This document shows positions 1-64,000 of a DNA stretch of 64,000 bases, one piece after another. The notes under the pieces were generated by a model that was not told the origin of the DNA, searched no databases, and worked only from the letters and a program-made list of their open reading frames with translations. Made by a program: the position numbers and the translations under genes. Numbering within the stretch: the stretch's first letter is position 1; each line of letters begins with the position of its first letter. Origin of the DNA: Thermoplasmata archaeon (GTDB lineage: Archaea > Thermoplasmatota > Thermoplasmata > RBG-16-68-12 > SOIM01); the NCBI GenBank assembly GCA_023140195.1, contig JAGLME010000014.1, positions 81,656 to 145,655 on the forward strand. The letters are read 5' to 3'.

Positions 1-151
1 GTAAAATATGAACGAAAGAATAAAAACATCGTCACATTCCGTGTGTTTCGACGAGACATATGTATTTCGTCACCTTTGGTTACGATATCAGAGAGAAATC
101 CAACGAAAACCGTTAAGTATTAATAAGTATGCGACGATTCGCTTATTGGTT

Positions 152-679
152 ATGAACATGACAGCTAGTTCCACTAAGAAAGACATTCCCTCGGAATTGG
201 CAACAAGATGGGAAGGGTTGGACCTCAAGCTTCTGCCAATAGACCAGATAGACATCCAAATCCTCTCCATGTTGAGGCTGAACTCCAGGGCCGCTAATAT
301 CGAGATTGCGAGGGAGCTGGAGATAAGTGAGGCGACTGTGAGGAGGAGGATAAAGAACCTCGAGGGGAAAGGGATCATCAAGGGATACAGTACATACATC
401 GATTACCAACTAATAGAGAATCCAGTCAAGGCATACGTCCACCTTGGCGTATCAAGCGAGAACAGGGACGACGTGGTGAAGAAGATAGTCGCGCACAACA
501 GGGCGGTTGCAGTGTATCGCGTTACCGGCGACTTCGAGATTCTCTGCGTGATGCTCTTCGTTGATATGTCGGAGATGCAGACATTCATCGATTCCTACCT
601 GAAGATGGACGGAATCAACAGAGTCCTGACCCAGATCGTAATGAGTCCATACAAGGGAGTTCCCTGGACAGGAGTCTGA
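152..679 (+). CDS. Lrp/AsnC family transcriptional regulator
   Basis: A 175-residue Lrp/AsnC-type protein. An N-terminal helix-turn-helix (about residues 32-72, containing SEATVRRRIKNLE) is followed by a RAM ligand-binding domain (about 85-165, with the typical RVTGDFEIL core). The open frame reaches back to position 8, but homology starts after the ATG at 152, and the DNA before it is A/T-rich and promoter-like, so I use 152. It lies 78 bases before hypB on the same strand. Members of this family bind amino acids or other small effectors and control nearby or distant genes. Control of the hyp genes is possible but is only inferred from position. Confidence 0.85.
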   Translation: MNMTASSTKKDIPSELATRWEGLDLKLLPIDQIDIQILSMLRLNSRAANIEIARELEISEATVRRRIKNLEGKGIIKGYSTYIDYQLIENPVKAYVHLGVSSENRDDVVKKIVAHNRAVAVYRVTGDFEILCVMLFVDMSEMQTFIDSYLKMDGINRVLTQIVMSPYKGVPWTGV

Positions 680-757
680 GCACACTTCGCATCAGGCCAA
701 GTGGGGACAAGGGGGAGGTTGAAAGGCGTATCGGCACCTTCTGATGGATGTTTGAAA

Positions 758-1408
758 ATGCACAAGACCGTCGACATCGATGTTGGCAAGGACATTTTGG
801 GCAGAAATAGAGAGTTGGCAAGGAAGAACCACACATTTCTGGTAGAGAAGGGTATCAGGTCCTTCGATTTCGTGGGGTCCATCGGCTCCGGCAAGACGCT
901 GCTGATTGAGGGGATCATAGAGCTTCTGAAAGAAAAGGGACTCCGAGCGGGGGTCATCGCCGGTGATGTTGCTGGAGAGGAGGACTACATGAGATTCAGG
1001 GAACACGGGGTCCCGGTAGTGAACGTCAACACTGGCAAGGAATGTCATCTCGACGCACATCTCGTTGAGCATGCACTGGACGAGATGAACCTGGATGACC
1101 TGGACGTGCTGTTCGTGGAGAATGTCGGGAACCTGGTGTGTCCGGGCGATTTTCCACTTGGTACGGATGTCAGGGCGGTAGTGGTTTCGGTTACGGAGGG
1201 GGACGACATGATCAAGAAGCATCCCGTGATATTCGCGTTATCCGACGTCATCGTGATCAACAAGATAGATCTGGCCGAGGCCATGGAGGTCGATCCAAAG
1301 GTATTACAGAATGATGCACATGCTCTGGGAACCAAAGCCGTGGTCGTACAGACCGATGCCAAACATGGAAAGGGAATAACCGAATTGATGGATGTACTCC
1401 AGATCTGA
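758..1408 (+). CDS. hypB: HypB, GTPase for nickel insertion into [NiFe] hydrogenase
   Basis: SIMIBI-class GTPase of about 216 residues that, with HypA, delivers nickel to the large subunit of [NiFe] hydrogenases. Visible motifs are the P-loop GSIGSGKT (40-47), the metal-site segment ECHLDAH, the switch/metal segment ENVGNLVCPGD and the guanine-specificity NKID. The ATG at 758 gives the family-like start MHKTVDIDVG. A GTG at 701 would add 19 residues that do not resemble the family. There is no His-rich nickel-storage N-terminus. It is first in hypB-hypF-hypC-hypA-hypD. Confidence 0.93.
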   Translation: MHKTVDIDVGKDILGRNRELARKNHTFLVEKGIRSFDFVGSIGSGKTLLIEGIIELLKEKGLRAGVIAGDVAGEEDYMRFREHGVPVVNVNTGKECHLDAHLVEHALDEMNLDDLDVLFVENVGNLVCPGDFPLGTDVRAVVVSVTEGDDMIKKHPVIFALSDVIVINKIDLAEAMEVDPKVLQNDAHALGTKAVVVQTDAKHGKGITELMDVLQI

Positions 1409-1419
1409 AAGAGAGGCGT

Positions 1420-3660
1420 TTGTACGTGATACTGAAGATATTCGGTGTCGTGCAGGGGGTGGGGTTCAGACCAACCGTTTTTCGCGTTGCCAACTCGATG
1501 GGTGCTGGAGGCTATGTCAAGAACAAAGGGTCATATGTGGAGGTCTGCATCGATGGAGATGCGGATGAGTTCATCGGGAGGCTGGAAGAAGAGCTTCCGG
1601 TGCTTTCCAAGATAGACCGGGTCGAGAAGGTCGAGAGCGAAACCGATACCGACTTCGATGGTTTTGTCATCCTTTCGAGCGAGGAAGGCAGGCGGGACCC
1701 GTCCATACCTCCGGACGTTGCCACCTGCGACAGCTGTTTGGACGAGTTGTTCGACCCGGGGAATAGAAGGTATATGTTCCCCTTCACTAACTGCACCGAT
1801 TGCGGTGCCAGGTTCTCTCTGATTGAGGATTTTCCCTACGACAGGAAACACACGTCCATGGGGGACTTCTCTCTGTGCGAGATCTGCAATGAAGAGTACA
1901 AGGAGCCACTGGACAAGAGGTTCCACGCTCAGACCATTTCATGTAGCGGTGACGGACCGGCATATGTTCTATACAACGGACGAGGCGACGTGATCGAAGA
2001 GGTGGATGCGGTAGCCACTTTCGCAAGGGAGATCGACTCCGGTAGGATTGGCGTGGCCAAGAGCTGGGGCGGCATGCACATCGTGAGCACCTTGGAGGCG
2101 ATATACGAGCTCAGGGAATGGTATGGGAGACCACATAAACCCTTTGCGGTAATGGTCAGGGACCTGGAGGTCGCCAGAGAATATGCGGAGTTTGGGGAGT
2201 ATGAGGAACGGCTTCTGACATCATTCCAGGCGCCGATTGTCCTTCTGCAGAAGAAACACGGAATTCATGATGAACTAATGGATGCCGTGTCTCCCGGTCT
2301 GGGCAACGTCGGGCTTTACCTTCCGTACACTGCCATCCAGCACATTCTTTTCCACCATGTTCAAAGCGACGCCCTCGTCATGACGTCCGCCAATCTTCCG
2401 GACGAGCCAATGCTCTGTAGGAACCAGGACGCCTACTCACTTGGTCTGGATCTTCACTTGTTACACAACCGCAGAATTGTGAGCCGCGTGGACGACTCGG
2501 TTCTGATCCCCTTCGAAGGGCGCAGACTGTTCATCCGGAAATCCAGAGGTTACGTCCCTGACCCTTTGAACGTTTTTCATGGACATAGTATTCTATCTCT
2601 GGGAGCTGAGGAGAACGTCACGGTCAGCATCTCAAAGGACGGGAAGGTCGTCACGTCCCAGTATATCGGGAACACAACGAGATATGAGGTTCAGAACTTC
2701 CTCAGGGAGAGTATTGACCGACTCCTAAGTCTGTTCGGAGTCCAGGAACTGGATGCTGTCGCCATCGATCTTCATCCGCAGTATTCCACCAGGAAGGTCG
2801 GGGAGGAGTTGGCGGACAAGCACGGAGTTGACGTTCTCGAGGTCCAACACCACTGGGCCCATGCTTCCAGCCTGATGGTCGACAACGGACGGGAAGCCCC
2901 CATCGTGTCTCTATCTGTTGACGGCGCCGGATACGGCACCGACGGGAAGATCTGGGGCGGGGAGGTCATTTACTCACAGATGGACTCGTTCGAGAGACTG
3001 GCGCACCTCGAGTACCTTCCTATGATCGGAGGTGATCTGGCAACAAAGGAACCCAGGAGGATTCTGTTTTCCATCTTCAAGCTACTTGGGATATCCAAGG
3101 ACTACTTCGGTCAGAAAGAATCTGAGGTTTTCGAGAAGGCTATGGACAGCTCACCACAGTCCTGCAGTCTGGGCAGGGTGTTGGACGCGCTTTCAGCATA
3201 CCTCGGTGTTTGTGACCGTATGACATACGATGGGGAGCCAGCCATCAAGCTTGAGCGATATCTGGACGCGGGGAAACCCACATATGAATTCGAGACTGAG
3301 ATCATCGGGTCGGACCCTTCCACAATCAGGACTCTTCCATTGTTTGACGGGCTAGACTCCATTGCCAAGGGGAAGGAGCTTTCAGAAAGAGAGAAGGCGG
3401 ACCTATCCAGATCCTTTGTAGAGGAGCTCATGAGGAGAATGGTGGAGGTCAGTGTCCTCAAAGCTCAGGAGAAAGACGTGAAGAGCATCGGACTCACTGG
3501 CGGGGTCTCTTACAGCCTTCCAATCGTACGGATGGTCGACCGTTTTGTCAAGAAGGCTGGTTTGGAATTGGTGCTTCATAACTCGGTCCCCAACGGGGAC
3601 GGGGGAATATCTGTCGGCCAGAACGCGATAGCAGGTAATCTTCTGCAGGATAGTGTTTAA
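1420..3660 (+). CDS. hypF: HypF, carbamoyltransferase of hydrogenase cyanide-ligand synthesis
   Basis: A 746-residue HypF, which turns carbamoyl phosphate into the thiocarboxamide on HypE that becomes the iron CN ligand. Domain order is acylphosphatase (1-88, with GVVQGVGFRP), a double zinc finger (103-178), a YrdC-like domain (about 190-370) and a Kae1-like domain (about 390-746, with HHWAHASS). The zinc pairs are C103/C106, C125/C128 and C153/C156, but the fourth pair reads CSGD (175-178), so its last Cys is Asp. The start is TTG at 1420, preceded by GAGAGG, 11 bases after hypB. Confidence 0.95.
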   Translation: MYVILKIFGVVQGVGFRPTVFRVANSMGAGGYVKNKGSYVEVCIDGDADEFIGRLEEELPVLSKIDRVEKVESETDTDFDGFVILSSEEGRRDPSIPPDVATCDSCLDELFDPGNRRYMFPFTNCTDCGARFSLIEDFPYDRKHTSMGDFSLCEICNEEYKEPLDKRFHAQTISCSGDGPAYVLYNGRGDVIEEVDAVATFAREIDSGRIGVAKSWGGMHIVSTLEAIYELREWYGRPHKPFAVMVRDLEVAREYAEFGEYEERLLTSFQAPIVLLQKKHGIHDELMDAVSPGLGNVGLYLPYTAIQHILFHHVQSDALVMTSANLPDEPMLCRNQDAYSLGLDLHLLHNRRIVSRVDDSVLIPFEGRRLFIRKSRGYVPDPLNVFHGHSILSLGAEENVTVSISKDGKVVTSQYIGNTTRYEVQNFLRESIDRLLSLFGVQELDAVAIDLHPQYSTRKVGEELADKHGVDVLEVQHHWAHASSLMVDNGREAPIVSLSVDGAGYGTDGKIWGGEVIYSQMDSFERLAHLEYLPMIGGDLATKEPRRILFSIFKLLGISKDYFGQKESEVFEKAMDSSPQSCSLGRVLDALSAYLGVCDRMTYDGEPAIKLERYLDAGKPTYEFETEIIGSDPSTIRTLPLFDGLDSIAKGKELSEREKADLSRSFVEELMRRMVEVSVLKAQEKDVKSIGLTGGVSYSLPIVRMVDRFVKKAGLELVLHNSVPNGDGGISVGQNAIAGNLLQDSV

Positions 3661-3685
3661 TATGTCCCTCATATTGTTCGGTCTG

Positions 3686-3907
3686 ATGTGTCTGGCTGTC
3701 CCGGCTAAGGTTGTTCGGATCAAGGGCGATGTAGCTGAGGTCGATTTTGGAGGAGTGGTGAAAGAGGCAAACGTATCCCTCGTTGACACCAAGGTCGGCG
3801 AATACGTTATCATCCATGCCGGATACGCAATTCAAACCCTCGACAAGAAAGAGGCAGAGGAGACCCTGGAGATGTTCCGGGAGATCCTGGGAGATTCCCA
3901 TGCATGA
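3686..3907 (+). CDS. hypC: HypC, hydrogenase assembly chaperone
   Basis: A 73-residue HypC/HupF-family chaperone that works with HypD to carry the Fe(CN)2CO unit to the hydrogenase large subunit. The start is set by the MCLAVPAKV motif, in which the Cys after the initiator Met is the essential residue. An upstream in-frame ATG would add 11 residues and bury that Cys. A central AEVDFGGV beta strand matches the family. It begins 25 bases after hypF ends and overlaps hypA by 8 bases. Confidence 0.93.
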   Translation: MCLAVPAKVVRIKGDVAEVDFGGVVKEANVSLVDTKVGEYVIIHAGYAIQTLDKKEAEETLEMFREILGDSHA

Positions 3908-4277
3908 ATTCTCGGTCATGTCCGATGTCATGGAGGCCCTCAAAGAGGAGTCCCTCAAACACAGTTTCAAAGGAGTGAAGGAGGTTGTTCTGGAAGTTGG
4001 TGTATTGACCTTCCTGGCCCATGAGCAGTTGAGATTCTCTTACAAGGTGCTCTCTGAAGGGACGGTCTTCGACGGTTCGGAGCTCTCCATCGAGGACAGG
4101 CCAGCCATGATACGATGCGAATCGTGCGGTTATGAAGGAGAGGGAGGTTTCAGAGATGAACCAGGATTCCATCGGGTCATGCCCACCTTCTCTTGTCCCA
4201 AGTGCGACGAACCGACATCGGTCGTGTCTGGAAATGAATGCATAATCAGAAGAATAGTGGCGGATGTAGAGGAATGA
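3900..4277 (+). CDS. hypA: HypA, nickel and zinc-binding hydrogenase maturation factor
   Basis: A 125-residue HypA that partners HypB in nickel delivery. The start MHEFSV places the nickel-binding His at position 2. A zinc site is formed by C73/C76 (RCESCG) and C99/C102 (SCPKC). The frame is open further upstream, but this part only shadows hypC, and the family start is clear. It overlaps hypC by 8 bases and hypD by 4 (ATGA), indicating translational coupling. Confidence 0.94.
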   Translation: MHEFSVMSDVMEALKEESLKHSFKGVKEVVLEVGVLTFLAHEQLRFSYKVLSEGTVFDGSELSIEDRPAMIRCESCGYEGEGGFRDEPGFHRVMPTFSCPKCDEPTSVVSGNECIIRRIVADVEE

Positions 4278-5356
4278 AGTACCAGTACCGAGATCGAGAG
4301 ATGGGCGAGAGGATACTCCAGAAGATCGGAGATCTCGACCTTGAACTGACGCTCATGCATGTGTGTGGTACCCATCAAGACACTCTGATAAGACACGGTT
4401 TGCAGGGGTTGTTGGCAGATGTGGGCGTCGATATCAGGCAGGGCCCTGGGTGTCCTGTGTGTGTGACAACTCCCAAGGAGATTGAAGAATCACTGCTACT
4501 TGCCAAGAACGGGAAGACTATCCTGGTCTTCGGGGACATGTTGAAGGTCCCCGGTGCTTCCTCATCCCTTTCCCAGGCAAAGACCGAAGGGTGCGACGTG
4601 CGTGTCGTGTACGGCGTGGACGACGGCGTGAGGATCGCCAGAGGAATTGACAACGATTGTGTCTTCATGAGCATCGGGTTCGAGACAACCACTCCGAGCT
4701 CCGCTGCGGCGTTGAAGGCCAAGACACCGGACAACTTCTACGTCCTTACATGCAACAGGTTGGTCCCCCCAGCGCTCAAGGCGATTGTACAGATGGGAGA
4801 GATCCGCCTGGACGGCCTCATCGAGCCCGGCCACGTCAGTACAATCATTGGATCCGAACCATACAGGTTCATCTCAGAGGAGTACGGAATTCCTCAGGTC
4901 ATAGCAGGCTTCGAACCGTTGGACCTTCTGATGGGAGTCTACATGCTTGCCAAACAGAAGATGAAAGGCGAATCCAAGGTGGAGATCGAGTACACAAGGG
5001 CCGTTCGTGAAGAAGGCAACCCAAAAGCCGTGGAGGTCATGGACTCGGTTTTCGAACCCACAGATGTGAAGTGGAGAGGTTTCCCCGTCATACCTGATAG
5101 TGGGCAGGAGCTTCGAGAGGAGTACGGATCTAAGAACGCCAGATTGGTGTTCGAGGATATACTGGCGGAACTCGAGGGAAGAGAGTTCCCAGAACCTGAA
5201 GGTTGTCTTTGTGGCGAGGTTCTCAGGGGTATCGTGACCTCAGATGAATGTCCGCTCTTCGGTACAGCATGCACACCTGAATCCCCGGTCGGGCCTTGCA
5301 TGGTCAGCGCTGAGGGAAGCTGTAACATCGTGTACAAATATGGAAAGATGGGCTAA
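4274..5356 (+). CDS. hypD: HypD, Fe-S scaffold for the Fe(CN)2CO cofactor
   Basis: A 360-residue HypD carrying the redox-active cysteines and the [4Fe-4S] cluster on which the cyanide and CO-ligated iron is built. Motifs seen: HVCGTHQDT, GPGCPVCVT, SIGFETTTP, the GFEPLD segment and a C-terminal Cys-rich region (CLCGEVLRG, CPLFGTAC, GPCMVS). The ATG at 4274 overlaps the hypA stop in an ATGA. Its TAA shares bases with the convergent hypE stop. Confidence 0.95.
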   Translation: MKYQYRDREMGERILQKIGDLDLELTLMHVCGTHQDTLIRHGLQGLLADVGVDIRQGPGCPVCVTTPKEIEESLLLAKNGKTILVFGDMLKVPGASSSLSQAKTEGCDVRVVYGVDDGVRIARGIDNDCVFMSIGFETTTPSSAAALKAKTPDNFYVLTCNRLVPPALKAIVQMGEIRLDGLIEPGHVSTIIGSEPYRFISEEYGIPQVIAGFEPLDLLMGVYMLAKQKMKGESKVEIEYTRAVREEGNPKAVEVMDSVFEPTDVKWRGFPVIPDSGQELREEYGSKNARLVFEDILAELEGREFPEPEGCLCGEVLRGIVTSDECPLFGTACTPESPVGPCMVSAEGSCNIVYKYGKMG

Positions 5357-6420
5357 CATATTCTTGGGACTGGATCCCCAGCTGGCATGTCCACAATCCG
5401 CTTGCCGCCGACAAGCGTTTCCATCACCACACCCTTTATTTCCTTCCTGGCTTCGCCGATGATTGCAGCTTTCTTGCCAGGTTCGGTACCTTGAAGGATC
5501 TTGAGGACGTCATCAGCTTTTTCTTTGACCACAGCGATGGCCACTTTGCCTTCGTTCCCTATTGTCAGAGGATCCATGCCGAGCATCTCGCAAGCCGATG
5601 TCACTCCCTCCGTCATGGGGATGTTCTCCTCACGTATCAGGATTCCAACCTTCGATTTCTCGCTCCACTCGTTCAGGCAGTTCGCCAGTCCTCCCCTCGT
5701 CGGGTCCTTCATTGTGACTATCCCGCCTTCCTCCAGGCCCAACGAGATCATTTTGTTGAGGGGGTAGATGTCGCTCTCAACAGCTCCTTCGAACCCGTAC
5801 CCCTCTCGCTTGGAGAGTATGGTAACCCCGTGATCGCCCATGGTGCCTGAGACGATTATCACATCCCCATCCCGCACATTGGAATCCTTGATCCAGTTCT
5901 CATTGAACTCGCGGAACCGTTTAACAACCTCGATGTCCCTCTCCAGCCTCTCTCCCCCAAAGCCAATTCCCGACGTGTTAACGAAGATACCGTCCATTGC
6001 CCCTCTTTCGACCACCTTGGTGTCTCCCGTGACGACTGGAACTCCGGCCAGCTTGCAGGTGTCGCTCATGCTCTTCAGGACTGTCTCCAGATCATCGATC
6101 GGAAAACCCTCTTGGAGTATCAGGGCACAGGAGATGGCTGCCGGGTCAGCTCCGACCACCGAGAGGTCGTTCACCGTTCCCGCAACGGCAAGGCTCCCGA
6201 TGTCACCTCCCGGGAAGAACAACGGCTGAACAACATATGAGTCCGTGCTGAAAACAACCCCACCCACGGCAGCCGAATCATCCAGCTCTTCCAAGGCGAT
6301 CTCCACTTCAGGCAGATCCTTGCTTCCGCCCAGGTTCTTGAGGATGCTTTCCTTTATAAGCTTCCCCATGAGCGATCCGCCCGCTCCATGGGCCATTGTT
6401 ATGAGCCTCTTCTGAGCCAT
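5353..6420 (-). CDS. hypE: HypE, dehydratase making the cyanide ligand
   Basis: A 355-residue PurM/AIRS-family protein. HypF carbamoylates its C-terminal Cys, and HypE dehydrates the product in an ATP-dependent step to give the thiocyanate donor. The AHGAGGSLMG N-terminus, the GDTKVVERG and DPTRGGL motifs and the diagnostic C-terminal PRIC are all present. It is on the opposite strand from hypBFCAD, tail to tail, and its TAG overlaps the hypD TAA. It needs its own promoter, in the A/T-rich 6421-6530 gap shared with the divergent PAC2 gene. Confidence 0.95.
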   Translation of the reverse strand: MAQKRLITMAHGAGGSLMGKLIKESILKNLGGSKDLPEVEIALEELDDSAAVGGVVFSTDSYVVQPLFFPGGDIGSLAVAGTVNDLSVVGADPAAISCALILQEGFPIDDLETVLKSMSDTCKLAGVPVVTGDTKVVERGAMDGIFVNTSGIGFGGERLERDIEVVKRFREFNENWIKDSNVRDGDVIIVSGTMGDHGVTILSKREGYGFEGAVESDIYPLNKMISLGLEEGGIVTMKDPTRGGLANCLNEWSEKSKVGILIREENIPMTEGVTSACEMLGMDPLTIGNEGKVAIAVVKEKADDVLKILQGTEPGKKAAIIGEARKEIKGVVMETLVGGKRIVDMPAGDPVPRIC

Positions 6421-6535
6421 GATCGCACCCGTTCAGTGCTAATCGCACATGTTGTTATATGATTTGTGATTGGACTCCGGCTGAGAAAGATTAATTAGCT
6501 CTCTGGGAGTTGCAGTTAAAGAAAGGGGGTCGAAC

Positions 6536-7270
6536 TTGGCCATTGAGATCGAAATCAGGAAATTCAAGAGCATGAACCTGACTGGAGGTACCGTTCTGGA
6601 GGCCTTTCCCAGCGTTGGACTTGTGAGCACCATCGCGTCTAGCTACTTGATCTCCACGCTTGAGCTGGATCAGATATGCGCTCTGGAATCAGAGCATTTC
6701 CCTCCCGTGTCCATGGTGTACTCGACCAAGCCCAAGTTCCCGGCTCGGATCTACGCCCGAGAAGACATCAAGCTGGCCGTTTTCATTTCCGAGTTCCCTC
6801 CGCACACAATGCTCCACAGGCCGTTGGCGAAGAGACTTCTTTCATGGTCCATGGATCAGAGGTGCAGGAGAATACTGTCCCTTGAAGGACTTCCCAAACC
6901 GGGGTCCGATGATGTGGAACCTGAACTGAAGGGAGTCGGGAGCATCGATGCGGCAAGGGAGGAGCTAGATAAGAGCGGCATTGAACAGATGGAGATCGGG
7001 ATGATCCCTGGTGTGTCCGGCGTGCTGCTGAACGAGGGGAGATGGGTGGGTTTCAATGTCATAGGCCTTCTTGCGGACTCGATTCCGGGTCAACCGGACG
7101 CCTTAGCTGCGGCCAAGCTGGTCGATGGCGTAAACAGACTGATTCCTGAGGTAGAGATTGAATCCGAACCTCTTCTGAAGCAGGTCGCCGAGATGGAGGC
7201 GTACCTGAACACTTTGAGGAAGCAGGCTGAACCTGCAATGAGTGAGCAAGTCGTGCAGATGTTCAGGTAA
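6536..7270 (+). CDS. PAC2 family protein (proteasome assembly chaperone-like)
   Basis: A 244-residue archaeal PAC2-family protein. The family is related to eukaryotic proteasome assembly chaperone 2, but the archaeal members lack a settled function. The core is visible as the VLEAFPSVGLVSTIASSYLI N-terminus and the GMIPGVSGVLLNEG and PDALAAAKLVDG segments. The start is TTG at 6536 with GGGGGTC 8 bases upstream. It is divergent from hypE, with a TATA-like AGATTAATTAG about 45 bases before the start. Confidence 0.85.
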   Translation: MAIEIEIRKFKSMNLTGGTVLEAFPSVGLVSTIASSYLISTLELDQICALESEHFPPVSMVYSTKPKFPARIYAREDIKLAVFISEFPPHTMLHRPLAKRLLSWSMDQRCRRILSLEGLPKPGSDDVEPELKGVGSIDAAREELDKSGIEQMEIGMIPGVSGVLLNEGRWVGFNVIGLLADSIPGQPDALAAAKLVDGVNRLIPEVEIESEPLLKQVAEMEAYLNTLRKQAEPAMSEQVVQMFR

Positions 7271-8014
7271 CTAGACCATCAGGTATCCACCGTTCGCGTG
7301 CAGTGTCTCCCCTGTCATGTAACTGGACTCTTCTGAGACCAGGAACGAGACGACCGAAGCTATCTCCTCCGGTTGTCCGACCTTGCGAACAGGAGTCGTT
7401 TCTATTCTCCCCCGTCTCTGCTCTGGTGAATCGTATGCGATTATCTCCGTCTCTATTGCTCCAGGTGCAACGGCGTTCACCCTAATGCCCTGGGGAGACA
7501 GCTCAAGTGCAAGCGATTTGGTGAATGCGATCACGGCCGACTTGGAGGCCGCATAATGAGCTCCGTGGGATGTACCCTTGAACCCAAGCATCGATGATAT
7601 GTTCACTATGTTCCCCTCTTCTCTCTCAAGCATTTCTGGGACCACAGCCTTAGCACAATTGAAGCATCCGGTCAGATTGACATCGATAGTTCTCTGCCAG
7701 TCATCCAGTGACAGGTCCGAGAAGGTTCTCCTTTGATAGATCCCGGCGTTGTTGACCAATACCCCGATCTGTCCGAGGTCGTTGCCAATGTCAGAGACCA
7801 TCTTCTCCACTGCTTCAGAATCCGCCACGTCGGCCTTGTAAGACATTGCCTTCCATCCCTTCTCCTCGATCCTAGCCGTGACCTCATCGGCTCCATCCTG
7901 GTTGCTCAAGAAGTTGACCGCAACGTCATACCCGTCCAAAGCAAGCCTCAGGGCGATCACCCTTCCAATACCCCTCGAAGCACCTGTGACCAGTGCTACC
8001 TCATTCTCAGACAT
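7271..8014 (-). CDS. SDR-family oxidoreductase (FabG-like)
   Basis: A 247-residue short-chain dehydrogenase/reductase. It shows the cofactor motif TGASRGIG, the NNAG motif, a catalytic Ser in NISSMLG and the active-site YAASK. The frame extends 10 residues upstream, but MSENEVALVTG at 8014 is the normal family start. It most resembles 3-oxoacyl-ACP reductase types, but SDR substrates cannot be read from sequence. It is the last gene of the leftward lipoylation operon, 59 bases after the MBL gene. A role in supplying octanoyl precursors is only conjecture. Confidence 0.82.
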   Translation of the reverse strand: MSENEVALVTGASRGIGRVIALRLALDGYDVAVNFLSNQDGADEVTARIEEKGWKAMSYKADVADSEAVEKMVSDIGNDLGQIGVLVNNAGIYQRRTFSDLSLDDWQRTIDVNLTGCFNCAKAVVPEMLEREEGNIVNISSMLGFKGTSHGAHYAASKSAVIAFTKSLALELSPQGIRVNAVAPGAIETEIIAYDSPEQRRGRIETTPVRKVGQPEEIASVVSFLVSEESSYMTGETLHANGGYLMV

Positions 8015-8073
8015 CCACCTGCCCCCGGACGGAAATGTGGCCACAAGATAAAAAGATGGAGGTGTTGAGCCGG

Positions 8074-8688
8074 TCAGGGTTCCAGCATGAACTGGACGAA
8101 CTCCTGGACCGTCCTGGGTTCAAGGGTGTAGTTGCCTCTCTTCTGATTGCCGAGGGAATCGTGCGGAAGAGGACCATAATCGTGTCCTGGATAGACCTCC
8201 AGATCATCATCCATCTTCGCTATCTTGTTGAAAAGGCTGTCCCACAGCTGTTCCGAGCTACCGCCACCAATATCCGTTCTGCCACACTCGTTGATGAAGA
8301 GTGTATCACCCGTGAAGAGGTTCTTGCCGATTATGACGCAAATGCTGTCTGGACTGTGACCAGGTGTGTGAATTATCTTAACATCGACATCTCCAATCTT
8401 CAGAACGTCCCCATCATTGACACTGATGTCCGACGAACTGGCACTGCTCACATGTTTGACTATGCCGGCCCCAGTACTGGCCGCTATCTCCGCGTTCCCA
8501 CCCGTGTGATCTCCGTGACCGTGGGTGTTGATCACGTACTTGACCTTGACTCCTCTTTGGGCGACCGAGTCCAGTATCTTCTTTGCCATGCCCGATGGAT
8601 CGATAACCACACCCTCTTTGCTGGTCTCATCAGCAACAATATACGCGAAGTTGTCTCCAAAGCCTCCCTTCATCTGCTCGAGCATCAT
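8074..8688 (-). CDS. MBL-fold metallohydrolase (glyoxalase II-like)
   Basis: A 204-residue metallo-beta-lactamase fold hydrolase with the dinuclear metal motif THGHGDHTGG, further ligands in HTPGHSPDS and FTGDTLF, and a C-terminal PGHDYG. Size and motifs match the glyoxalase II / persulfide dioxygenase-like branch, typically thioester or per-thiol hydrolases. It starts 9 bases after the lplA stop, so it is very likely co-transcribed with the lipoate genes. Confidence 0.84.
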   Translation of the reverse strand: MMLEQMKGGFGDNFAYIVADETSKEGVVIDPSGMAKKILDSVAQRGVKVKYVINTHGHGDHTGGNAEIAASTGAGIVKHVSSASSSDISVNDGDVLKIGDVDVKIIHTPGHSPDSICVIIGKNLFTGDTLFINECGRTDIGGGSSEQLWDSLFNKIAKMDDDLEVYPGHDYGPLPHDSLGNQKRGNYTLEPRTVQEFVQFMLEP

Positions 8689-8697
8689 CTGGGGTCA

Positions 8698-9456
8698 CTA
8701 CCTCATGTGGTTCCAATCTTCGGTCCCGTATTTCTCACCGGCGACCTTGTCGGCCATGGACAGCTCGTTCTCGCTCAGCTCCGACCTTTCGAATTCCACT
8801 CCAAGCGACCTCTCAAAGCCCCCTGCAAGCGCTGAAATGACATCTTCGAAGGAGACGTGATTTGTGAGGATATCATTGATGCCAGTCACCCTCTCCTTGG
8901 CGCTGTCGATCAGTTTCTTCCTGGTCTTCTCGGATGGGACCTTCAGCAATGTGAACATCCTCTCCAGGTCGATACTAATGAGTATTGTCCCGTGCTGGAG
9001 TATCATGCCCTTTCTTCTTGTTTGGGCGTTTCCCGAGATCTTCTTCCCCCCAGCGGCAATATCATTCAGACCCTGAAAGCGGGCGTCGATCCCCAGTCCT
9101 TCCAGTCCCTTGAGGATGCCCCCGCATATGTACTCATAGGATTCAGGGATCGAATCTGGCACCGACCCCCAGTTCTCCGGGATGACGGCGCTGTAAGTGA
9201 CCTCATCATCATGGAAAACAGCACCTCCTCCGGTTATGCGTCTCACGACCTCCACTCCCAGTTCATCGCACACATCGAGGTCCACTTCCTCGGCCAGGCT
9301 CTGGAAGTAGCCTATCGAGACCGCTGGCGGTTTCCAGCCATACAATCGAAATGTGGGGGGAGAGTCGCCTGAGGCAACGTGATGGAGGACGGACTCGTCT
9401 ATTGCCATGTTCCTCGCTGCGGTGCTGTAGCCCGTGAGCAGAAGTCTAACCGTCAT
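8698..9456 (-). CDS. lplA: Lipoate-protein ligase A, catalytic subunit
   Basis: A 252-residue LplA-type ligase that adenylates lipoate or octanoate and transfers it to E2 or GcvH lysines. Motifs: the RRITGGGAVFHD lipoate/ATP loop and the GKKISGNAQTR catalytic Lys region. The accessory C-terminal domain of bacterial LplA is missing and is encoded separately by the adjacent lplB, the arrangement known from Thermoplasma. It overlaps lplB by 11 bases, and the ATG sits directly after a purine-rich GGAGGGGGAGG. Confidence 0.9.
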   Translation of the reverse strand: MTVRLLLTGYSTAARNMAIDESVLHHVASGDSPPTFRLYGWKPPAVSIGYFQSLAEEVDLDVCDELGVEVVRRITGGGAVFHDDEVTYSAVIPENWGSVPDSIPESYEYICGGILKGLEGLGIDARFQGLNDIAAGGKKISGNAQTRRKGMILQHGTILISIDLERMFTLLKVPSEKTRKKLIDSAKERVTGINDILTNHVSFEDVISALAGGFERSLGVEFERSELSENELSMADKVAGEKYGTEDWNHMR

Positions 9457-9736
9457 CCTCCCCCTCCAGACATTCCATTATCCCTTTGTATAAACCCTCG
9501 AAGCTTATGCCGTACATACGTACTCCCTTCTCCTCGAAGAAGTCCTCGAGTATCCTCTTGATCTCTCCGGACTCCGCCTTTGCTCCTGTGAGGTTCTCCT
9601 GCAGCTCGTCAATGGCCTGTTCTGGGTGGGCAAAGAAATCCCCGGTTATTACTATCTCATTGATGGTCTCGTCGAAATCCATGTAGATCTTCAGGAACTT
9701 ACCTTTTGGATCCTCGACAAGCACTTTCTTCTTCAT
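9446..9736 (-). CDS. lplB: Lipoate-protein ligase B-type accessory subunit
   Basis: A 96-residue protein matching the free-standing C-terminal domain of LplA: an N-terminal KVLVEDPKGKFLKIYMDFD hairpin, the VITGDFFAHPEQAI core and a C-terminal helical part. In archaea such as Thermoplasma acidophilum this subunit is required for lipoate adenylation by LplA. It overlaps the upstream radical SAM gene by 4 bases and lplA by 11. Together the genes encode a complete bipartite ligase. Confidence 0.85.
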   Translation of the reverse strand: MKKKVLVEDPKGKFLKIYMDFDETINEIVITGDFFAHPEQAIDELQENLTGAKAESGEIKRILEDFFEEKGVRMYGISFEGLYKGIMECLEGEDDG

Positions 9737-10689
9737 TTGCGCGTCTCCTGTAGCTCCATCTGAAACTCGCTCTCGGTGAGATCTCTTGGGTAGTTGTAAG
9801 GTCGACCTGTGGGTCTCTCGTTGTAATACGGTCTGTTGCAGCCTTCGCAGCCCTGGGTCTTGAAGATCTCAGATGGAATGGCTTCCAGTTCCGACCCCTC
9901 TGGACCGAAGGATGATATCGCTCCTCTATTATCAAAACTTATCCCTTCAACTCTCTGAGAAGTTATCAGGTATTTCGCCAATTGGATGTTCCTGTATTGA
10001 GAGAGCGACGGTGGGTCGGATTTCTCCATCCTCGTCCCCCTGCAAGGTGTGAAAGCAAACAGACCGATTGGCATCTCCCTCTCCGCTATCTGCTCCATGA
10101 CCTCGACCATCTCCTTCTCGGTTTCCCCAAGTCCGACGATCACATGTGTCCCGATCCTGCCCTCGAATAATCCGCTGGCCTCGAACAGGAAATCCAGGTC
10201 ACCTTCCATCGATCCTCCTCTCAGATCAGGGTAGATCTCTCTTGATGCGACATCCAGTGGAAGGCCCACATATTCTGCACCAATTTCTAGAAGCGTTTCG
10301 ACATCCTCCATCTTCCTGGTCCTCATCTCAACGCTGATGGGCAATGAGGAGATATCGTTCATTCTCTCCACATACTTGGAAGCCTCTTGGATGTGTCCTT
10401 CGCTGTTCACTATCTGAAGGCAGATCCGTGAGAATTCGTCTTGCCTTTCAGCCAAAGCCTCATATGCTCTATCCTCATCTTGGGCGGGCCACGGCACTCT
10501 GCAGAGGTACTCCCCCGGTGCCTGGCTTGTTCTCGCCCTCGTGCAGTAAGCACAGTTGTACACGCATTTGCCACCGTTCATGAAGTGTGCCGTTCCGGGC
10601 CTGATCCGAGGATCGCCCTCGGCCAATCCAAGTATGTTCGCCGTCCCAAGTGCAACGTGTATCAAAGGATGCAGCACTCCTCTCTCCAC
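9733..10689 (-). CDS. Radical SAM lipoyl synthase component (LipS1/LipS2 type)
   Basis: A 318-residue biotin-synthase-like radical SAM protein. The cluster motif is CVYNCAYC (CxxxCxxC), preceded by the conserved LGTANILGL and TAHFMNGGK segments. A C-terminal CEGCNRPYYNERP could bind an auxiliary cluster. In archaea lacking LipA, two such proteins act together as lipoyl synthase (LipS1 and LipS2). The position directly before lplB-lplA supports that role. I cannot say which of the two it is. It overlaps the upstream gene by 28 bases if it starts at 10689; GTG 10677 or TTG 10665 are alternatives. Confidence 0.82.
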   Translation of the reverse strand: MERGVLHPLIHVALGTANILGLAEGDPRIRPGTAHFMNGGKCVYNCAYCTRARTSQAPGEYLCRVPWPAQDEDRAYEALAERQDEFSRICLQIVNSEGHIQEASKYVERMNDISSLPISVEMRTRKMEDVETLLEIGAEYVGLPLDVASREIYPDLRGGSMEGDLDFLFEASGLFEGRIGTHVIVGLGETEKEMVEVMEQIAEREMPIGLFAFTPCRGTRMEKSDPPSLSQYRNIQLAKYLITSQRVEGISFDNRGAISSFGPEGSELEAIPSEIFKTQGCEGCNRPYYNERPTGRPYNYPRDLTESEFQMELQETRK

Positions 10690-11456
10690 TCGATCTCCAG
10701 CCCCTTCTTTGCGGCAAGATCGCGAGATGGCTTTGAAGGGTTGACTATGCGGTCGATGCCCTCATCCAGGGCAATGACGTCCAGTTCCTTCCTGTACCTT
10801 CCGCCCGGTCTCATGCAGCCCATGTAGACCTCGTCAAATGAATCCCTTGCGAGTTCAATGACCTTTCTCACATCCCGAAGAGAAGGCGGGGGTACGTTTC
10901 CAAGTGGAGTCCCTTCCGTGGGGATGAAGACGTTCAGGACAACTGACCGCGTCCCGAATCCGCTCAGAAGGTCCAGCGCCTCCAATTCACCAGCCAGCCT
11001 TCCCCTGTTCAATCCGATGGTCAAGTGTGGAAACGTGGGAATCCGGCTTGACAGCCAAGAATACGATTTGATGAAATCACTGGCAGATTTATCCAGGCCG
11101 TAGATGTCTCTTATCGTTCCATCGTCTATAACGAAATCGAATGATATTACGTCGATCAGTTCGGAAAGCTGTTCTACTTCGTTTTCATCTACGAGTCCTG
11201 GGTGTCCTATCTTCGTGGATTCTTTCGGTAAGGAACTGAGATCATCCAGATGCCGCAGGATCGGCACCTTTCCCTCGGCATCGCATCCACCCGTAATCAG
11301 ATACGAACTGGCGTCGGATAATCCGTCCAGCTCATGCACGTCCGTCTTGTCTTCCAGATAGTTACCGGCGCAGTGCAGACAGTCTAGGGCACACTTCCTC
11401 CCTGTGACGCTTATGGGGATTGTTCTGGTTGGACGCACGAATGAAACCTTGCTCAC
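10662..11456 (-). CDS. Radical SAM lipoyl synthase component, partner protein (LipS1/LipS2 type)
   Basis: A 264-residue second biotin-synthase-related radical SAM protein. It has the N-terminal motif CALDCLHC (CxxxCxxC), an ISVTGRKC lead-in, a YLITGGCD segment and a C-terminal EECCIL cysteine pair that may hold a second cluster. It heads the leftward operon radical SAM / radical SAM / lplB / lplA / MBL / SDR. The pairing of two different radical SAM proteins with split LplA/LplB is the signature of the LipS1/LipS2 lipoate pathway. Assignment of 1 versus 2 is left open. Confidence 0.82.
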   Translation of the reverse strand: MSKVSFVRPTRTIPISVTGRKCALDCLHCAGNYLEDKTDVHELDGLSDASSYLITGGCDAEGKVPILRHLDDLSSLPKESTKIGHPGLVDENEVEQLSELIDVISFDFVIDDGTIRDIYGLDKSASDFIKSYSWLSSRIPTFPHLTIGLNRGRLAGELEALDLLSGFGTRSVVLNVFIPTEGTPLGNVPPPSLRDVRKVIELARDSFDEVYMGCMRPGGRYRKELDVIALDEGIDRIVNPSKPSRDLAAKKGLEIEWREECCIL

Positions 11457-11498
11457 TTCTCTCCTTCCTGTCCGTGTGGGTGTATTGCGTATTGGCCT

Positions 11499-14400
11499 CT
11501 AAAAGCTTACAATCCAGAGGGTGTCGATCGGGACGTAAATCCAGTAACCATGTCCGGGGATCAGCGTGTCTGAATCAGAGAGTTTCTTCAGATTGTAGAT
11601 GGGGGCCGAACGATCGGAGGTCTCGACCTCTGTCGCACCCGTCTCCATCTTCAGGTCCGCAACCGTGTATTGTGTGTTGATGGAAGGATACCCGACCAGG
11701 TTCCAGCCGGCCTTGAGGTTGATATTGGTGGTCACCCAAACATCCCCGATTATCTGCAGCAGACCGTCCTCGTGGAAGTCTATCCAGTATGCCGTCGCCC
11801 TGTCCACGTTCCAAGCCGGGTCCAGGTCACTGATGAGCTTGCCAGATATGGAGGCCTTCCACTTGTCGGTGGGGTCCGTGTCATCGTACATCCATGCTCT
11901 GTCGAAACTGAGCGGTCCGAAGACGTTCGGCAGGCTCTGTCCCGGCACATCGAGGATCGATGAGACCAGTTGCATGCCGTGGCAAACTTGGATGGCCACT
12001 TTGGCAACCTGGTTCGGGCCTTCTGCCTCATTGAAAGCGTCGTCCACTGCAACTATCGAGAAGAAATGAGGTAGGTGATCCGCTCCCATTCTTGGCACAT
12101 CGTAACTTGTGACGCCGGCGCCCACGGAGGCAATCTTGGTGTACCTCTTCAAGGGGTCGTACTCGGTGGAAGAGTAGATATCATACCGCACCACGTCGTT
12201 CTCGCCAGCTCCGTCATCGAGGGATGCTGGCCAAGTGAGAGTTATATACTCGAGTTTCGGGCCCGAGAGCTGGGCGGAGACCGGTCCCGGTGGCAGCACT
12301 TGAACATCGGGAGGCTGGCCTCTATCCTGCAGGGAAGCCTCAATGTTGACCAACTTGGATGTCTCAATCGAATCACGGTTGGACAGCACAACATACCAGT
12401 CCTCAGTGGATGGAATGTCGAAAGACAACGTGTAAGACTCTCTGTTCAAGGTGGACTTGTGGCCTTCGAAAGGATACCCCTTGAGGAACTTGTCGAACTC
12501 GGTCCCGTTCACTATGAAAGCGTCCAGATGTATCCCGGTGAAAATCTCCTCGTCATGGTAGAGCTTCCTTGTAAACGTTGAATCGTCCAAGCCGAACCCA
12601 TTGGCGGGATGCTGTATCCCGACCTCCACGTCGTACTTGAAGTTCAAGCTGAACGTCCCTGGTAGCAATGGAACTGCCGGCGAGATCAGCGGAAACGGTC
12701 TGGAGTTGTTGGTGGGCGCTGTCCAGTTCACGTAATACATAGGTGCGTTGTTGATCCCCGGCACGTTGATTACGAGCCTGTTGGAACGGCCGGGGTTCCA
12801 TACCTCCTCTCCGTAACGGCTGTTCATGTGGATCAGCAGACCCTCGTCGTAGTTGTTGTCCCCCATGCTTTTCTGCCTGCTTTCTGAGGTTGTGAAATAT
12901 GCGATCCCGTCCCCGTCCGTGTAAAGCCATGCGCCCCCGAACGTGGTTCCGAACAATCCCACAGCGTTCCAGTCTGCCAGCGAAACTCTGACGCCATCGA
13001 TCGGATTTCCGTTCCAATCTGTCACCTTGACGGTCACGTTCCCCCTGTCGCTCCCTCCATTCCCATTGTAATCGTCTATTCTGTGGGTCTCGTTTATCGG
13101 GAAGGGTGCCTGCATGCCCCCATCTCCCCTGTACGTTATCAGGCTGCCCCAATCCCGGTTCCAGCCGTAGTGGTAGAGGTCCCAATTGTCGACTATGGTT
13201 GTCGAAGCGCTCCAGTGATTGTCCTGTTGATGCCACCCCCTCTCATAGAAGGCGCCGTAGCAGTGATCCCCCGCTATCCCGAGGACCTCGATGTACGGTA
13301 TCAGCGTCGCCCTTGCCGCAGCGAGGGTCAGATCGCCCAATTCACCGCAGTTCCCGTTGTGCTCGAACTGGATCCTGACCATTTGCCTTGGACGGTTCCC
13401 GTCGTTGTGCTCCTGGGCGTTCAATGCGAGAGTGGATTCCACCCAGTGGGTCATTACCTCAATCGCGTGCGTGTCCTTGGTCCACGGTCTCAGCGGCAGG
13501 CCGTCGTTCCCTCTTGCGGTCTCGCCGGAGTTGTTGTACAATCTGGGTGTGCTGTATGGTTCGCCGTCCCACAGGTATCTGATGCCCGCGATCTTGTCCT
13601 TCAGCAGCGGCGGGTTCTCCTCCTTGGGGTACTTGATGGACAAAGCAGAATCATCAGGCCAGAAGGTGTCCGCCATGTTGAACACCGACCATCGCCAGAA
13701 GGTCCCGTTACCTGCCGGCCAGCGGGGTTCCGCGCCTGAGTGACCTGAGCTAACGACCCTGGGATTGATGAACGTGGGTAGCTCATCCGAACCTTTCGGA
13801 TGCACGATCCACCAGTAGTAGATGTAGGGTGGATACTCTTGTCTGCTGAGATTGCAGCATCCTTCTTCCTTCACCCAGTACTCAACAGTCGAGAACTGGT
13901 CGGGCGTGCCGAGATTATAGTCCACGATGTTTGCGTAGTCCAAGTGGGCGTCATTGTGGTAGAGGGTCTCGGTGTTGTTGAGCCAGACCTCCGCCCAAGT
14001 TGAACTGTGCATGAGGGATGCGGTACCTGAATGAGCTATCGAGAAGACCAGTTCGTCCACCATCTTCTGCGGGACCGTGTTGATGTAATTCGCGAACTCC
14101 ACCGCTCTGGCCGGCACGCTCCTCTCCATCAGGAACACCGAGTTGTTATCCGAGTAGAACTGTCTGTGGTTCGCCCAGTTGAAGCTCGTCCCCACGCTGT
14201 CGTACATCAACCATTCGGGTTGGGCCGCGCTTCCAATGTTCTGATAGTAATGGAGCTTCCCGTTGTTCTCCCCCAGTACAAGGTCCGGTATGTGATCCAG
14301 ATTGAGGTCGGTCAAGGCTGGTGCAGCATCTGCGGGAAGGTCGATGTAAGGGAATATCGATGTGTCCAATGTCCAGTTTGTGGTGTCATTCCAGAACTGC

Positions 14401-15383
14401 CTTACCGTACCCGTGTTGTCTCCCACAGTTATGTCAAAGTCACCATCGTCGTCAAGGTCCGAAAAGCAGGGTGCGCTGTTATCCCCGACATCCGTCCATT
14501 CCAATCCGACCATGATTTCTGTGAAGACCCCTGCGACATTCTCGAAGTAGTGAAGTGTCCCGTTGGCCTCACCCATTATCAAGTCTGGATAGTTGTTTCC
14601 GTCGATGTCCTCGAGGTCGATTGAGGCCGAACCGCTGTCAGCCGTCGCATTGGGAAGAGCGACCCCCGGAGCCCAGGATGGAACACTTGCAGTTCCTTGG
14701 TTCTCATAGAAGTAGACCTCCCCGGCTTGGGTCCCAACGACCAGATCCAGCAATCCATCGAAGTCCACGTCACCGACTGCTGGGTCCAGTCTGCCCACGT
14801 AAGATATGCCCGAGAACATCGATATGTTCTTCTTGAAGACACCTCCGACAAAGACGTCATGTCCTTCCAGGTAGTGCAGTGCTCCGTCCAAGTTCTCGTA
14901 GTAGTCCAGGAATCCATTTGAGTTGCCCACGATCATGTCAATGTCCCCATCCCCATCCAAGTCCGCGAACTCTGGAGTGCTCCTGATGCCGACGTCGATG
15001 TCCACATCTGCAAGCTGTTCGAACTTCCTAGTGATGTTGTCCTTCAGCCAGTTAGGTGATCTGTCGATGGCGTCGATGATGGCCTGCGGCATGCCCGCCG
15101 TTGGATCGGGGTCCCTCATCGGAATCAAGCTTTGTGTGGCTTGGTCGAACTTGAGGTAATACTGTCCCCCCTGCGGTATCCAGACTGTGTCTGCAACATA
15201 ATCCACCGACTGCTGCGGTACGGGGTCATCCGATCCTCTTGTGTCCGGCAGGTCGTCCGAACCTGCTCCCTCTCCCGAGTCAAAATTCGTTACACCCGCA
15301 AGAGGCCCTAGTTGGAATACCAGGGAAAGCCCAATGACAAGAACTAATATCCGGCCCACTGGAGAGGTGATTCTCCGCTTCAT
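11499..15383 (-). CDS. Large secreted protein: FG-GAP repeats, transglutaminase-like domain, C-terminal GWNLVGYPS module
   Basis: About 1,294 residues from the ATG at 15383, giving MKRRITSPVGRILVLVIG, a clear signal peptide. The frame is open upstream but lacks signal-like sequence. Five FG-GAP/VCBS repeats follow, each with an Asp-rich calcium loop (for example DLDGDGDIDMIVG), then a transglutaminase-like region around residue 690 with NGNCGELGD and GDHCYG. An Ig-like segment, a fibronectin-III-like domain and a C-terminal module with KAGWNLVGYPS and GYWIYV complete the chain. Similar C-terminal modules occur in the proteins at 45.9 and 50.9 kb. No C-terminal TM is seen. Probably extracellular; substrate unknown. 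Confidence 0.85.
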   Translation of the reverse strand: MKRRITSPVGRILVLVIGLSLVFQLGPLAGVTNFDSGEGAGSDDLPDTRGSDDPVPQQSVDYVADTVWIPQGGQYYLKFDQATQSLIPMRDPDPTAGMPQAIIDAIDRSPNWLKDNITRKFEQLADVDIDVGIRSTPEFADLDGDGDIDMIVGNSNGFLDYYENLDGALHYLEGHDVFVGGVFKKNISMFSGISYVGRLDPAVGDVDFDGLLDLVVGTQAGEVYFYENQGTASVPSWAPGVALPNATADSGSASIDLEDIDGNNYPDLIMGEANGTLHYFENVAGVFTEIMVGLEWTDVGDNSAPCFSDLDDDGDFDITVGDNTGTVRQFWNDTTNWTLDTSIFPYIDLPADAAPALTDLNLDHIPDLVLGENNGKLHYYQNIGSAAQPEWLMYDSVGTSFNWANHRQFYSDNNSVFLMERSVPARAVEFANYINTVPQKMVDELVFSIAHSGTASLMHSSTWAEVWLNNTETLYHNDAHLDYANIVDYNLGTPDQFSTVEYWVKEEGCCNLSRQEYPPYIYYWWIVHPKGSDELPTFINPRVVSSGHSGAEPRWPAGNGTFWRWSVFNMADTFWPDDSALSIKYPKEENPPLLKDKIAGIRYLWDGEPYSTPRLYNNSGETARGNDGLPLRPWTKDTHAIEVMTHWVESTLALNAQEHNDGNRPRQMVRIQFEHNGNCGELGDLTLAAARATLIPYIEVLGIAGDHCYGAFYERGWHQQDNHWSASTTIVDNWDLYHYGWNRDWGSLITYRGDGGMQAPFPINETHRIDDYNGNGGSDRGNVTVKVTDWNGNPIDGVRVSLADWNAVGLFGTTFGGAWLYTDGDGIAYFTTSESRQKSMGDNNYDEGLLIHMNSRYGEEVWNPGRSNRLVINVPGINNAPMYYVNWTAPTNNSRPFPLISPAVPLLPGTFSLNFKYDVEVGIQHPANGFGLDDSTFTRKLYHDEEIFTGIHLDAFIVNGTEFDKFLKGYPFEGHKSTLNRESYTLSFDIPSTEDWYVVLSNRDSIETSKLVNIEASLQDRGQPPDVQVLPPGPVSAQLSGPKLEYITLTWPASLDDGAGENDVVRYDIYSSTEYDPLKRYTKIASVGAGVTSYDVPRMGADHLPHFFSIVAVDDAFNEAEGPNQVAKVAIQVCHGMQLVSSILDVPGQSLPNVFGPLSFDRAWMYDDTDPTDKWKASISGKLISDLDPAWNVDRATAYWIDFHEDGLLQIIGDVWVTTNINLKAGWNLVGYPSINTQYTVADLKMETGATEVETSDRSAPIYNLKKLSDSDTLIPGHGYWIYVPIDTLWIVSF

Positions 15384-15530
15384 TGATGATCTCCTCCATG
15401 TCGACAATCGACAAGACTGGCGTACATTTTGGTATTCCGTCCTATCTATAAGTATCTTTTTCACCAGTTGGCAATATCTAATATACCACAATCACTTATC
15501 AGCTCATCCGCGAAGGACGGAGGGTAGAAA

Positions 15531-16505
15531 ATGGCCGCACAACCACCTATGCCGGGTATGGGCTACCAGCAACCTCAACCTTTTTACCAGAGGGAGTTGG
15601 AGACCCTAAAAGGTCTGAAGCACATCAACTGGGGAATAATACTGTACATCGTGGCCACGCTTCTTCTGCTGTTGGTGGCGCTGGTGGCAGTCATCACAGT
15701 GATATCTGTTATCGAAACTTCAGATCCGACTCCGGATCTGGGACCGTTGATTGGCCTAGCTGCATTAGCCTGCTTCGGTCTGTTGTTGTATCTGGTAGCC
15801 ATCATTCTCTGGTTACTCGGGATTTATGAGATGAACAAAGGCAAGGATGAGTTCAGCTCTGAGCATTCTGCGAATGTAAGTAGGGCGGTCACGCTAATCG
15901 TACTGTTCGTAGTGTTCGCCGTGATCAGCATGGTCGTGACGGCGATCCTCGCGATCAGCTGGATTTCTCCGACCGTTACCCCATCCGAGGTCATTGATTC
16001 ACTAAGACTCACTGTTCTCATCAGTGGAATCATCGGTATAATAACCACCGCCATGCTGGGTTTGGCCATTGTTTATCTGATAATATCACTCTGCGACGAG
16101 AAATACAAGAAGATTCTTTGGGCGGCCTTCGCCGTTAATATGATCGTCACGGTGGTGGGCACTGCGATTTCAATAGCTGTGGTGTACGGCGATCTGAGCG
16201 CCATCACTGATATCAACGATATAACCAACATGTCGAGCGCGGGGGATCTTGCCCAGGGCATGTCCTTCATCGCATTCATCCTGTTCCTGCTGGCGTACAG
16301 GCACGCATACAATAGAGTCCTTACAGGCGGAATCCAACCCGTACCAATGCAACAACCACAGATGGGTTATATGCCGCCTCCTCCGGGTCCATACTATCAA
16401 GCGGCCCCACCACCAGCGGCCCCAACTCCGAACGTATGCCCAATGTGTAACTCGCCAGTAGTTCCAGGGGAAACGTTCTGCGCAAACTGTGGAGCGAGGC
16501 TCTAG
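15531..16505 (+). CDS. Polytopic membrane protein with C-terminal zinc ribbon
   Basis: A 324-residue protein. A short Pro/Gln-rich N-terminus is followed by about six hydrophobic segments, a Pro/Ala-rich linker (around 265-300) and a C-terminal zinc ribbon with CPMCNS and FCANCGARL. A good SD (GGAGGG) precedes the ATG and a TATA-like TAATATACC lies about 45 bases upstream. Function unknown. Zinc-ribbon/TM proteins of this plan are common in archaea. Confidence 0.82.
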   Translation: MAAQPPMPGMGYQQPQPFYQRELETLKGLKHINWGIILYIVATLLLLLVALVAVITVISVIETSDPTPDLGPLIGLAALACFGLLLYLVAIILWLLGIYEMNKGKDEFSSEHSANVSRAVTLIVLFVVFAVISMVVTAILAISWISPTVTPSEVIDSLRLTVLISGIIGIITTAMLGLAIVYLIISLCDEKYKKILWAAFAVNMIVTVVGTAISIAVVYGDLSAITDINDITNMSSAGDLAQGMSFIAFILFLLAYRHAYNRVLTGGIQPVPMQQPQMGYMPPPPGPYYQAAPPPAAPTPNVCPMCNSPVVPGETFCANCGARL

Positions 16506-16507
16506 GG

Positions 16508-17230
16508 CTAGGGCAGATAGTCGACGGACATATGTTTCCTGATCGATTCACAGAAGTCTTCATCCAGAGCTGGGTCTCCAAATAGACTCTCGGCAACCTT
16601 CTCGCTCGGGACCCCCTCCGTCGCACCTCTTGAGACGATTTCAACGACTCTCCCTGCGGATTCCTTATCTTCCAAGAACGATGCCAGGATCTGGACGGAA
16701 TCCTCAATAAGGTCGGCCGAAGAAGAGAAATAGAGCTTCGAATGTCTGTTTGCGAGGTGTTCGGACACAACTTGCACCAGTTCTTCGGGCTCAAGGTCTT
16801 CGATGAGTGAGACCTTCCACACATGTCTCACAAACCCAAATGGACCCATCTTGTCGATCGTGTCTGCATCATGAACGACCTTTGCTTCCAGTGTTTCGGC
16901 CTCGACCTCTCCGTCATGAGCCTCAATGCAGTGAGTGACCATCTCAATGTCCTCGGGATCCACGCCGATCTCTGTCAAGTACTCCTTCGCCGGTTCGACC
17001 CCTGCAAAACAGTGACCCTTGTTCCCATTTATCAGACCAAGATCATGAAGCCAACCGCCGGCTACGCAGATGTCATGTCTCGCATACTCGACGTCGGCCA
17101 GGTATTCGACTATCTTGTTGACCCTGTGCAGGTGCTGATTGCCCTTGGATCTCCCATCGAACGCCACTACCCAATCCATGCAGATCGCGTAGTCCATTAT
17201 GACCTCCAACTTGTCCTCACCTATTGTCAT
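16508..17230 (-). CDS. HD-domain metal-dependent phosphohydrolase
   Basis: A 240-residue HD-superfamily protein. Metal ligands are visible in order: HLHRV, the HD pair in GWLHDLG, H in EAHDGE and D in VVHDADTID. Members hydrolyse nucleotides or phosphoester signals, but the substrate is not readable. The stop is 2 bases from the stop of the convergent membrane-protein gene, and it lies 13 bases downstream of the larA-like gene on the same strand, so co-transcription is likely. Confidence 0.82.
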   Translation of the reverse strand: MTIGEDKLEVIMDYAICMDWVVAFDGRSKGNQHLHRVNKIVEYLADVEYARHDICVAGGWLHDLGLINGNKGHCFAGVEPAKEYLTEIGVDPEDIEMVTHCIEAHDGEVEAETLEAKVVHDADTIDKMGPFGFVRHVWKVSLIEDLEPEELVQVVSEHLANRHSKLYFSSSADLIEDSVQILASFLEDKESAGRVVEIVSRGATEGVPSEKVAESLFGDPALDEDFCESIRKHMSVDYLP

Positions 17231-17243
17231 GCTTGTCCCTCCC

Positions 17244-18677
17244 TCAACTAGGTGGTGCCTGGAACAGGAACCCTGGGTTCTCCATCATAAGATATGTGGG
17301 ACTTCCTTCTTTCTCCAGTCCGTCTATGAACTCCTTGATCCTCTTCAATGGTGGGTCACCAGCATCGCCGACATAATCGAACGGGAGCAGATCCATCTCC
17401 TCCTTCGACAGACCATCCTGAATGATGTGGAGATGCCCCCAGCCCAGGTGTTCGAGCACCCTCAGCAGGTCCACCGGCTTCTGCTTCCCTATCTTGAAGT
17501 CCCTCATGACCTCTTCCTGGACCTTTCTCCTTGCCTTTTCTATCGCTCCAGAGATGACCTCTTGGTCCGGTAAGTGCTCCACATCCTCGTGCATCTCCCC
17601 GAAGATCTCCGCCGAGAAGCGCATGAGGTCTTTGAACACCTCGTTCCCGATACCATCCGGACACGGAGCCAGTAGCAGGATTCTTCCACCTTCTTTGGTT
17701 GCCCTGTAAGCCGCGTTGATGGCCTTTCCTGCCTGGTACACATCTATGCCCTTCGACATTGCACTTACGACCGTCACGTCCGCCTTCTTCTCTATTGGAT
17801 GGAGGTACACCTTTTCCAGTATCTTGCGGTCCCTATCATGGGTCTCGAAGATGTCTCCTCCTGACAACTGCACGAGCCTTCCTTCCGGGTCCACGACCGA
17901 GAGTATCGAGTACACCAGCGTTCCCTTTTCGGACAGTTTCTTCAGTATCAAGCTAACAATCTCGATCTTTCGATCGAAGACTGGATTGCCATTGACCACG
18001 CCAGTATCCACGTTGTCCGCGAACCCCAGTTCTCCGAACATTCGAAGGTGCTCATCGGTGATTATCCTCTCACCGCATATCCCCGGACATATCTGCTTGG
18101 GTCCTCCCGCAACGCCCGCGAAGTAATGGTAGTCAAGGTCGCTCAACGGGATCAGTATCTCCGATTCGCACGCCACCCTGTCGATCTCAACCGGCACTCC
18201 ATCCAGATTACCGACTGAAACCAGGTTCTCAGTGCAGCTGTGGGCGAAAACCTTGTTCCGATGTTTGGGCCAGATCTCTCCACCCAGTATCTTCCGATAC
18301 TCGGTTTCAGAGGGCGCTCTGTGAGTTCCGCCGCAGACCAGGATTCTCAGGTTCTCCTCACTTAGGCCAAGATCGATCAGCTCTTCGAACAACAACGGCA
18401 ACAGGATCTTCGTGTGTATGTTCTCACGGGTATGATCGTCCACCATGATGGTGCAATATCCGCCCCTGTATGTGCTCTGGATGAACTCCTTGAGCGGCGG
18501 CGTATCCGGCCCTATCGAGTTGGAGATCGCCTCCTTCAACCTCTGTTGGACGTCCTCGATGGGAGGGTGTCCCTCTGGTGCGCAGCACTCGATGAGCCTT
18601 CCTTCTTCCACGATTGACTTGGGTAAGATGCCCTCCAGCAACTCATCTCCGTAGATCATCTGGCCGATGTACTTCAT
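17244..18677 (-). CDS. larA: LarA-like nickel-pincer (lactate) racemase family protein
   Basis: A 477-residue LarA/DUF2088-family protein. LarA enzymes interconvert alpha-hydroxyacid stereoisomers using a nickel-pincer nucleotide bound to a Lys. Family motifs here are VDDHTREN, CGGTHRAPSETE and DYHYFAGVAGGPKQICPG, in which His and Lys match the ligand/cofactor positions. The substrate may not be lactate, since the family is diverse. The cofactor genes larB, larC and larE are not in this window. It is upstream of the HD gene. Confidence 0.82.
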   Translation of the reverse strand: MKYIGQMIYGDELLEGILPKSIVEEGRLIECCAPEGHPPIEDVQQRLKEAISNSIGPDTPPLKEFIQSTYRGGYCTIMVDDHTRENIHTKILLPLLFEELIDLGLSEENLRILVCGGTHRAPSETEYRKILGGEIWPKHRNKVFAHSCTENLVSVGNLDGVPVEIDRVACESEILIPLSDLDYHYFAGVAGGPKQICPGICGERIITDEHLRMFGELGFADNVDTGVVNGNPVFDRKIEIVSLILKKLSEKGTLVYSILSVVDPEGRLVQLSGGDIFETHDRDRKILEKVYLHPIEKKADVTVVSAMSKGIDVYQAGKAINAAYRATKEGGRILLLAPCPDGIGNEVFKDLMRFSAEIFGEMHEDVEHLPDQEVISGAIEKARRKVQEEVMRDFKIGKQKPVDLLRVLEHLGWGHLHIIQDGLSKEEMDLLPFDYVGDAGDPPLKRIKEFIDGLEKEGSPTYLMMENPGFLFQAPPS

Positions 18678-18747
18678 CCTACACCCCTGACCTCACACTA
18701 CATATGCCCATTCAGAATTCGGTATAAAGGGTTTTTGAGTAATATGG

Positions 18748-21660
18748 TCAGGAAGACTTCTCGATCGCTATTGAGATCTCTTTGTTCCCGATGGTGTAGC
18801 CCTTCAGTTCCTCGTGCTTCTCAAGGAGAACCTCCTCAGAAAGTGTTTCACGCTTAAGATAATCCTCCCACTGGCCCAGTACTTCGGCCACCCTTCCCGT
18901 GCTGTCCTCGACGAACAGGCGGATCTTGTCCTCCACGTGGAGGTCCTTCTCCTTCCGCAATCTCTGCACCCGGCGGACCAGCTCTCGCACGAATCCCTCG
19001 TCTCTCAGCTCTTTGGTCAGTTCAGTGTCAAGCAGTATCTTTAGATTGTGCCCCTCGTAGTCCTCTTCCACGAAGTCTCCCCAGAACTCCTCGTCATAGG
19101 TCTTGATGTTCAGTTCTTCAAGCAGGATATCACGAAGGTCCTCGTTCAGGTCGGAGTCGTCTATGAACACCCTTGCCTTGGCCAGAGGCTGCCTGGTCTT
19201 CAACTTGTTCTCCGCCCTCACCGACAATCCAACTTCTGTTATCCTTCTCAGGAGGAGCATCTCTTCCTCGAGCTTCTCGTCCACCAGTTCTGGATTTGCG
19301 ACTGGGAAATCTGTGAGATGAACGCTCTCGGGGGACGACTCGTCCACTGACCTCACGAGGTTCTGATATATCTCCTCCGCCAGGAAGGGAGTCAGGGGGG
19401 CCAGCATCTTGGTGATCGAGTTCAGAACATGGTAAAGCACGTCGTACGCCTGCTTCTTCTGTTCACTGCTCTCTGCCTTCCAGAATCGTCTCCTCGACCT
19501 TCGGATGTACCAGTTGGCCAGGTCCTGAATGAGATTCTCGAGGATCCTGGTGGTATCGCAGACCTCGAACTTCTCCATGTGGTCGGTGAAGGATGCCAGA
19601 CTCGAGTTCAGCCTGGAGATCATCCATCGGTCCAGAACGTCGTTCGATTCCGGAGTGGCTTCCGGGTCAAGATCTGGCTGGTCCACTGACGCGTAGGTGA
19701 TGAAGAACCTGTACACGTTCCAGAGGATTGATAGCAGTCTTGTTGGTTGCTTGGCCGCACCATACCCGAACCTCAGATCGAACCGAGGGTTCTGGGCACT
19801 GTACACCCACCGCATCACATCCGCTCCCATCTTCTCTATGGCCTCATCGAACCAGATCACGTTGCCCTTGCTCCTGTGCATCGCATCCCCGTTCTCATCG
19901 ACCACCCTCTCGTACATCACGACGCTGTTGAACGGAGCCCTCCCCTCCAGAACGCAGCTCATGACCAGCAGGGAGTAGAACCAGAGGCGCACCTGCTCCC
20001 TCATCTCCAGAACCAGCTCGGACGGGAACCATTTCTCCCAGAAGTCCCTATCATGCCTGTATTCAAGGGTGGAATACGGTACGATGCCAGCGTCAAGCCA
20101 GCAGTCGCCCACTTCTCTCACACGTGACATCTCCTCTTCGCATTCCGGGCATCTGATCTTGAAATCGTCTATCCAAGGTCTGTGCAGTTCGGGAAGTTCG
20201 GCATCCTTGTCCACAGCCTTCTCTAGCAGTTCTTCCTTCGAGGAAACGATTTGAAAGTGTTCGTTCTCGCACACGTAGAATGGCAGCGGCAATCCCCAGT
20301 ACCTCTTCCTTGAGATGCACCAGTCCCCCAATGCGTTCAGCCAATCCTCCATCAGTTTCTCGCCGAACTTGGGCTTCCAGTTCACTTTCTTCGTCTCTTC
20401 CAGCATCAGGCCCCTGAGCTTGGGCACGGCCAGGAACCACTCGTTCACCAGCCGGAACACGATCTCTTCGTGGCACCGCCAGCATTCAGGATATCTGTGC
20501 TCGTAGTCGTGAATCTTGTAGACCAGACCCTTCTGCCTCAGGTTCTCGAAGATCTCGTCATTGGTCTCGAACACCGACTTACCGGTCAGAGGTTCGAACC
20601 CTTCTATGAACACCCCGTTCTCGTCAATCGGACAGATGGCCGGCAGGTCATGTTCCTTCGCCAGCTCATAGTCCTCTTGTCCGCAGCCGGGTGCGATGTG
20701 GACGATCCCGGTACCCTCTTCTGCGCCCACCTCGTCCCAGAGCAGCACCCTGTGCTTGACGCCGCTTTGAGCCTTCAGCTCGTCGAACGGGCCTTTGTAC
20801 TCCTTGCCTTCCAGCTCCGAACCCATCATGACATCCAGGACCTCGTTATCTCCTTCAAGTGCTGGTAGAGCCTCCTCCGCAAGTATCAGGATCTCTCCTT
20901 CATTTGACACTTCAACATATCTCTCATCGGGGTTGACCGCGATGGCAACGTTGGATGACAGCGTCCACGGTGTAGTCGTCCAGACCAGGAAACTCTTGTT
21001 CTCTTCCCCTATGATGGGGAACTTGAGGTAGATCGCCTTGTGGACCATCTCCCTGTAAGAGTCCATCAGCTCATGTTGTGAGAGGGATGTGCCACACCTG
21101 GCGCACCACTGCATAACCCTCGCGCCCTTGTACAGCATGTCCTTGTCGTTGCATACTTTCAAGAAATGCCAGATGCTCTGGATGTTCTCATCAGACATGG
21201 TGAAATATGAGTTGGGCCAGTCCATCCACTGACCGAGGACCTTGGACTGCTGCTCGATTATCCCTGCATACTTCGTTACGCGTTCACGGCACTTCCTCGA
21301 GAAGTTATCCAGACCGTAATCCTCGATGTCCTTCTTGGTCTTCAGGCCCAGGGCCTTCTCGGTCTCCACCTCCACCCAGAGCCCTTGGCAATCGAAGCCG
21401 TTCTGAAGCCTCTGGTTGAAACCTTGGAGCGCCTTGAACCTCTGGATGACGTCCTTGAGCGTCCTTCCCCATGCGTGGTGCACACCCATGGGATTGTTGG
21501 CCGTGATAGGCCCGTCTATGAAGGAATAGTTGGGTCCGTTAGAGTTCTTCTCCATCAGTTTGTTCACGAACTCTCCTTCTTCCCAGTACGCAAGCCATCT
21601 GTCCGCGATCTCCTTGAAGTTGGGGTAGGAGCCGACTTCTGGGAATTTCCCTTTACTCAT
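18748..21660 (-). CDS. ileS: Isoleucyl-tRNA synthetase
   Basis: A 970-residue class I aminoacyl-tRNA synthetase of the Ile/Val/Leu group. The HIGH-type motif is GVHHAWGR, followed by NGFDCQGLWVEVE. The CP1 editing domain has TTTPWTLSSNVA, and the KMSKS-type motif is MHRSKGN, with an anticodon-binding C-terminal domain. The zinc-like CPECEEE and DCWLDAGI support IleRS. The ATG at 21660 is preceded by GGAGGAAC, so I prefer it to a TTG 15 bases upstream. The unusual HIGH and KMSKS variants mark a divergent IleRS subtype. Confidence 0.9.
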   Translation of the reverse strand: MSKGKFPEVGSYPNFKEIADRWLAYWEEGEFVNKLMEKNSNGPNYSFIDGPITANNPMGVHHAWGRTLKDVIQRFKALQGFNQRLQNGFDCQGLWVEVETEKALGLKTKKDIEDYGLDNFSRKCRERVTKYAGIIEQQSKVLGQWMDWPNSYFTMSDENIQSIWHFLKVCNDKDMLYKGARVMQWCARCGTSLSQHELMDSYREMVHKAIYLKFPIIGEENKSFLVWTTTPWTLSSNVAIAVNPDERYVEVSNEGEILILAEEALPALEGDNEVLDVMMGSELEGKEYKGPFDELKAQSGVKHRVLLWDEVGAEEGTGIVHIAPGCGQEDYELAKEHDLPAICPIDENGVFIEGFEPLTGKSVFETNDEIFENLRQKGLVYKIHDYEHRYPECWRCHEEIVFRLVNEWFLAVPKLRGLMLEETKKVNWKPKFGEKLMEDWLNALGDWCISRKRYWGLPLPFYVCENEHFQIVSSKEELLEKAVDKDAELPELHRPWIDDFKIRCPECEEEMSRVREVGDCWLDAGIVPYSTLEYRHDRDFWEKWFPSELVLEMREQVRLWFYSLLVMSCVLEGRAPFNSVVMYERVVDENGDAMHRSKGNVIWFDEAIEKMGADVMRWVYSAQNPRFDLRFGYGAAKQPTRLLSILWNVYRFFITYASVDQPDLDPEATPESNDVLDRWMISRLNSSLASFTDHMEKFEVCDTTRILENLIQDLANWYIRRSRRRFWKAESSEQKKQAYDVLYHVLNSITKMLAPLTPFLAEEIYQNLVRSVDESSPESVHLTDFPVANPELVDEKLEEEMLLLRRITEVGLSVRAENKLKTRQPLAKARVFIDDSDLNEDLRDILLEELNIKTYDEEFWGDFVEEDYEGHNLKILLDTELTKELRDEGFVRELVRRVQRLRKEKDLHVEDKIRLFVEDSTGRVAEVLGQWEDYLKRETLSEEVLLEKHEELKGYTIGNKEISIAIEKSS

Positions 21661-21887
21661 AACTTGTTCCTCCAAGAGCCAGAAAACAGTATGAACTCAA
21701 GCACTCGGAGGGCTTAGCGCCCTATGATAATGATGATCGTGCAAGAGCTCATTGGGTCTTCATCTGGATTGGGGTATAAGTAGTTTATGCGTTGAGGTGT
21801 CTGGCACTTTGGCAAGTCGTACCGATTACCAGCGCAAATGAATAATACATCCTTCATGATTATTCCGCGGGTGAGACCATTCGTTGT

Positions 21888-22835
21888 GTGGTAACAGGAG
21901 GAGCCGGGTTCATTGGCAGCCATCTCGTAGAGAGGCTTCTCGACGAAGGCCACCACGTCGTTTGTGTCGATACCTTTGACGATTATTATTCTGGAAAGGA
22001 AGTGAACATCGGGAGCATTGCAGAGCATCCCAGCTTCGAGCTGCAGAGGACCAACATTCTGGATTACGATGCCCTTCTTGCTAGCTTCAACGGCGCAGAG
22101 GTGGTGTTCCATCAGGCCGCCCAGCCCGGAGTTCGTGTCTCCATCGTGAATCCTTTCAAGACGTATTCCACCAATGTCAACGGGACGCTCAACGTGTTGC
22201 TGGCCAGTCGGGATTCCGATGTCAAGAAGGTCGTTTATGCATCCTCTTCTTCGGTTTACGGGAACGGCGTTCCAATGCCCACACATGAGGATTGTGAGAC
22301 AAAGCCCATTTCTCCCTACGGAGTCAGCAAGTTAGCGACCGAGCACTACTGCAGGGTCTTCGGGGAGTTGTACGGAATGAAGATAGTCGCCCTCAGATAC
22401 TTCACCGTCTTCGGTCCGCGCCAGAGGCCGGACATGGCGATCAGGAAGTTCGTTCGGTTGATGGAATCCGGTCAGCCGGTGAACATCTACGGGGACGGAG
22501 AGCAGACGAGGGATTTCACATTCATCTCCGACGCGATTGAGGCGAACATACTGGCTATGGGAAGCAGTGGGGCGGACGGGGAAGCTGTCAACATCGGCGG
22601 GGGCAGCAGTGTCACGGTGAATCAGGTCGTTCACAAGATCAGGGCGAATTATCCAGAGTCTCCGGAGCCCATCTATCAGGAGGTCCAGCAGGGGGACGTT
22701 GACCATACCCTTTCAGACAACTCCAAGGCAAGGGAATTGCTGGGTTGGAAGCCCGCGGTCTCGTTCGATCAAGGTCTGAAGGAGTTCATTGACTGGTACC
22801 GCTCGAATATTCAAGGTAAGGCCATTGGTGATTGA
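21888..22835 (+). CDS. NAD-dependent nucleotide-sugar epimerase/dehydratase
   Basis: At least 315 residues of an extended-SDR sugar-nucleotide enzyme: the NAD motif TGGAGFIGSH, the catalytic YGVSK, a Ser/Thr stretch ASSSSVYG and ARFGPRQRP-like ALRYFTVFGPRQRP. It resembles UDP-glucose or UDP-glucuronate 4-epimerases. The only standard start is GTG 21888, immediately before the Rossmann motif. An in-frame ATT at 21879 would give the more typical MRCVVTGGAG, and it has GGTGA 4 bases upstream. It begins the plus-strand surface-glycan pair. Confidence 0.87.
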   Translation: MVTGGAGFIGSHLVERLLDEGHHVVCVDTFDDYYSGKEVNIGSIAEHPSFELQRTNILDYDALLASFNGAEVVFHQAAQPGVRVSIVNPFKTYSTNVNGTLNVLLASRDSDVKKVVYASSSSVYGNGVPMPTHEDCETKPISPYGVSKLATEHYCRVFGELYGMKIVALRYFTVFGPRQRPDMAIRKFVRLMESGQPVNIYGDGEQTRDFTFISDAIEANILAMGSSGADGEAVNIGGGSSVTVNQVVHKIRANYPESPEPIYQEVQQGDVDHTLSDNSKARELLGWKPAVSFDQGLKEFIDWYRSNIQGKAIGD

Positions 22836-24283
22836 GTTTGGTGGAAGCCGATCAAGCTGAAGAATCGCACGAGGAGATTCACGCACCCAGAGATGTCTGG
22901 ACCGCCAGAATCGCGCTTTCGATCTACGCTTTCTTCCTCATCCTCCTGGCAGGCATCGGTTTCTTTACTCTGTTCTACGTCGTTTTCCTAGTTTCTTTCC
23001 TGGCGCTCGTGATGCATATCGACAAACTGGAGACGTTCAAGATCATTAACACCCTGAATCTCAAGAAGAAGATGGTGCTCATATTCATCATCGCCCTTCT
23101 GACCCGGCTGGTAATGCTTGTCCAAGACCAGATAATCACCGACGACATACTCAACTACGTTCTTCGCGGGGAGATGATGCTTGACGGGAGGATACCATAC
23201 GTTGATTTCTACGGCGGTAGCAAGCCTCCCCTGCACAATCTGGTTCTTCTCATGGTATCAGGCGCCTTTGGTGCTGGTGAGGTCCAGTTCCGGGTCGTGT
23301 TCTCCATCATCGATGCCATGATCGCTGTGCTGATACTCTTCCTCTCCGAGAACAATCGGGGGAGCAGGCTCCTTCTGTCCGCGGCTCTGCTGTACGCTCT
23401 CTGCCCGATTGGCGTGATAACTATTGGTCTTTCAGGCCATTTCGATCCGGTTCCTGTGATCGCTGTGGTCCTCTCGACCATATTCTTGATATCCAGGAGA
23501 CATCGGTTGTCATCTCTTTTCCTCGGTCTGGGTCTCGCTCTCAAGTTGTTCGGGGCTGTTCTGCTTCCGTATTATGTGTGGAAGACAAAGACGTTCAAGA
23601 AGAGGGCGCTGTACGTACTTCTGTTCACAATACCCATGGGCCTTTCGTTGTTGGGCCTGTTCATTCTCTCCCCTGACGGTCCTGGGTTTTATCTCAGTGA
23701 GACATCTGGGTGGGGAGGATGGTGGTCGTTCACTCACTTGATCACCTTCGCGTTAGGATCAGACTACATCGGTGACATGAAAGTCTCTTGGATTCTCATG
23801 GGAATATTCCTTCTGCTGATACTTGCCATGTACATGTCCATTTGGAGGAATAGGGACGAAGAGGAGAGGATGATACTGCTCTGGTACCAGGTGGTCGTGT
23901 TCATATCGGTCGCATACCTGGGTCTTATGGTCCTGGACGGTTGGGCCCAGACTGACGCCGGGATCTACATCCTCCCTGCTTATCTGATCTTCGTGATTTA
24001 TGCAGTCGCAATGAGATTGGCGCTTTACAAGTACTGGGAATCCATCTTCCCGCGGAAGCTATCTGGTGGGCGAACCGAGAGAATCCTCATCATCACCAGC
24101 CTCGCCATCATATTGTTCTGTTTCGGCCTGCCCAATTATGCTCCATGGTACATAATCTGGTTCCTGCCGTTCCTTCTTGCAGTGAGAACCAAGAGCATCA
24201 GGTTCACGCTTCTTTTCCTTCTGGTCTGGCACATAATGGGAAAGGGAGTTTCCATATTCCCCGGACTTCCGCCAATTGGATGA
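22832..24283 (+). CDS. GT-C type membrane glycosyltransferase (GT39/ArnT-like)
   Basis: A 483-residue polytopic protein with about 11-12 membrane segments. A first extracytoplasmic loop has the acidic DDILNYVLRGEMM and DFYGGSKPPLHN, as in GT39/GT87-like transferases that use lipid-phosphate sugars. The frame opens at TTG 22832, overlapping the epimerase stop. GTG 22841, 8 bases after a GGTGA, is an alternative start. Its TGA abuts, with no spacing, the end of the convergent GT2 gene. Likely role: surface-glycan or protein glycosylation. Confidence 0.82.
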   Translation: MSLVEADQAEESHEEIHAPRDVWTARIALSIYAFFLILLAGIGFFTLFYVVFLVSFLALVMHIDKLETFKIINTLNLKKKMVLIFIIALLTRLVMLVQDQIITDDILNYVLRGEMMLDGRIPYVDFYGGSKPPLHNLVLLMVSGAFGAGEVQFRVVFSIIDAMIAVLILFLSENNRGSRLLLSAALLYALCPIGVITIGLSGHFDPVPVIAVVLSTIFLISRRHRLSSLFLGLGLALKLFGAVLLPYYVWKTKTFKKRALYVLLFTIPMGLSLLGLFILSPDGPGFYLSETSGWGGWWSFTHLITFALGSDYIGDMKVSWILMGIFLLLILAMYMSIWRNRDEEERMILLWYQVVVFISVAYLGLMVLDGWAQTDAGIYILPAYLIFVIYAVAMRLALYKYWESIFPRKLSGGRTERILIITSLAIILFCFGLPNYAPWYIIWFLPFLLAVRTKSIRFTLLFLLVWHIMGKGVSIFPGLPPIG

Positions 24284-25003
24284 TCATCCTGATGGCCTGA
24301 CCTGCTTCCTCCTCATATGCTCCCGACGGAACCTGAAGAAATCTCGCAGTGTTATGAACACCACCGTTGAGGGCTTGATGTATGATTTTCCCCCTTCTCG
24401 ATCATAATGCTTGATGTCTACCTCTGTCAGGGAGTATCCCTTGACTTGGGCAAGTGGCAGGATGAACCTGTGCAGCCCCAGGTAGCCGTCCGGTTTGAAG
24501 CCCATACCGAGAGCCGCCTCCTTGGTGAACGCCTTGAACCCACTGTTCTGGTCTTGGATGCTCAATCCCAGGAATCCCCGAACGATGACCTTGTTGTACA
24601 CCCTTGAGATAAGCCGTCTTATCCAATCATCCGCCCTTTCGAAGCGATGGCCGCTGACGACATCATAACCTTCCTCCACCTTCTGCAGGAACTTGGGGAT
24701 CTCTCCCGGATCATACTGGCAGTCGCCGTCGATTATGAAGAATACGTCTCCCTCGGCGTTATGGAACCCAGTCTCTATCGCCCACGATCGACCCTTGTTC
24801 TTCTCGTGATGGACCGTCCTCACTGTCGCGTACTTCTCTGAAAGGCTGTCACAGATGCTCCCGGTCCTATCCTGGCTGCCATCATCCACTAGAAGGACCT
24901 CACCGTCTATCCCGCTCTCCTCGTAGGCCTTTAGAATCTCTTCTGTCTGCCTTTCAACGTTGTCCTGCTCGTTGTATAGCAGGACGATGGTGCTGCACCG
25001 CAT
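24284..25003 (-). CDS. Family 2 glycosyltransferase (dolichyl-phosphate sugar synthase-like)
   Basis: A 239-residue GT-A enzyme. Nucleotide-sugar binding is shown by VLLYNEQDN and LLVDDGSQD, with the DxD-type motif IIDGDCQYDP, followed by NSGFKAF. These match DPM1/AglJ-like transferases that make polyprenyl-phosphate sugars, the donors used by GT-C enzymes such as the convergent neighbour. It lies 24 bases downstream of the flippase-like gene on the same strand. Confidence 0.87.
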   Translation of the reverse strand: MRCSTIVLLYNEQDNVERQTEEILKAYEESGIDGEVLLVDDGSQDRTGSICDSLSEKYATVRTVHHEKNKGRSWAIETGFHNAEGDVFFIIDGDCQYDPGEIPKFLQKVEEGYDVVSGHRFERADDWIRRLISRVYNKVIVRGFLGLSIQDQNSGFKAFTKEAALGMGFKPDGYLGLHRFILPLAQVKGYSLTEVDIKHYDREGGKSYIKPSTVVFITLRDFFRFRREHMRRKQVRPSG

Positions 25004-25027
25004 GATATCGCTCTCGACAAATCCCGA

Positions 25028-26107
25028 CTATTCCTTGGCTTCCGATGGTTTCGCCATCTCAACCGGAAGAGGCTGCTTCTCTTCCACATTCTTTGCTTTC
25101 GCAAGGCTCTTGATCGCGATGACGATTCCAGGAGGGACCAGTATCCAGATGGATGTGAAGGTCATGAGAAGGCCGGCAGTGGTGGCAAGGGAGATGTTCA
25201 CCCCTGAAGCGTTGAACACCATAGCGATGAGTGCCACGTTGAAGGTGCCGCCAGGGACGAACGAACCCAGAAGGGTGGCGAGGCTGGACGCTATTAGCAC
25301 AAAACCCACGAAGGGCACGGATTCAGGCGAGAGCGCATACATCACCAGGAAGACGCGGGTAGCCTCGTTCAGCCAGATCACAGTTGTCAGGGAGAATGTT
25401 GTTATGGTCGTCCTCTTCGAACTGAGTATGCCTCTGAACCCGTCACTGAAACTGGTGATTGTGCCGTTGACCGCCTTTTCCCATTTTGGCAGGGGTCTCC
25501 TCATGATCCTCGATGCCGTCCTGACGAACCAATTGGCCACCCTGTTCAAGGTCGAGAGGTGGAGGGCCAGATAAACGACCGCCACCAGAAGGAAGACTAC
25601 CAGGACTATGAACAGGGCCAGGAAAATCCCGCCCGAGAAGGGCAGCAATGTCAGTATCAACGCGAGGCCTATTATGGCAAATATCGCCAGTACCAGAAGG
25701 TCCATGACCCTCTCCGTGAAGACGGTTGCCAGTCCGCTTCCGAAATGATGGCCGCTCCTTTCTCTGAGCATATATGCCCTCACAGGTTCTCCGGCTATTC
25801 TGCCCGGTGTCACGCTGTTCACAGAAAGGCCGACTATGACGAAGGAAAGGGCCGTTTTGAACGGCGTCTTGAAGCCTGAGGAGTTTAGAAGGTAATACCA
25901 GCGGAGCGCCTTCGTCAACAGATTGACCAGGTATAGAAGAAGAACCAGGCCGATGATTGTCAGATTCGCTCCGGAAATGATCGAGACTAGCTCTCCTGGG
26001 TCCGCCAGCCAGAGCATCGCAAGAAGGAGGATGATGGAAAACGCTCCAACGATGACCGTTCTGGGTCTGATCCTTCTCGAACCGCTCCTACCCTCGCCCC
26101 CATCCAT
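25028..26107 (-). CDS. AglD/LPG-synthase-like integral membrane protein (UPF0104)
   Basis: A 359-residue protein with about eight membrane segments of the lysylphosphatidylglycerol synthetase TM / UPF0104 family. Visible features are the GLSVNSVTPGRIAGEPVRAY conserved segment, an ERVMDLLVLA helix and a GSFVPGGTFN segment. Archaeal members near GT2 genes are thought to act in lipid-linked sugar handling. The N-terminal basic cytoplasmic tail precedes the first TM. The operon with the following GT2 gene supports a glycan role. Confidence 0.8.
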   Translation of the reverse strand: MDGGEGRSGSRRIRPRTVIVGAFSIILLLAMLWLADPGELVSIISGANLTIIGLVLLLYLVNLLTKALRWYYLLNSSGFKTPFKTALSFVIVGLSVNSVTPGRIAGEPVRAYMLRERSGHHFGSGLATVFTERVMDLLVLAIFAIIGLALILTLLPFSGGIFLALFIVLVVFLLVAVVYLALHLSTLNRVANWFVRTASRIMRRPLPKWEKAVNGTITSFSDGFRGILSSKRTTITTFSLTTVIWLNEATRVFLVMYALSPESVPFVGFVLIASSLATLLGSFVPGGTFNVALIAMVFNASGVNISLATTAGLLMTFTSIWILVPPGIVIAIKSLAKAKNVEEKQPLPVEMAKPSEAKE

Positions 26108-26228
26108 ATCTGCCGAGTGATGAGATGTGAATACAAAATACTTCCGAAATCCAGTTTTGGCAGTTGCGAAAGACCCCTATATGAGTTGAACGATAGACCT
26201 CTCGTCTGCAGGCGAGCGAGGGGAGTAA

Positions 26229-28406
26229 ATGAAGTTACAAGGGCGATCACTCCTGGTAGTTGTGCTGTCGATTCTTGTGATTGCGGTCCTTACACTTCCT
26301 GTTGGGGGATGGACACCCTTGGCGGTGAAGGATGACCAGAACGTATTCATGCCGGGGACCCAGCCTGGCGAAGCGGGAACCTTCCGGGAAGTCTCGTATT
26401 GCGAGGCATGCCACGGCGGCTATGATGAAGCGGTCGAACCCGTCTACAACTGGAGAGGATCCATGATGGGGCAGGCAGCGAGGGACCCACTATGGCTTGC
26501 CGCCATGACTGTTTCGGACCAAGATTCCATTTGGGCGACCGGCAACCCCAATGCCGGGGACCTTTGCATACGATGTCATACGCCCACGGGATGGCTTGAG
26601 GAGAGGAGCGATCCGACCAACACCTCCAATCTCACCAGTAAGGACTTCGAAGGCGTCACGTGCGATTTCTGTCACAGCATGGTCGATCCGTTCGTAGAAC
26701 TGGGACAGCCAGATGTGCCTGACGATAACGACCCCACTGCGATAAGCATGAGAATGGATACATATCTGAGGGACCTTGAGGTCTTGGGCAACCACACCCT
26801 TTTTGATGCCAGCCCCTTCCTGAGTCCTGCACACCTATCGGTGCACTTCGGCAATGGGGAACTCCCCAACTACATCGAGACCGGAGGCGGCCAGTACTTC
26901 GTCGACCCATCTGAGACCATTCGAGGGCCTTTCTGGGACGGGAACCCTGCCCACGCGGTCGACTACTCCCGCTTCCACAGCAGCAAGACGTACTGCATCA
27001 CTTGCCACGACGTCTCCAATTCACTTCTCGCAAGCGTTGTTCTCGGAGTTGACGTACCCGAGACCCAAGCAGCCGCGTCGTACTTCCACGTTGAGAGGAC
27101 GGGAAGCGAGTTCCTGCTCAGTGCCTATGGACAGGGAGGGAGTGAAACCCAGATCCCTGGAATCGCAACGGCCTCCAAATGCCAGGACTGTCATATGAGG
27201 GACGTCACCGGAAAGGGATCAAGGCTCCCGGGCACTCCGACACGGGATAACCTGCCCCTGCACGACCTGACCGGCGGCAACCAGTGGATACTCAGGATGC
27301 TGGCCTCAACGGATGCGACGGGTCCGGTTTACGATCAGTACAACTACCATATCCTCTCTGGGCAGAAGTACCCAGGCGCTCAGATTGATGTTGCTGGATT
27401 GCAGGGTAATGGCCAAGCGCTGATGGACGGCTCCCAGCGGGTGGACGACCTGATGAAAGTGGCTGCGAGCCTCAGCCTCGTCAACGAGACTTCAGAATCC
27501 GTGATACTGAAGGTCCAGAACAACGGGGGTCATAAGCTTCTCTCGGGATTCCCAGAGGGTCGGAGAGCGTTCCTCAACGTCAAGTTCTTCGACAAGGATG
27601 GCAACCTGATCGGGGAGATCAACCCGTACGAGCCTCTGACGACTTCTTTCGATGGGGGTGGGAACGAAGTGTACGTGTCGGGTGGTATTCTCACCAAAAC
27701 GCATGAAGAGCTGGTATGGGAAGCGTTGTTGAGCAGCAGTCTGACCGGGGAGGAGAAGAGCTTTCATTTCGCTTTGTCCACTGAACGATACAAGGATAAC
27801 AGGATACCTCCCAAAGGTTTTGACACTACCGGGATGAACGCCAGAAGCGTCCAACCCCGATGGAACGGGGAGGACGCTCCCAACTACTTCACACTAGAAG
27901 AGTACGCCGGGGGCTACGACCAGGTCACATTCGATTTGCCATCGGGCACCACCAGCTGGAATGCGACACTCTACTACCAGACCACGTCGAAGGAATATGT
28001 TGAGTTCTTGAGGGACCAGATCAACGGGGATGCTACAACGCTCTCTAGTCCAGCACCCTCCGGGGAGACTCTTGCTTACATTGTCCAAGACGACCCGTTC
28101 TTCTCGAACCTGAAAGGTTGGGGGGACGCAATTTGGGACCTCTGGCTCCATAACGACGGAAACGCCCCCATCCAGATGACGTCTCTAGGAGGGTCATTGC
28201 AGATCGAGGAAGATGAAGAGGAGCCGAACTTCATGGAGGAGTATTGGTGGCTGGCCCTGGTCGTGTCGGTTGTACTGGTACTCGGACTGCTGGCCTTCCG
28301 TATGTTAAGGAAGAGACCTGCCGTGGAGATGCCCGAGGATGATGAAGGTCCACCGGACGTGTCCGAAGAGCACTCTGGAATGGATGAAGAGGAAAAGAAG
28401 ACTTGA
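26229..28406 (+). CDS. Membrane-anchored pentaheme cytochrome c
   Basis: A 725-residue secreted protein with an N-terminal signal/anchor (about 7-28) and five CxxCH heme-binding motifs: CEACH (58-62), CIRCH, CDFCH, CITCH and CQDCH, all in the first half. The second half is a beta-rich domain, then one C-terminal TM helix (WWLALVVSVVLVLGLLAF) and an acidic tail. The topology exposes the hemes on the outer face. A strong SD (GAGGGGA) precedes the ATG and CCCTATATGA lies about 55 bases upstream. No cytochrome maturation genes are adjacent. Likely respiratory or extracellular electron transfer. Confidence 0.87.
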   Translation: MKLQGRSLLVVVLSILVIAVLTLPVGGWTPLAVKDDQNVFMPGTQPGEAGTFREVSYCEACHGGYDEAVEPVYNWRGSMMGQAARDPLWLAAMTVSDQDSIWATGNPNAGDLCIRCHTPTGWLEERSDPTNTSNLTSKDFEGVTCDFCHSMVDPFVELGQPDVPDDNDPTAISMRMDTYLRDLEVLGNHTLFDASPFLSPAHLSVHFGNGELPNYIETGGGQYFVDPSETIRGPFWDGNPAHAVDYSRFHSSKTYCITCHDVSNSLLASVVLGVDVPETQAAASYFHVERTGSEFLLSAYGQGGSETQIPGIATASKCQDCHMRDVTGKGSRLPGTPTRDNLPLHDLTGGNQWILRMLASTDATGPVYDQYNYHILSGQKYPGAQIDVAGLQGNGQALMDGSQRVDDLMKVAASLSLVNETSESVILKVQNNGGHKLLSGFPEGRRAFLNVKFFDKDGNLIGEINPYEPLTTSFDGGGNEVYVSGGILTKTHEELVWEALLSSSLTGEEKSFHFALSTERYKDNRIPPKGFDTTGMNARSVQPRWNGEDAPNYFTLEEYAGGYDQVTFDLPSGTTSWNATLYYQTTSKEYVEFLRDQINGDATTLSSPAPSGETLAYIVQDDPFFSNLKGWGDAIWDLWLHNDGNAPIQMTSLGGSLQIEEDEEEPNFMEEYWWLALVVSVVLVLGLLAFRMLRKRPAVEMPEDDEGPPDVSEEHSGMDEEEKKT

Positions 28407-28470
28407 CGCCTAGTACTGGCCCTACGCATTCTGCATACAGTTAAATACGAATAGGACTCTTTTAGAAGGC

Positions 28471-28496
28471 GAGCCTCCTAGATGACTAGGAGCCTC
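28471..28496 (+). promoter_or_regulatory. Hairpin in the leader of the small zinc-ribbon gene
   Basis: An 11-base arm (GAGCCTCCTAG) and its near-complement (CTAGGAGCCTC), with one mismatch, flank a 4-base loop ATGA. It falls between a TATA-like TTAAATA (28441-28447) and the ATG at 28520, so it should be in the 5' untranslated leader. It could be a regulatory hairpin, or a terminator-like end of the cytochrome transcript. Confidence 0.5.
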
Positions 28497-28519
28497 AAAG
28501 AAGAATAAGGAAGTATAAT

Positions 28520-28687
28520 ATGGACGACGATAGAGGAAGGCGTGGCTACGATCGCCCGCCTCGAGAGATGCACAAGGTCACTTGTGCAGATTGTGGAAAA
28601 GAAGACGAAGTTCCGTTCAAGCCGGACGGGACTAGACCGGTATACTGCCGGGATTGCTATAGGAATCGCAGGCCTAAGAGGTATTAG
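28520..28687 (+). CDS. Small CxxC...CxxC zinc-ribbon protein
   Basis: A 55-residue basic protein. An Arg/Asp-rich N-terminus is followed by a zinc ribbon with C22/C25 (VTCADCGKE) and C43/C46 (YCRDCYRNR), ending RPKRY. This HKVTCADCGKE...PVYCRDC pattern is a widespread family of tiny zinc ribbons, probably nucleic-acid or ribosome associated, without an assigned function. It has its own TATA box, a hairpin leader and a terminator, so it is a monocistronic unit. Confidence 0.85.
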   Translation: MDDDRGRRGYDRPPREMHKVTCADCGKEDEVPFKPDGTRPVYCRDCYRNRRPKRY

Positions 28688-28731
28688 TTAGGAATAAGTA
28701 GAGAGACTTAGCGGCTTTATTTTTATTCGAA

Positions 28732-28766
28732 GGGAGTTAAACCTCCCATTTTCTTTCTTTTGCTCT
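28732..28766 (+). terminator. Hairpin plus T-rich tract terminator
   Basis: GGGAG at 28732-28736 pairs with CTCCC at 28743-28747 across a 6-base loop and is followed by a T-rich run (ATTTTCTTTCTTTT). An earlier T-rich stretch (about 28715-28726) adds a second termination signal after the zinc-ribbon gene. Confidence 0.6.
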
Positions 28767-28853
28767 AGGTGTAATGCCAGATTTTTTCCTGTTTACCAAG
28801 AGTCGCTTAGCCCCAGCTCTGAGCGGAGCCATTCTGCCTGGACTCGGGGTCAC

Positions 28854-28865
28854 AAATATATATGG
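28854..28865 (+). promoter_or_regulatory. TATA box of the zinc-ribbon/TM gene
   Basis: AAATATATATGG is centred about 34 bases before the ATG at 28894. It predicts a leaderless or near-leaderless transcript, and no SD is seen. Confidence 0.6.
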
Positions 28866-28893
28866 CTTGTCTTATGCACAAATGGGGTAAGTT

Positions 28894-29244
28894 ATGTATT
28901 GTCAGAAATGTGGCAACCAGAACCCGGATGAGGCGCAGTTCTGTCTCAGGTGTGGCGCTCCGCTCCATGCTGCAGCGGCACCTCAATGGCAGCCAAAGAG
29001 GAATGACTGTGACAGAGGGGACGATCCTTGTACTGGAACGAAGCGTGGAGATGCGATCTTCTGGGGAATCATAATTGTCCTGGTTGGGATATGGATACTG
29101 ATCGAGTTCGTCCTGAAGAGAGTCCTTGAGACTTCTCATTGGATACACACTGTTGAGTTGTGGTGGATCTTTGGATTGGTGATTGGGATTGCCATCATAA
29201 TCGCGGGACTCAGATTGGTGTTCAAGCGCGGAAGAGCTCAATAG
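28894..29244 (+). CDS. Zinc-ribbon protein with two membrane helices
   Basis: A 116-residue protein starting directly with the ribbon MYCQKCGNQNPDE...FCLRCGAP (two CxxC pairs), then a polar linker and two TM helices (about 53-70 and 89-110). It resembles the larger zinc-ribbon membrane protein at 15.5 kb in plan, but the ribbon is at the other end. Function unknown. Its end overlaps the end of the convergent membrane gene by 7 bases. Confidence 0.8.
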   Translation: MYCQKCGNQNPDEAQFCLRCGAPLHAAAAPQWQPKRNDCDRGDDPCTGTKRGDAIFWGIIIVLVGIWILIEFVLKRVLETSHWIHTVELWWIFGLVIGIAIIIAGLRLVFKRGRAQ

Positions 29245-29942
29245 GTCTTGCACGATTGGTCGCATGCCAGGCAGATATCTCTGTGACGTTTGCTAGACAA
29301 CTGAATCCTCGTGTCCAGCCACAGGAATGAGATGATTATGGCAATGAGGCCGAATGCTGCACTTCCAGTCAGTTGATGCACGCTCACGACCACGAGGAAG
29401 AAGCCAATCACCAGGAATATGTTGATCCGGTTGTGCAACCCGGCCTTCCCTAGGGAAAGGATGATGTCAGCTAGGCTGAGTGCGACGAGAACTATGCCCA
29501 CAATTAGAAGGACAAACAGGATCCAGGCGTCCACATCGACTTGAAGAGCGATATAGGATATCGTGAAGATGATTGCCACAATTGACCCCAAGGCCAGACC
29601 GGTGCAGCCGGAGCACACTGTACGGCCCATGAACTCCATTACATGACCGTCGAACTCCTCACAATCTGGATGGTGTCCTGTCATTCTCCTACCGCTTCTC
29701 TCCCGCTTGTCGGCTATGTGGGCGTGACCTCTTGCTCTCGACGATCTCCTCGTCCAGCCGGGTCGCAAAGCCAGTGAGATCCCGAACAGGCAGCTGGCCA
29801 CGAAGGCTCCCCCTACGATTAGCTTGTCATTGAACGTGGTTGAACCAGATTCAGAGAATCCCAGCCAGGCTATCAGTGTTATGAAAACGGCTCCCATCGC
29901 CGAGAGAACAAGGTATATTGTCGCGTTCCTTCCAGGCGTCAA
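29238..29942 (-). CDS. Membrane protein with HHPDC...CSGCTG motif (DUF2085-like)
   Basis: A 234-residue protein with two N-terminal TM helices, a basic loop, a His/Cys segment (GHHPDCEEF about 88-96, VCSGCTG about 108-114) and four to five further helices, ending with CLACDQSC. The central segment recalls the HxC...CxxCTG pattern of DUF2085 membrane proteins, which may bind metal. The start is TTG at 29942, overlapping the upstream radical SAM stop as TTGA, so the two are coupled. Confidence 0.65.
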   Translation of the reverse strand: MTPGRNATIYLVLSAMGAVFITLIAWLGFSESGSTTFNDKLIVGGAFVASCLFGISLALRPGWTRRSSRARGHAHIADKRERSGRRMTGHHPDCEEFDGHVMEFMGRTVCSGCTGLALGSIVAIIFTISYIALQVDVDAWILFVLLIVGIVLVALSLADIILSLGKAGLHNRINIFLVIGFFLVVVSVHQLTGSAAFGLIAIIISFLWLDTRIQLSSKRHRDICLACDQSCKTY

Positions 29943-31372
29943 ATGAGACTCCTCAGCGTCTTCAGGACCTTCTGTCCAGCCATGTGACGATAGGCCCTCC
30001 TTTTGATCTCGTTCTTGGAGAAGATCCCCCTAATGTTCCGTACCGTTGAACCGTAGAACTCGCGATAGCACTGGAAGAGCTCCTCCTGGACCTCTTTTCT
30101 GGAGAGCGTCTCGGTAGGCATGATCGCATGGGACATGTCGTAGTTGGCATAGTTCTGATCCTCCAGCCATCCGTTCTCCCTTGCCTCGTCGAACACTTCG
30201 GTGCCGGGAAACGGTGTCAGCGTGGTGTACACGTTCAGATCCGAATCCAGATCGAACGAGAACTGTCTCAACCTCTCTATGGATTCCGCGGTATCCTGTC
30301 TGGAACCTATCACCATCATGGCCTGGGCGAACACGTCATTCTCCTTGAGGGTCTTCACGGCCTTGATCGAATCGCCCACCCGCGCCCCTTTCTTGAAGTA
30401 CTTCAGGACCTCCGGCGAATCGTTCTCCACCCCTATCAGGATCCAGTTGTTGCCGACTTCCCGCATCTTCCCGACCAATTCTGGGTTATTTGAGATGTCA
30501 TCAGTTCTCGCCTGAAAGAACCAGTTGACGTCGTCTATGAAATCCTTCTTGCGCAATTCCTCCCACAGACCCATTCCACGTTTCCTGTAATCGAAATTGT
30601 CGTCCGTCAGCCACAGGAACACTCCCCCGTACGTCTTGTGCAGGAACTCCATCTCGTCCGCGATCCTTTTGGGGGACTTCGTTCTCCACCTGCCTTGCCA
30701 GTGTCTCCATTGAGTGCAGAAAGAGCATTTGTGCGTGCAACCGCGCCCACCTTCGAGGATCATGTATTTCTTCTTGCCGGCCATCAACGCGAAATGGTAC
30801 CTGTCCATGTTCTTCTCGATCAGATGGTATGCGGGGTAAGGCAGGTCGTCCAGGTTCTCTATCAATGGACGGTCGGGGGTATGAACTATCTCACCGTTGC
30901 TCCTGAGCCCCAGCCCGTGGACCTGGCCCATATCGCCGCCCTGTCGAACCGTCTTTATCAGCTCTACAATGGTCAACTCCCCCTCTCCCCTCACGATGTA
31001 ATCTATCTCGGGGAAGTCTCTGAGGGATTCTTCGGTCACGGCCGTGAAGTGCTGTCCCCCCACTATGGTAACGATATCCTCGCTCACTCCCTTGGCCATC
31101 TGCGCGACCCTCGCACAAACGTACGCGTTGCACGTGAAGCCCGATGTCGCGACGAAAGATGGGGACATGGATTCTATGAACTTCTGGATATAATCCCAAC
31201 TCTTCTTCTCGGCCTGGCAGTCTATCACCTTGACCTCCATATCCGGAAGCTCTCTCTCCACGTATGCAGCCAGAACCAGCAGTCCTGTTGGTGGCGGCAA
31301 GTACTCCCCCATCAAGAACCAATAGTCCTTCGGTGGCTCAACGAACAATATGCTCGAGGTCATCTTTCCCAT
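29939..31372 (-). CDS. B12-binding-domain radical SAM protein
   Basis: About 477 residues. The N-terminal cobalamin-binding-like Rossmann domain (about 1-150, with GEYLPPPTGLLVLAAY and VGGQHFT) is followed by a radical SAM core with GRGCTHKCSFCTQW (CxxxCxxC) and a C-terminal extension. Such proteins methylate or rearrange unactivated carbons in lipids, antibiotics or pigments. The substrate here cannot be read. ATG 31372 and ATG 31363 are both possible starts, with a TTG at 31381. It is coupled to the DUF2085-like membrane gene, which suggests a membrane-lipid substrate, but that is speculative. Confidence 0.82.
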   Translation of the reverse strand: MGKMTSSILFVEPPKDYWFLMGEYLPPPTGLLVLAAYVERELPDMEVKVIDCQAEKKSWDYIQKFIESMSPSFVATSGFTCNAYVCARVAQMAKGVSEDIVTIVGGQHFTAVTEESLRDFPEIDYIVRGEGELTIVELIKTVRQGGDMGQVHGLGLRSNGEIVHTPDRPLIENLDDLPYPAYHLIEKNMDRYHFALMAGKKKYMILEGGRGCTHKCSFCTQWRHWQGRWRTKSPKRIADEMEFLHKTYGGVFLWLTDDNFDYRKRGMGLWEELRKKDFIDDVNWFFQARTDDISNNPELVGKMREVGNNWILIGVENDSPEVLKYFKKGARVGDSIKAVKTLKENDVFAQAMMVIGSRQDTAESIERLRQFSFDLDSDLNVYTTLTPFPGTEVFDEARENGWLEDQNYANYDMSHAIMPTETLSRKEVQEELFQCYREFYGSTVRNIRGIFSKNEIKRRAYRHMAGQKVLKTLRSLI

Positions 31373-31595
31373 CCTGGACAATCAAATCGATACTGAAATA
31401 GGTTGTTGTATTCACCTCGAATGAAAGATTTAAGAACGTGTTGAGCATGTCAGTAAGTTGCCAGGCTATTGGGAAGGCAGAGAACCGGTCTGGGCGAAAG
31501 AACTCGGGATTTGATGCCCGGACTGAGATGAATTGCGTTTAAGATTGATGAATGGAATGTTATGAGCCGCCATCATTGGGGAAGGAGGAAGTAAC

Positions 31596-32876
31596 TTGGA
31601 GAACGTGGGGAGTGAGAAAGACTGGGAGAATGATCCTGTTGAAGGAGATAACAATCCCTCTCATGACGGTAGAGAGCCGAAGAACAATTTCAATCCGGCA
31701 ATGAAGAACATACACCTTTCTCCGATAGTCAGGATAAGTGAACGGGCTCTGGAGATGGGTCCTGCATACCGTGAAAAGACCGGAAAGGATTTCGTCTATT
31801 TCCAGAGGGGAGAGGTTGATTTCCCCACTCCTGAGTACATCAAGGACGCCGCTAAGAGGGCCCTGGACGAGAATCGGACCAAGTATCCCAAGTCCGGAGG
31901 GGAACCCGAATTCAAGGACGCGATCCTGAGGAAACTACTGGATTTCAATAAGGCGGAGAACCTCACCAGGGAGAACATTGTCTGCACCTATGGTGGAATG
32001 GAAGCTCTGCAGTTGTCGTTCAAGCTCTTCGAAGGCGGGAAGGCCGCGACCTTCGCACCGTACTGGAGCCCCATATCCGAGAACTTCGTGCCCTTCCTGC
32101 AGATGGATCTCACTGAGATACCGTTGAAGGAGGATTTCAGCATTGACTTCGACATGCTGGACGAGGTTCTGAAGGACGTCAACATCTTCTACTTCAACAC
32201 GCCCAACAATCCCACCGGGAAGGTGTTCTCTGAGGATGAGGTGAAGAAGATCGCTGAACTGTGCTACCAGAATGATGCTTATCTTCTCTCGGACGAACCA
32301 TATGAGAGGATCATATTCGATGGAAAGGAACACTTCAGCGCCGCGTCACTGGACTACGACAACATAATCTCCGCATTCTCGTTCTCCAAGACGTATTCAA
32401 TGACCGGATGGCGCATGGGCTATCTGGTTGCCAGGGATCCCAAGGTCGCTGGGATGTTGAAGTTGGGGAATTACAGCTGCACGGCTGGAGTGGTCCAGTT
32501 CCTGCAGTATGCCGGCAAGGAAGCGCTGGACAATCGCGAGGAAGGGGAGAAGGCCATTGGGCAGATGGTGGACGAGTACAAGCGAAGAAGAGACGTTCTC
32601 TGCTCAGAACTTGCGAAAGTTGACGGTGTCAAGTTTGAGAAGCCAGAGGGGGCGTTCTATCTGTTTCCTAACTTCACTGGGCTGATTCCGGAAGATCTCC
32701 AGGGAAAAGACCGTGACGAATATGTCTTCGACAAATTGATGGAGAACGGCGTTGCTACCGTCTACGGCAGTTGTTTCGGAAAGAACTTCGGGGACAACAT
32801 CAGGATTTCATTCTCAACGACTCCGGAACCCGTAATTGTTGACGGCGTCGAGAGGATTCGCAAGGCATTTGAGTAA
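31596..32876 (+). CDS. Class I/II PLP-dependent aminotransferase
   Basis: A 426-residue fold-type I aminotransferase. Motifs: YPKSGGEPEF, NTPNNPTGKVF, the Asp/Tyr in LSDEPYERI, the PLP Lys in SFSKTYSMTGWRMGY and the C-terminal Arg in NIRISFS. It is close to aspartate/aromatic aminotransferases. The TTG at 31596 has GGAGG 7 bases upstream. It adds about 35 residues of a polar N-terminus before the usual family start near ATG 31701. Confidence 0.88.
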   Translation: MENVGSEKDWENDPVEGDNNPSHDGREPKNNFNPAMKNIHLSPIVRISERALEMGPAYREKTGKDFVYFQRGEVDFPTPEYIKDAAKRALDENRTKYPKSGGEPEFKDAILRKLLDFNKAENLTRENIVCTYGGMEALQLSFKLFEGGKAATFAPYWSPISENFVPFLQMDLTEIPLKEDFSIDFDMLDEVLKDVNIFYFNTPNNPTGKVFSEDEVKKIAELCYQNDAYLLSDEPYERIIFDGKEHFSAASLDYDNIISAFSFSKTYSMTGWRMGYLVARDPKVAGMLKLGNYSCTAGVVQFLQYAGKEALDNREEGEKAIGQMVDEYKRRRDVLCSELAKVDGVKFEKPEGAFYLFPNFTGLIPEDLQGKDRDEYVFDKLMENGVATVYGSCFGKNFGDNIRISFSTTPEPVIVDGVERIRKAFE

Positions 32877-32911
32877 GATTGTGGAAAGACAGCGGGCCCA
32901 GAGGCAATAGC

Positions 32912-34180
32912 TTAGGACCCCGGTCTCTCGTGGTCAATTGGAGCAGATTCCCTCGATCTCTTGTTTCTCCCTTTCACCAACAAGGCCAAAAGAATCGCAA
33001 GCAAAGCAACCAGCACACCAACTACTGCAAAACGGATCTCCAAATCTGTGGAATCCGCCCCCTTCAATTCCGACTCGGCGATAGTCCATCTATCCAGAAG
33101 AACGCCGGTTGCGCTGAACTTCGCGCAATATGAAGAGTAAGAGAAATCCCTGGATCCGCTGTTCGGATCTTCGCGGATTATTTCCGACACGTGCCAGACA
33201 ATGTATGCGTTTCTAGATGAATCCACGTCTATACTCGGTCTTAGCTGGATATCTCGGATATCTCCTACTCTGATCCCAGAAGCCGAAGTAGTAACATTTC
33301 CAGTGTTATTGAGTTTCATGTACCCTATGCCTGAAGATGCTATGCCAGTGATGTGGATTTGATTGTCCGAATCGACCTTTAGTGTCAATGGTCCAGACCA
33401 TTCTGCGGTGCCGGGTATTTGTGTATTGTTGATCACAACAACTCCATTGTGGTCAATTCTAGTGAAATGCAGGTAGTCATCGTGGTGCTTGATCACATGA
33501 ATGTTGCCGTTGGAGTCGACGCCCCCGTCTTCACCCAAGTAGACAAACTGAGAGTTCTGATCCAGAACGACAGGAAAGCCGGGGATTGACGAAGTCTGAG
33601 ACACATTAGTTCTTCCCAGAACAGATTCCGCGTTATCGTCGAAAACCACATAGTATTGGAAGCATTGACCCTGGGAGCACTCCAACCAAGAGAGATAGAT
33701 GTTGTCATCTGTTCCAACTGTAAGGCTCATCGTGAGTGGCATCTGAGGAAGGACTTTCTTTTCAAGAACCTCCTCACCATCAGTGTCCAATTTCACAATG
33801 AACGTGCCATTCAATACGTAGGCTACCCAGACGTTGCTATTGGAATCGACCTCAATGAGGGGTGTTCTCCCACCACTCAGGGAAATGGGTCTGTCCTTCA
33901 CCAGTTCCTCGCCGTCAGAGTCGAACTTCGTGTAATAGATCCTCGTCCTGAGGAACGTGCCGTCAAGAGAGAATAGCTCCTTGTCTCTGCCGTCGGCCCA
34001 TACGATTTGGAGGTTCTCTTCTGAATCAACTGCTATTGCAGCATATCCCACGCGAGGGAGGTCGCCCTCAGGAACACTCAAAAGGGGTAGAGCGGCAAAA
34101 TACACTGCAAGGACTAGGAGAATCGCAATTAGAATGATAACTAACGAAAGGATGCGTTCTCTCCCGTTCATATGGGGCAT
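32912..34180 (-). CDS. Membrane-anchored beta-propeller-like surface protein
   Basis: About 422 residues from the ATG at 34180 (or 34171). One N-terminal TM helix is followed by a long extracytoplasmic domain of repeated strands marked by VDS(D/N)xN and WADGRD-type motifs, with many N-x-S/T sites. A C-terminal TM helix (VVGVLVALLAILLALLV) and a basic tail follow. It looks like a beta-propeller or sialidase-like repeat protein of unknown ligand. CATATAA just before the start may be part of its promoter. Confidence 0.72.
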   Translation of the reverse strand: MPHMNGRERILSLVIILIAILLVLAVYFAALPLLSVPEGDLPRVGYAAIAVDSEENLQIVWADGRDKELFSLDGTFLRTRIYYTKFDSDGEELVKDRPISLSGGRTPLIEVDSNSNVWVAYVLNGTFIVKLDTDGEEVLEKKVLPQMPLTMSLTVGTDDNIYLSWLECSQGQCFQYYVVFDDNAESVLGRTNVSQTSSIPGFPVVLDQNSQFVYLGEDGGVDSNGNIHVIKHHDDYLHFTRIDHNGVVVINNTQIPGTAEWSGPLTLKVDSDNQIHITGIASSGIGYMKLNNTGNVTTSASGIRVGDIRDIQLRPSIDVDSSRNAYIVWHVSEIIREDPNSGSRDFSYSSYCAKFSATGVLLDRWTIAESELKGADSTDLEIRFAVVGVLVALLAILLALLVKGRNKRSRESAPIDHERPGS

Positions 34181-34281
34181 TATATGTGCTGGTTTAGGAA
34201 ATAGGTTTCCCTCTTCCCTTTCCATTCGCCATAATGTGGCAATGAAACAGCCCAAATATGAGGGTTTCGTACCCTAATGAA

Positions 34282-34356
34282 CGGGCCCAGAGGGATTCGA
34301 ACCCTCGATCTCTTGGTCCGAAGCCAAGCGCCCTATCCGTGCTAGGCTATGGGCCC
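34282..34356 (-). tRNA. tRNA-Arg (anticodon UCG)
   Basis: A 75-base tRNA including discriminator G, no encoded CCA. The 7-bp acceptor GGGCCCA/TGGGCCC is perfect. The anticodon stem CTTGG/CCAAG encloses loop CTTCGGA (anticodon TCG), and the T arm GAGGG-TTCGAAT-CCCTC is perfect. It decodes CGA/CGG-type Arg codons. It lies 50 bases downstream of argS on the same strand. Confidence 0.95.
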
Positions 34357-34406
34357 TTCTCACTGGAACTCCAAAAAGAAACGATGGGATATAATACCAA
34401 CTATAT

Positions 34407-36248
34407 TCACATTCTGTCAGGCGATTCGATTCCCAGAAGCGAGAGACAGTTTTTGAGGGTCTGCCTGGTCGCCTTCACCATAGCTATCCTCGATTCCTTG
34501 ACTTCCTCTTCTTCTGCTCCCAGTACCGGGGACTTGTGGTAGAACTCCGTGAATTGTGTGGCGAGTTTGTAGGCATAGTCCGGCAAAAGATGGGGCCGTC
34601 GTTCCGCCGCTGCCGTGAATATGATTGAAGGGAAATGTGAGATCAACCGGGTCAGGTCCTTCTCCGATTCGTTGGTGAAGACTATGTTCTCTGGTATGGT
34701 AGTATCTTCGAACACGCCCCCTCTCCTCAGTATGCTGGACGCCCTTGCATGGGCGTATTGAACGTACGGTGCCGCGTCCCCCTCGAAGTCCAGCGCATCT
34801 TCCCACGAGAACGTCAACGGCTTCATGGTCTGCACCTTCAGCATGTGGTACTTTATCGCCCCTATGGCGACTTGTTTGGCAATCTCCACAACCTTCTCGT
34901 CGTCCAGCTCCTCGTTCCTCTTACGGACCTCTTTCTCCGCCCTGTCGATCCCTTCATCCATCAGCTCATCGATCGAAACTATGACGCCTTTGCGTGTCGA
35001 CATCCTGCGCCCCTTCATTCCAACGAAAGCGAAGTGGACTACATCCAACAGGTTATCATCTTTCAGGTCTCCCAGCAGTTTCAGAATCGTCTTCAGTTCC
35101 TTGAACTCAACCTTGTGGTCCTCTCCAAGCACTATCAGGTTAGCGTCAGCCTGACCCAGCTTCCACCTGTGGTATGCAACGTCCCTCACGATGTAGACCG
35201 AGGTTCCGTTAGGTCTTTGGAAGACAGTACCTCCGCCTCTTCTCTCCAATCCAAATTCGGAGAGGTCGATGGCATTGGCCCCGGTGTCAAGTTTCAGGGA
35301 TTGCGGAAGTTCCTTCAGATCCTCGATCGCCCTCTGAGCCGAACCGTCGAGCACAAAGCGGCTCTCGAAATCAAAAACGTCGAACGTAATTCCCAGCCTT
35401 TCCAGCGTCTGCTTCTGCCCAGCGAGCACGTCGTCGACCACTTTCTTTAATCTTCCAAGGGATTCCTCGTCCCCCTCCTCGCATCTCTCTGCAAGTTCGT
35501 CTATCTCTGAATCGAGGTTCTCATTTTCGATGAGTTTGGTCGTGGGAACGTAAGTGAAGAACACCTTGAAGTCCGGCTTATCTGCATACTTCTCATACCT
35601 GCTCAGCAGTTCGTTCTCCGCCTGTCCGTCAGTTTCCTCCAATACTGGCTCTCCGCGCTCGTCGAATGTCAATGAGTACTTCTCAGTGACCTTGTTCTCG
35701 ATCCCCCACGCGATAGTCGCGACCTGCTTTCCCATGTCGTCCACGTAGAAATGGGTCTCAACGTCCCAGCCCACGGCCCTGGCCAATCCTGCCATTGTGT
35801 CTCCGATGAGGGAGTTCCTGACACGACCGACGTTGATGGGTCCAGTGGGGTTGATCGATGAGTGTTCCAGTAGCAGCTTCTGCCCCTTGTGGTAATCCGA
35901 TTTGCCGTAGTCGTCCTTCGATGATAGAACCTCTCTCAGAACCTTGTCTCCGAACGTCGGGAAATCCAGGAATAAGTTCAGATAATGGACACCGCCAGCT
36001 TCCATCACTTCTATCTTGTCGACGAATTCGGGTCTTTCGAATCTCAAGATGATATCCAGGGCAATCTCTTCCTGCTTCTTTCCAGTGGGCTTCAAGAGTT
36101 GGATGCACAGGTTGCTGGAGAACTCCCCGAACTCCGGTTTGGTCTGGATGTCGACCGGGATCTCGTCCGGACTCTTGGATAACTGAAACGCCTCTTGAAC
36201 CGCCTTGGCCAGAGACTTCTTGATCTCGACCCTGATCTCGTCTATCAT
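34407..36248 (-). CDS. argS: Arginyl-tRNA synthetase
   Basis: A 613-residue ArgRS: an N-terminal Add-1 domain (about 1-100), the catalytic core with the HIGH-type HSSINPTGPINVGRVRN, a KMSKS-like GRRMSTRKGV, and the all-helical C-terminal anticodon domain (DALT). The frame runs upstream into a tRNA gene, but ATG 36248 (MIDEIRVEI) is the sensible start, only 14 bases from the 3' end of tRNA-Arg(UCU). It is sandwiched between two tRNA-Arg genes on the same strand. Confidence 0.94.
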   Translation of the reverse strand: MIDEIRVEIKKSLAKAVQEAFQLSKSPDEIPVDIQTKPEFGEFSSNLCIQLLKPTGKKQEEIALDIILRFERPEFVDKIEVMEAGGVHYLNLFLDFPTFGDKVLREVLSSKDDYGKSDYHKGQKLLLEHSSINPTGPINVGRVRNSLIGDTMAGLARAVGWDVETHFYVDDMGKQVATIAWGIENKVTEKYSLTFDERGEPVLEETDGQAENELLSRYEKYADKPDFKVFFTYVPTTKLIENENLDSEIDELAERCEEGDEESLGRLKKVVDDVLAGQKQTLERLGITFDVFDFESRFVLDGSAQRAIEDLKELPQSLKLDTGANAIDLSEFGLERRGGGTVFQRPNGTSVYIVRDVAYHRWKLGQADANLIVLGEDHKVEFKELKTILKLLGDLKDDNLLDVVHFAFVGMKGRRMSTRKGVIVSIDELMDEGIDRAEKEVRKRNEELDDEKVVEIAKQVAIGAIKYHMLKVQTMKPLTFSWEDALDFEGDAAPYVQYAHARASSILRRGGVFEDTTIPENIVFTNESEKDLTRLISHFPSIIFTAAAERRPHLLPDYAYKLATQFTEFYHKSPVLGAEEEEVKESRIAMVKATRQTLKNCLSLLGIESPDRM

Positions 36249-36262
36249 CCGATCGACCGCAA

Positions 36263-36337
36263 CGGGCTCGCTGGGATTCGAACCCAGGATCACCAGCTTA
36301 GAAGGCGGGCGCCATATCCGAACTAGGCCACGAGCCC
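36263..36337 (-). tRNA. tRNA-Arg (anticodon UCU)
   Basis: A 75-base tRNA with the discriminator G. Acceptor GGGCTCG/CGAGCCC and T arm CTGGG-TTCGAAT-CCCAG are perfect. The anticodon loop CTTCTAA gives anticodon TCT (AGA/AGG). The anticodon stem CCCGC/GCTGG has one C-U mismatch in its middle pair. Its 3' end is 14 bases from the argS ATG, so processing of a joint transcript would free the argS mRNA. It marks the border between core genes to the left and accessory DNA to the right. Confidence 0.92.
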
Positions 36338-36357
36338 CGAACCCGCAACATGTGAGG

Positions 36358-36372
36358 ATGATATAATAATCT
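36358..36372 (-). promoter_or_regulatory. TATA box of the tRNA-Arg(UCU)/argS unit
   Basis: On the minus strand GATTATTATATCATC is centred about 27 bases before the tRNA 5' end, the normal archaeal TATA spacing. No other promoter fits in the 14-base gap before argS, so this one probably drives both tRNA and argS. Confidence 0.6.
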
Positions 36373-36430
36373 TATCTCTGTGGTGGTCGGGTTGTATTCC
36401 AAGCATGCGTTCAAAGCTGAACCGGGATGG

Positions 36431-36444
36431 CCTGACTGGCTCTC
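36431..36444 (+). repeat. 14-bp direct repeat, left copy (CCTGACTGGCTCTC)
   Basis: Identical to 37535-37548. The two copies bracket the three small minus-strand genes between 36458 and 37520. This may be an insertion scar or a shared regulator site. Confidence 0.45.
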
Positions 36445-36457
36445 AAGATGTGACAGA

Positions 36458-36763
36458 CTAGCGATACATCAACATGTCCCAATAGCGATGGCTTATGTTC
36501 AGTTCACTCAGTTTCAGGATCAGTCTGGATGCCAGATTGGAGGGGAGGAGATATACCGATTGTCCCACTCTGAATCCGCCCTCATCCAATAGCCCCGAGT
36601 ATGTGTATGTCTTTGTTTCCCCGTTCGCGCTCCTTGTCTCGATTCGCCCGTGGATATACCTGTGAATGAGGCTTCTCCTTGTCTTGTCTTTTTGAGGAAT
36701 GTCGAGGGAAACTATTGTTGCCTCTTCAAGGCCCAGTTCCTTCAACGCGTCCCTTCTTACAGG
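36458..36763 (-). CDS. Small protein of unknown function, accessory cassette
   Basis: I do not recognise this protein. From ATG 36763 (GGAGGA four bases upstream) it has 101 residues and begins MPVRRDALKELGLEE. It is basic, with a C-terminal helix SRLILKLSELNISHRYW. The frame is open to a TTG at 36874, which would add 37 residues. It sits with a GTG-started small gene and an RHH gene in one leftward cassette. Confidence 0.5.
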   Translation of the reverse strand, partial: PVRRDALKELGLEEATIVSLDIPQKDKTRRSLIHRYIHGRIETRSANGETKTYTYSGLLDEGGFRVGQSVYLLPSNLASRLILKLSELNISHRYWDMLMYR

Positions 36764-36928
36764 CATCTCTTCCTCCATCCTGTCCGGGTTTTTGGCAATA
36801 GGTATAACCAAACGAGGGAGAAGGGGGAATGCGCTGGCTACATATGACCGTTTGTCTCCGTCTGCTTTTGGCAATAGGTAAAGCCGAAGTAATTTACTGG
36901 TAAAATCCCGAGAATGAGGGGGGCTGCG

Positions 36929-37201
36929 CTATTCTGGAATTCTACGGACCAGAATTGGATTGCTCATGGAATCTGTTTTGAGAAATCCTACTGTGGAGCC
37001 TGTCGGGCAATTGAGGAGAATGCCATGAATCCGTTCGCCCTCAGACGAATTCCTTTCGAAGGAGAGTCGCACCAACTCGGTCTTGGTTGCTATCTGGACT
37101 TCCAGGGATTCCCCCTTGACCGACACCTGCCTGAGATTGCCCACGATTTCTTGCCAGCGCCTGAGGATTGCCGTTTCAATGCGACCCTCTTCTCCGGACA
37201 C
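36929..37201 (-). CDS. Small protein of unknown function, accessory cassette
   Basis: A 90-residue protein starting with GTG 37201, 22 bases after the RHH gene. It has an N-terminal helix (RIETAILRRWQEIVGNLR) and then alternating strands. I see no family motif. Its position directly after an RHH-type regulator suggests a toxin-antitoxin or regulator pair, but nothing in the sequence proves it. Confidence 0.55.
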   Translation of the reverse strand: MSGEEGRIETAILRRWQEIVGNLRQVSVKGESLEVQIATKTELVRLSFERNSSEGERIHGILLNCPTGSTVGFLKTDSMSNPILVRRIPE

Positions 37202-37223
37202 ATGCTCGTGCCCGCTCTCGTGC

Positions 37224-37520
37224 TCAGTCTCTCCGCTCGTGAGACTTCCTCCTTGCCTTCCTTCTGATCTTCGCCGGAAACCGCCTTTTCCTGCGATGTA
37301 TCAAGTGTCTCCCCCCTACCGATACTTCCTTCCCCTCCTCCTCGATGTCGAATTCTACATGCGGTATACCAACGGACACGTGCCTCTTGACGAAGGATAT
37401 GAGTGCCCTCCTGACCAGAACCGATCTGTTTGAGATCTCCAACTCTTCTCTAATCTCGTCTATCCTGTCTCTGAGTTGCTTGGGGACTTTGGCGCTGACC
37501 GTTACTATGTCATCCGACAT
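37224..37520 (-). CDS. Ribbon-helix-helix (CopG-like) DNA-binding protein
   Basis: A 98-residue protein. The N-terminal RHH fold has a strand (IVTVSAKVPKQL), helix A (DRIDEIREEL) and helix B (NRSVLVRRALISFVKRH). It is followed by a very basic tail ending RRKARRKSHERRD. It probably represses its own operon. An inverted repeat lies 56-70 bases upstream. First gene of the leftward small-gene cassette. Confidence 0.78.
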   Translation of the reverse strand: MSDDIVTVSAKVPKQLRDRIDEIREELEISNRSVLVRRALISFVKRHVSVGIPHVEFDIEEEGKEVSVGGRHLIHRRKRRFPAKIRRKARRKSHERRD

Positions 37521-37534
37521 CTAACTCATCTCAT

Positions 37535-37548
37535 CCTGACTGGCTCTC
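37535..37548 (+). repeat. 14-bp direct repeat, right copy (CCTGACTGGCTCTC)
   Basis: Right copy of the pair described at 36431-36444. It lies in the RHH gene's upstream region. Confidence 0.45.
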
Positions 37549-37575
37549 GATTTCTGTCGTGGTTCGCACATAACT

Positions 37576-37590
37576 CTGACATTCTGTCAG
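37576..37590 (+). promoter_or_regulatory. Inverted repeat CTGACA-TTC-TGTCAG (operator candidate)
   Basis: A perfect 6-bp inverted repeat with a 3-base spacer, between the RHH gene start (37520) and overlapping the integrase stop. Its size fits an RHH dimer site or a recombinase-binding site. Confidence 0.4.
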
Positions 37591-38276
37591 CCCTCAAATT
37601 CTTGTCTCATCAGCGGATGGTTTTCTCTCACGATTCGTCTGTCCTCTTCGAAGTTGCCCTTCTTGTAGTGCTTCTCCTTCGTCCGGACTGTGTGTCCTGC
37701 TATCCTTGCCGTCGCGTCTCTGTCGGCACCGGCAACATCGGTGTGCCGCTCTCCAGCTTCTCGGAGTGCCTTGCAGGAGACCAAACGAATCTCCCTTCCG
37801 TTTTTGGCGTGGCCGATAACCTCTTGCATTCCCGTCACATGAGCGCACCTATGTACAATTCTCTCCACCTGCCTTACCGACAACCTTCTCCCTAGACTGT
37901 TAGTTATCAGTGGACCTCGCTTCCTTCGTTGAAGGTAGCGGATAGTCAGGTCCCTGGTGTAGTCGCTGAAGAAGACATGCCTCTCCCGATAGACGGTGTC
38001 CACATGGACTCTCTTCCCATTCTCCATTCTGAAGACGGCCTTCCCCTTCGGATGGCGAATAAGGATGGAGCAGTTGGCGAAGTCGATGTCTTGGACATCG
38101 ACCCTCGTGATCTCGCCCACTCGTGCCCAAGTCTCATATAATAATCTTACCAAGACCTCGTCTCTCATAGCTCTCCATATTTGGAAACTGGTCGCGTTTG
38201 TGCGTAGCTTCCTTGGAGCTTCGCAAAGTGCAACACATTCCTTCACTGTCAATCCTCTTGCAAAGTTCTCTCTCAT
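37587..38276 (-). CDS. Tyrosine recombinase/integrase, catalytic domain only
   Basis: A 229-residue tyrosine recombinase. The first catalytic Arg is in YETWARVGEIT, the second box reads CKALREAG (the usual HxxR has become KxxR) and the terminal box is AGHTVRTKEKHY with the nucleophilic Tyr. The N-terminal SAM-like core-binding domain is almost absent. An upstream in-frame TAA prevents extension, so this is a naturally short or truncated integrase. It lies 1.25 kb from tRNA-Arg(UCU). It is divergent from the winged-helix gene at 38378. Confidence 0.78.
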   Translation of the reverse strand: MRENFARGLTVKECVALCEAPRKLRTNATSFQIWRAMRDEVLVRLLYETWARVGEITRVDVQDIDFANCSILIRHPKGKAVFRMENGKRVHVDTVYRERHVFFSDYTRDLTIRYLQRRKRGPLITNSLGRRLSVRQVERIVHRCAHVTGMQEVIGHAKNGREIRLVSCKALREAGERHTDVAGADRDATARIAGHTVRTKEKHYKKGNFEEDRRIVRENHPLMRQEFEG

Positions 38277-38321
38277 ACTCCCTTGACATCGGTTGAGGTG
38301 TTATTTCAAGATTAGGAAAGA

Positions 38322-38343
38322 AAGGTAAATATAGGTAAATAAG
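38322..38343 (+). promoter_or_regulatory. Promoter region with tandem AGGTAAATA
   Basis: Two adjacent copies of AGGTAAATA form an A/T-rich TATA-like block 35-55 bases before the ATG at 38378. The tandem copies could also be a protein-binding site. Confidence 0.4.
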
Positions 38344-38377
38344 GATACACAACTCATTAACCACGTTCAGACAAGAG

Positions 38378-39541
38378 ATGATGTCTATGAACGATCCTGA
38401 TGACATCGAAAAAACGGTTTCCAAATGGTTCAAGGAAGACGCGGAACTCCTGTCCGCCGTGCAGTACGCGCAAGATGTCATTAAGATAATAGAGGATTTG
38501 AGCAAAGAGAGAAGATCGATTGGAAAGTACATAATTGAGGAATCAGGCTTGACGAAAGTGGCGATCGCCACAAGAATCAGAGTTCTGCTGGGGCATGGCT
38601 TGATAGTCCAGAGAAAGGGAGAGAAGTATTGGGACGTGGGAAGGGGGAAGAAAGTCTACGACGGGAGAGTCAAGCTTCACGAATTGACTGAGAGGGGGCG
38701 GAAGATTGCAGAATATATGAAGTTGTATGAGCTTCCCGAAGCTCCCTCTGCAGAGAGAAGGATTCCGACTTCTGGACGATTTTCTGCAAACGCAAAGCTC
38801 TTCCACAGTGCGAGACTAAGGGAGCTTCTCAAGGATATGGCCAATCAGATTCCCCTCGTGTCAACTACTGAGATATACCATCCCACCAAATGTCGCCCTA
38901 TCACAAGGTATGATGGTGGGCCTCTTCCGATCGAAAATGAAATTCTTCTTGGCGACCTGCAAAATCATCTGATAGACTTCGAGAAGTTTGATAGGTCATA
39001 TTCCGACTTCAAAGAATGGTGCAAGAAGTTCCGGCAACTAAAGGACGAAATCCTCATGGAAATAGAACTTGATGTCAGAAAAAACTTTGCGGTACAACTC
39101 TCCTCTAGTTGGAACGAACCAAACTCGTTCTCTCCCAACATGCTGGAGTGGATCTTCGAAGCTGGAGTCTATTTGAGTGGGAAGAACCTGAAGAGACATT
39201 TTAGAGAATACTTCCTCGATTTCGAATCAAGGATCGAGAAAGGTAGGTTCGAAGGTAGGGAAAAAGTCGAATATTGGATCGGGGGGAGAGGTTTCCTCCA
39301 AGTCATGAGAGAACACAATGAAGCGGAGGTCCTCAAGCAGGAGACTGACAATAATCTGAAGTCTTTCATGGAGAAACTCAGAAAGGCGTCATACTACCAG
39401 AAGATAGGGGAGGCCCATGGCTTCCTGGACAGGGCCGCGAAATTGAGAGAGGAATTGTTGAGGATGATTACAAGGAACTTGGAGGTTCCGATATTTGGTG
39501 GAAGATGTGAGTTTCTTGACGCGGCGCTAAAGACTGGGTAG
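38378..39541 (+). CDS. Winged-helix protein of unknown function, accessory
   Basis: A 387-residue protein. Residues about 22-115 look like a winged helix (SIGKYIIEESGLTKVAIATRI recognition region, then a GLIVQRKG wing). The rest is a helical region without motifs I recognise, ending in GGRCEFLDAALKTG. Two ATGs stand at the start (38378, 38381). It is divergent from the integrase and convergent with the coiled-coil gene. Possibly a regulator or plasmid-type replication/partition protein. Confidence 0.6.
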   Translation: MMSMNDPDDIEKTVSKWFKEDAELLSAVQYAQDVIKIIEDLSKERRSIGKYIIEESGLTKVAIATRIRVLLGHGLIVQRKGEKYWDVGRGKKVYDGRVKLHELTERGRKIAEYMKLYELPEAPSAERRIPTSGRFSANAKLFHSARLRELLKDMANQIPLVSTTEIYHPTKCRPITRYDGGPLPIENEILLGDLQNHLIDFEKFDRSYSDFKEWCKKFRQLKDEILMEIELDVRKNFAVQLSSSWNEPNSFSPNMLEWIFEAGVYLSGKNLKRHFREYFLDFESRIEKGRFEGREKVEYWIGGRGFLQVMREHNEAEVLKQETDNNLKSFMEKLRKASYYQKIGEAHGFLDRAAKLREELLRMITRNLEVPIFGGRCEFLDAALKTG

Positions 39542-39615
39542 ATTGTCAGAATCCTTTTCCCTTGAATGTCACGTGAAAGAACACATTGACTTGAACAATG
39601 GCTGCTGGCTCTTTT

Positions 39616-41223
39616 CTATTCAGGACGGTCATCGAAATCCCCTCCACCTCTCGGAGTGTCCAGTTCTCGGGATAGCTTCTTGTTCTCTTCTCGAAGCTTC
39701 TTGACGACGTCCGTAGCCTCCTTGAGACATCTTTCCAGATCCTCGGCTCGTCCTTTCAATCTCTCGTGCTCCCATTTGGGGACCACGCTTTCCTTTACGA
39801 GTTTCTCATGATATCCTAACATTCTCTCCCAAATCCTCTCGGTAATCGAAACCTCAAAAACCTCGAGGTAATCTGCCTCGCCCCTTCTAATCCGGAGAAG
39901 GGTATCTAGGTCATTCCAGAATCCCCACTCATACGCAGGCAGTTTCTTGGAAAGAAGGAACTCATGCCAGCCGTTGTATGCCAGAATGTCTGCACTCAGC
40001 TGTCCACTCATTAGTTGAACTTCTTCCAGGTACTTCTTTTCCTCATCGATCTCTTTCTCTACAGCCGTCTTCTTGGAATGCAGATTGTCAATGCACCTTT
40101 TGATCTGCTCGGCATCATTCCTGACCTTGAGCATATCGGCGACTTCTCTTTGGATTTTCTTGAATGCTCTTCTCTTTGACCTAGTCTTTTCTTCCAGTTC
40201 GCTGACACCTGACCTCAGTTCCTTCCACCGACTCACGAGATTCTCCACATTTTCTGAGACCATACATTCATTTGAAGTCAGTCTTTCGCACTCTTTTTCC
40301 AATTCCCTAATCTCTTTGAGCTTGCTTTTCTTTTCCCTCAGCAGGTCCTTCCGAGCCCTTTCCAGATCACTGAATAACTCGGCGTAGCCAACAATTGTCC
40401 TGATAGCATCTTTGATCCCCAGCTTCGTCTTTTTCAGCTCGTCAGCAAGTACGTCTGCCGCATCCGAATCGAATCCGAGCCTCTGCAACTTGACGTGGAC
40501 CGTGATGAAGCGTTTCACATCCGCGAGGGTGATATTCGCTTCCCTCAGCTTCGAATCCAGTTCCAATAGAGAATGGATTCTTCTCGGAGTCGAGCCGAGA
40601 CCAGAAATCTCCTCTTTGAGCTCCGATATTTTCGCATTCATTGAGTCTATCGACTGCTGGAGTTCCCTGCATTTTTTAGTCCCCAGAGAGATTGCATTCT
40701 CCAAGCTACAATATTCTTCCAAGCACTCCTCGTATCTCCCGGCCATCTCTGTACCATTCAGTCCCTTCTTCACCATCTCTTCCGCGAATTCAATAGCCAA
40801 CTCGCACGTGAAACCCAATGAGTTCAGGGTCTCGTGCATCTCGATGAAGCCCTCGACGTCCGATATGCCAACTCCAATCTTACCCAGTCCTTCCTTCAAT
40901 CTCACCATGTTCGCATCGTAGTCCAGATTCTCATCGCCATCATCAGCCATGAGTTGGAGCACTTGAGCACCGAGTTTTGTCCCTCCGAGCCGTTCTCCTT
41001 TTTCTTGAATTATGTTTCCCTCCGAGGACTCCTTCTCAGCGAGCGTCCTGAGACCTTTCTCCGTCGTCTTGTATTCTTTCTTCCTCTTGGTGAGATAGCT
41101 GTTCTTAAGCAGTTCCTTCGTGTAAACGTAGAGAGAGCTTTGGGGTATCTTAGAGGTGAGCGGCTTCAAGGGAACATAATCCTTCTTGCAGTGCTCAAGT
41201 ATGAGGAAACACCTTTCATTCAT
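39616..41223 (-). CDS. Long coiled-coil protein with N-terminal winged helix
   Basis: A 535-residue protein. The N-terminal ~65 residues look like a winged helix (CKKDYVPLKPLTSKI, then YVYTKELLKNSYLTKRKKEYKTTEKG). Long heptad-type coiled coils fill about 170-225, 285-420 and 495-525, with a more globular segment at 425-490 (NGWHEFLLSKK, WGFWNDL). There is no Walker ATPase motif, so it is not a full SMC protein. Function unknown; DNA-binding plus coiled coil suggests partition, structural or defence roles. Confidence 0.6.
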   Translation of the reverse strand: MNERCFLILEHCKKDYVPLKPLTSKIPQSSLYVYTKELLKNSYLTKRKKEYKTTEKGLRTLAEKESSEGNIIQEKGERLGGTKLGAQVLQLMADDGDENLDYDANMVRLKEGLGKIGVGISDVEGFIEMHETLNSLGFTCELAIEFAEEMVKKGLNGTEMAGRYEECLEEYCSLENAISLGTKKCRELQQSIDSMNAKISELKEEISGLGSTPRRIHSLLELDSKLREANITLADVKRFITVHVKLQRLGFDSDAADVLADELKKTKLGIKDAIRTIVGYAELFSDLERARKDLLREKKSKLKEIRELEKECERLTSNECMVSENVENLVSRWKELRSGVSELEEKTRSKRRAFKKIQREVADMLKVRNDAEQIKRCIDNLHSKKTAVEKEIDEEKKYLEEVQLMSGQLSADILAYNGWHEFLLSKKLPAYEWGFWNDLDTLLRIRRGEADYLEVFEVSITERIWERMLGYHEKLVKESVVPKWEHERLKGRAEDLERCLKEATDVVKKLREENKKLSRELDTPRGGGDFDDRPE

Positions 41224-41470
41224 TTCTATCGCGACCTCCCTTGCGATTATGCCCGCTTCTTGGAAAGACTGTTAAATCGTTTGGAAGAATTGTAGAAAAG
41301 AATCGGAGATTTGCGGGAAATTCCTTGGAATCTCCATTGGAATTCTTTGCCGGAATCTTTGGGTATAGGGACAGTAACTCAAATGAAAGGATCATCGGGG
41401 ATGCAAGGCTAGGGAAGGACGGGTAAGGACACACAGGGATCGATTCGGACAAGGCTAGAATTCCGGACAT

Positions 41471-42001
41471 CTATCCTCCTCCCCCCTCATCTTCGCTAGA
41501 CTTCTCGGATTTCTCTTTTGTTATCAAGCTTCTCACGAGCCCCTTGGGAATCCTGCAGAGTGTCTTTCCGTCCATGATGTATCTAGCGAACCTTCCATCG
41601 CTGCGTATCTCTCCGTCAAAGCTCTTCATTTTGACTATGATATCAAGAAGGTTGACGGGAACTCTGTGAAGCTCCTGAGCATTGTTTTCGAAGATGACCT
41701 TGTCCTTCTCCCTGCCAAAGATGCTCCACTTCTCTTCTCTATTCTCTGTCCGTTCCAACCTGTCCTGGATATCCTTGATTCCTTCTTCCAATCCTTCTAT
41801 CTCAAGCTGCAAAAGGCCCAAAGCTACCTTGTTGGTGAGATCTACCTTGTCATCCCCTTCCCAAAAAAAGGTGCCATTGTCGAAAAGCTCCAACTTCGCT
41901 TCCCGGAAGTCCTCAATTCTGTGAAGTGCTTCGTAGAGCCAGGGTAGCTTCCTTTCCAAATATTCCCAGTCTTTTTCGTCTATGTCTCTATCCCAGGGCA
42001 T
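41471..42001 (-). CDS. Hypothetical acidic protein, accessory
   Basis: A 176-residue acidic protein starting MPWDRDIDEKDWEYL. It has a central coiled coil (LQLEIEGLEEGIKDIQDRLE) and a C-terminal small domain (MDGKTLCRIPKGLVRSLI), ending in a Gly-rich tail. The ATG has a strong SD (GGGAGG) and a TATA box upstream. I do not recognise the family. Confidence 0.6.
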   Translation of the reverse strand: MPWDRDIDEKDWEYLERKLPWLYEALHRIEDFREAKLELFDNGTFFWEGDDKVDLTNKVALGLLQLEIEGLEEGIKDIQDRLERTENREEKWSIFGREKDKVIFENNAQELHRVPVNLLDIIVKMKSFDGEIRSDGRFARYIMDGKTLCRIPKGLVRSLITKEKSEKSSEDEGGGG

Positions 42002-42040
42002 AATTATCCTCCCTTCGTTTGTTTGAAAAAACGCATACCT

Positions 42041-42052
42041 AATATTTATAAG
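42041..42052 (-). promoter_or_regulatory. TATA box of the 42.0 kb gene
   Basis: On the minus strand CTTATAAATATT lies 40-52 bases before the ATG at 42001. With the SD GGGAGG this predicts a short leader of about 15-20 bases. Confidence 0.55.
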
Positions 42053-42338
42053 TGAGTGGAGATAAAAATGTCGTCCTTGAGCCAGTATCTATTGTCTCTC
42101 CATCGCCACAGGCATATCAAAACAAAGAACGGAATCTCTGCTTTTGTCGGAGTTCTCATTGAAGTGCGACATTTCCTATCTGGAACTAGCCTGACGAAGA
42201 ATATTCTGCCCAACAAACAGTGACTTTCTCGTATAGAGTCTGCAGTTCATTCCCTGAGCACCCAGCCACTGTGATTCCTGCAATCATTCATTAGCCGTTG
42301 CCTAGAATGCTCAAATCGTGTTTGCTGAGGTGTTTGGT

Positions 42339-42351
42339 ATGCGGAGGCGAG
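42339..42351 (+). repeat. 13-bp direct repeat matching the tRNA-Leu 3' end
   Basis: ATGCGGAGGCGAG here equals 45330-45342, where it forms the 3' end of a tRNA-Leu fragment. The two copies bracket a 3.0-kb block with the duplicated membrane genes, consistent with an attachment-site pair, although a chance match is possible. Confidence 0.4.
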
Positions 42352-42420
42352 AAGTTGAAGTTCAGGTTCGAATCGTACCGTCCAGAATCGTAGGACATCG
42401 AATTGCCTGTTTTTCGTCCA

Positions 42421-42517
42421 GTTCCCCATTCTGCTTGACAGTGTAGAGGGTTTTGGAACGATTTTGGCACGTTTCTGGCACAGTTGTATCACTAGGGGAA
42501 TCTGCAAGCTGGCTCTT
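42421..42517 (+). repeat. Tandem-unit intergenic repeat, copy 1
   Basis: About 97 bases beginning GTTCCCCATT and containing TTGACAGTG, TTTTGGAACGATTTTGGCAC and GAATCTGCAAGCTG. It aligns with copies at 43141 and 43960, so each copy precedes or follows one unit of a tandem duplication that includes the paralogous genes at 42584 and 43385. Confidence 0.65.
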
Positions 42518-42583
42518 GTCATCATATCGGCACTCCATCCAACCTTCTTCGACAAATAATCTAAAGGGGTATCAAGACATTGA

Positions 42584-43099
42584 GTGAGGCAGAACATGTT
42601 GACACGAAATGAGGGAAAAGGAAAACTGATCTTCAAGGATAGTCAGAAGTGGGGAAGATTGCTCCCACCAACTACATTTGTAATGGGCGTTTTCATAACG
42701 TGTGTTGGACTTTTTGCCATTTCGAACTTCCCACCGACGCTGAAAGGAGTTGCACTCTCGTCAATCGTCATGTTCATGGGCATCAGCTTGGCTATTGTGG
42801 GCGTCCTCACTACATCAGTGGCACTTGATGCAAGACCTCTGGCCATCTATGAAAACGGTTTGGAAATCCCAGTCAGGCCCTTCAGATGGATGTTGAAAGG
42901 GCGAAGCCATTTCATTGCATTCAACGATATATCCAATATCAAGCGACGCGCAAATGATGGGCGGGAATGCTATTTGATAAACACAAAGTCAGGAGAGCTT
43001 TTGACTGTCTCCGATGGAACAGTGATCGACACGCCAGAATTGAGACGTCTATTGGGTGAATCTTCAAAAAAGGTACAGTACGAAGAGAATAACGACTGA
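42584..43099 (+). CDS. Two-TM membrane protein with PH-like domain, paralog 1
   Basis: A 171-residue protein. A short cytoplasmic start MLTRNEGKGKL, GTG/ATG-rich hydrophobic hairpin (two TM, about 30-80) and then a soluble region with IYENGLEIPVRPFRW and GRSHFIAFNDISNI. TTG follows the ATG in the second codon. A near-identical arrangement is seen in the protein at 43385, and a divergent relative is encoded at 44660. The soluble part may be a PH-like fold. Function unknown. Confidence 0.68.
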   Translation: MRQNMLTRNEGKGKLIFKDSQKWGRLLPPTTFVMGVFITCVGLFAISNFPPTLKGVALSSIVMFMGISLAIVGVLTTSVALDARPLAIYENGLEIPVRPFRWMLKGRSHFIAFNDISNIKRRANDGRECYLINTKSGELLTVSDGTVIDTPELRRLLGESSKKVQYEENND

Positions 43100-43140
43100 G
43101 CAGCCAAATCTTAAGACAGAAATGCCATCTCATCATCCGG

Positions 43141-43240
43141 TTCCCCATTCAGCCTGACAGTGGAGAAGGGCTTTGGCACAGTTTAGGCCCAATTTTGGAA
43201 CAGCCACATCACTCGAGAATCTTGCAGGCTTGCTGTCTTC
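43141..43240 (+). repeat. Tandem-unit intergenic repeat, copy 2
   Basis: Aligns with the 42421 and 43960 copies (TTCCCCATTC, GCCTGACAGTGG, TTTTGGAACAG, ACTCGAGAATCTTGCAGGCTTGCTGTCTT). The sequence before it, TTAAGACAGAAATGCCATCTC, also recurs just before copy 3, so the duplicated unit spans gene, 3' flank and repeat. Confidence 0.65.
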
Positions 43241-43384
43241 TTCTCGCCAGTGTGGGACTTGATGTTTTGGCATGGAAGTGTCCAAAACCCCACCCACATA
43301 GCTAATGTTTTCATTTTGACAGTCTATCCAGCCTTCTTCGACGAATAATCTAAAGAGGTATCAGAACATTGAGTTAAGCGGAAC

Positions 43385-43918
43385 ATGTTGACACGAGATG
43401 AGAGAAAGGGGAAACTGCTCTACAGAGATAGTGAGAAGTTCTCGAGAAACTTCCGACTCGAGTGGGGAATATTACTGTCTCCAACCCTCATTGTAGTCGG
43501 CGTCTTTATGATACTTCTCGGATTTTGGCTCATCTGGTATTCTGATTCATCTCTGGAAAAAATCGCACTCTATTCAATCTTGATATTCGGGGGCTTCACA
43601 GCGTCTACTATGGGCGTTCTCTACACGTCAGCGGGACTCGACGCAAGACCAATGGCTATCTATGAGAATGGATTGGAAATCCCGATCAGACCCTTCAAAT
43701 GGCAGTTGAAAGGTCGAAGCCATTTCATTGCATTCAGCGATATATCCAGCATCGAGCGACATACAGATGGATGGGGGGAGCGGGACTACCACGTGATAAC
43801 CACGAAGTCAGGAGAGATTCTGGCCATTGCCATCGGGACAGTGTCCGACATGGACACAGTGAGACGTTTGTTGGCTGAACCTTCAAGAAAGATCCGGTAC
43901 GAAGAGGAAAACGACTGA
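43385..43918 (+). CDS. Two-TM membrane protein with PH-like domain, paralog 2
   Basis: A 177-residue paralog of the 42584 protein, sharing MLTRDERKGKLL, two TM helices, IYENGLEIPIRPFKW, GRSHFIAFSDISSI and the C-terminal YEEEND. Upstream DNA is also duplicated (TCTTCGACGAATAATCTAAAG). The pair arose by tandem duplication and has since diverged, mostly in the TM part, so both copies may be under selection. Confidence 0.68.
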   Translation: MLTRDERKGKLLYRDSEKFSRNFRLEWGILLSPTLIVVGVFMILLGFWLIWYSDSSLEKIALYSILIFGGFTASTMGVLYTSAGLDARPMAIYENGLEIPIRPFKWQLKGRSHFIAFSDISSIERHTDGWGERDYHVITTKSGEILAIAIGTVSDMDTVRRLLAEPSRKIRYEEEND

Positions 43919-43959
43919 GCCACCCAATCTTAAGACAGAAATGCCATCTCATTATTCAG

Positions 43960-44070
43960 TTCCTTGTTTTGCCTGACAATGACCATGGGTTTTGGAACGA
44001 TTTTGGCACAGTTTTGGAACGGCTATGTGACTCGAGAATCCTGCAAGCTGACTGTCTTATTCTGGACAGT
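43960..44070 (+). repeat. Tandem-unit intergenic repeat, copy 3
   Basis: Third copy, with TTGCCTGACAATG, TTTTGGAACGATTTTGGCAC and GACTCGAGAATCCTGCAAGCTGACTGTCTT-like sequence at 44031 onwards. No third intact plus-strand paralog follows. Instead a minus-strand two-TM gene and a decayed remnant lie beyond it. Confidence 0.6.
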
Positions 44071-44077
44071 TCTTCCA

Positions 44078-44359
44078 TCAGCCTCGCTTAATGGACATCT
44101 TTCCGAGCCAGATTTCCCTTCCAAACCAGATGGAACCACAACTGCAGAGAACGGCAATCGTCCACATCGCATATGGTATGACCCGAATCTCAGGAGGAGT
44201 CGTCGACAAAATCCCTATATCGTACACAATAGTATCCAGCAACATCGCAATGGAAACCACTAGAAGTAGGAGACCCACCGAAACAACCACCGCGCCCTGT
44301 ATCCTGACCGCCTTCGACACTACTTCACGGTGTTCTTTCGACTTAGAGATGTGGATCAC
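44078..44359 (-). CDS. Small two-TM membrane protein
   Basis: A 93-residue protein beginning MIHISKSKEHREVV with two hydrophobic helices (about 22-45 and 63-83) and a short basic end. It resembles the TM half of the neighbouring paralogs without their soluble domain, so it may be a truncated relative. Function unknown. Confidence 0.5.
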   Translation of the reverse strand: MIHISKSKEHREVVSKAVRIQGAVVVSVGLLLLVVSIAMLLDTIVYDIGILSTTPPEIRVIPYAMWTIAVLCSCGSIWFGREIWLGKMSIKRG

Positions 44360-44446
44360 CCAAAAGGTCGTTCCCTTGGAGTTTCAATGAGTTCGGGGAT
44401 TTTTAACCTTTCGCCAAAGGGACTTCTCATGCTCAAAGAAGGAGAA

Positions 44447-44620
44447 GAATAGGACTCGTATCCCGAGCCCATTTCATCGAGGGATTCCAGACATTTCCTG
44501 TCCGATTAGACAAGATCCGATCGACCGAAGGAGGCCTATGGCGATGACCTGGCACCAGTACGTATTCTCAACGACGACAACTGGACAATCAGGGGCGCGT
44601 GATAACCTACACCAAGACAC
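44447..44620 (+). pseudogene. Decayed remnant of the two-TM/PH-like family
   Basis: A plus-strand frame reads SRAHFIEGF...VRLDKIRSTEGG, then a TGA at 44545-44547, then ...RVITYTK. This resembles the GRSHFIAF...ITTK part of the 42584/43385 proteins and the IKLDKIDGP part of the 44660 protein. The start and the TM part are not recognisable. The 44360-44659 gap holds nothing else I can name. Confidence 0.35.
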
Positions 44621-44659
44621 TTGTGAAAGCCCTTTGGAGTTTCATGGATTCGTCTCCCA

Positions 44660-45097
44660 CTAGTCATCCACAGTCCACCTGGCATTTCGGCAATTAGTTC
44701 GCAGAGCAATCTTCAGCTGATTCCAAAAATCATTCTTGTACCTCGTGTTCCAAAAAGGGCCGATAGCAGGTTTGTCAGAATCTCCGATAAAGACCGTAAT
44801 CCTCTCAATTGGACCTTTTGGCCCGTCAATCTTGTCGAGTTTAATAGCAGCGATCGAATCGTACGAGGCAAATCCTTTCCCTCTCAAGTGACCAAACAGG
44901 GTTGTTTGACGACTGGATAAGCCTCTCTCATAGATACCGTCCACTTCCAATCCTATCAGGCTAGCCCAAACGGCAAAGGGTGCAAGGAGGAAAATCGACC
45001 AGAATATCCAGAACGCGATGACCGATGTGGAACGATTCGACGTGCCGAGAAATGAGAAATTCTGAGTTGTCAAGATGATCCCAAGAGTGAGGAACAT
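44660..45097 (-). CDS. Divergent relative of the two-TM/PH-like family
   Basis: 145 residues from the ATG at 45097, with TM residues, IYERGLSSRQTTLFGHLRGKG and IAAIKLDKIDGPKGP, aligning with the IYENGLEI...FNDISNI part of the plus-strand paralogs. The frame is open upstream to about 45240 and reads KEDRGELILVGLTGR, but no ATG, GTG or TTG is present there. The true start may be frameshifted (a TTGACAAGAGA near 45227 resembles the paralogs' start) or non-standard. Confidence 0.55.
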   Translation of the reverse strand: MFLTLGIILTTQNFSFLGTSNRSTSVIAFWIFWSIFLLAPFAVWASLIGLEVDGIYERGLSSRQTTLFGHLRGKGFASYDSIAAIKLDKIDGPKGPIERITVFIGDSDKPAIGPFWNTRYKNDFWNQLKIALRTNCRNARWTVDD

Positions 45098-45330
45098 GGC
45101 AATCCATACCAGTAGTGCTATAAGGGTGTAGAATTGATCTTTGACAGAATTCTCTGAGACTCTGCCTGTCAGGCCAACAAGTATTAGCTCACCCCTGTCC
45201 TCTTTGATTTGCTGTCTCTTGTCAATCCGTGCCGTAACGTCAATCCCTCAATAGCTTGATTCACTTCCAGAAATAAAACCTTTCGCCCAAAGGATTCCAC
45301 TATCCATATGCGTTCGATTTCATTGGCAGA

Positions 45331-45386
45331 TGCGGAGGCGAGGATTCGAACCCCGGAACTCCTGTGACAAGACCCTGAATCTTGTC
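45331..45386 (-). pseudogene. 3' fragment of a tRNA-Leu(CAG) gene, attachment-site scar
   Basis: On the minus strand the sequence runs from the anticodon arm CAAGA-TTCAGGG-TCTTG (anticodon CAG) through a class II-like variable region and a T arm CGGGG-TTCGAAT-CCTCG to the 3' acceptor CCTCCGC plus discriminator A. The 5' acceptor strand GCGGAGG and the D arm are missing, so it cannot be a functional tRNA. Integrases that recombine in the anticodon loop leave exactly such 3' copies. An intact tRNA-Leu(CAG) is not in this window. Confidence 0.75.
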
Positions 45387-45743
45387 AAGTTCAGACAATC
45401 GATGAGTGAGAGAGTGTCTGGAACATCGGCCTTGATTGAGATTCTCACTCTTATGGGAGAGAGCAATTCGTTCTTTGATTTCTTCTCATCTGTCAACTTG
45501 GCAACCTCCACCGGGAGACTCCGTTTACCATTTCGAAGATTCGGCCAGGAACATTAAGATGCCCGTTTTCAGATCTACGAGCCAGCTTCCCAATATCTAC
45601 GCTAGAGTGGAATTGTCGTTGTTCAATATGAACTACGACCTTCTCTACTCGTTGCTCATATCTATCTTATTATACCCATGAGAGTTGAAATCCGCACCTA
45701 CACCTGTTCTGAGAATTCCCATTGGATTGGAAAGAAATGTCTG

Positions 45744-45814
45744 AGGCCGTTCTGGTTGAAAAGTAAGTTGGTGAACGGCCTCCTTCGTTGTGGAGGGATG
45801 CTTGGATAAGCATC
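45744..45814 (+). ncRNA. Two-hairpin repeated element, copy A
   Basis: Hairpin 1: GAGGCCGTTC (45744-45753) pairs perfectly with GAACGGCCTC (45774-45783). A linker with CGTTGTGGAGGG follows, then hairpin 2: ATGCTT-GGAT-AAGCAT (45799-45814). The linker and both stems recur at 53990-54051 and in part at 50448-50480. Strand and expression are unknown. The minus-strand reading could serve as a terminator for the 45854 gene. Confidence 0.45.
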
Positions 45815-45853
45815 TGTCACATGCCAGTCGCAATGCATTAGGGTTTCTCAATC

Positions 45854-48001
45854 CTAGGAATTGACGACTGTCCACACGGCTTCATTCGTCACCTTGACCC
45901 AATAGCCGAATCCGACCTGAAGCGGCTCTCCATCGGACATTCGCCTGAGGAAGTACGGTGCCATGGGAACGTATCCTTCAATGGTCTCTGCCGTCACGAT
46001 CGCCTTGAGGTCCCCCGCTGAGCAATTCTGCATGAAAGACGGATATCCAACCAGGTTCCAGCCAGCATGCAGTTGGACATCGGTTCTTTTTGGCACGATT
46101 CCTGCGACAGTGATGTTCGACCGGGCAACAACGTCTATCCAAACTGCCATGCTTGAATTGATGTTGGTCAATTCTCCAGTGTATGGTTTCGATTTCACCG
46201 ACCACTTCCATTCCTGGAGAGAAGAGTCATAGCTCCAGGCCTCCTCCCACCGCACGGTTTGAAGAACGCTCTCAAGACCACTGTTAGATTGAACCAGCGG
46301 AACCGACGCAAGATGCACACCTTCAGACAATGGACGAGTGTACTTCCCGGCCTGATCCTCCGCGCATGAGGTGGCATTTATTGCATTGACAGCGCAAATC
46401 AGATAGAAGTAGTTCGAGGAATCCCCCTCGCCAGCTCCCAGGTGCTCATACGAGTAGGACGGTTGACCTGAGGTAGGAATCGATGCTAGCACCGAATACC
46501 CGTTCCCGGTTGGATCAAACGATGACGCGTGGAAGATGTCATATCTCTTCACAATTCCACCTGGACCGGTGTCATTGGCGGAAGCGACCCATTCCATCCT
46601 AACGTCAGGCCAACTGATACCGCTCAGCCACACTCCGGTGAGCTCAGGGGAACCGAATGGTATGGAAATGGTGGGTCCAACCTGTTCTCCTAGGAAGACC
46701 GTCTCTTCACCGTCGGAAGTCTCAAAGGTGAATGTGTAGTCAATTCCCTCCGCGGAGAGATTCAGGGAGAGAATGAAATCGGCTCCCGCTGACCAGTTAT
46801 CCTTGGCGTCAATCCATCTATCCAGATTCATTTTGTATGGGCTGGATCCCACGGGCACACCGGACTTGTTGATCCATACGCTGACATGAATTGGAGGATG
46901 GTTGTCTTCATCTTGGTAGGTGACTCTGTAAGTGAAAGCCTCGTTTGCCATTCCGGGGTCCGGTGAGACTGAGCCCCCTGATAGGACAGGTGGCCTATTT
47001 GGGACGAGGGTAGAGTTCGCGTATCCTATTCCGCTTCCCATGGCCCATTCCAACCCACCGAACCACATGTCGAATCCCCCAGGTTTCTGAAGGACGGATG
47101 CTCCAGATATCATCATCTCGTCCCAGTCTCCTAGCGAACCCTTGGTGAGAACTGGATTGTCGTAATGCTTGGTCCAATTGATTCCGTCGTGAGAGACCGC
47201 GTATCCTACGTCGGGAAGCCCGTCAAGGATCGACCCCATGAACCACATCCTGTATCTGATGCCGTCGAACAGGACACACGGCTGGCCGACACCTCCTGAA
47301 TCCCAATCACCAGGAGCACCGGCGTCAAGTACCGGGTTGTTGGGATACTTCGTCCATGCGATACCGTCGGGGGACGTAGCGTAGCCTATCTTGAGTATGC
47401 CGCCAAGATCAGCGCCCGAGTACCAGGCATGATAGGTTCCACCCAAATGGAGAACCGACATACCCATGGTCCCGTTGCCATCCCATTCATTCGGTGCGCC
47501 AGGCGTCAATACGGGGTTGCCGGGATGTTTCACCCAGCTTTCGCCGTCAGCCGAAGTGGCGTAGCCTATCTGGGGGAAGAAGTTGGAGTCCAAACCCGAG
47601 TACCACATCTTGTATCCTGTCACATTTGGCAATACCCAAGGTACGGCGACGCCAGTCTGTTCCCAGCTTCCTGGAGAACCAGCATCCATCACTGGGTTCG
47701 ATGGGTCTTTCGTCCAAGTAACCTCGTCCGATGCGGTTGCCAGTCCAATTCTGAATACCGGCTCAAAGGTGGGGGTCAATGTCTGAGCGGTGAACCACAT
47801 CTTATATCCCGTTGGCTCTTGGATGACGTTCGGATGCATGATCGCCATATCCCATTCCAGGAACCCTCCGTTGACCAATAGGGGATTTCCAGGATGTTTC
47901 GTCCAGTCCGTTTGGGCCTGCACTGTGTAGTCGGACAGTACGCAAAAAGATAGAAGTGCGGCACACATCAAGTAGACCATGAAGTAAACTCTCGTCTTCA
48001 C
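45854..48001 (-). CDS. Secreted glycosidase-like beta-propeller protein with GWNLVGYPS module
   Basis: A 715-residue protein from GTG 48001 (GGAGGAGG upstream). It has a signal peptide (about 1-29), then six GH43/GH32-like propeller blades, each with WxKxPxNPVL, a GYKMWYSG-type and an IGYATS-type motif. An Ig-like domain, a fibronectin-III-like domain and the C-terminal module (AWSYDSSLQEWKWS, LHAGWNLVGYPS, FGYWVKV) follow. Catalytic residues for a glycosidase are not evident, so it may bind rather than cut glycans. The C-terminal module is shared with the 11.5 kb protein. Confidence 0.8.
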   Translation of the reverse strand: MKTRVYFMVYLMCAALLSFCVLSDYTVQAQTDWTKHPGNPLLVNGGFLEWDMAIMHPNVIQEPTGYKMWFTAQTLTPTFEPVFRIGLATASDEVTWTKDPSNPVMDAGSPGSWEQTGVAVPWVLPNVTGYKMWYSGLDSNFFPQIGYATSADGESWVKHPGNPVLTPGAPNEWDGNGTMGMSVLHLGGTYHAWYSGADLGGILKIGYATSPDGIAWTKYPNNPVLDAGAPGDWDSGGVGQPCVLFDGIRYRMWFMGSILDGLPDVGYAVSHDGINWTKHYDNPVLTKGSLGDWDEMMISGASVLQKPGGFDMWFGGLEWAMGSGIGYANSTLVPNRPPVLSGGSVSPDPGMANEAFTYRVTYQDEDNHPPIHVSVWINKSGVPVGSSPYKMNLDRWIDAKDNWSAGADFILSLNLSAEGIDYTFTFETSDGEETVFLGEQVGPTISIPFGSPELTGVWLSGISWPDVRMEWVASANDTGPGGIVKRYDIFHASSFDPTGNGYSVLASIPTSGQPSYSYEHLGAGEGDSSNYFYLICAVNAINATSCAEDQAGKYTRPLSEGVHLASVPLVQSNSGLESVLQTVRWEEAWSYDSSLQEWKWSVKSKPYTGELTNINSSMAVWIDVVARSNITVAGIVPKRTDVQLHAGWNLVGYPSFMQNCSAGDLKAIVTAETIEGYVPMAPYFLRRMSDGEPLQVGFGYWVKVTNEAVWTVVNS

Positions 48002-48478
48002 CCAACCTCCTCCACGGAAACGGACTCCTATTGACCATTGGCCATAAGAGCTTTTCTGTCTCTCTCCTCGGTGTGACCAGGGAGGATTGCGTATTCTGCT
48101 GACGGGAATCGTTTATGGCGGTGACCCAGTGCTTCTCAAGCCGTCAATGAGAAAAGAGGTCAGACCGTAACAACTAAGAATTGTCGAACTTCCCTATGAA
48201 GTACGGCGAAATTGAGAAGGACCTTTGGCCCTTTCCATTGATTCATGTGTTTCAAAGTCTCCGACCTGTACTCCTCCTGGAAGCAAAGATCCCCAAGGAG
48301 ATACATCCTTTGCCAAGAGTGATATTGTTTTGGAGGATGCAACTACCGCAACAGCTAGATTTGGTCCAGGCATATGCTGTTATTATTATGATGATATGAA
48401 TATTATCGTGTCTGATAATGGTTAGACATGCTTTATATTCGAAAATCCTGCCAAGGAGAGAAAAGGAGGAAACAACGA
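48002..48478. other. Intergenic 48.0-48.5 kb: divergent promoter region
   Basis: No gene I can support. It separates the leftward secreted-protein gene from the rightward RAM-domain gene, and ends with an inverted repeat and a TATA box. Confidence 0.55.
48402..48439 (+). promoter_or_regulatory. Inverted repeat ATTATC-GTGTCT-GATAAT plus TATA box
   Basis: The perfect 6-bp inverted repeat (48402-48419) lies just upstream of the TATA-like CTTTATATT (48431-48439), and the ATG follows at 48479 with GGAGGA 7 bases before it. The placement fits an activator site or autoregulatory operator. Confidence 0.5.
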
Positions 48479-48985
48479 ATGAAAAACCTATCGGGAAAGA
48501 GCATAGTATTGTTGAAGGTGCTTCCAGAACAGCTGGAGAACGCCTCCAACGAAATATCGAGAATGCCGAACGTGACGAACGTGTGGCCCGTATTGGGCTC
48601 CTATGACCTTCTTGTGTCTGCCGGATTCTCAGATTATGAAGGTCTTAGAGATCTGGTGGGAAGGCTGAGGTCGGAAGACTATTGTCAGGAATGTAAAGCC
48701 CATCCCAATTTCATGGACTGGGAGAGAGAAGGGTCAAGGGACGCTCCACTGAAAGGTTGGGTATTCATCGATACCACAGACTTCAAATCTACGTTCGAGG
48801 GACTGAAGAAGATAGACAGCGTGCAATGGGTTATCTCCACCTCGGGAGATTACAACATGATTGCGAGCATCGGCGTGGATGGACTTCAGGAATATGGAGA
48901 CATCATCAGGAAAAATGTGCTCACCATACCCGGGATAAGGAAGACAGAAACATATACTCACACACCGGAACAAGGTCCGATGTGA
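48479..48985 (+). CDS. Double RAM-domain protein (Lrp effector domains without HTH)
   Basis: A 168-residue protein with two Lrp/AsnC-type RAM domains in tandem: about 5-85 (MPNVTNVWPVLGSYDLLVSAG) and about 90-160 (KIDSVQWVISTSGDYNMIASIG). There is no DNA-binding HTH, so it should act as an effector-binding or oligomerising partner. Residue motif CQECKAHP lies between the domains. SD and TATA support the start. It is followed after 47 bases by a Ras-like GTPase. Confidence 0.8.
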   Translation: MKNLSGKSIVLLKVLPEQLENASNEISRMPNVTNVWPVLGSYDLLVSAGFSDYEGLRDLVGRLRSEDYCQECKAHPNFMDWEREGSRDAPLKGWVFIDTTDFKSTFEGLKKIDSVQWVISTSGDYNMIASIGVDGLQEYGDIIRKNVLTIPGIRKTETYTHTPEQGPM

Positions 48986-49032
48986 ATGGTCTTCGCATCC
49001 AAGAAGGATAGGAAACGTGGTGGACATTTCTC

Positions 49033-49593
49033 ATGACAAAACGAGAAGAAATGATTGCAAAGATCTGTCTGGTGGGAGACTCAGCCGTCGGAAAGACAAG
49101 CCTGATAAAGAGATACGTCTTTGACGAGTTCGACGACAGATATCTTACTACCTTGGGAACCAAGGTAACCAAGAGGGAGATGCTGCTGGAGTACCCGGAG
49201 CTGGACCTCGAGTTGGACATGAAAGTTCTCATATTCGACATCATAGGGGAGAAGGGGTTCAGGCGGCTCCTGAGAGAGGCTCATTTCGAGGGGGCGAAGG
49301 GTCTCATGGCGGTATGCGACATCACCAGGGGCGACACGTTGGACAGTCTGGAGGACTGGATAGAGAATGCGTACGGACTGACTGGGGAAGTCCCCCTCTA
49401 CGTGATGGCTAACAAGATAGACCTCCAGGACGACGTCGTGGTCTCGGAGAGTGAGGTCAAGAATCTGTCCAGTTCCTATCACTCCCCCTACGACTTCACG
49501 AGCGCCAAGACCGGAGAGAATGTGGAGAAGGTCTTCGAGTTCATAACTCAAAGAATGGTGGACCGAGCCATTGCCCACAGATTTAGAGATTGA
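49033..49593 (+). CDS. Ras/Rab-like small GTPase
   Basis: A 186-residue small GTPase of the Ras-like superfamily. G1 is GDSAVGKTS (15-23), switch I has TTLGT (39-43), G3 is DIIG (69-72), G4 is NKID (127-130) and G5 is SAK (157-159). The usual Gln after DxxG is replaced in GEKG, which could lower intrinsic hydrolysis. No lipidation Cys is present at the C-terminus. It sits between a double-RAM protein and winged-helix genes, suggesting a signalling module. Confidence 0.88.
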   Translation: MTKREEMIAKICLVGDSAVGKTSLIKRYVFDEFDDRYLTTLGTKVTKREMLLEYPELDLELDMKVLIFDIIGEKGFRRLLREAHFEGAKGLMAVCDITRGDTLDSLEDWIENAYGLTGEVPLYVMANKIDLQDDVVVSESEVKNLSSSYHSPYDFTSAKTGENVEKVFEFITQRMVDRAIAHRFRD

Positions 49594-49604
49594 TGAGGTG
49601 ATCC

Positions 49605-49697
49605 ATGAAAGATGCTGTCCCTATGCACACGACCGTCGAGGATCTCTATTCTAAGAAGTCTACTGAGTTTCAAGGTTGTGGAGGTTACAGACTGTGA
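49605..49697 (+). CDS. Short ORF after a strong SD, possible leader or broken gene start
   Basis: A 30-codon frame starting MKDAVPMHTTVEDLY with GAGGTGATCC, an excellent SD, directly before the ATG at 49605. It ends at TGA 49695-49697. The following winged-helix frame has no good start of its own, so this may be its true N-terminus cut off by a frameshift, or a leader peptide. Confidence 0.4.
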   Translation: MKDAVPMHTTVEDLYSKKSTEFQGCGGYRL

Positions 49698-50053
49698 TAG
49701 GAAGCGGAGAGAGAGGGGGAGATTCTCCGGGAGCCAACGAGGGCGTCCAATCCCCGAGAGGCAGGCATGTTTTTCCCCCCTCTCTCTCCCGGATTGACGA
49801 CAGAGACTCGGAAATCCTCTCTCTCGCTAGAGATCGCCCGACCACCATGCTGAGCATATCTGAGAAGATGGATCTATCTCTTGTTGAGTGTTTGCACAGG
49901 TCTGGCAAGCTTCAGCAGATGGGTCTTCTCAAGAGGGCAGAGGATTTGCCTGATTCCGACGGATTCTATCTCTACATCGCGACCGAAGAGGCGTATGATA
50001 TTGTACAACGCCATGCACCGAACTCCTCGGAAAGCGGGGTGGGAACTCCATGA
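49676..50053 (+). CDS. Winged-helix DNA-binding protein 1 (start uncertain)
   Basis: The last ~80 residues are a winged helix: RIDDRDSEILSLARD, SISEKMDLSLVECLHRSGKLQQMGLL and a YLYIATEEAYDIV strand. It aligns with the next protein (RIDDEDAFILAST...TGLL). The listed start (TTG 49676) gives a Gly/Arg-rich lead that looks unnatural, and it crosses a long inverted repeat. The real start could be elsewhere. Its TGA overlaps the ATG of the next gene. Confidence 0.55.
   Translation: MWRLQTVIGSGERGGDSPGANEGVQSPRGRHVFPPSLSRIDDRDSEILSLARDRPTTMLSISEKMDLSLVECLHRSGKLQQMGLLKRAEDLPDSDGFYLYIATEEAYDIVQRHAPNSSESGVGTP
49706..49789 (+). repeat. 14-bp inverted repeat of GA-rich sequence
   Basis: GGAGAGAGAGGGGG (49706-49719) and its exact complement CCCCCTCTCTCTCC (49776-49789) are 56 bases apart, with a smaller TCTCCGGGAG hairpin inside. 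It lies across the unclear start of winged-helix gene 1, so it could form a large mRNA hairpin that hides or shifts the start. Confidence 0.55.
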
Positions 50054-50382
50054 AGTACAGGGGCAACCTTCTGGGCAATCTTGAACACTTGAAACAGTCT
50101 TTTCAAGAACGATCCGAAGTCAGGATTGACGACGAGGATGCTTTCATTCTCGCATCCACTCTTGAAAAACCACTGACAATGACAGAGATCTGCTATTCGA
50201 CGGGCTTGAAGCAGTCGATGTGCATCGCAAAGGCCAGGAAGCTCATGGAAACTGGTCTTTTGAACCGATATGGTCCCGAATCTCCCAAAGGACAGAAGCG
50301 CGGTGGCCTGTTCGTATATCAACTCTCAGAAGACCTTGCCTGCGATTTGGGTGCTGTCCGCAGAGAATACTTTACTCCTTGA
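50050..50382 (+). CDS. Winged-helix DNA-binding protein 2
   Basis: A 110-residue winged-helix protein beginning MKYRGNLLGNLEHLKQS. The helix-turn-helix is LTMTEICYSTGLKQSMCIAKARKLMETGLL and the wing contains GGLFVYQLS. The ATG overlaps the stop of winged-helix gene 1 (ATGA). The two adjacent proteins could form a heterodimer. It closes the RAM / GTPase / winged-helix locus. Confidence 0.72.
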   Translation: MKYRGNLLGNLEHLKQSFQERSEVRIDDEDAFILASTLEKPLTMTEICYSTGLKQSMCIAKARKLMETGLLNRYGPESPKGQKRGGLFVYQLSEDLACDLGAVRREYFTP

Positions 50383-50447
50383 TCATAAATTCCATATCTG
50401 CGAATTCTTCCTTCGATCCTTTCCCCGTCCTCAAACCTCGACAGCCC

Positions 50448-50480
50448 GTTCAGGTCTTCTGAACAACCCTCGTTGTGGAG
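50448..50480 (+). ncRNA. Two-hairpin repeated element, partial copy C
   Basis: GTTCAG-GTCTT-CTGAAC (50448-50464) is followed by CCCTCGTTGTGGAG, matching the core stem and linker of copies A and B. The second hairpin (ATGCTT...AAGCAT) is not conserved. It lies between the winged-helix gene and the RHH-like gene. Confidence 0.35.
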
Positions 50481-50581
50481 ATCTGCGATTCCATGATGAC
50501 CATACATGATGCGATTCCCCCCAACACTATATCAAAAACATAATGATGTGGAGCAACATGAAATAGAAAAGGAACAAATAC

Positions 50582-50806
50582 ATGACCGAGATTATACCTG
50601 TTTCAATGGGCGAACGAAAGCAGCATACGATCGGGACAACGATTAGCGAGAGGGACTACAACTGGATTCTCAAGAGGATTGAAGAGGGCAAAGCTATCAA
50701 CCAAGCTGATCTGTTGAGAATGGCCTTGAGGTTGTACATGGAACGAGAGAGAGAAAAGGAGATGGAGAGGAAACTTCGTCTTCGCCAGTTGGAAAGTCAA
50801 TCCTAA
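50582..50806 (+). CDS. Small RHH-like DNA-binding protein
   Basis: A 74-residue protein: strand-like QHTIGTTISERDY, helix NWILKRIEEGKAI, helix NQADLLRMALRLYMEREREKE, with a highly charged C-terminal helix. This fits a ribbon-helix-helix plan. A TATA-like CACTATATC is about 55 bases upstream. It stands alone and may be an antitoxin or repressor. Confidence 0.65.
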   Translation: MTEIIPVSMGERKQHTIGTTISERDYNWILKRIEEGKAINQADLLRMALRLYMEREREKEMERKLRLRQLESQS

Positions 50807-50915
50807 AGATAGCCTGATACTATGGTCTGGTAATGTCTTCCTTCTTTTCGAACCACGTCATTTATAACCTCTGAAAACAAGACCTCGATACTCTGCCTGG
50901 GACTGGTGGAATGTC

Positions 50916-53711
50916 CTAGTACCCGACGAAGGTGAACTTTGATGAAGGACCATCTATCGAAATCTGGTGTCCTTCACCTTGAAGGACGTCTACGTCATAG
51001 ACTCCCTGAGGCATCTCTTTTGCGTGATACTTCCACAGCTCGAATATCATGTGGGCCATTCCCGCAACATCGGAAATCGCATCACTGTACCAGTCCAGAG
51101 TGTGATTCTCCATCGGCCTCAACGGCAGTGCGAAGGTGTCAGATCCTCCTTTGTAGACCACGGTGGTCACTCCAACGCTGTACGTGCTGCTCCCCATTCC
51201 AGTGGCTGAGTCCAGTGGAATGACCATGTAGTAGTGCACGCTTTTCTGATTTCCAATGATTCCTGTGTCTCTCCAATAGGTTCCAGTCGTGTTCGCTATT
51301 GGAGACAGTGAGAGATCGTGGAGACCGTCCCTCTTGTCGCTTCTGAAGACGAGATATCGATCAGCACCGACTGGAGCAATCCAGCTCAGATTGACGTCGT
51401 TTCCTTCGATTGAGGCCGAAAGGCTCTTTCTGAATATGACTGAGTCTCCCAATCCTTCCTGGAATCTGATCATTGATGCGGGCCATCCTACGAAGGTGTA
51501 TGTCACAAGTGAGCTCAGTGAAATCTCATATCCCTCGCCCATTCTTGCAGGAGCGTCATTGATGCCGGGACCCATCGCAGGATAATGGGTCACCCAGTGA
51601 CCGTTCGAGTCCATCCATCTGATGAGATTGACGTTTGGAATCCCAACGGCAAGATCGCTGACATTCTGACCCTCGAAGGGCTCCAATGGAAGAGAGAATG
51701 TGTTCAAACCGAGACTGAAAGCTTTCGTCCACTTGCCTGCGGTGTTGCTTGTGATGCTTCTCCGACCATCTGTGCTCACCGTTCTGACGGTGTAGTAGTA
51801 TTCTGTCGGTGACCCAGAGCTTGCGGCGCCGACATCAGTCCAGTTGGTCCTGGTCTGAGTGGGATCATTCGAGGTATTGTATATCGGCGTCAAGAAATCG
51901 AACTCCCTTTGATCCTGCGCCCTGTAGATTAGGTAGTGACTCACATTCGAGATGTCGATTGGAGGCTCCCAGTCGAGCCTTACGTCATTGCCAACCGCTG
52001 ACGTTCTGAGATTCTCAGGAGGCAGAATCTCTGGTGGAGGAGGCACCACCTCAATGACTGCTGAGAGAACATTGTTGCTCTCGTTGCTCTCGGTAACATT
52101 GTTCTCGGGGTCGATGATCATGAATATCTCGTGGAAGCCAAGGGGTGTTGCTGACCATGCGGCTTCCACATAGGCTGTTCCACCAGCCCTGATTAGGGGA
52201 ATGGTCACGTTCAAACCTATTTGCTCGCCGAGGGAAGGATCTTCATGGAAAAACTGAGCCTTGACATTGATCGCGTCCCGATCTCCGCTGTTCATAATCG
52301 TGGCGTTCAGGGCAACTGTAGTGAACTCCCCAACTGGGCTTGGCGGGTTGAAAGCCATTGAGATGGGTTGAAGGTCGGCAATTTCTGCCGGAGCTCTTGC
52401 AAACCAAATGTCCCAATCATTGCCATTTCGGAAATCCTGCCATGCAATGTAGACATAACCATTTCCATCCATAACGATGGATGGATCGTACTGGTTCTCT
52501 GACCCCATGTCATCGTTAATTCGTTGATTCTGACTGAATGTGAGTCCCTGGTCAGACGAGTTTGCGAGGTAGATGTCTCGGTCCGTGTTTCTCCGGTCCT
52601 GCCACGCTATGATGGTATGCCCACCTTCACTAATCCATAGCGATTTCGCACCTTGACTCCTGCCGGAAACATCGTCGTTGACTCTCTTGTCCGACGAGAA
52701 TGTGGCTCCGTAGTCGACAGAAGCTGAGAAATAGATGTCCCTTTCACCCAATCGGTCGTCTTCCCACGCAATACCTACTACACCCTGACCAGAGGATACA
52801 GTTGGCTGGGATTGGAATGCGCTACCAAGGTCAGCATTCACTTTCACCTCCTCATTGAAAGACAAGCCGTAGTTTGTGGAGTTTGCAAGATAGATATCAG
52901 GTCGAGTGGTGATGTTTCTATCGTCCTCCCACGCAACATACACATATCCATTCACATCAGTTGATACTGTTGGGGCTAATGTCGTTTCAGCGGTGCTAGG
53001 TATCTTTCGATTCGCTTCAAATGATATTCCGCCGTCAGTGGAACGACTGTAATAGACACTGTTCGTTCCGTTTCTCAGATCTGCCCAGACAATGTGGATG
53101 ATATCGCTTTCGTCCACGTCGACGCTCCCGCCATTTGGTGAGAGAAACTGAAACGCGGTCCCATTGTCATCGTTCACCCTCAGGTTAGGGCTGAAGGTCT
53201 TGCCACCATCCGTTGAATTTGCGTAGTATATGTCGGTATCGTCAACGCCATCAATCCCTCCCCCAGGCATCCATTTCCCGTCGGCATCGTTTCTCCAATC
53301 CACCCAAACCACATGCACTTCTCCATCCCTGCTCACGGAGATTTTCGGCAATTCGGCCCACGAAATGTTGTCGCTCACTTTTACAGGAGATTGAAACGAG
53401 CTTCCTCCGTTGTCCGATCTAGCGACTAGAATCTCTCTAGTGGTGGCTGAATTGTTGAACTCTGCCCAAGCTATGTATATCCTTCCCCAAGCATCCACTT
53501 CAATAGAGGGTCCGATCTGGTCCAGGAACTGATTCGGCCAAACGGCAACATTAGCACTGAAATTCTCTGCCCGGGTTTCTTGAGTAAGCAGTGTCAAGTA
53601 GGCCAATGGGGAGACCAACAAAAAAAGAATCAACAATCTTGTGCACTTTCCTAACCCGTCTTTCGTCGCTGTAGCTCGTTTCATCGACTTCACAATGCTG
53701 CCCACATACAT
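50916..53711 (-). CDS. Secreted BNR/sialidase-repeat protein with CARDB and FN3 domains
   Basis: A 931-residue protein. ATG 53711 has GGAGG 7 bases upstream. A signal peptide (about 20-48) precedes seven sialidase-like blades with Asp-box-type SxDGGxxF motifs (for example SRSTDGGISFE) alternating with VDxxGxxYIAWxD. A CARDB-like domain (about 455-565), fibronectin-III domains and two copies of a C-terminal module (NTFSLPLEPFEGQNVSDL, DTFALPLRPMENHTLDW) follow, each ending FVGW or FVGY. No catalytic sialidase residues are clear. Probably surface attached. Confidence 0.8.
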   Translation of the reverse strand: MYVGSIVKSMKRATATKDGLGKCTRLLILFLLVSPLAYLTLLTQETRAENFSANVAVWPNQFLDQIGPSIEVDAWGRIYIAWAEFNNSATTREILVARSDNGGSSFQSPVKVSDNISWAELPKISVSRDGEVHVVWVDWRNDADGKWMPGGGIDGVDDTDIYYANSTDGGKTFSPNLRVNDDNGTAFQFLSPNGGSVDVDESDIIHIVWADLRNGTNSVYYSRSTDGGISFEANRKIPSTAETTLAPTVSTDVNGYVYVAWEDDRNITTRPDIYLANSTNYGLSFNEEVKVNADLGSAFQSQPTVSSGQGVVGIAWEDDRLGERDIYFSASVDYGATFSSDKRVNDDVSGRSQGAKSLWISEGGHTIIAWQDRRNTDRDIYLANSSDQGLTFSQNQRINDDMGSENQYDPSIVMDGNGYVYIAWQDFRNGNDWDIWFARAPAEIADLQPISMAFNPPSPVGEFTTVALNATIMNSGDRDAINVKAQFFHEDPSLGEQIGLNVTIPLIRAGGTAYVEAAWSATPLGFHEIFMIIDPENNVTESNESNNVLSAVIEVVPPPPEILPPENLRTSAVGNDVRLDWEPPIDISNVSHYLIYRAQDQREFDFLTPIYNTSNDPTQTRTNWTDVGAASSGSPTEYYYTVRTVSTDGRRSITSNTAGKWTKAFSLGLNTFSLPLEPFEGQNVSDLAVGIPNVNLIRWMDSNGHWVTHYPAMGPGINDAPARMGEGYEISLSSLVTYTFVGWPASMIRFQEGLGDSVIFRKSLSASIEGNDVNLSWIAPVGADRYLVFRSDKRDGLHDLSLSPIANTTGTYWRDTGIIGNQKSVHYYMVIPLDSATGMGSSTYSVGVTTVVYKGGSDTFALPLRPMENHTLDWYSDAISDVAGMAHMIFELWKYHAKEMPQGVYDVDVLQGEGHQISIDGPSSKFTFVGY

Positions 53712-54078
53712 CGAGATGCCTCCACTGTATCAGGCCACCGGATTTGGGCCCTCTATTCACAGAATATCGATTCCGAAGATTTAACTCTTTCTCTGGAGAA
53801 TCTGCCAGTATCCGCTTCCTCTCGCCTATTGCACAAGAAAAGTCGCACATCATTATCAAGGACGACAATACCTTGTGTCGGATACATTTCTTGAGGAATG
53901 AAGAAATCCTCTGAGATCATGGCATTGCTTCAACTACGACATTACTGGAATCCTACAGAGAATCTGCAGGTCCAGAAAGAAAAATGGTTGGCCGTTCAGA
54001 AAGAAGAAAAGCCTGAACGGCCTCGTTGTGGAGGGATGCTTAGATAAGCATGAGCCAAAAGGACACTTCAGTACATAA
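53712..54078. other. Intergenic 53.7-54.1 kb: promoter and hairpin element copy B
   Basis: No gene seen. It holds the leftward promoter of the 50.9 kb gene and the two-hairpin element copy B (53990-54051), which ends 27 bases before the GTG at 54079. Confidence 0.6.
53990..54051 (+). ncRNA. Two-hairpin repeated element, copy B
   Basis: GGCCGTTCAG (53990-53999) pairs with CTGAACGGCC (54013-54022). The linker TCGTTGTGGAGGG follows, then ATGCTT-AGAT-AAGCAT (54036-54051). Relative to copy A the loop differs in length and sequence while both stems are kept, as expected for a structured RNA or a protein-bound DNA element. Confidence 0.45.
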
Positions 54079-54327
54079 GTGTTGTTTGTCATTCAATGTC
54101 ATGTGCCTAGGGAACACACCTTCTGGACCCTAGGCTCCGCTGTGGTCTTCGGGAGAGGGAGAGCTACACAGGGCCTTGACACATTCATCAGATACTTCGA
54201 TAACAGTTCGCCTAGTCGCCCATCGTTGGAAGATGTATGGGCAGTATTCTCCAAGGTTCTGAGCACCTACATCACAAGGATGGATGATGTAAGGCGAATA
54301 CTTCTTCAACTGGAAAGGGCATATTGA
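54079..54327 (+). CDS. Small hypothetical protein, accessory
   Basis: An 82-residue frame from GTG 54079. It carries a helical C-terminal half (SLEDVWAVFSKVLSTYI, DDVRRILLQLERAY). The start is uncertain. It is followed 2 bases later by a 43-residue gene, so the two may form a small operon. Confidence 0.4.
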   Translation: MLFVIQCHVPREHTFWTLGSAVVFGRGRATQGLDTFIRYFDNSSPSRPSLEDVWAVFSKVLSTYITRMDDVRRILLQLERAY

Positions 54328-54329
54328 CC

Positions 54330-54461
54330 ATGATGGGAGATAGAGGCATTCATATGAAGATCAAGATACCCGATCCCGAAGAATCCGCAAAAGCCATCCA
54401 GAAAGCGATTGGCAAGGCACGAAGCCGAGGGATGACGGAGAAGAACCTAGTTGAGACATAA
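54330..54461 (+). CDS. Very small basic protein
   Basis: A 43-residue frame starting MMGDRGIHMKIKIPDP, with an amphipathic helix ESAKAIQKAIGKARSRGM. A second ATG lies at codon 9. It follows the 54079 gene closely. I do not recognise it. Its size and charge fit an antitoxin or small regulator. Confidence 0.4.
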   Translation: MMGDRGIHMKIKIPDPEESAKAIQKAIGKARSRGMTEKNLVET

Positions 54462-54598
54462 TAATATAGGATTGAACCTATTTCCGTGGAGAGGGGTAAG
54501 AAGAGAAACCATGACGACTGGCCACATCATTATCAGAAATGATGGGGACAGCCATACTGTAATGGGGAAAGAAGGAGTTGTGTAGAACGCGGGTGAGC

Positions 54599-54727
54599 AT
54601 GAAGGAAGAATCGCAAAATCTAAATAAGGAACACATCGATGCTTCTGTTACAATCTGCTTTCATGGGGAGGAGAGGATAGATATTGCGCAAACTCACTCT
54701 GGACTTTACCAGGAGGAAGATTTATGA
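54599..54727 (+). CDS. Small ORF coupled to the 54.7 kb gene
   Basis: A 42-residue acidic frame (MKEESQNLNKEHIDASVTI...) preceded by GGGTGA. It ends in TGA overlapping the ATG of the next gene (ATGA). The overlap supports translation, but A/T-rich TCTAAATAA inside it could instead be the promoter of the next gene. Confidence 0.4.
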   Translation: MKEESQNLNKEHIDASVTICFHGEERIDIAQTHSGLYQEEDL

Positions 54728-55788
54728 GTAGCAAACTTGAGTCCAGTCCGCTCATTAATCTCATGTCAAATAGGGAAGAAACCGAAAAATCCAATGTCCT
54801 ATTCACAATAACCACATTAGAGAACTCGGACTCTTTTCACAGAGTCCTGCAAAACATAGGATTCAAGGAAATGCATGAGGATAGTCAAGGTTTAATGTCC
54901 TATAGGCATTGTTCAGAGAAGAACGCGGCCAATATCATTAAAGTCGGTTTTGATGAGGAACACAAGATAGGTGCGTTCATTACTAAATGGCGGAAGAGCG
55001 ACGAAATTCCAAAGAGACTAGAAGAACCATTGCGCTTTGAGAACAGAATAGCACAACTTTGGATTAAGCCACTTACTCTGTCCAAAATGATGGATAGACT
55101 CAGAGAAGATTTTCGTGGCCTCAAAGTAACATGGTTTTCAGGGATAGCAGATCCGAAACTCTGCAGAGGAATTCGACGCCCGGAAGTAGAAAGATCTCTC
55201 CAGTACGGTGGAGAGGATGGCCTAAAGACTTTGGAGGAGATGAAGAAAGAATATGGAATAATGCCAAAAATAGTCGAATTCTCAATCCCGAATGTGGGGG
55301 GCTACAGGATAGATAACAGAGGGATAGTCACTGTGAGGCAGGGGACTCTTGGACCTGTCTATGATGCTATTCTGAAAGCTGTTAGTGACATTCAGCCTCT
55401 GTTAGAGTCGTTTGACCAATCTAGAGTCGAAACAGTTCCATCAACACTTTCTGAATATTCCCTGAATCTCAGAAAAGTGTCCCCCTTGACAGTGAAACTG
55501 GGCAGACCACTCTTCACAAGTGAACTGGATCGTTTTGAGTATATAGTGAGTCGCGAAGAACTCTTCTCCACAATGAATCGTTATGTCAGAGAGGGTGATG
55601 ATGAGTCGGTTGCTTCCTACTATTCTCTCTATCTCGATGAGAAGAACTATGCCTCCTTTGGTGTGGATTTCTCAGGGAGTGACTACACATTCTCGATTTA
55701 TCCCGACAAAGAGAAAAGCCTACCTTCAATGATTAGCTTCTACAGTGCATTGTACGACAATCTAGAACGAGGTATTGAAGCTGCGTAA
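54724..55788 (+). CDS. Uncharacterised protein of the PD-(D/E)XK operon
   Basis: A 354-residue soluble protein with a good SD (GGAGG). Two similar halves may exist: LFTITTLENSDSFHRVLQNIGFKEM near the start and VTVRQGTLGPVYDAILKAVSDI later, but I recognise no family. The composition is A/T-rich compared with core genes, a sign of transfer. It is 15 bases upstream of a PD-(D/E)XK gene and probably acts with it, perhaps as a sensor or specificity subunit. Confidence 0.65.
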   Translation: MSSKLESSPLINLMSNREETEKSNVLFTITTLENSDSFHRVLQNIGFKEMHEDSQGLMSYRHCSEKNAANIIKVGFDEEHKIGAFITKWRKSDEIPKRLEEPLRFENRIAQLWIKPLTLSKMMDRLREDFRGLKVTWFSGIADPKLCRGIRRPEVERSLQYGGEDGLKTLEEMKKEYGIMPKIVEFSIPNVGGYRIDNRGIVTVRQGTLGPVYDAILKAVSDIQPLLESFDQSRVETVPSTLSEYSLNLRKVSPLTVKLGRPLFTSELDRFEYIVSREELFSTMNRYVREGDDESVASYYSLYLDEKNYASFGVDFSGSDYTFSIYPDKEKSLPSMISFYSALYDNLERGIEAA

Positions 55789-55803
55789 GGTGAGGGGTTT
55801 TCT

Positions 55804-56862
55804 TTGGTCGGATTCGATAAGTGGATACAAACACTCCCATCAAGGCACAGAGACCTGGTGAAGAAATATAAGAGGGAGGGATTGAGAGGGTCAGCAACCG
55901 ATGAGGCAACAGAGAGAATAGAAACCGACCTAGATAGACAGAGTCGGCATGACCGCATCGTGGGTAAGATTGCTCTACTTTTCACTGAAGGCGAGGAAGC
56001 TGCTAGCAATACGAAATGTCAGTTTGTGACTTATGATCCACTAGTTGAATTGATGCAAAGCAATGCTGACCTCCTGATATTCGAGCCAGAAAAGGAGATT
56101 GCGTTGGTAATCGAGGTAAAAACAAACGCAAATCCAATAAGTGACCTCAAGAAATCTAGGGAGGTTGTAGAATCCAATCGTGAATATCTGGAAAGCATTG
56201 TGAAGAGTCAAGTGATTGACGTGAAGTATATTTTGGTCGTCGATAGTTTTGTGAGAGCTATTGACTTGAAAAGGGGATGTACTCAGAATGCCTTTGCATT
56301 GGGCTATATTGAAGGGAATGAATTCAAACTTCATGATGGTTGTCCGACGAATCTGGAAAGAGTTGACTTGATTCTATCTCGGGGGGTTCAGCTTTTCATG
56401 GGCGACTCCGTTTATGTGATGCTGAATTCCCACCATTTCCATATTCTGTCCAACACACTGATTGAGATTTGTCGAGGGAAGCTAAGAGAAGCAGGAAAGT
56501 CAGGTGAGGAAACTGAAGTGAAAGTATTCACTAGAGGAGAGTTCAGAGAGACATTTCAAAGACTGGCTTCTATATCCAGCGTTGAACATGGGAGTGCCTA
56601 TGAGAAATGCATAGAAGGAAGACTCAAAAAGGTAATTGAGGAAGGGCTTCAATCAGGAGTGATAATGAAAACCAAGGAGAAGGATACATATCGAATCTAT
56701 TCCCAAGCAACAACTTCTTTAGTAAAGATTCTAGAGACCATGGAACGCAAGTACATACACAATTATGTTGAGAGGACTAAAGAGAAGATCGCGGAGGATA
56801 ATGCTAGGAGCCGATATGATCAGAAGTACGGTCACCTGCAGGAGAAACTTGATGTTTCTTGA
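55804..56862 (+). CDS. PD-(D/E)XK nuclease-like protein
   Basis: A 352-residue protein from TTG 55804 with GAGGGG upstream. The nuclease core shows D89 in NADLLIF and E104-V-K106 in ALVIEVKTN, the PD-(D/E)XK pattern. An N-terminal helical part includes DRQSRHDRIVGKIALLF, and the C-terminal half (about 200-352) is helical and basic. Such nucleases occur in restriction and abortive-infection systems. The substrate is unknown. Confidence 0.68.
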   Translation: MVGFDKWIQTLPSRHRDLVKKYKREGLRGSATDEATERIETDLDRQSRHDRIVGKIALLFTEGEEAASNTKCQFVTYDPLVELMQSNADLLIFEPEKEIALVIEVKTNANPISDLKKSREVVESNREYLESIVKSQVIDVKYILVVDSFVRAIDLKRGCTQNAFALGYIEGNEFKLHDGCPTNLERVDLILSRGVQLFMGDSVYVMLNSHHFHILSNTLIEICRGKLREAGKSGEETEVKVFTRGEFRETFQRLASISSVEHGSAYEKCIEGRLKKVIEEGLQSGVIMKTKEKDTYRIYSQATTSLVKILETMERKYIHNYVERTKEKIAEDNARSRYDQKYGHLQEKLDVS

Positions 56863-56997
56863 TGTTTAATCCACTGAATTCACCGTCAGACATTTCAGTG
56901 AGAATCCTACTTAACGTAGCAGAATACTCAGAGCCAAAGAATTCATCTCCCGAACCATCTTATACGACCCCGACAATCAGGATTCGGAGGCGATAGC

Positions 56998-57177
56998 TTG
57001 AGAGAATGGAAAATTGATAGTGCCGATTGGGGAAACGACCATAAAACAGTGATTCTTACATTCGCTGATCTATTGGAGGGCTTTGATCCGAATGATTTGG
57101 CAGGGAAGATCATCCAGCTCGATGACAAAGATGACCATCCGACCATCGCTAGTAAGGTGTCCAAAGACGACCTTTAG
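56998..57177 (+). CDS. Small acidic protein upstream of the HEPN pair
   Basis: A 59-residue frame from TTG 56998 with GGAGG 7 bases upstream and a TATA-like CTTATACGA about 35 bases before the start. Sequence MREWKIDSADWGNDHKTVIL with acidic tail. Not recognised. It begins the three-gene HEPN cassette and could be an antitoxin-like or regulatory protein. Confidence 0.55.
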   Translation: MREWKIDSADWGNDHKTVILTFADLLEGFDPNDLAGKIIQLDDKDDHPTIASKVSKDDL

Positions 57178-57207
57178 GATAGTTCTGGGCATCAGTGAGG
57201 GATTGTT

Positions 57208-57411
57208 ATGGTAGAGGAAATGGTTACCATTAGGAACATGACGATCAAGGCGGACGATGAGAAAGAATTGACTGAGAAGGTCAACAAGTGGATGTTGGAG
57301 GCTCCAGACCTCCACCGATTCCTTTTTGCTACACATTATCAATGTTATAATCCCAGAACCGATTCGTTCATCTGGTCATCTCAGATTTGGTATGAAGCCA
57401 AGAAAGAATGA
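57208..57411 (+). CDS. Small protein translationally coupled to the HEPN gene
   Basis: A 67-residue protein (MVEEMVTIRNMTIKADDEKE...) with C-terminal aromatic-rich part (HYQCYNPRTDSFIWSSQIWY). Its TGA overlaps the ATG of the HEPN gene (ATGA). A likely partner or antitoxin of the HEPN protein; family not recognised. Confidence 0.6.
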   Translation: MVEEMVTIRNMTIKADDEKELTEKVNKWMLEAPDLHRFLFATHYQCYNPRTDSFIWSSQIWYEAKKE

Positions 57412-57911
57412 TTCTCCATCCCACAGAACTTCTGGGAATCCTAGCTAAACCAACAGAATACTACAATGAGTCATATAGGGAGAATCATGACCCTGAAATT
57501 GACAAGGTCCTCCAATTTGGGAGAGATCATGGTAACGTCTTTGGCAGGTTGGATCGAACGGATTTGAAGGCATTCATAGTTCCGGAGTGTGTCGGTGAGG
57601 GAGGGTTGACTGAGCCCCCAAACAAATACGTGAAGAAAGCCTCGGAAGTACTCAGGGGGGAGTTGGGGATCGCCTACGATTGCGAGAAATGCAGAAGTGA
57701 CAAAAAGGAACGTTGCAAGGGCATTCAACCGGCCAATCACGACTTTCAGGATTTCGAGTCCTTGATTAGGATTTTGTATCAGATAAGATGCAATCTGTTT
57801 CATGGCGAAAAACTAGACCCCAATGAGTGGCAAAAAAAGCGGAATCAGAAACTAGTGAGAAAGGGGAACATCGCCTTGAAGATAATACTGGAAGAAGTGG
57901 CTGGGGAATAG
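57408..57911 (+). CDS. HEPN-type protein with RX4H ribonuclease motif
   Basis: A 167-residue protein. The C-terminal helices contain YQIRCNLFHGEK, with R127 and H132 forming the RX4H motif of HEPN RNases. A small Cys cluster (CEKC, ERC at 92-103) may bind metal. HEPN proteins act as toxins or effectors in toxin-antitoxin and CRISPR-linked systems. The coupled upstream gene could be its inhibitor. Confidence 0.72.
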   Translation: MILHPTELLGILAKPTEYYNESYRENHDPEIDKVLQFGRDHGNVFGRLDRTDLKAFIVPECVGEGGLTEPPNKYVKKASEVLRGELGIAYDCEKCRSDKKERCKGIQPANHDFQDFESLIRILYQIRCNLFHGEKLDPNEWQKKRNQKLVRKGNIALKIILEEVAGE

Positions 57912-58056
57912 ATGCTCACATCGCCCCAAAAACGCATACATTCGACATACTTGATAATGGAATAGGACATTTTGGGATTAGCAGTACTCAGTAGAATAAA
58001 GCCGAGCAAGACCAATTGGTACAGGTCAAAATGTCGTTCCAGAATCTATTTATATT

Positions 58057-58094
58057 GCTCGTTCCAATTGTCGCCTAGTAAGAGACAATAGAGC
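58057..58094 (+). promoter_or_regulatory. Leader hairpin before the 58.1 kb gene
   Basis: GCTC/GAGC and ATTGTC/GACAAT form a nested hairpin (outer arms 58057-58060 and 58091-58094, inner arms 58067-58072 and 58084-58089). It lies just after a TATA-like TTTATATT (58049-58056) and just before the SD GGGGG of TTG 58107. It could control access to the SD. Confidence 0.4.
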
Positions 58095-58106
58095 GAGGGG
58101 GTAGCT

Positions 58107-59717
58107 TTGATAGGCTTTGAGGTGTGTAGGCACATAGCTGTGACAGTGTGCATTGTATTGGCATCCTCCCAGTCTCCCATCTTATCGGAATTTGAGAGCT
58201 TCCATGTCTCGGATGAGTGGATCCTTGAAGAGGTAGGAGAAATAGGGACAAAGCTCGGTTATCTGTCTCCTGGTACAGCCAACAGAACCTCAATCGTAAT
58301 TGATTCGGCTGATTTGCCCCACATTGCCTTTCAGAATGTTGAGACGGGCGAGATTAACTACGCACACAGAGATTTGACAGGCAACTGGAGTATTGAAACA
58401 GTGGTCAGTGCCAGCACGAAGGGGAGTTTTGTGTCTTTGGCTCTTGATTCAAATGACCGTCCCGTGCTCTGCTACTTCAATCTCACGATTCCAGGGCTGA
58501 GTTGCGCCTTCTGGGACATTCTTGGATGGAGATATGAAGTGGTGGATGCATCACGGTATTCTGGGGCCTACGTCTCTCTTGCTCTGGATACGCAGGACAG
58601 AGTTCATTTGGCTTATGAAGGGAATGATAACGATCTGAAGTATGCATGGTGGGATGGATCGTCTTGGAACACAACTGTGCTTCGCACCCGGGCTGAAGGT
58701 TCTGTCATATGGGTCTCCATGGATTTGGACTCGGGGGACTCCCCCCACATAGCTGTCACCTCCTTTCTTCCTGAGCGTGGATTATGGTACTACAAATGGA
58801 ATCAAACACGTTGGGATAAGGAAGCGGTCGATCCATCCACACGTCCGGGTGCAATTTTTTCGATGGCTGTCGATGCCTCCGACCTTCCACACTTGGTATA
58901 TGGTGACACGTGGGAACAGATACCCCGGTATGCATACAATGACGGCACATCTTGGCAATTCAGACATATCGGTTTTGAAGCAAAATCGCTAGTCGGTTCC
59001 TTCACACTCGACTCAAATGAGAGTCCCCATGTAGCATATGAGGACTATGACAATTGGGACCTTCGATATTCCTTTTTGGACAGAGGTTCTTGGAAGAAGG
59101 AAATTGTTGACAGTGAAGGTCTGGTCGGTTTCGAACCCTCTATAGCACTGGATTCAAATGATAATCCATCAATAAGCTATCTAGACCTGACTGACTGGGT
59201 TCTCATGTACGCAACAAAGAAGAAAGAAATTGATGCGAATATTGACATTGACCCAGATACGCTAAATCTCAATAGCAGAGGGAAGTGGATAACGTGTTAC
59301 ATTGAGCTCCCGCTGAGGTATGGCCCCAGGGATATTAATGCCAGCACAATTCTCCTAAACGATGCCCTGATGCCAGAACTTGACCCCAAGTACGGCTTTG
59401 TAGAAAGTGAGGACTCATACATTGTGGACCACGACGGGGACGGCATACTCGAAAGAATGGTGAAGTTCGACCGTTCGGAAGTTCAGGAGTTGTTGAGTCC
59501 TGGTGAGTCAGTCTCCCTCACGATAACTGGGCGACTATTCGACGGGACAAAGTTCGAAGGGACGGACGAAATAAGGGTGGTTGATCCGCCTCAGTTGTTT
59601 TCCTGGAAGTATCGAGAAGAGAATCCCGGAATCTCTCGAGAAGTTGACTTCCTTTTCCCTGAGGCCCTTTATGAATCTACTCCTTTCTTCCATCTGAATC
59701 CTCTTTGTCTCCGGTGA
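58107..59717 (+). CDS. Secreted beta-propeller repeat protein
   Basis: A 536-residue protein from TTG 58107. A short signal peptide is followed by about eight blades with the repeat motif LDSNDxPHIAYxD (for example VDASDLPHLVYGD). A domain beginning DIDPDTLNLNSRGKWIT with a calcium-type DHDGDGI follows. The C-terminal ~40 residues after VDPPQ look unrelated and may follow a frameshift; no TM anchor or GWNLVGYPS module is seen. Surface or extracellular, ligand unknown. Confidence 0.72.
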   Translation: MIGFEVCRHIAVTVCIVLASSQSPILSEFESFHVSDEWILEEVGEIGTKLGYLSPGTANRTSIVIDSADLPHIAFQNVETGEINYAHRDLTGNWSIETVVSASTKGSFVSLALDSNDRPVLCYFNLTIPGLSCAFWDILGWRYEVVDASRYSGAYVSLALDTQDRVHLAYEGNDNDLKYAWWDGSSWNTTVLRTRAEGSVIWVSMDLDSGDSPHIAVTSFLPERGLWYYKWNQTRWDKEAVDPSTRPGAIFSMAVDASDLPHLVYGDTWEQIPRYAYNDGTSWQFRHIGFEAKSLVGSFTLDSNESPHVAYEDYDNWDLRYSFLDRGSWKKEIVDSEGLVGFEPSIALDSNDNPSISYLDLTDWVLMYATKKKEIDANIDIDPDTLNLNSRGKWITCYIELPLRYGPRDINASTILLNDALMPELDPKYGFVESEDSYIVDHDGDGILERMVKFDRSEVQELLSPGESVSLTITGRLFDGTKFEGTDEIRVVDPPQLFSWKYREENPGISREVDFLFPEALYESTPFFHLNPLCLR

Positions 59718-60281
59718 CCCCTTCACGAGTCTTGCTAAACCCTAAGGAGAATCTAGTCTTCTTCATCAGTGAGCAACTTCAAATCCAAACCCGTTCTGAT
59801 GTCTAGAATCGCGCAAAAGTTCGGACTTTGCTATATCAGCTCGGAAGGTTCTGACGGAGGTATTGATTCGACTCTGCAACATGTCGGTGTTCTCGTTGTA
59901 GGTTTCTTGGCTAGGGAAATATCAGACTTCGAAAAGAACAACGACATCCTTTCTAATTGCTAGGAAGCCCTTGGAAGGATTCGGACTTCAGTATCAAAGC
60001 TGACGGGGAGGAGGGTCGTAAGCTCAGGTTCAACTTCACTGATGAGGGTGCTTCGGAGATGGAGTTGAAGAAAGCAACTCCATTGAGAGCCCTAGCACTA
60101 GTGAATGAATCTGATAGTTCCTTTGGCAATATTGGGAGTTGGCTACGGTTGAGCCACGCACAGACAAACGCAAAAGGCTTCCGAAGCCGCATTGATGCAA
60201 AAGCCCTTAGGCTTTAGATGAAGTCAAATCTCCATGAGAAATGTGCGCTACGAGCGCGATGTGAGACGTATTTCCAACCCA
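59718..60281. other. 59.7-60.3 kb: weakly coding or decayed region
   Basis: Two short overlapping plus-strand frames (59769-59963, and 59957-60217 with MLGSPWKDSDFSIKADGEEG) could be fragments of an older gene. The second contains GIDSTLQHVG-unrelated but protein-like segments, yet neither has an SD or a family match. I do not call genes here. Confidence 0.4.
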
Positions 60282-60530
60282 TCAGTACCCAAGGTGTTGA
60301 CGTAAACTCTCAATAGCGGTGACAGACTCTTTGATCCGTGGCTCCTTGTCCTCTTTCCATGTTCTGATTATCTCTTCCGTAGCATGGCTGCGACTAGAGT
60401 ACACGCCATGTTCAACAAGGTAATCCAGAAAGCCAACGATTTCCCTGTCCAGATTCAACGAGGTAGACTGTCTGTCAGTGCTGTCATCGTGTCTGAATTT
60501 AATGTATACCGTTTTTGACACCTCCTTCAA
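60282..60530 (-). CDS. Ribbon-helix-helix (ParD/CopG-like) regulator
   Basis: An 82-residue protein from TTG 60530. The RHH region is STSLNLDREIVGFLDYLVEHGVYSSRSHATEEIIRTW, including a G-x-Y-SSRSxA turn typical of ParD/CopG proteins. A perfect 9-bp inverted repeat lies 16-40 bases upstream and could be its operator. No toxin gene is directly linked. It is divergent from the secreted-protein gene at 60753. Confidence 0.75.
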   Translation of the reverse strand: MKEVSKTVYIKFRHDDSTDRQSTSLNLDREIVGFLDYLVEHGVYSSRSHATEEIIRTWKEDKEPRIKESVTAIESLRQHLGY

Positions 60531-60545
60531 GCAATAGTTCTCGTA

Positions 60546-60570
60546 AAAGTGTTAGAACTAATAACACTTT
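60546..60570 (+). promoter_or_regulatory. 9-bp inverted repeat, RHH operator candidate
   Basis: AAAGTGTTA (60546-60554) and TAACACTTT (60562-60570) form a perfect inverted repeat with a 7-base spacer, directly upstream of the RHH gene. Strong TATA-like sequence (CTATAAATACATATATG) for the divergent gene follows at about 60640. Confidence 0.55.
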
Positions 60571-60752
60571 CGATTCAGCCGAGCAACCTGGCCTTCTTTG
60601 CATCTAAATCCACGCCCCTCTCCTTCTGATGCTTATACTTCTATAAATACATATATGACAAGAATTTAAATCCTTGAGTTACTGTTCCTATTATCAGGGT
60701 CGAGGTCCGGTGGAGGCGTTTCTGCACTTGTCACCGGAGGGGTGGTTGCATC

Positions 60753-62849
60753 ATGTACTTCGTAGGGACTCGTCACAAAGCAGGAATATGTTTCGTGATG
60801 TCTGGACTCATTCTTCTCATGCTTGTTGGCGGAGCCCAGGCAGATAGTCAAGAGGTCAGTGTGAACTGGACGGTTGCGAAAAGCCTTGAAATTCCTGAGA
60901 ACTGGCCAATCATTGGAGGTTTAACAGGAATCGATATTCATATCGAAGGCAAAGGCACTTTCGAAGATGGTAGAACCTCCTTCAACGTTGGAGGCTCCGT
61001 TGAGATTCAACTGGCGGGGCGTCAATCGGAAGGGACTATTGAAGGGAATATCCTTCTCGAAGAAGGCCCGGATGGGAAGGTCGAAATTGCTGGTGGAAAA
61101 GTCTCAGGAAGTTTTGGGACAGTAGTCCCGGTTTTCGGTGCGAGCATCGAATTGCCCTACGTTTTCAACGCGGAGGTGGGAATCCACATCGACCTGAAGG
61201 TAGGTGCTGAAATAGCGTTTGCCAAGGGGTTGAGTCCGACATCTGGTTATGTCTTTGTCGAAGTCACACTGACTGCAAGTGGCGGAGGAGCTATCAATCT
61301 GATTCTTACTCAGGCAGAAGTCAGAATCTCAGGGAGTATTGGCGGAAGCCTCGAGTTGGGGTACAGTGGGGGCTGGTATCTTCAAGCCGCACTTGGAGGG
61401 AGTATCTCCGCTACAATCCAAATACATGATTTCAGTGCAGGCTTCACGTATAACTTTGGTCCCGCTCGCATGGGTACGCGAGGAGACGAGTCTGGTGGGG
61501 AGTGGGTGGCTGCTGAGCCATGGAAGCCAACAGCGAGGGAACCGTCAGCAATTGTTGGAGCATTGTGGAATCATACTGGTGATGACCGCCGTCCGCAAGG
61601 TATGTTATACGATCACTCTACTTTGGTTGCCTGGGAGAGTGAGCGATGCGGCGATGTTACACCACGAGTCTTGGTCGCCAACATCAATGAACCAGGGCCC
61701 ATACCTACAATTCAGATTTCCGCAGAACATGAGTTAGCCTACGGACCTGTCTTGGCAGAGACTCTTGGCGGTCATCCAGCTGTGTGCTACTCTGCAGCAC
61801 CCTTCGTGGGGCGCCCAAACAATCCCGATGAGGTGGCAACTATCTTGCGCAATTCGGGCACAATAAACTGCCGTCTTTATAAGAACAATGAATGGGTCCC
61901 GCCAATTCGTATTGATGACCGTGATACCGGCGCAGCAATGGGTATGATTGACATCGCCCCTGGAGATACTGAGGATGAACTCCGTGTCGTATACGTCCGT
62001 GCACCAGATCCACTTGCGTTATCAGGCGGCGACATTGCGGTGGTCTCCACGAGTGAGATGAACCAAGTACAGTTTCTGACGAGAGATGTGTCAGTCGACG
62101 CTGAGCCTGTGATCCTTAGAGTTACACCTTCTCACTACCTGATTGTCTGGTCCCGTGACACCGATGGTAACTTTCAGACAAGCAACGATGTCGATATCTT
62201 CTATTCCGAGGGCAACGTGGGTTCTTGGACCCCCCCAAAGCCTGTGCTTCACAACGGTGTTCAAGACGGACAACCGCAACTGACCCTTTACAAAGGGGTA
62301 CCAGTTTTGGTCTTTGTAGGTGGCATCGACACCACTCTTCCGGCCATTATGGAGACTCACTTCCACGATGGATTTTGGAGTGCCCCCAGAGTAGTATCTG
62401 TCCCAGGTTTCCCATCCCACAGTCCCACCGTTGAAGGAGGGGAGAATCTACATGTTGCCTGGGTCGTCGAAAAGGTCGGTAGTCACAACGGACTAGCTTG
62501 GTCGAAGAGCCCCGACCTCATTTCTTGGTCGAATCCCGAAGTTGTTCTATCTAGTTATGAGATGATGGGACCTCAAATTCTTGGGAACTCGGGGACGAAG
62601 ACCGTTTTTGTTGCGAGAAATACTCCTCGAGAAGTTCCAACGGAGGGAGATATCGTGGTTAGAGAACTTGTGGAAGGAAACATACATCCACCCAGTGATG
62701 TGATGAATGACAGACCTCAATCTGAGCCAATATCTCAATCTGACCCAATATTCGACTCGTATGACGCAGCTCTTCTGGCCATTGCAGTCGCTGAAGCAAT
62801 CATTGTCACGTATCTCCTTGTGAGAGAATTTAGGAGGAAGCGGAAATGA
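60753..62849 (+). CDS. Membrane-anchored surface protein with beta-rich ectodomain
   Basis: A 698-residue protein. Signal peptide (about 8-31), a glycine-rich beta domain (about 60-245, with repeated GGS/GGA segments), then a propeller-like part with LTLYKGVPVLVFVGG and SPTVEGGENLHVAWV motifs. A C-terminal TM helix (ALLAIAVAEAIIVTYLLV) and a basic end (RRKRK) finish the chain. The SD is GGAGGGG. It overlaps the next gene by 4 bases (ATGA). Ligand or enzymatic role unknown. Confidence 0.76.
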   Translation: MYFVGTRHKAGICFVMSGLILLMLVGGAQADSQEVSVNWTVAKSLEIPENWPIIGGLTGIDIHIEGKGTFEDGRTSFNVGGSVEIQLAGRQSEGTIEGNILLEEGPDGKVEIAGGKVSGSFGTVVPVFGASIELPYVFNAEVGIHIDLKVGAEIAFAKGLSPTSGYVFVEVTLTASGGGAINLILTQAEVRISGSIGGSLELGYSGGWYLQAALGGSISATIQIHDFSAGFTYNFGPARMGTRGDESGGEWVAAEPWKPTAREPSAIVGALWNHTGDDRRPQGMLYDHSTLVAWESERCGDVTPRVLVANINEPGPIPTIQISAEHELAYGPVLAETLGGHPAVCYSAAPFVGRPNNPDEVATILRNSGTINCRLYKNNEWVPPIRIDDRDTGAAMGMIDIAPGDTEDELRVVYVRAPDPLALSGGDIAVVSTSEMNQVQFLTRDVSVDAEPVILRVTPSHYLIVWSRDTDGNFQTSNDVDIFYSEGNVGSWTPPKPVLHNGVQDGQPQLTLYKGVPVLVFVGGIDTTLPAIMETHFHDGFWSAPRVVSVPGFPSHSPTVEGGENLHVAWVVEKVGSHNGLAWSKSPDLISWSNPEVVLSSYEMMGPQILGNSGTKTVFVARNTPREVPTEGDIVVRELVEGNIHPPSDVMNDRPQSEPISQSDPIFDSYDAALLAIAVAEAIIVTYLLVREFRRKRK

Positions 62850-64000
62850 ACTTGAGATATCTTTGGGCAATTGCGGGAGTGGCGATTCTGATAGCCTTTG
62901 GAGTGTTGGTTTTGGCCCCCTATCAAGGTGAAGCCAAGAGCGCTGATGATGGTTCCTTGGGAGGTTCAGCTCAAACACCCATGTCATTCGATTCCCAGAT
63001 GGAACACGAGCTCGGAACTCCTTTGCCACCTGGTACATCTGGGAGTTATTGGAAATTCGGGTCTGCCAAGACTTGTCGAGATGTCCAGGGAAGCGAATAC
63101 GAATGTGTGGACCCTACAGACCAGTTTAAGGATACCGATGACGATGTGAATGCCTGGATTCAGATTAACGACGTAGACGCCCCCGTTCGTCTCAAGTGTG
63201 ATTGGTATTACGACGGGGGAGCAACTTACTACTTCGGATGGACTAGTGTTTGGGTCAATGATCCAGGTAGCCCTGGAGATGGGTGGTACTGGAGCTGGGT
63301 CCGATGGTATTGCAACATCTATGTCAAGGGCTACGAAGCGGCATATCACGCCGGGCCTTGGATTGTGAAATTCTACGTTGAAGAAAACTACGAAGGTGTC
63401 TGGGAGCATGCAGTCACTTTGAGCTTCTATATCCACGATGTGACAGCTCCGACGGTTCCTGGCACTCCATCGGATGGCGGGGCGTGGTCTAGCAATGACA
63501 TCGTAACGTGGAAATGGGCGTCCAGTTATGACAACAATGGAGTCGGGGAGTACCAGATTAAGATAACCTCTTCCACAGGTCAAGAAACTGTCGAGTCGGC
63601 AGGCACTGCGATAAGTTTCACAAAGGCAGGTCTATACGATGGCGTGAAGTACTGGGCACGCGTTCGTGCAAGGAACTCCGATCCTGACTATGTTGCATGG
63701 TCAGACTGGAGCAGCTCCTCTGACGGGATATCTATCGACTTGAGTCATCCAACATTGATGGGGTTGGAAATTAATGGAGGTGCTCGGTTCGCAAGTTCAC
63801 GAGCTGTCCATTTATCAATCCAAGCAGAAGATCCCATCCCTGGTTTGGGGCTAGTCTCCTCTGGGCTTTGTGATATGCGACTTCGCGAGGTAGGAGGTCT
63901 CTGGGGGAAATGGGAAGCATGGTCCTCCTCTCGAGACTTTGCCTTCTCAAAGGACGGAATCGTTAGCGTTGAGGTTCAAGTACGGGACTGTGTCGGTCAT
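62846..64000 (+). CDS. Secreted Ig/fibronectin-like protein, runs off the window
   Basis: At least 385 residues, open to the window end. An N-terminal signal (WAIAGVAILIAFGVLVLA) is followed by an aromatic-rich beta domain (about 60-190) with SCRDV-type cysteines, then fibronectin-III-like repeats (TAPTVPGTPSDGGAWSSND, YWARVRARNSD). Coupled to the preceding membrane protein by ATGA. Its true end and C-terminal anchor are not visible. Confidence 0.72.
   Translation, partial: MNLRYLWAIAGVAILIAFGVLVLAPYQGEAKSADDGSLGGSAQTPMSFDSQMEHELGTPLPPGTSGSYWKFGSAKTCRDVQGSEYECVDPTDQFKDTDDDVNAWIQINDVDAPVRLKCDWYYDGGATYYFGWTSVWVNDPGSPGDGWYWSWVRWYCNIYVKGYEAAYHAGPWIVKFYVEENYEGVWEHAVTLSFYIHDVTAPTVPGTPSDGGAWSSNDIVTWKWASSYDNNGVGEYQIKITSSTGQETVESAGTAISFTKAGLYDGVKYWARVRARNSDPDYVAWSDWSSSSDGISIDLSHPTLMGLEINGGARFASSRAVHLSIQAEDPIPGLGLVSSGLCDMRLREVGGLWGKWEAWSSSRDFAFSKDGIVSVEVQVRDCVGH

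What the first reader, a model, noticed from the sequence alone, without database searches (positions are those of the whole stretch)
54599..56862. Candidate conflict operon with a PD-(D/E)XK nuclease and an unrecognised partner
A 42-codon ORF, a 354-residue protein and a PD-(D/E)XK protein are tightly packed with SDs and ATGA overlap, A/T-rich, and sit in accessory DNA. I recognise no partner family. A nuclease with an unknown sensor protein in such a region is a typical layout for an undescribed defence system.
Basis: partly seen in the sequence, partly recalled or inferred. Interest (0 to 1): 0.6.

Follow-up and report, generated by a model that had tools for sequence, protein, structure and literature searches.

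The report
Archaeal sensor–nuclease pair with swappable effector
Two neighbouring genes in this archaeal genome form a patchy, mobile, archaea-only pair (an unknown partner protein and a DNA-cutting-type enzyme) that is probably an undescribed antiviral module; in some salt-loving relatives the enzyme's active site has died, and there a membrane protein gene sits beside the pair, as if it had taken over the killing role.

Summary
The pair is real and conserved. ORF A (54724-55788, 354 aa) and ORF B (55804-56862, 352 aa) match no Pfam, NCBIfam or PADLOC family, but 47 homologues of A turned up in a scan of 84,980 prokaryote genomes. All are archaeal, and wherever enough sequence was available A is followed directly by a B homologue, apart from one truncated extra copy and one orphan A. 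B has a PD-(D/E)XK-like fold with a winged helix; its site (H49, E82, D89, E104, K106) is kept in 36 of 50 pairs, including this one, and lost in 14. Next to lost-site pairs lies a membrane-protein gene: 13 of 14, plus one held-out degenerate locus, against 0 of 36 intact pairs. Two unrelated membrane families accompany at least two independent losses. Broken B versions remain under purifying selection. The pair is patchy, absent from the nearest genomes, and found on plasmids, in a pleolipovirus and near BREX-related and restriction loci. Best reading: a mobile archaeal immune or toxin-type module in which A senses or regulates and B cuts nucleic acid, with a membrane effector substituted in some lineages. 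Pairing, site loss and gene association are shown; sensing, cutting and antiviral activity are inferred. The 42-codon ORF has no support.

The parts
54724..55788 (+). ORF A, 354 aa: partner/putative sensor. Archaea-only family; AlphaFold2 model mean pLDDT 89.6, alpha+beta with several helix-plus-antiparallel-sheet modules resembling TBP-like (helix-grip) lobes
   Evidence: phrog_24372 E=8.5e-30
55135..55266 (+). Most conserved stretch of A (residues 138-181: F138, R152, R157, Y161, D165, G166, E172, Y177, G178, P181), equally conserved whether the partner nuclease is intact or dead
54711..54716 (+). AGGAGG Shine-Dalgarno-like motif 7 nt before A's ATG
   Evidence: sequence
55804..56862 (+). 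ORF B, 352 aa (TTG start): PD-(D/E)XK-type nuclease core, then winged helix, then long C-terminal helix
55948..56121 (+). B active-site stretch: H49 (55948-55950), E82 (56047-56049), D89 (56068-56070), E104 (56113-56115), K106 (56119-56121); all intact here
56434..56697 (+). Predicted winged-helix region of B (residues 211-298)
   Evidence: AlphaFold2 secondary structure; weak Foldseek matches to Stn1 C-terminal and MukE chains
54599..54727 (+). 42-codon ORF overlapping A's start codon; no evidence that it is a gene or part of the system

Best explanation
A and B form a two-gene, horizontally mobile conflict module of archaea. A is the sensor or regulator; its helix-grip-like lobes probably contact nucleic acid or a viral product. 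B is a PD-(D/E)XK nuclease with a winged helix, held inactive or targeted by A, and released or recruited on invasion to cut invader or host nucleic acid (restriction or abortive infection). In two haloarchaeal branches B's nuclease has died; there B serves as an adaptor, and a co-encoded membrane protein (a one-helix ~200-aa protein, or a ~490-aa pentapeptide-repeat protein with two C-terminal helices) replaces it as effector. The copy in this window is the nuclease-intact, two-gene type. Shown: pairing, active-site conservation and loss, membrane-gene association, purifying selection, mobility. Inferred: A's sensing, A-B contact, cutting, membrane killing, antiviral role.
For: Pairing: 47 of 48 pattern hits across GTDB species genomes are A homologues, all archaeal; those with enough sequence downstream have B next, usually -4 to +9 nt away, apart from the truncated extra copy L060; profile searches find both in 42 of 42 genomes, mostly one adjacent pair each; B was never seen without A in 390 Thermoplasmatota genomes. 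A and B distances covary (Mantel r=0.53, 0 of 2000 permutations as high). Nuclease: H49 34/34 aligned, E82 36/36, D89 36/36, E104 34/36 in the 36 B proteins that keep K106; element order fits a PD-(D/E)XK core; weak structural matches include Can2, 2okf (fdxN excision factor) and bunyaviral endonucleases and phage PD-(D/E)XK proteins. Effector swap: membrane gene beside 0 of 36 intact and 13 of 14 degenerate pairs, and beside the held-out degenerate locus L042; two unrelated membrane families in two separate clades; full-length T3 in 35 genomes lies at degenerate pairs. Selection: degenerate B still constrained, e.g. dN 0.08 against dS 0.82. Mobility: 6 of 390 Thermoplasmatota genomes, haloarchaeal plasmids, pleolipovirus Harhisp1. 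Context: 6 of 15 DUF499 genes in 40 genomes lie within 20 kb of the pair.
Against: No function has been measured and no A-B complex was predicted. A's TBP-like assignment rests on weak Foldseek matches (best usable E about 6e-4 to RnlA, low TM-scores), and its modules show no sequence similarity to each other. The membrane genes were noticed before being counted, and only two independent clades (three on the A tree) underlie the association, so the Fisher p-value overstates it. One orphan A exists (L066). In the window the pair's neighbours within a few kb are mostly uncharacterised.
Confidence: 0.58

Rival explanations
1. Toxin-antitoxin / replicon-maintenance module: B is a nuclease toxin and A its antitoxin, kept to stabilise plasmids and proviruses rather than to fight viruses.
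For: Two closely packed genes on plasmids and in a pleolipovirus; A's structural matches include the RnlA toxin of a known TA pair; several copies in one genome (Haloterrigena H1).
Against: Both proteins are large (about 350-380 aa), A is the more conserved of the two, and many copies are chromosomal. A solitary A exists.
Confidence: 0.2
2. An accessory restriction factor: A-B is a backup nuclease for neighbouring BREX-related (DUF499) or restriction-modification systems.
For: DUF499 genes near the pair in 6 of 40 genomes and N6-methylase genes near it in several; a 2026 survey describes many backup nucleases at such loci (PMC12839542).
Against: Most pairs, including the one in this window, have no such system nearby (G000 has neither PF04465 nor PF02384 matches), so dependence cannot be general.
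Confidence: 0.12
3. A DNA-metabolism or mobile-element maintenance pair (replication or recombination) without an immune role.
For: RdgC, a DNA-binding ring protein, is among A's weak structural matches; the viral copy sits next to an Orc1-type replication gene.
Against: Patchy distribution, frequent location near defence genes, and loss of the nuclease site together with gain of membrane proteins fit poorly with DNA repair.
Confidence: 0.1

Closest known systems
PHROG families phrog_24372 (A) and phrog_35712 (B)
   Same: A matches phrog_24372 at E=8.5e-30; 10 of 34 B homologues match phrog_35712, best 2.4e-156.
   Different: PHROGs give no function; the window's own B does not reach phrog_35712.
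PADLOC HEC-02B (Hma-embedded candidate)
   Same: Short match over the PD-(D/E)XK motif of a few B homologues (E 2.5e-4 to 0.009).
   Different: The best-matching HEC-02B model is only 171 positions long; the window's B and most B proteins do not match; A matches no HEC model.
RnlA/RnlB (RNase LS) toxin-antitoxin
   Same: A's weak Foldseek matches include RnlA, and one A homologue weakly matches the RnlA_toxin_N model (E=0.034); TBP-like domains are described in some RNase LS proteins (PMC3710099).
   Different: A has no HEPN RNase match; B is a PD-(D/E)XK protein, not RnlB.
Effector-swapping immune systems (short Argonautes, CBASS, Avs; from general knowledge)
   Same: Works like them: a conserved sensor is coupled in different lineages to a nuclease or to a membrane effector.
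   Different: No homology to any of their sensors was found; confined to archaea so far.
BREX-related DUF499 (Hma-like) systems
   Same: Recurrent neighbours in haloarchaea.
   Different: Different genes; the pair also occurs without them.

Membership tests
PD-(D/E)XK nuclease superfamily (ORF B) | D...(D/E)-x-K catalytic motif | tested here: met
   D89, E104, K106 present in the window; in the 36 homologues with K106, D89 is in 36 and E104 in 34
PD-(D/E)XK nuclease superfamily (ORF B) | Helix - beta hairpin carrying D and ExK - helix - strand core | tested here: inconclusive
   AlphaFold2 order (H32-59, E73-77, E90-94, E99-105, H111-124, E139-146) fits, but Foldseek matches are weak, none below E=0.001
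PD-(D/E)XK nuclease superfamily (ORF B) | Metal-dependent cleavage of nucleic acid | not testable with these tools
   no assay
HEC-02 (PADLOC) | Full-length match to HEC-02B with a HEC-02A partner | tested here: not met
   Window B has no match; a few homologues match only the motif region; no A matches HEC-02A
RnlAB toxin-antitoxin | HEPN RNase domain with R-x4-H in RnlA | tested here: not met
   A has no HEPN match in Pfam, and its predicted model is alpha+beta throughout; RnlA matches are partial
RnlAB toxin-antitoxin | RnlB antitoxin partner | tested here: not met
   Partner is a PD-(D/E)XK-type protein with no Pfam match to RnlB
Type II restriction-modification | Cognate DNA methyltransferase next to the endonuclease | tested here: not met
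   No methyltransferase beside the window pair; G000 has no PF02384 match; only some relatives have one nearby
TBP-like / helix-grip proteins (ORF A) | Lobe of helices packed on an antiparallel five-stranded sheet | tested here: inconclusive
   Predicted element order fits in modules 1 and 3; weak Foldseek matches to TBP, RnlA, CENP-N, RdgC; no sequence repeat
Antiviral defence system | Reduces virus propagation | not testable with these tools
   context only

The most novel reading that the evidence does not exclude
An undescribed, archaea-only immune system in which one conserved sensor (A) and adaptor/effector (B) work with B's own nuclease in most lineages, while in at least two lineages the nuclease site was lost and an unrelated membrane protein was recruited as effector, including in a temperate archaeal virus that may use it against competitors.
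Probability: 0.5. Interest if true: 0.8.

Novelty: new variant of a known kind. Interest (0 to 1): 0.62.

Why it matters
[quoted passage not shown] A recurring archaea-only pair invisible to PADLOC, Pfam and NCBIfam would help fill that gap. The link between nuclease death and presence of a membrane gene gives a natural experiment for how immune sensors exchange effectors, and it is testable in genetically tractable haloarchaea.

Tried and rejected
Family libraries: no significant match for A or B in Pfam, NCBIfam or PADLOC; nothing in solved structures by sequence. Viral contigs: a degenerate pattern gave only three chance hits, and a direct protein search found no relative. The five-row alignment was too divergent for the search for related loci. 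HEC-02 membership rejected. A repeated-lobe TBP reading of A was tested by profile comparison of its modules and got no sequence support. A channel reading of the pentapeptide membrane protein, suggested by eye, was not supported by Pfam. Three independent nuclease losses, seen on the A tree, were reduced to 'at least two' because the B tree joins the T-type losses. The 42-codon ORF was dropped. The Vibrio hit (L024) is a chance match. Two searches for flanking or empty-site genes were uninformative on the right-hand side.

Full report
The observation. The window lies in an archaeal genome (G000, 2.98 Mb); the homologue found in the same order (G016) is a named Thermoplasmatota assembly, so G000 is taken to be Thermoplasmatota. 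By reading the sequence, no ATG, GTG or TTG lies upstream of A's ATG in its open frame. The 42-codon ORF overlapping A's start has no match anywhere; I drop it.

Accessory position. In 60 relatives only one other genome, of the same order, has an A homologue. Genomes of the same genus and family keep the left-hand neighbours (48.4-50.4 kb) but lack the pair. In 390 genomes of the phylum A occurs in 6 and B in 4.

Finding relatives. A and B have no significant match in Pfam, NCBIfam or PADLOC; A matches phrog_24372. tblastn found A in the pleolipovirus Harhisp1 and five haloarchaeal plasmids, followed by a second gene of about 350-380 aa, interrupted by a stop in one of them, which is a weak relative of B. 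A DNA pattern built on A's invariant residues then gave 48 hits in one genome for each of 84,980 species; 47 are A homologues and all are archaeal: haloarchaea, Methanomicrobiales, Methanothrix, Methanophagales, Methanoperedens, Nanohaloarchaea and Thermoplasmata. B lies directly downstream wherever the contig allows, except for one truncated extra copy in Methanothrix (L060); a 4-nt overlap is common. Profile searches of the 42 genomes found both genes in all of them, side by side. A divergent pair exists in G142 and an orphan A in G086.

What the proteins are. AlphaFold2 gave confident models (A 89.6, B 91.0 mean pLDDT). B has a core whose element order fits PD-(D/E)XK nucleases, a winged helix and a long C-terminal helix; structural matches are weak but include several proteins of that superfamily (Can2, 2okf, bunyaviral endonucleases, phage nucleases). 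A is alpha+beta; weak matches to RnlA, CENP-N, RdgC and TBP suggest helix-grip lobes, a fold that binds nucleic acid in several proteins. No sequence repeat was found in A, so this remains a lead.

The active site and its loss. Across 50 pairs, 36 keep K106; in these H49, E82 and D89 are invariant where aligned and E104 is present in 34 (S and Q in the other two). In the other 14, E104 and K106 are always lost, H49 is not among the common residues, E82 remains in 6 and D89 in 11. A's conserved residues are nearly unchanged in both sets. Degenerate B genes are not pseudogenes: they are full-length and, in the one pair where dS is not saturated, dN is a tenth of dS.

The third gene. Reading the neighbourhoods showed a membrane-protein gene beside degenerate pairs. 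One kind (T3) is about 160-220 aa with one N-terminal helix, on the same strand just upstream of A; the other (P3) is about 490 aa, pentapeptide repeats plus two C-terminal hydrophobic helices, divergently transcribed. Counted, it is 0 of 36 intact against 13 of 14 degenerate. The exception, L051, ends about 200 bp upstream of A and cannot be judged. A locus left out of that count, L042, is degenerate and has T3. In 35 genomes all the strong full-length T3 matches lie at degenerate pairs; one more distant relative (E=1e-23) does not. P3's five near-full-length matches do too, though P3 belongs to a wider haloarchaeal family. Trees put the P-type loss in one clade and the T-type losses in one (B tree) or two (A tree) clades, so there are at least two independent events. 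The p-value of 4e-11 ignores relatedness and should not be read at face value; the force of the result lies in two unrelated membrane genes marking two separate losses.

Context. Copies sit on plasmids and in Harhisp1, a temperate virus shown to be active (PMC7911831), and in Halorubrum lacusprofundi on a megaplasmid that carries several defence systems (PMC10544981). DUF499 genes of BREX-related systems lie within 20 kb of the pair in 6 genomes (6 of 15 such genes), where about 0.2 would be expected by chance (my estimate from genome sizes); other copies lie near DNA-methylase genes.

Interpretation. The simplest reading that fits is a mobile conflict module: A senses or regulates, B cuts, and in two branches a membrane protein has replaced B's cutting while B is kept as an adaptor. 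Inactive nuclease domains are proposed to act as sensors in other immune systems (PMC12839542), so B in those branches could instead be part of the sensor. Toxin-antitoxin, backup-nuclease and DNA-maintenance readings remain open with lower weight. Nothing here measures antiviral activity.

Limits. The pattern scan depends on one motif of A, so relatives lacking it, bacterial ones included, could be missed. Neighbour genes were named partly from annotation in plasmid records and partly by reading.

Noticed in passing
57208-57911 (+): A 67-aa ORF overlapping (ATGA) a 167-aa protein with an R-x4-H stretch (RCNLFHG) typical of HEPN RNases, just downstream of the pair; possibly a separate HEPN toxin-antitoxin-like module. 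Weak PHROG match only (E=0.0075).
   Followed up: partly
L066 (G086:C20:781-1824): A homologue without a B partner, downstream of an apparent membrane-transporter gene.
   Followed up: partly
L067 (G142:C94): Very divergent A-B pair (B with PD...EHK) in another genome of the phylum, suggesting a wider superfamily.
   Followed up: no
L154 (Methanoperedens, G457:C107): B has E104 replaced by Q, and a KAP-NTPase with pentapeptide repeats related to P3 lies nearby on the opposite strand; possibly a third effector type.
   Followed up: no
L004 / L182 (Harhisp1): The virus carries T3-A-B and, beyond its rep gene, a pentapeptide-repeat membrane protein distantly related to P3, plus a CopG/RelE pair.
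   Followed up: partly
L007 6700-7815: B gene on plasmid pHSR-Est01 is interrupted by an in-frame stop and annotated as two genes: an apparently broken copy.
   Followed up: no
Haloterrigena sp. H1 (L019, L030, L061): Three A-B copies in one genome, two nuclease-intact and one T3-type.
   Followed up: no
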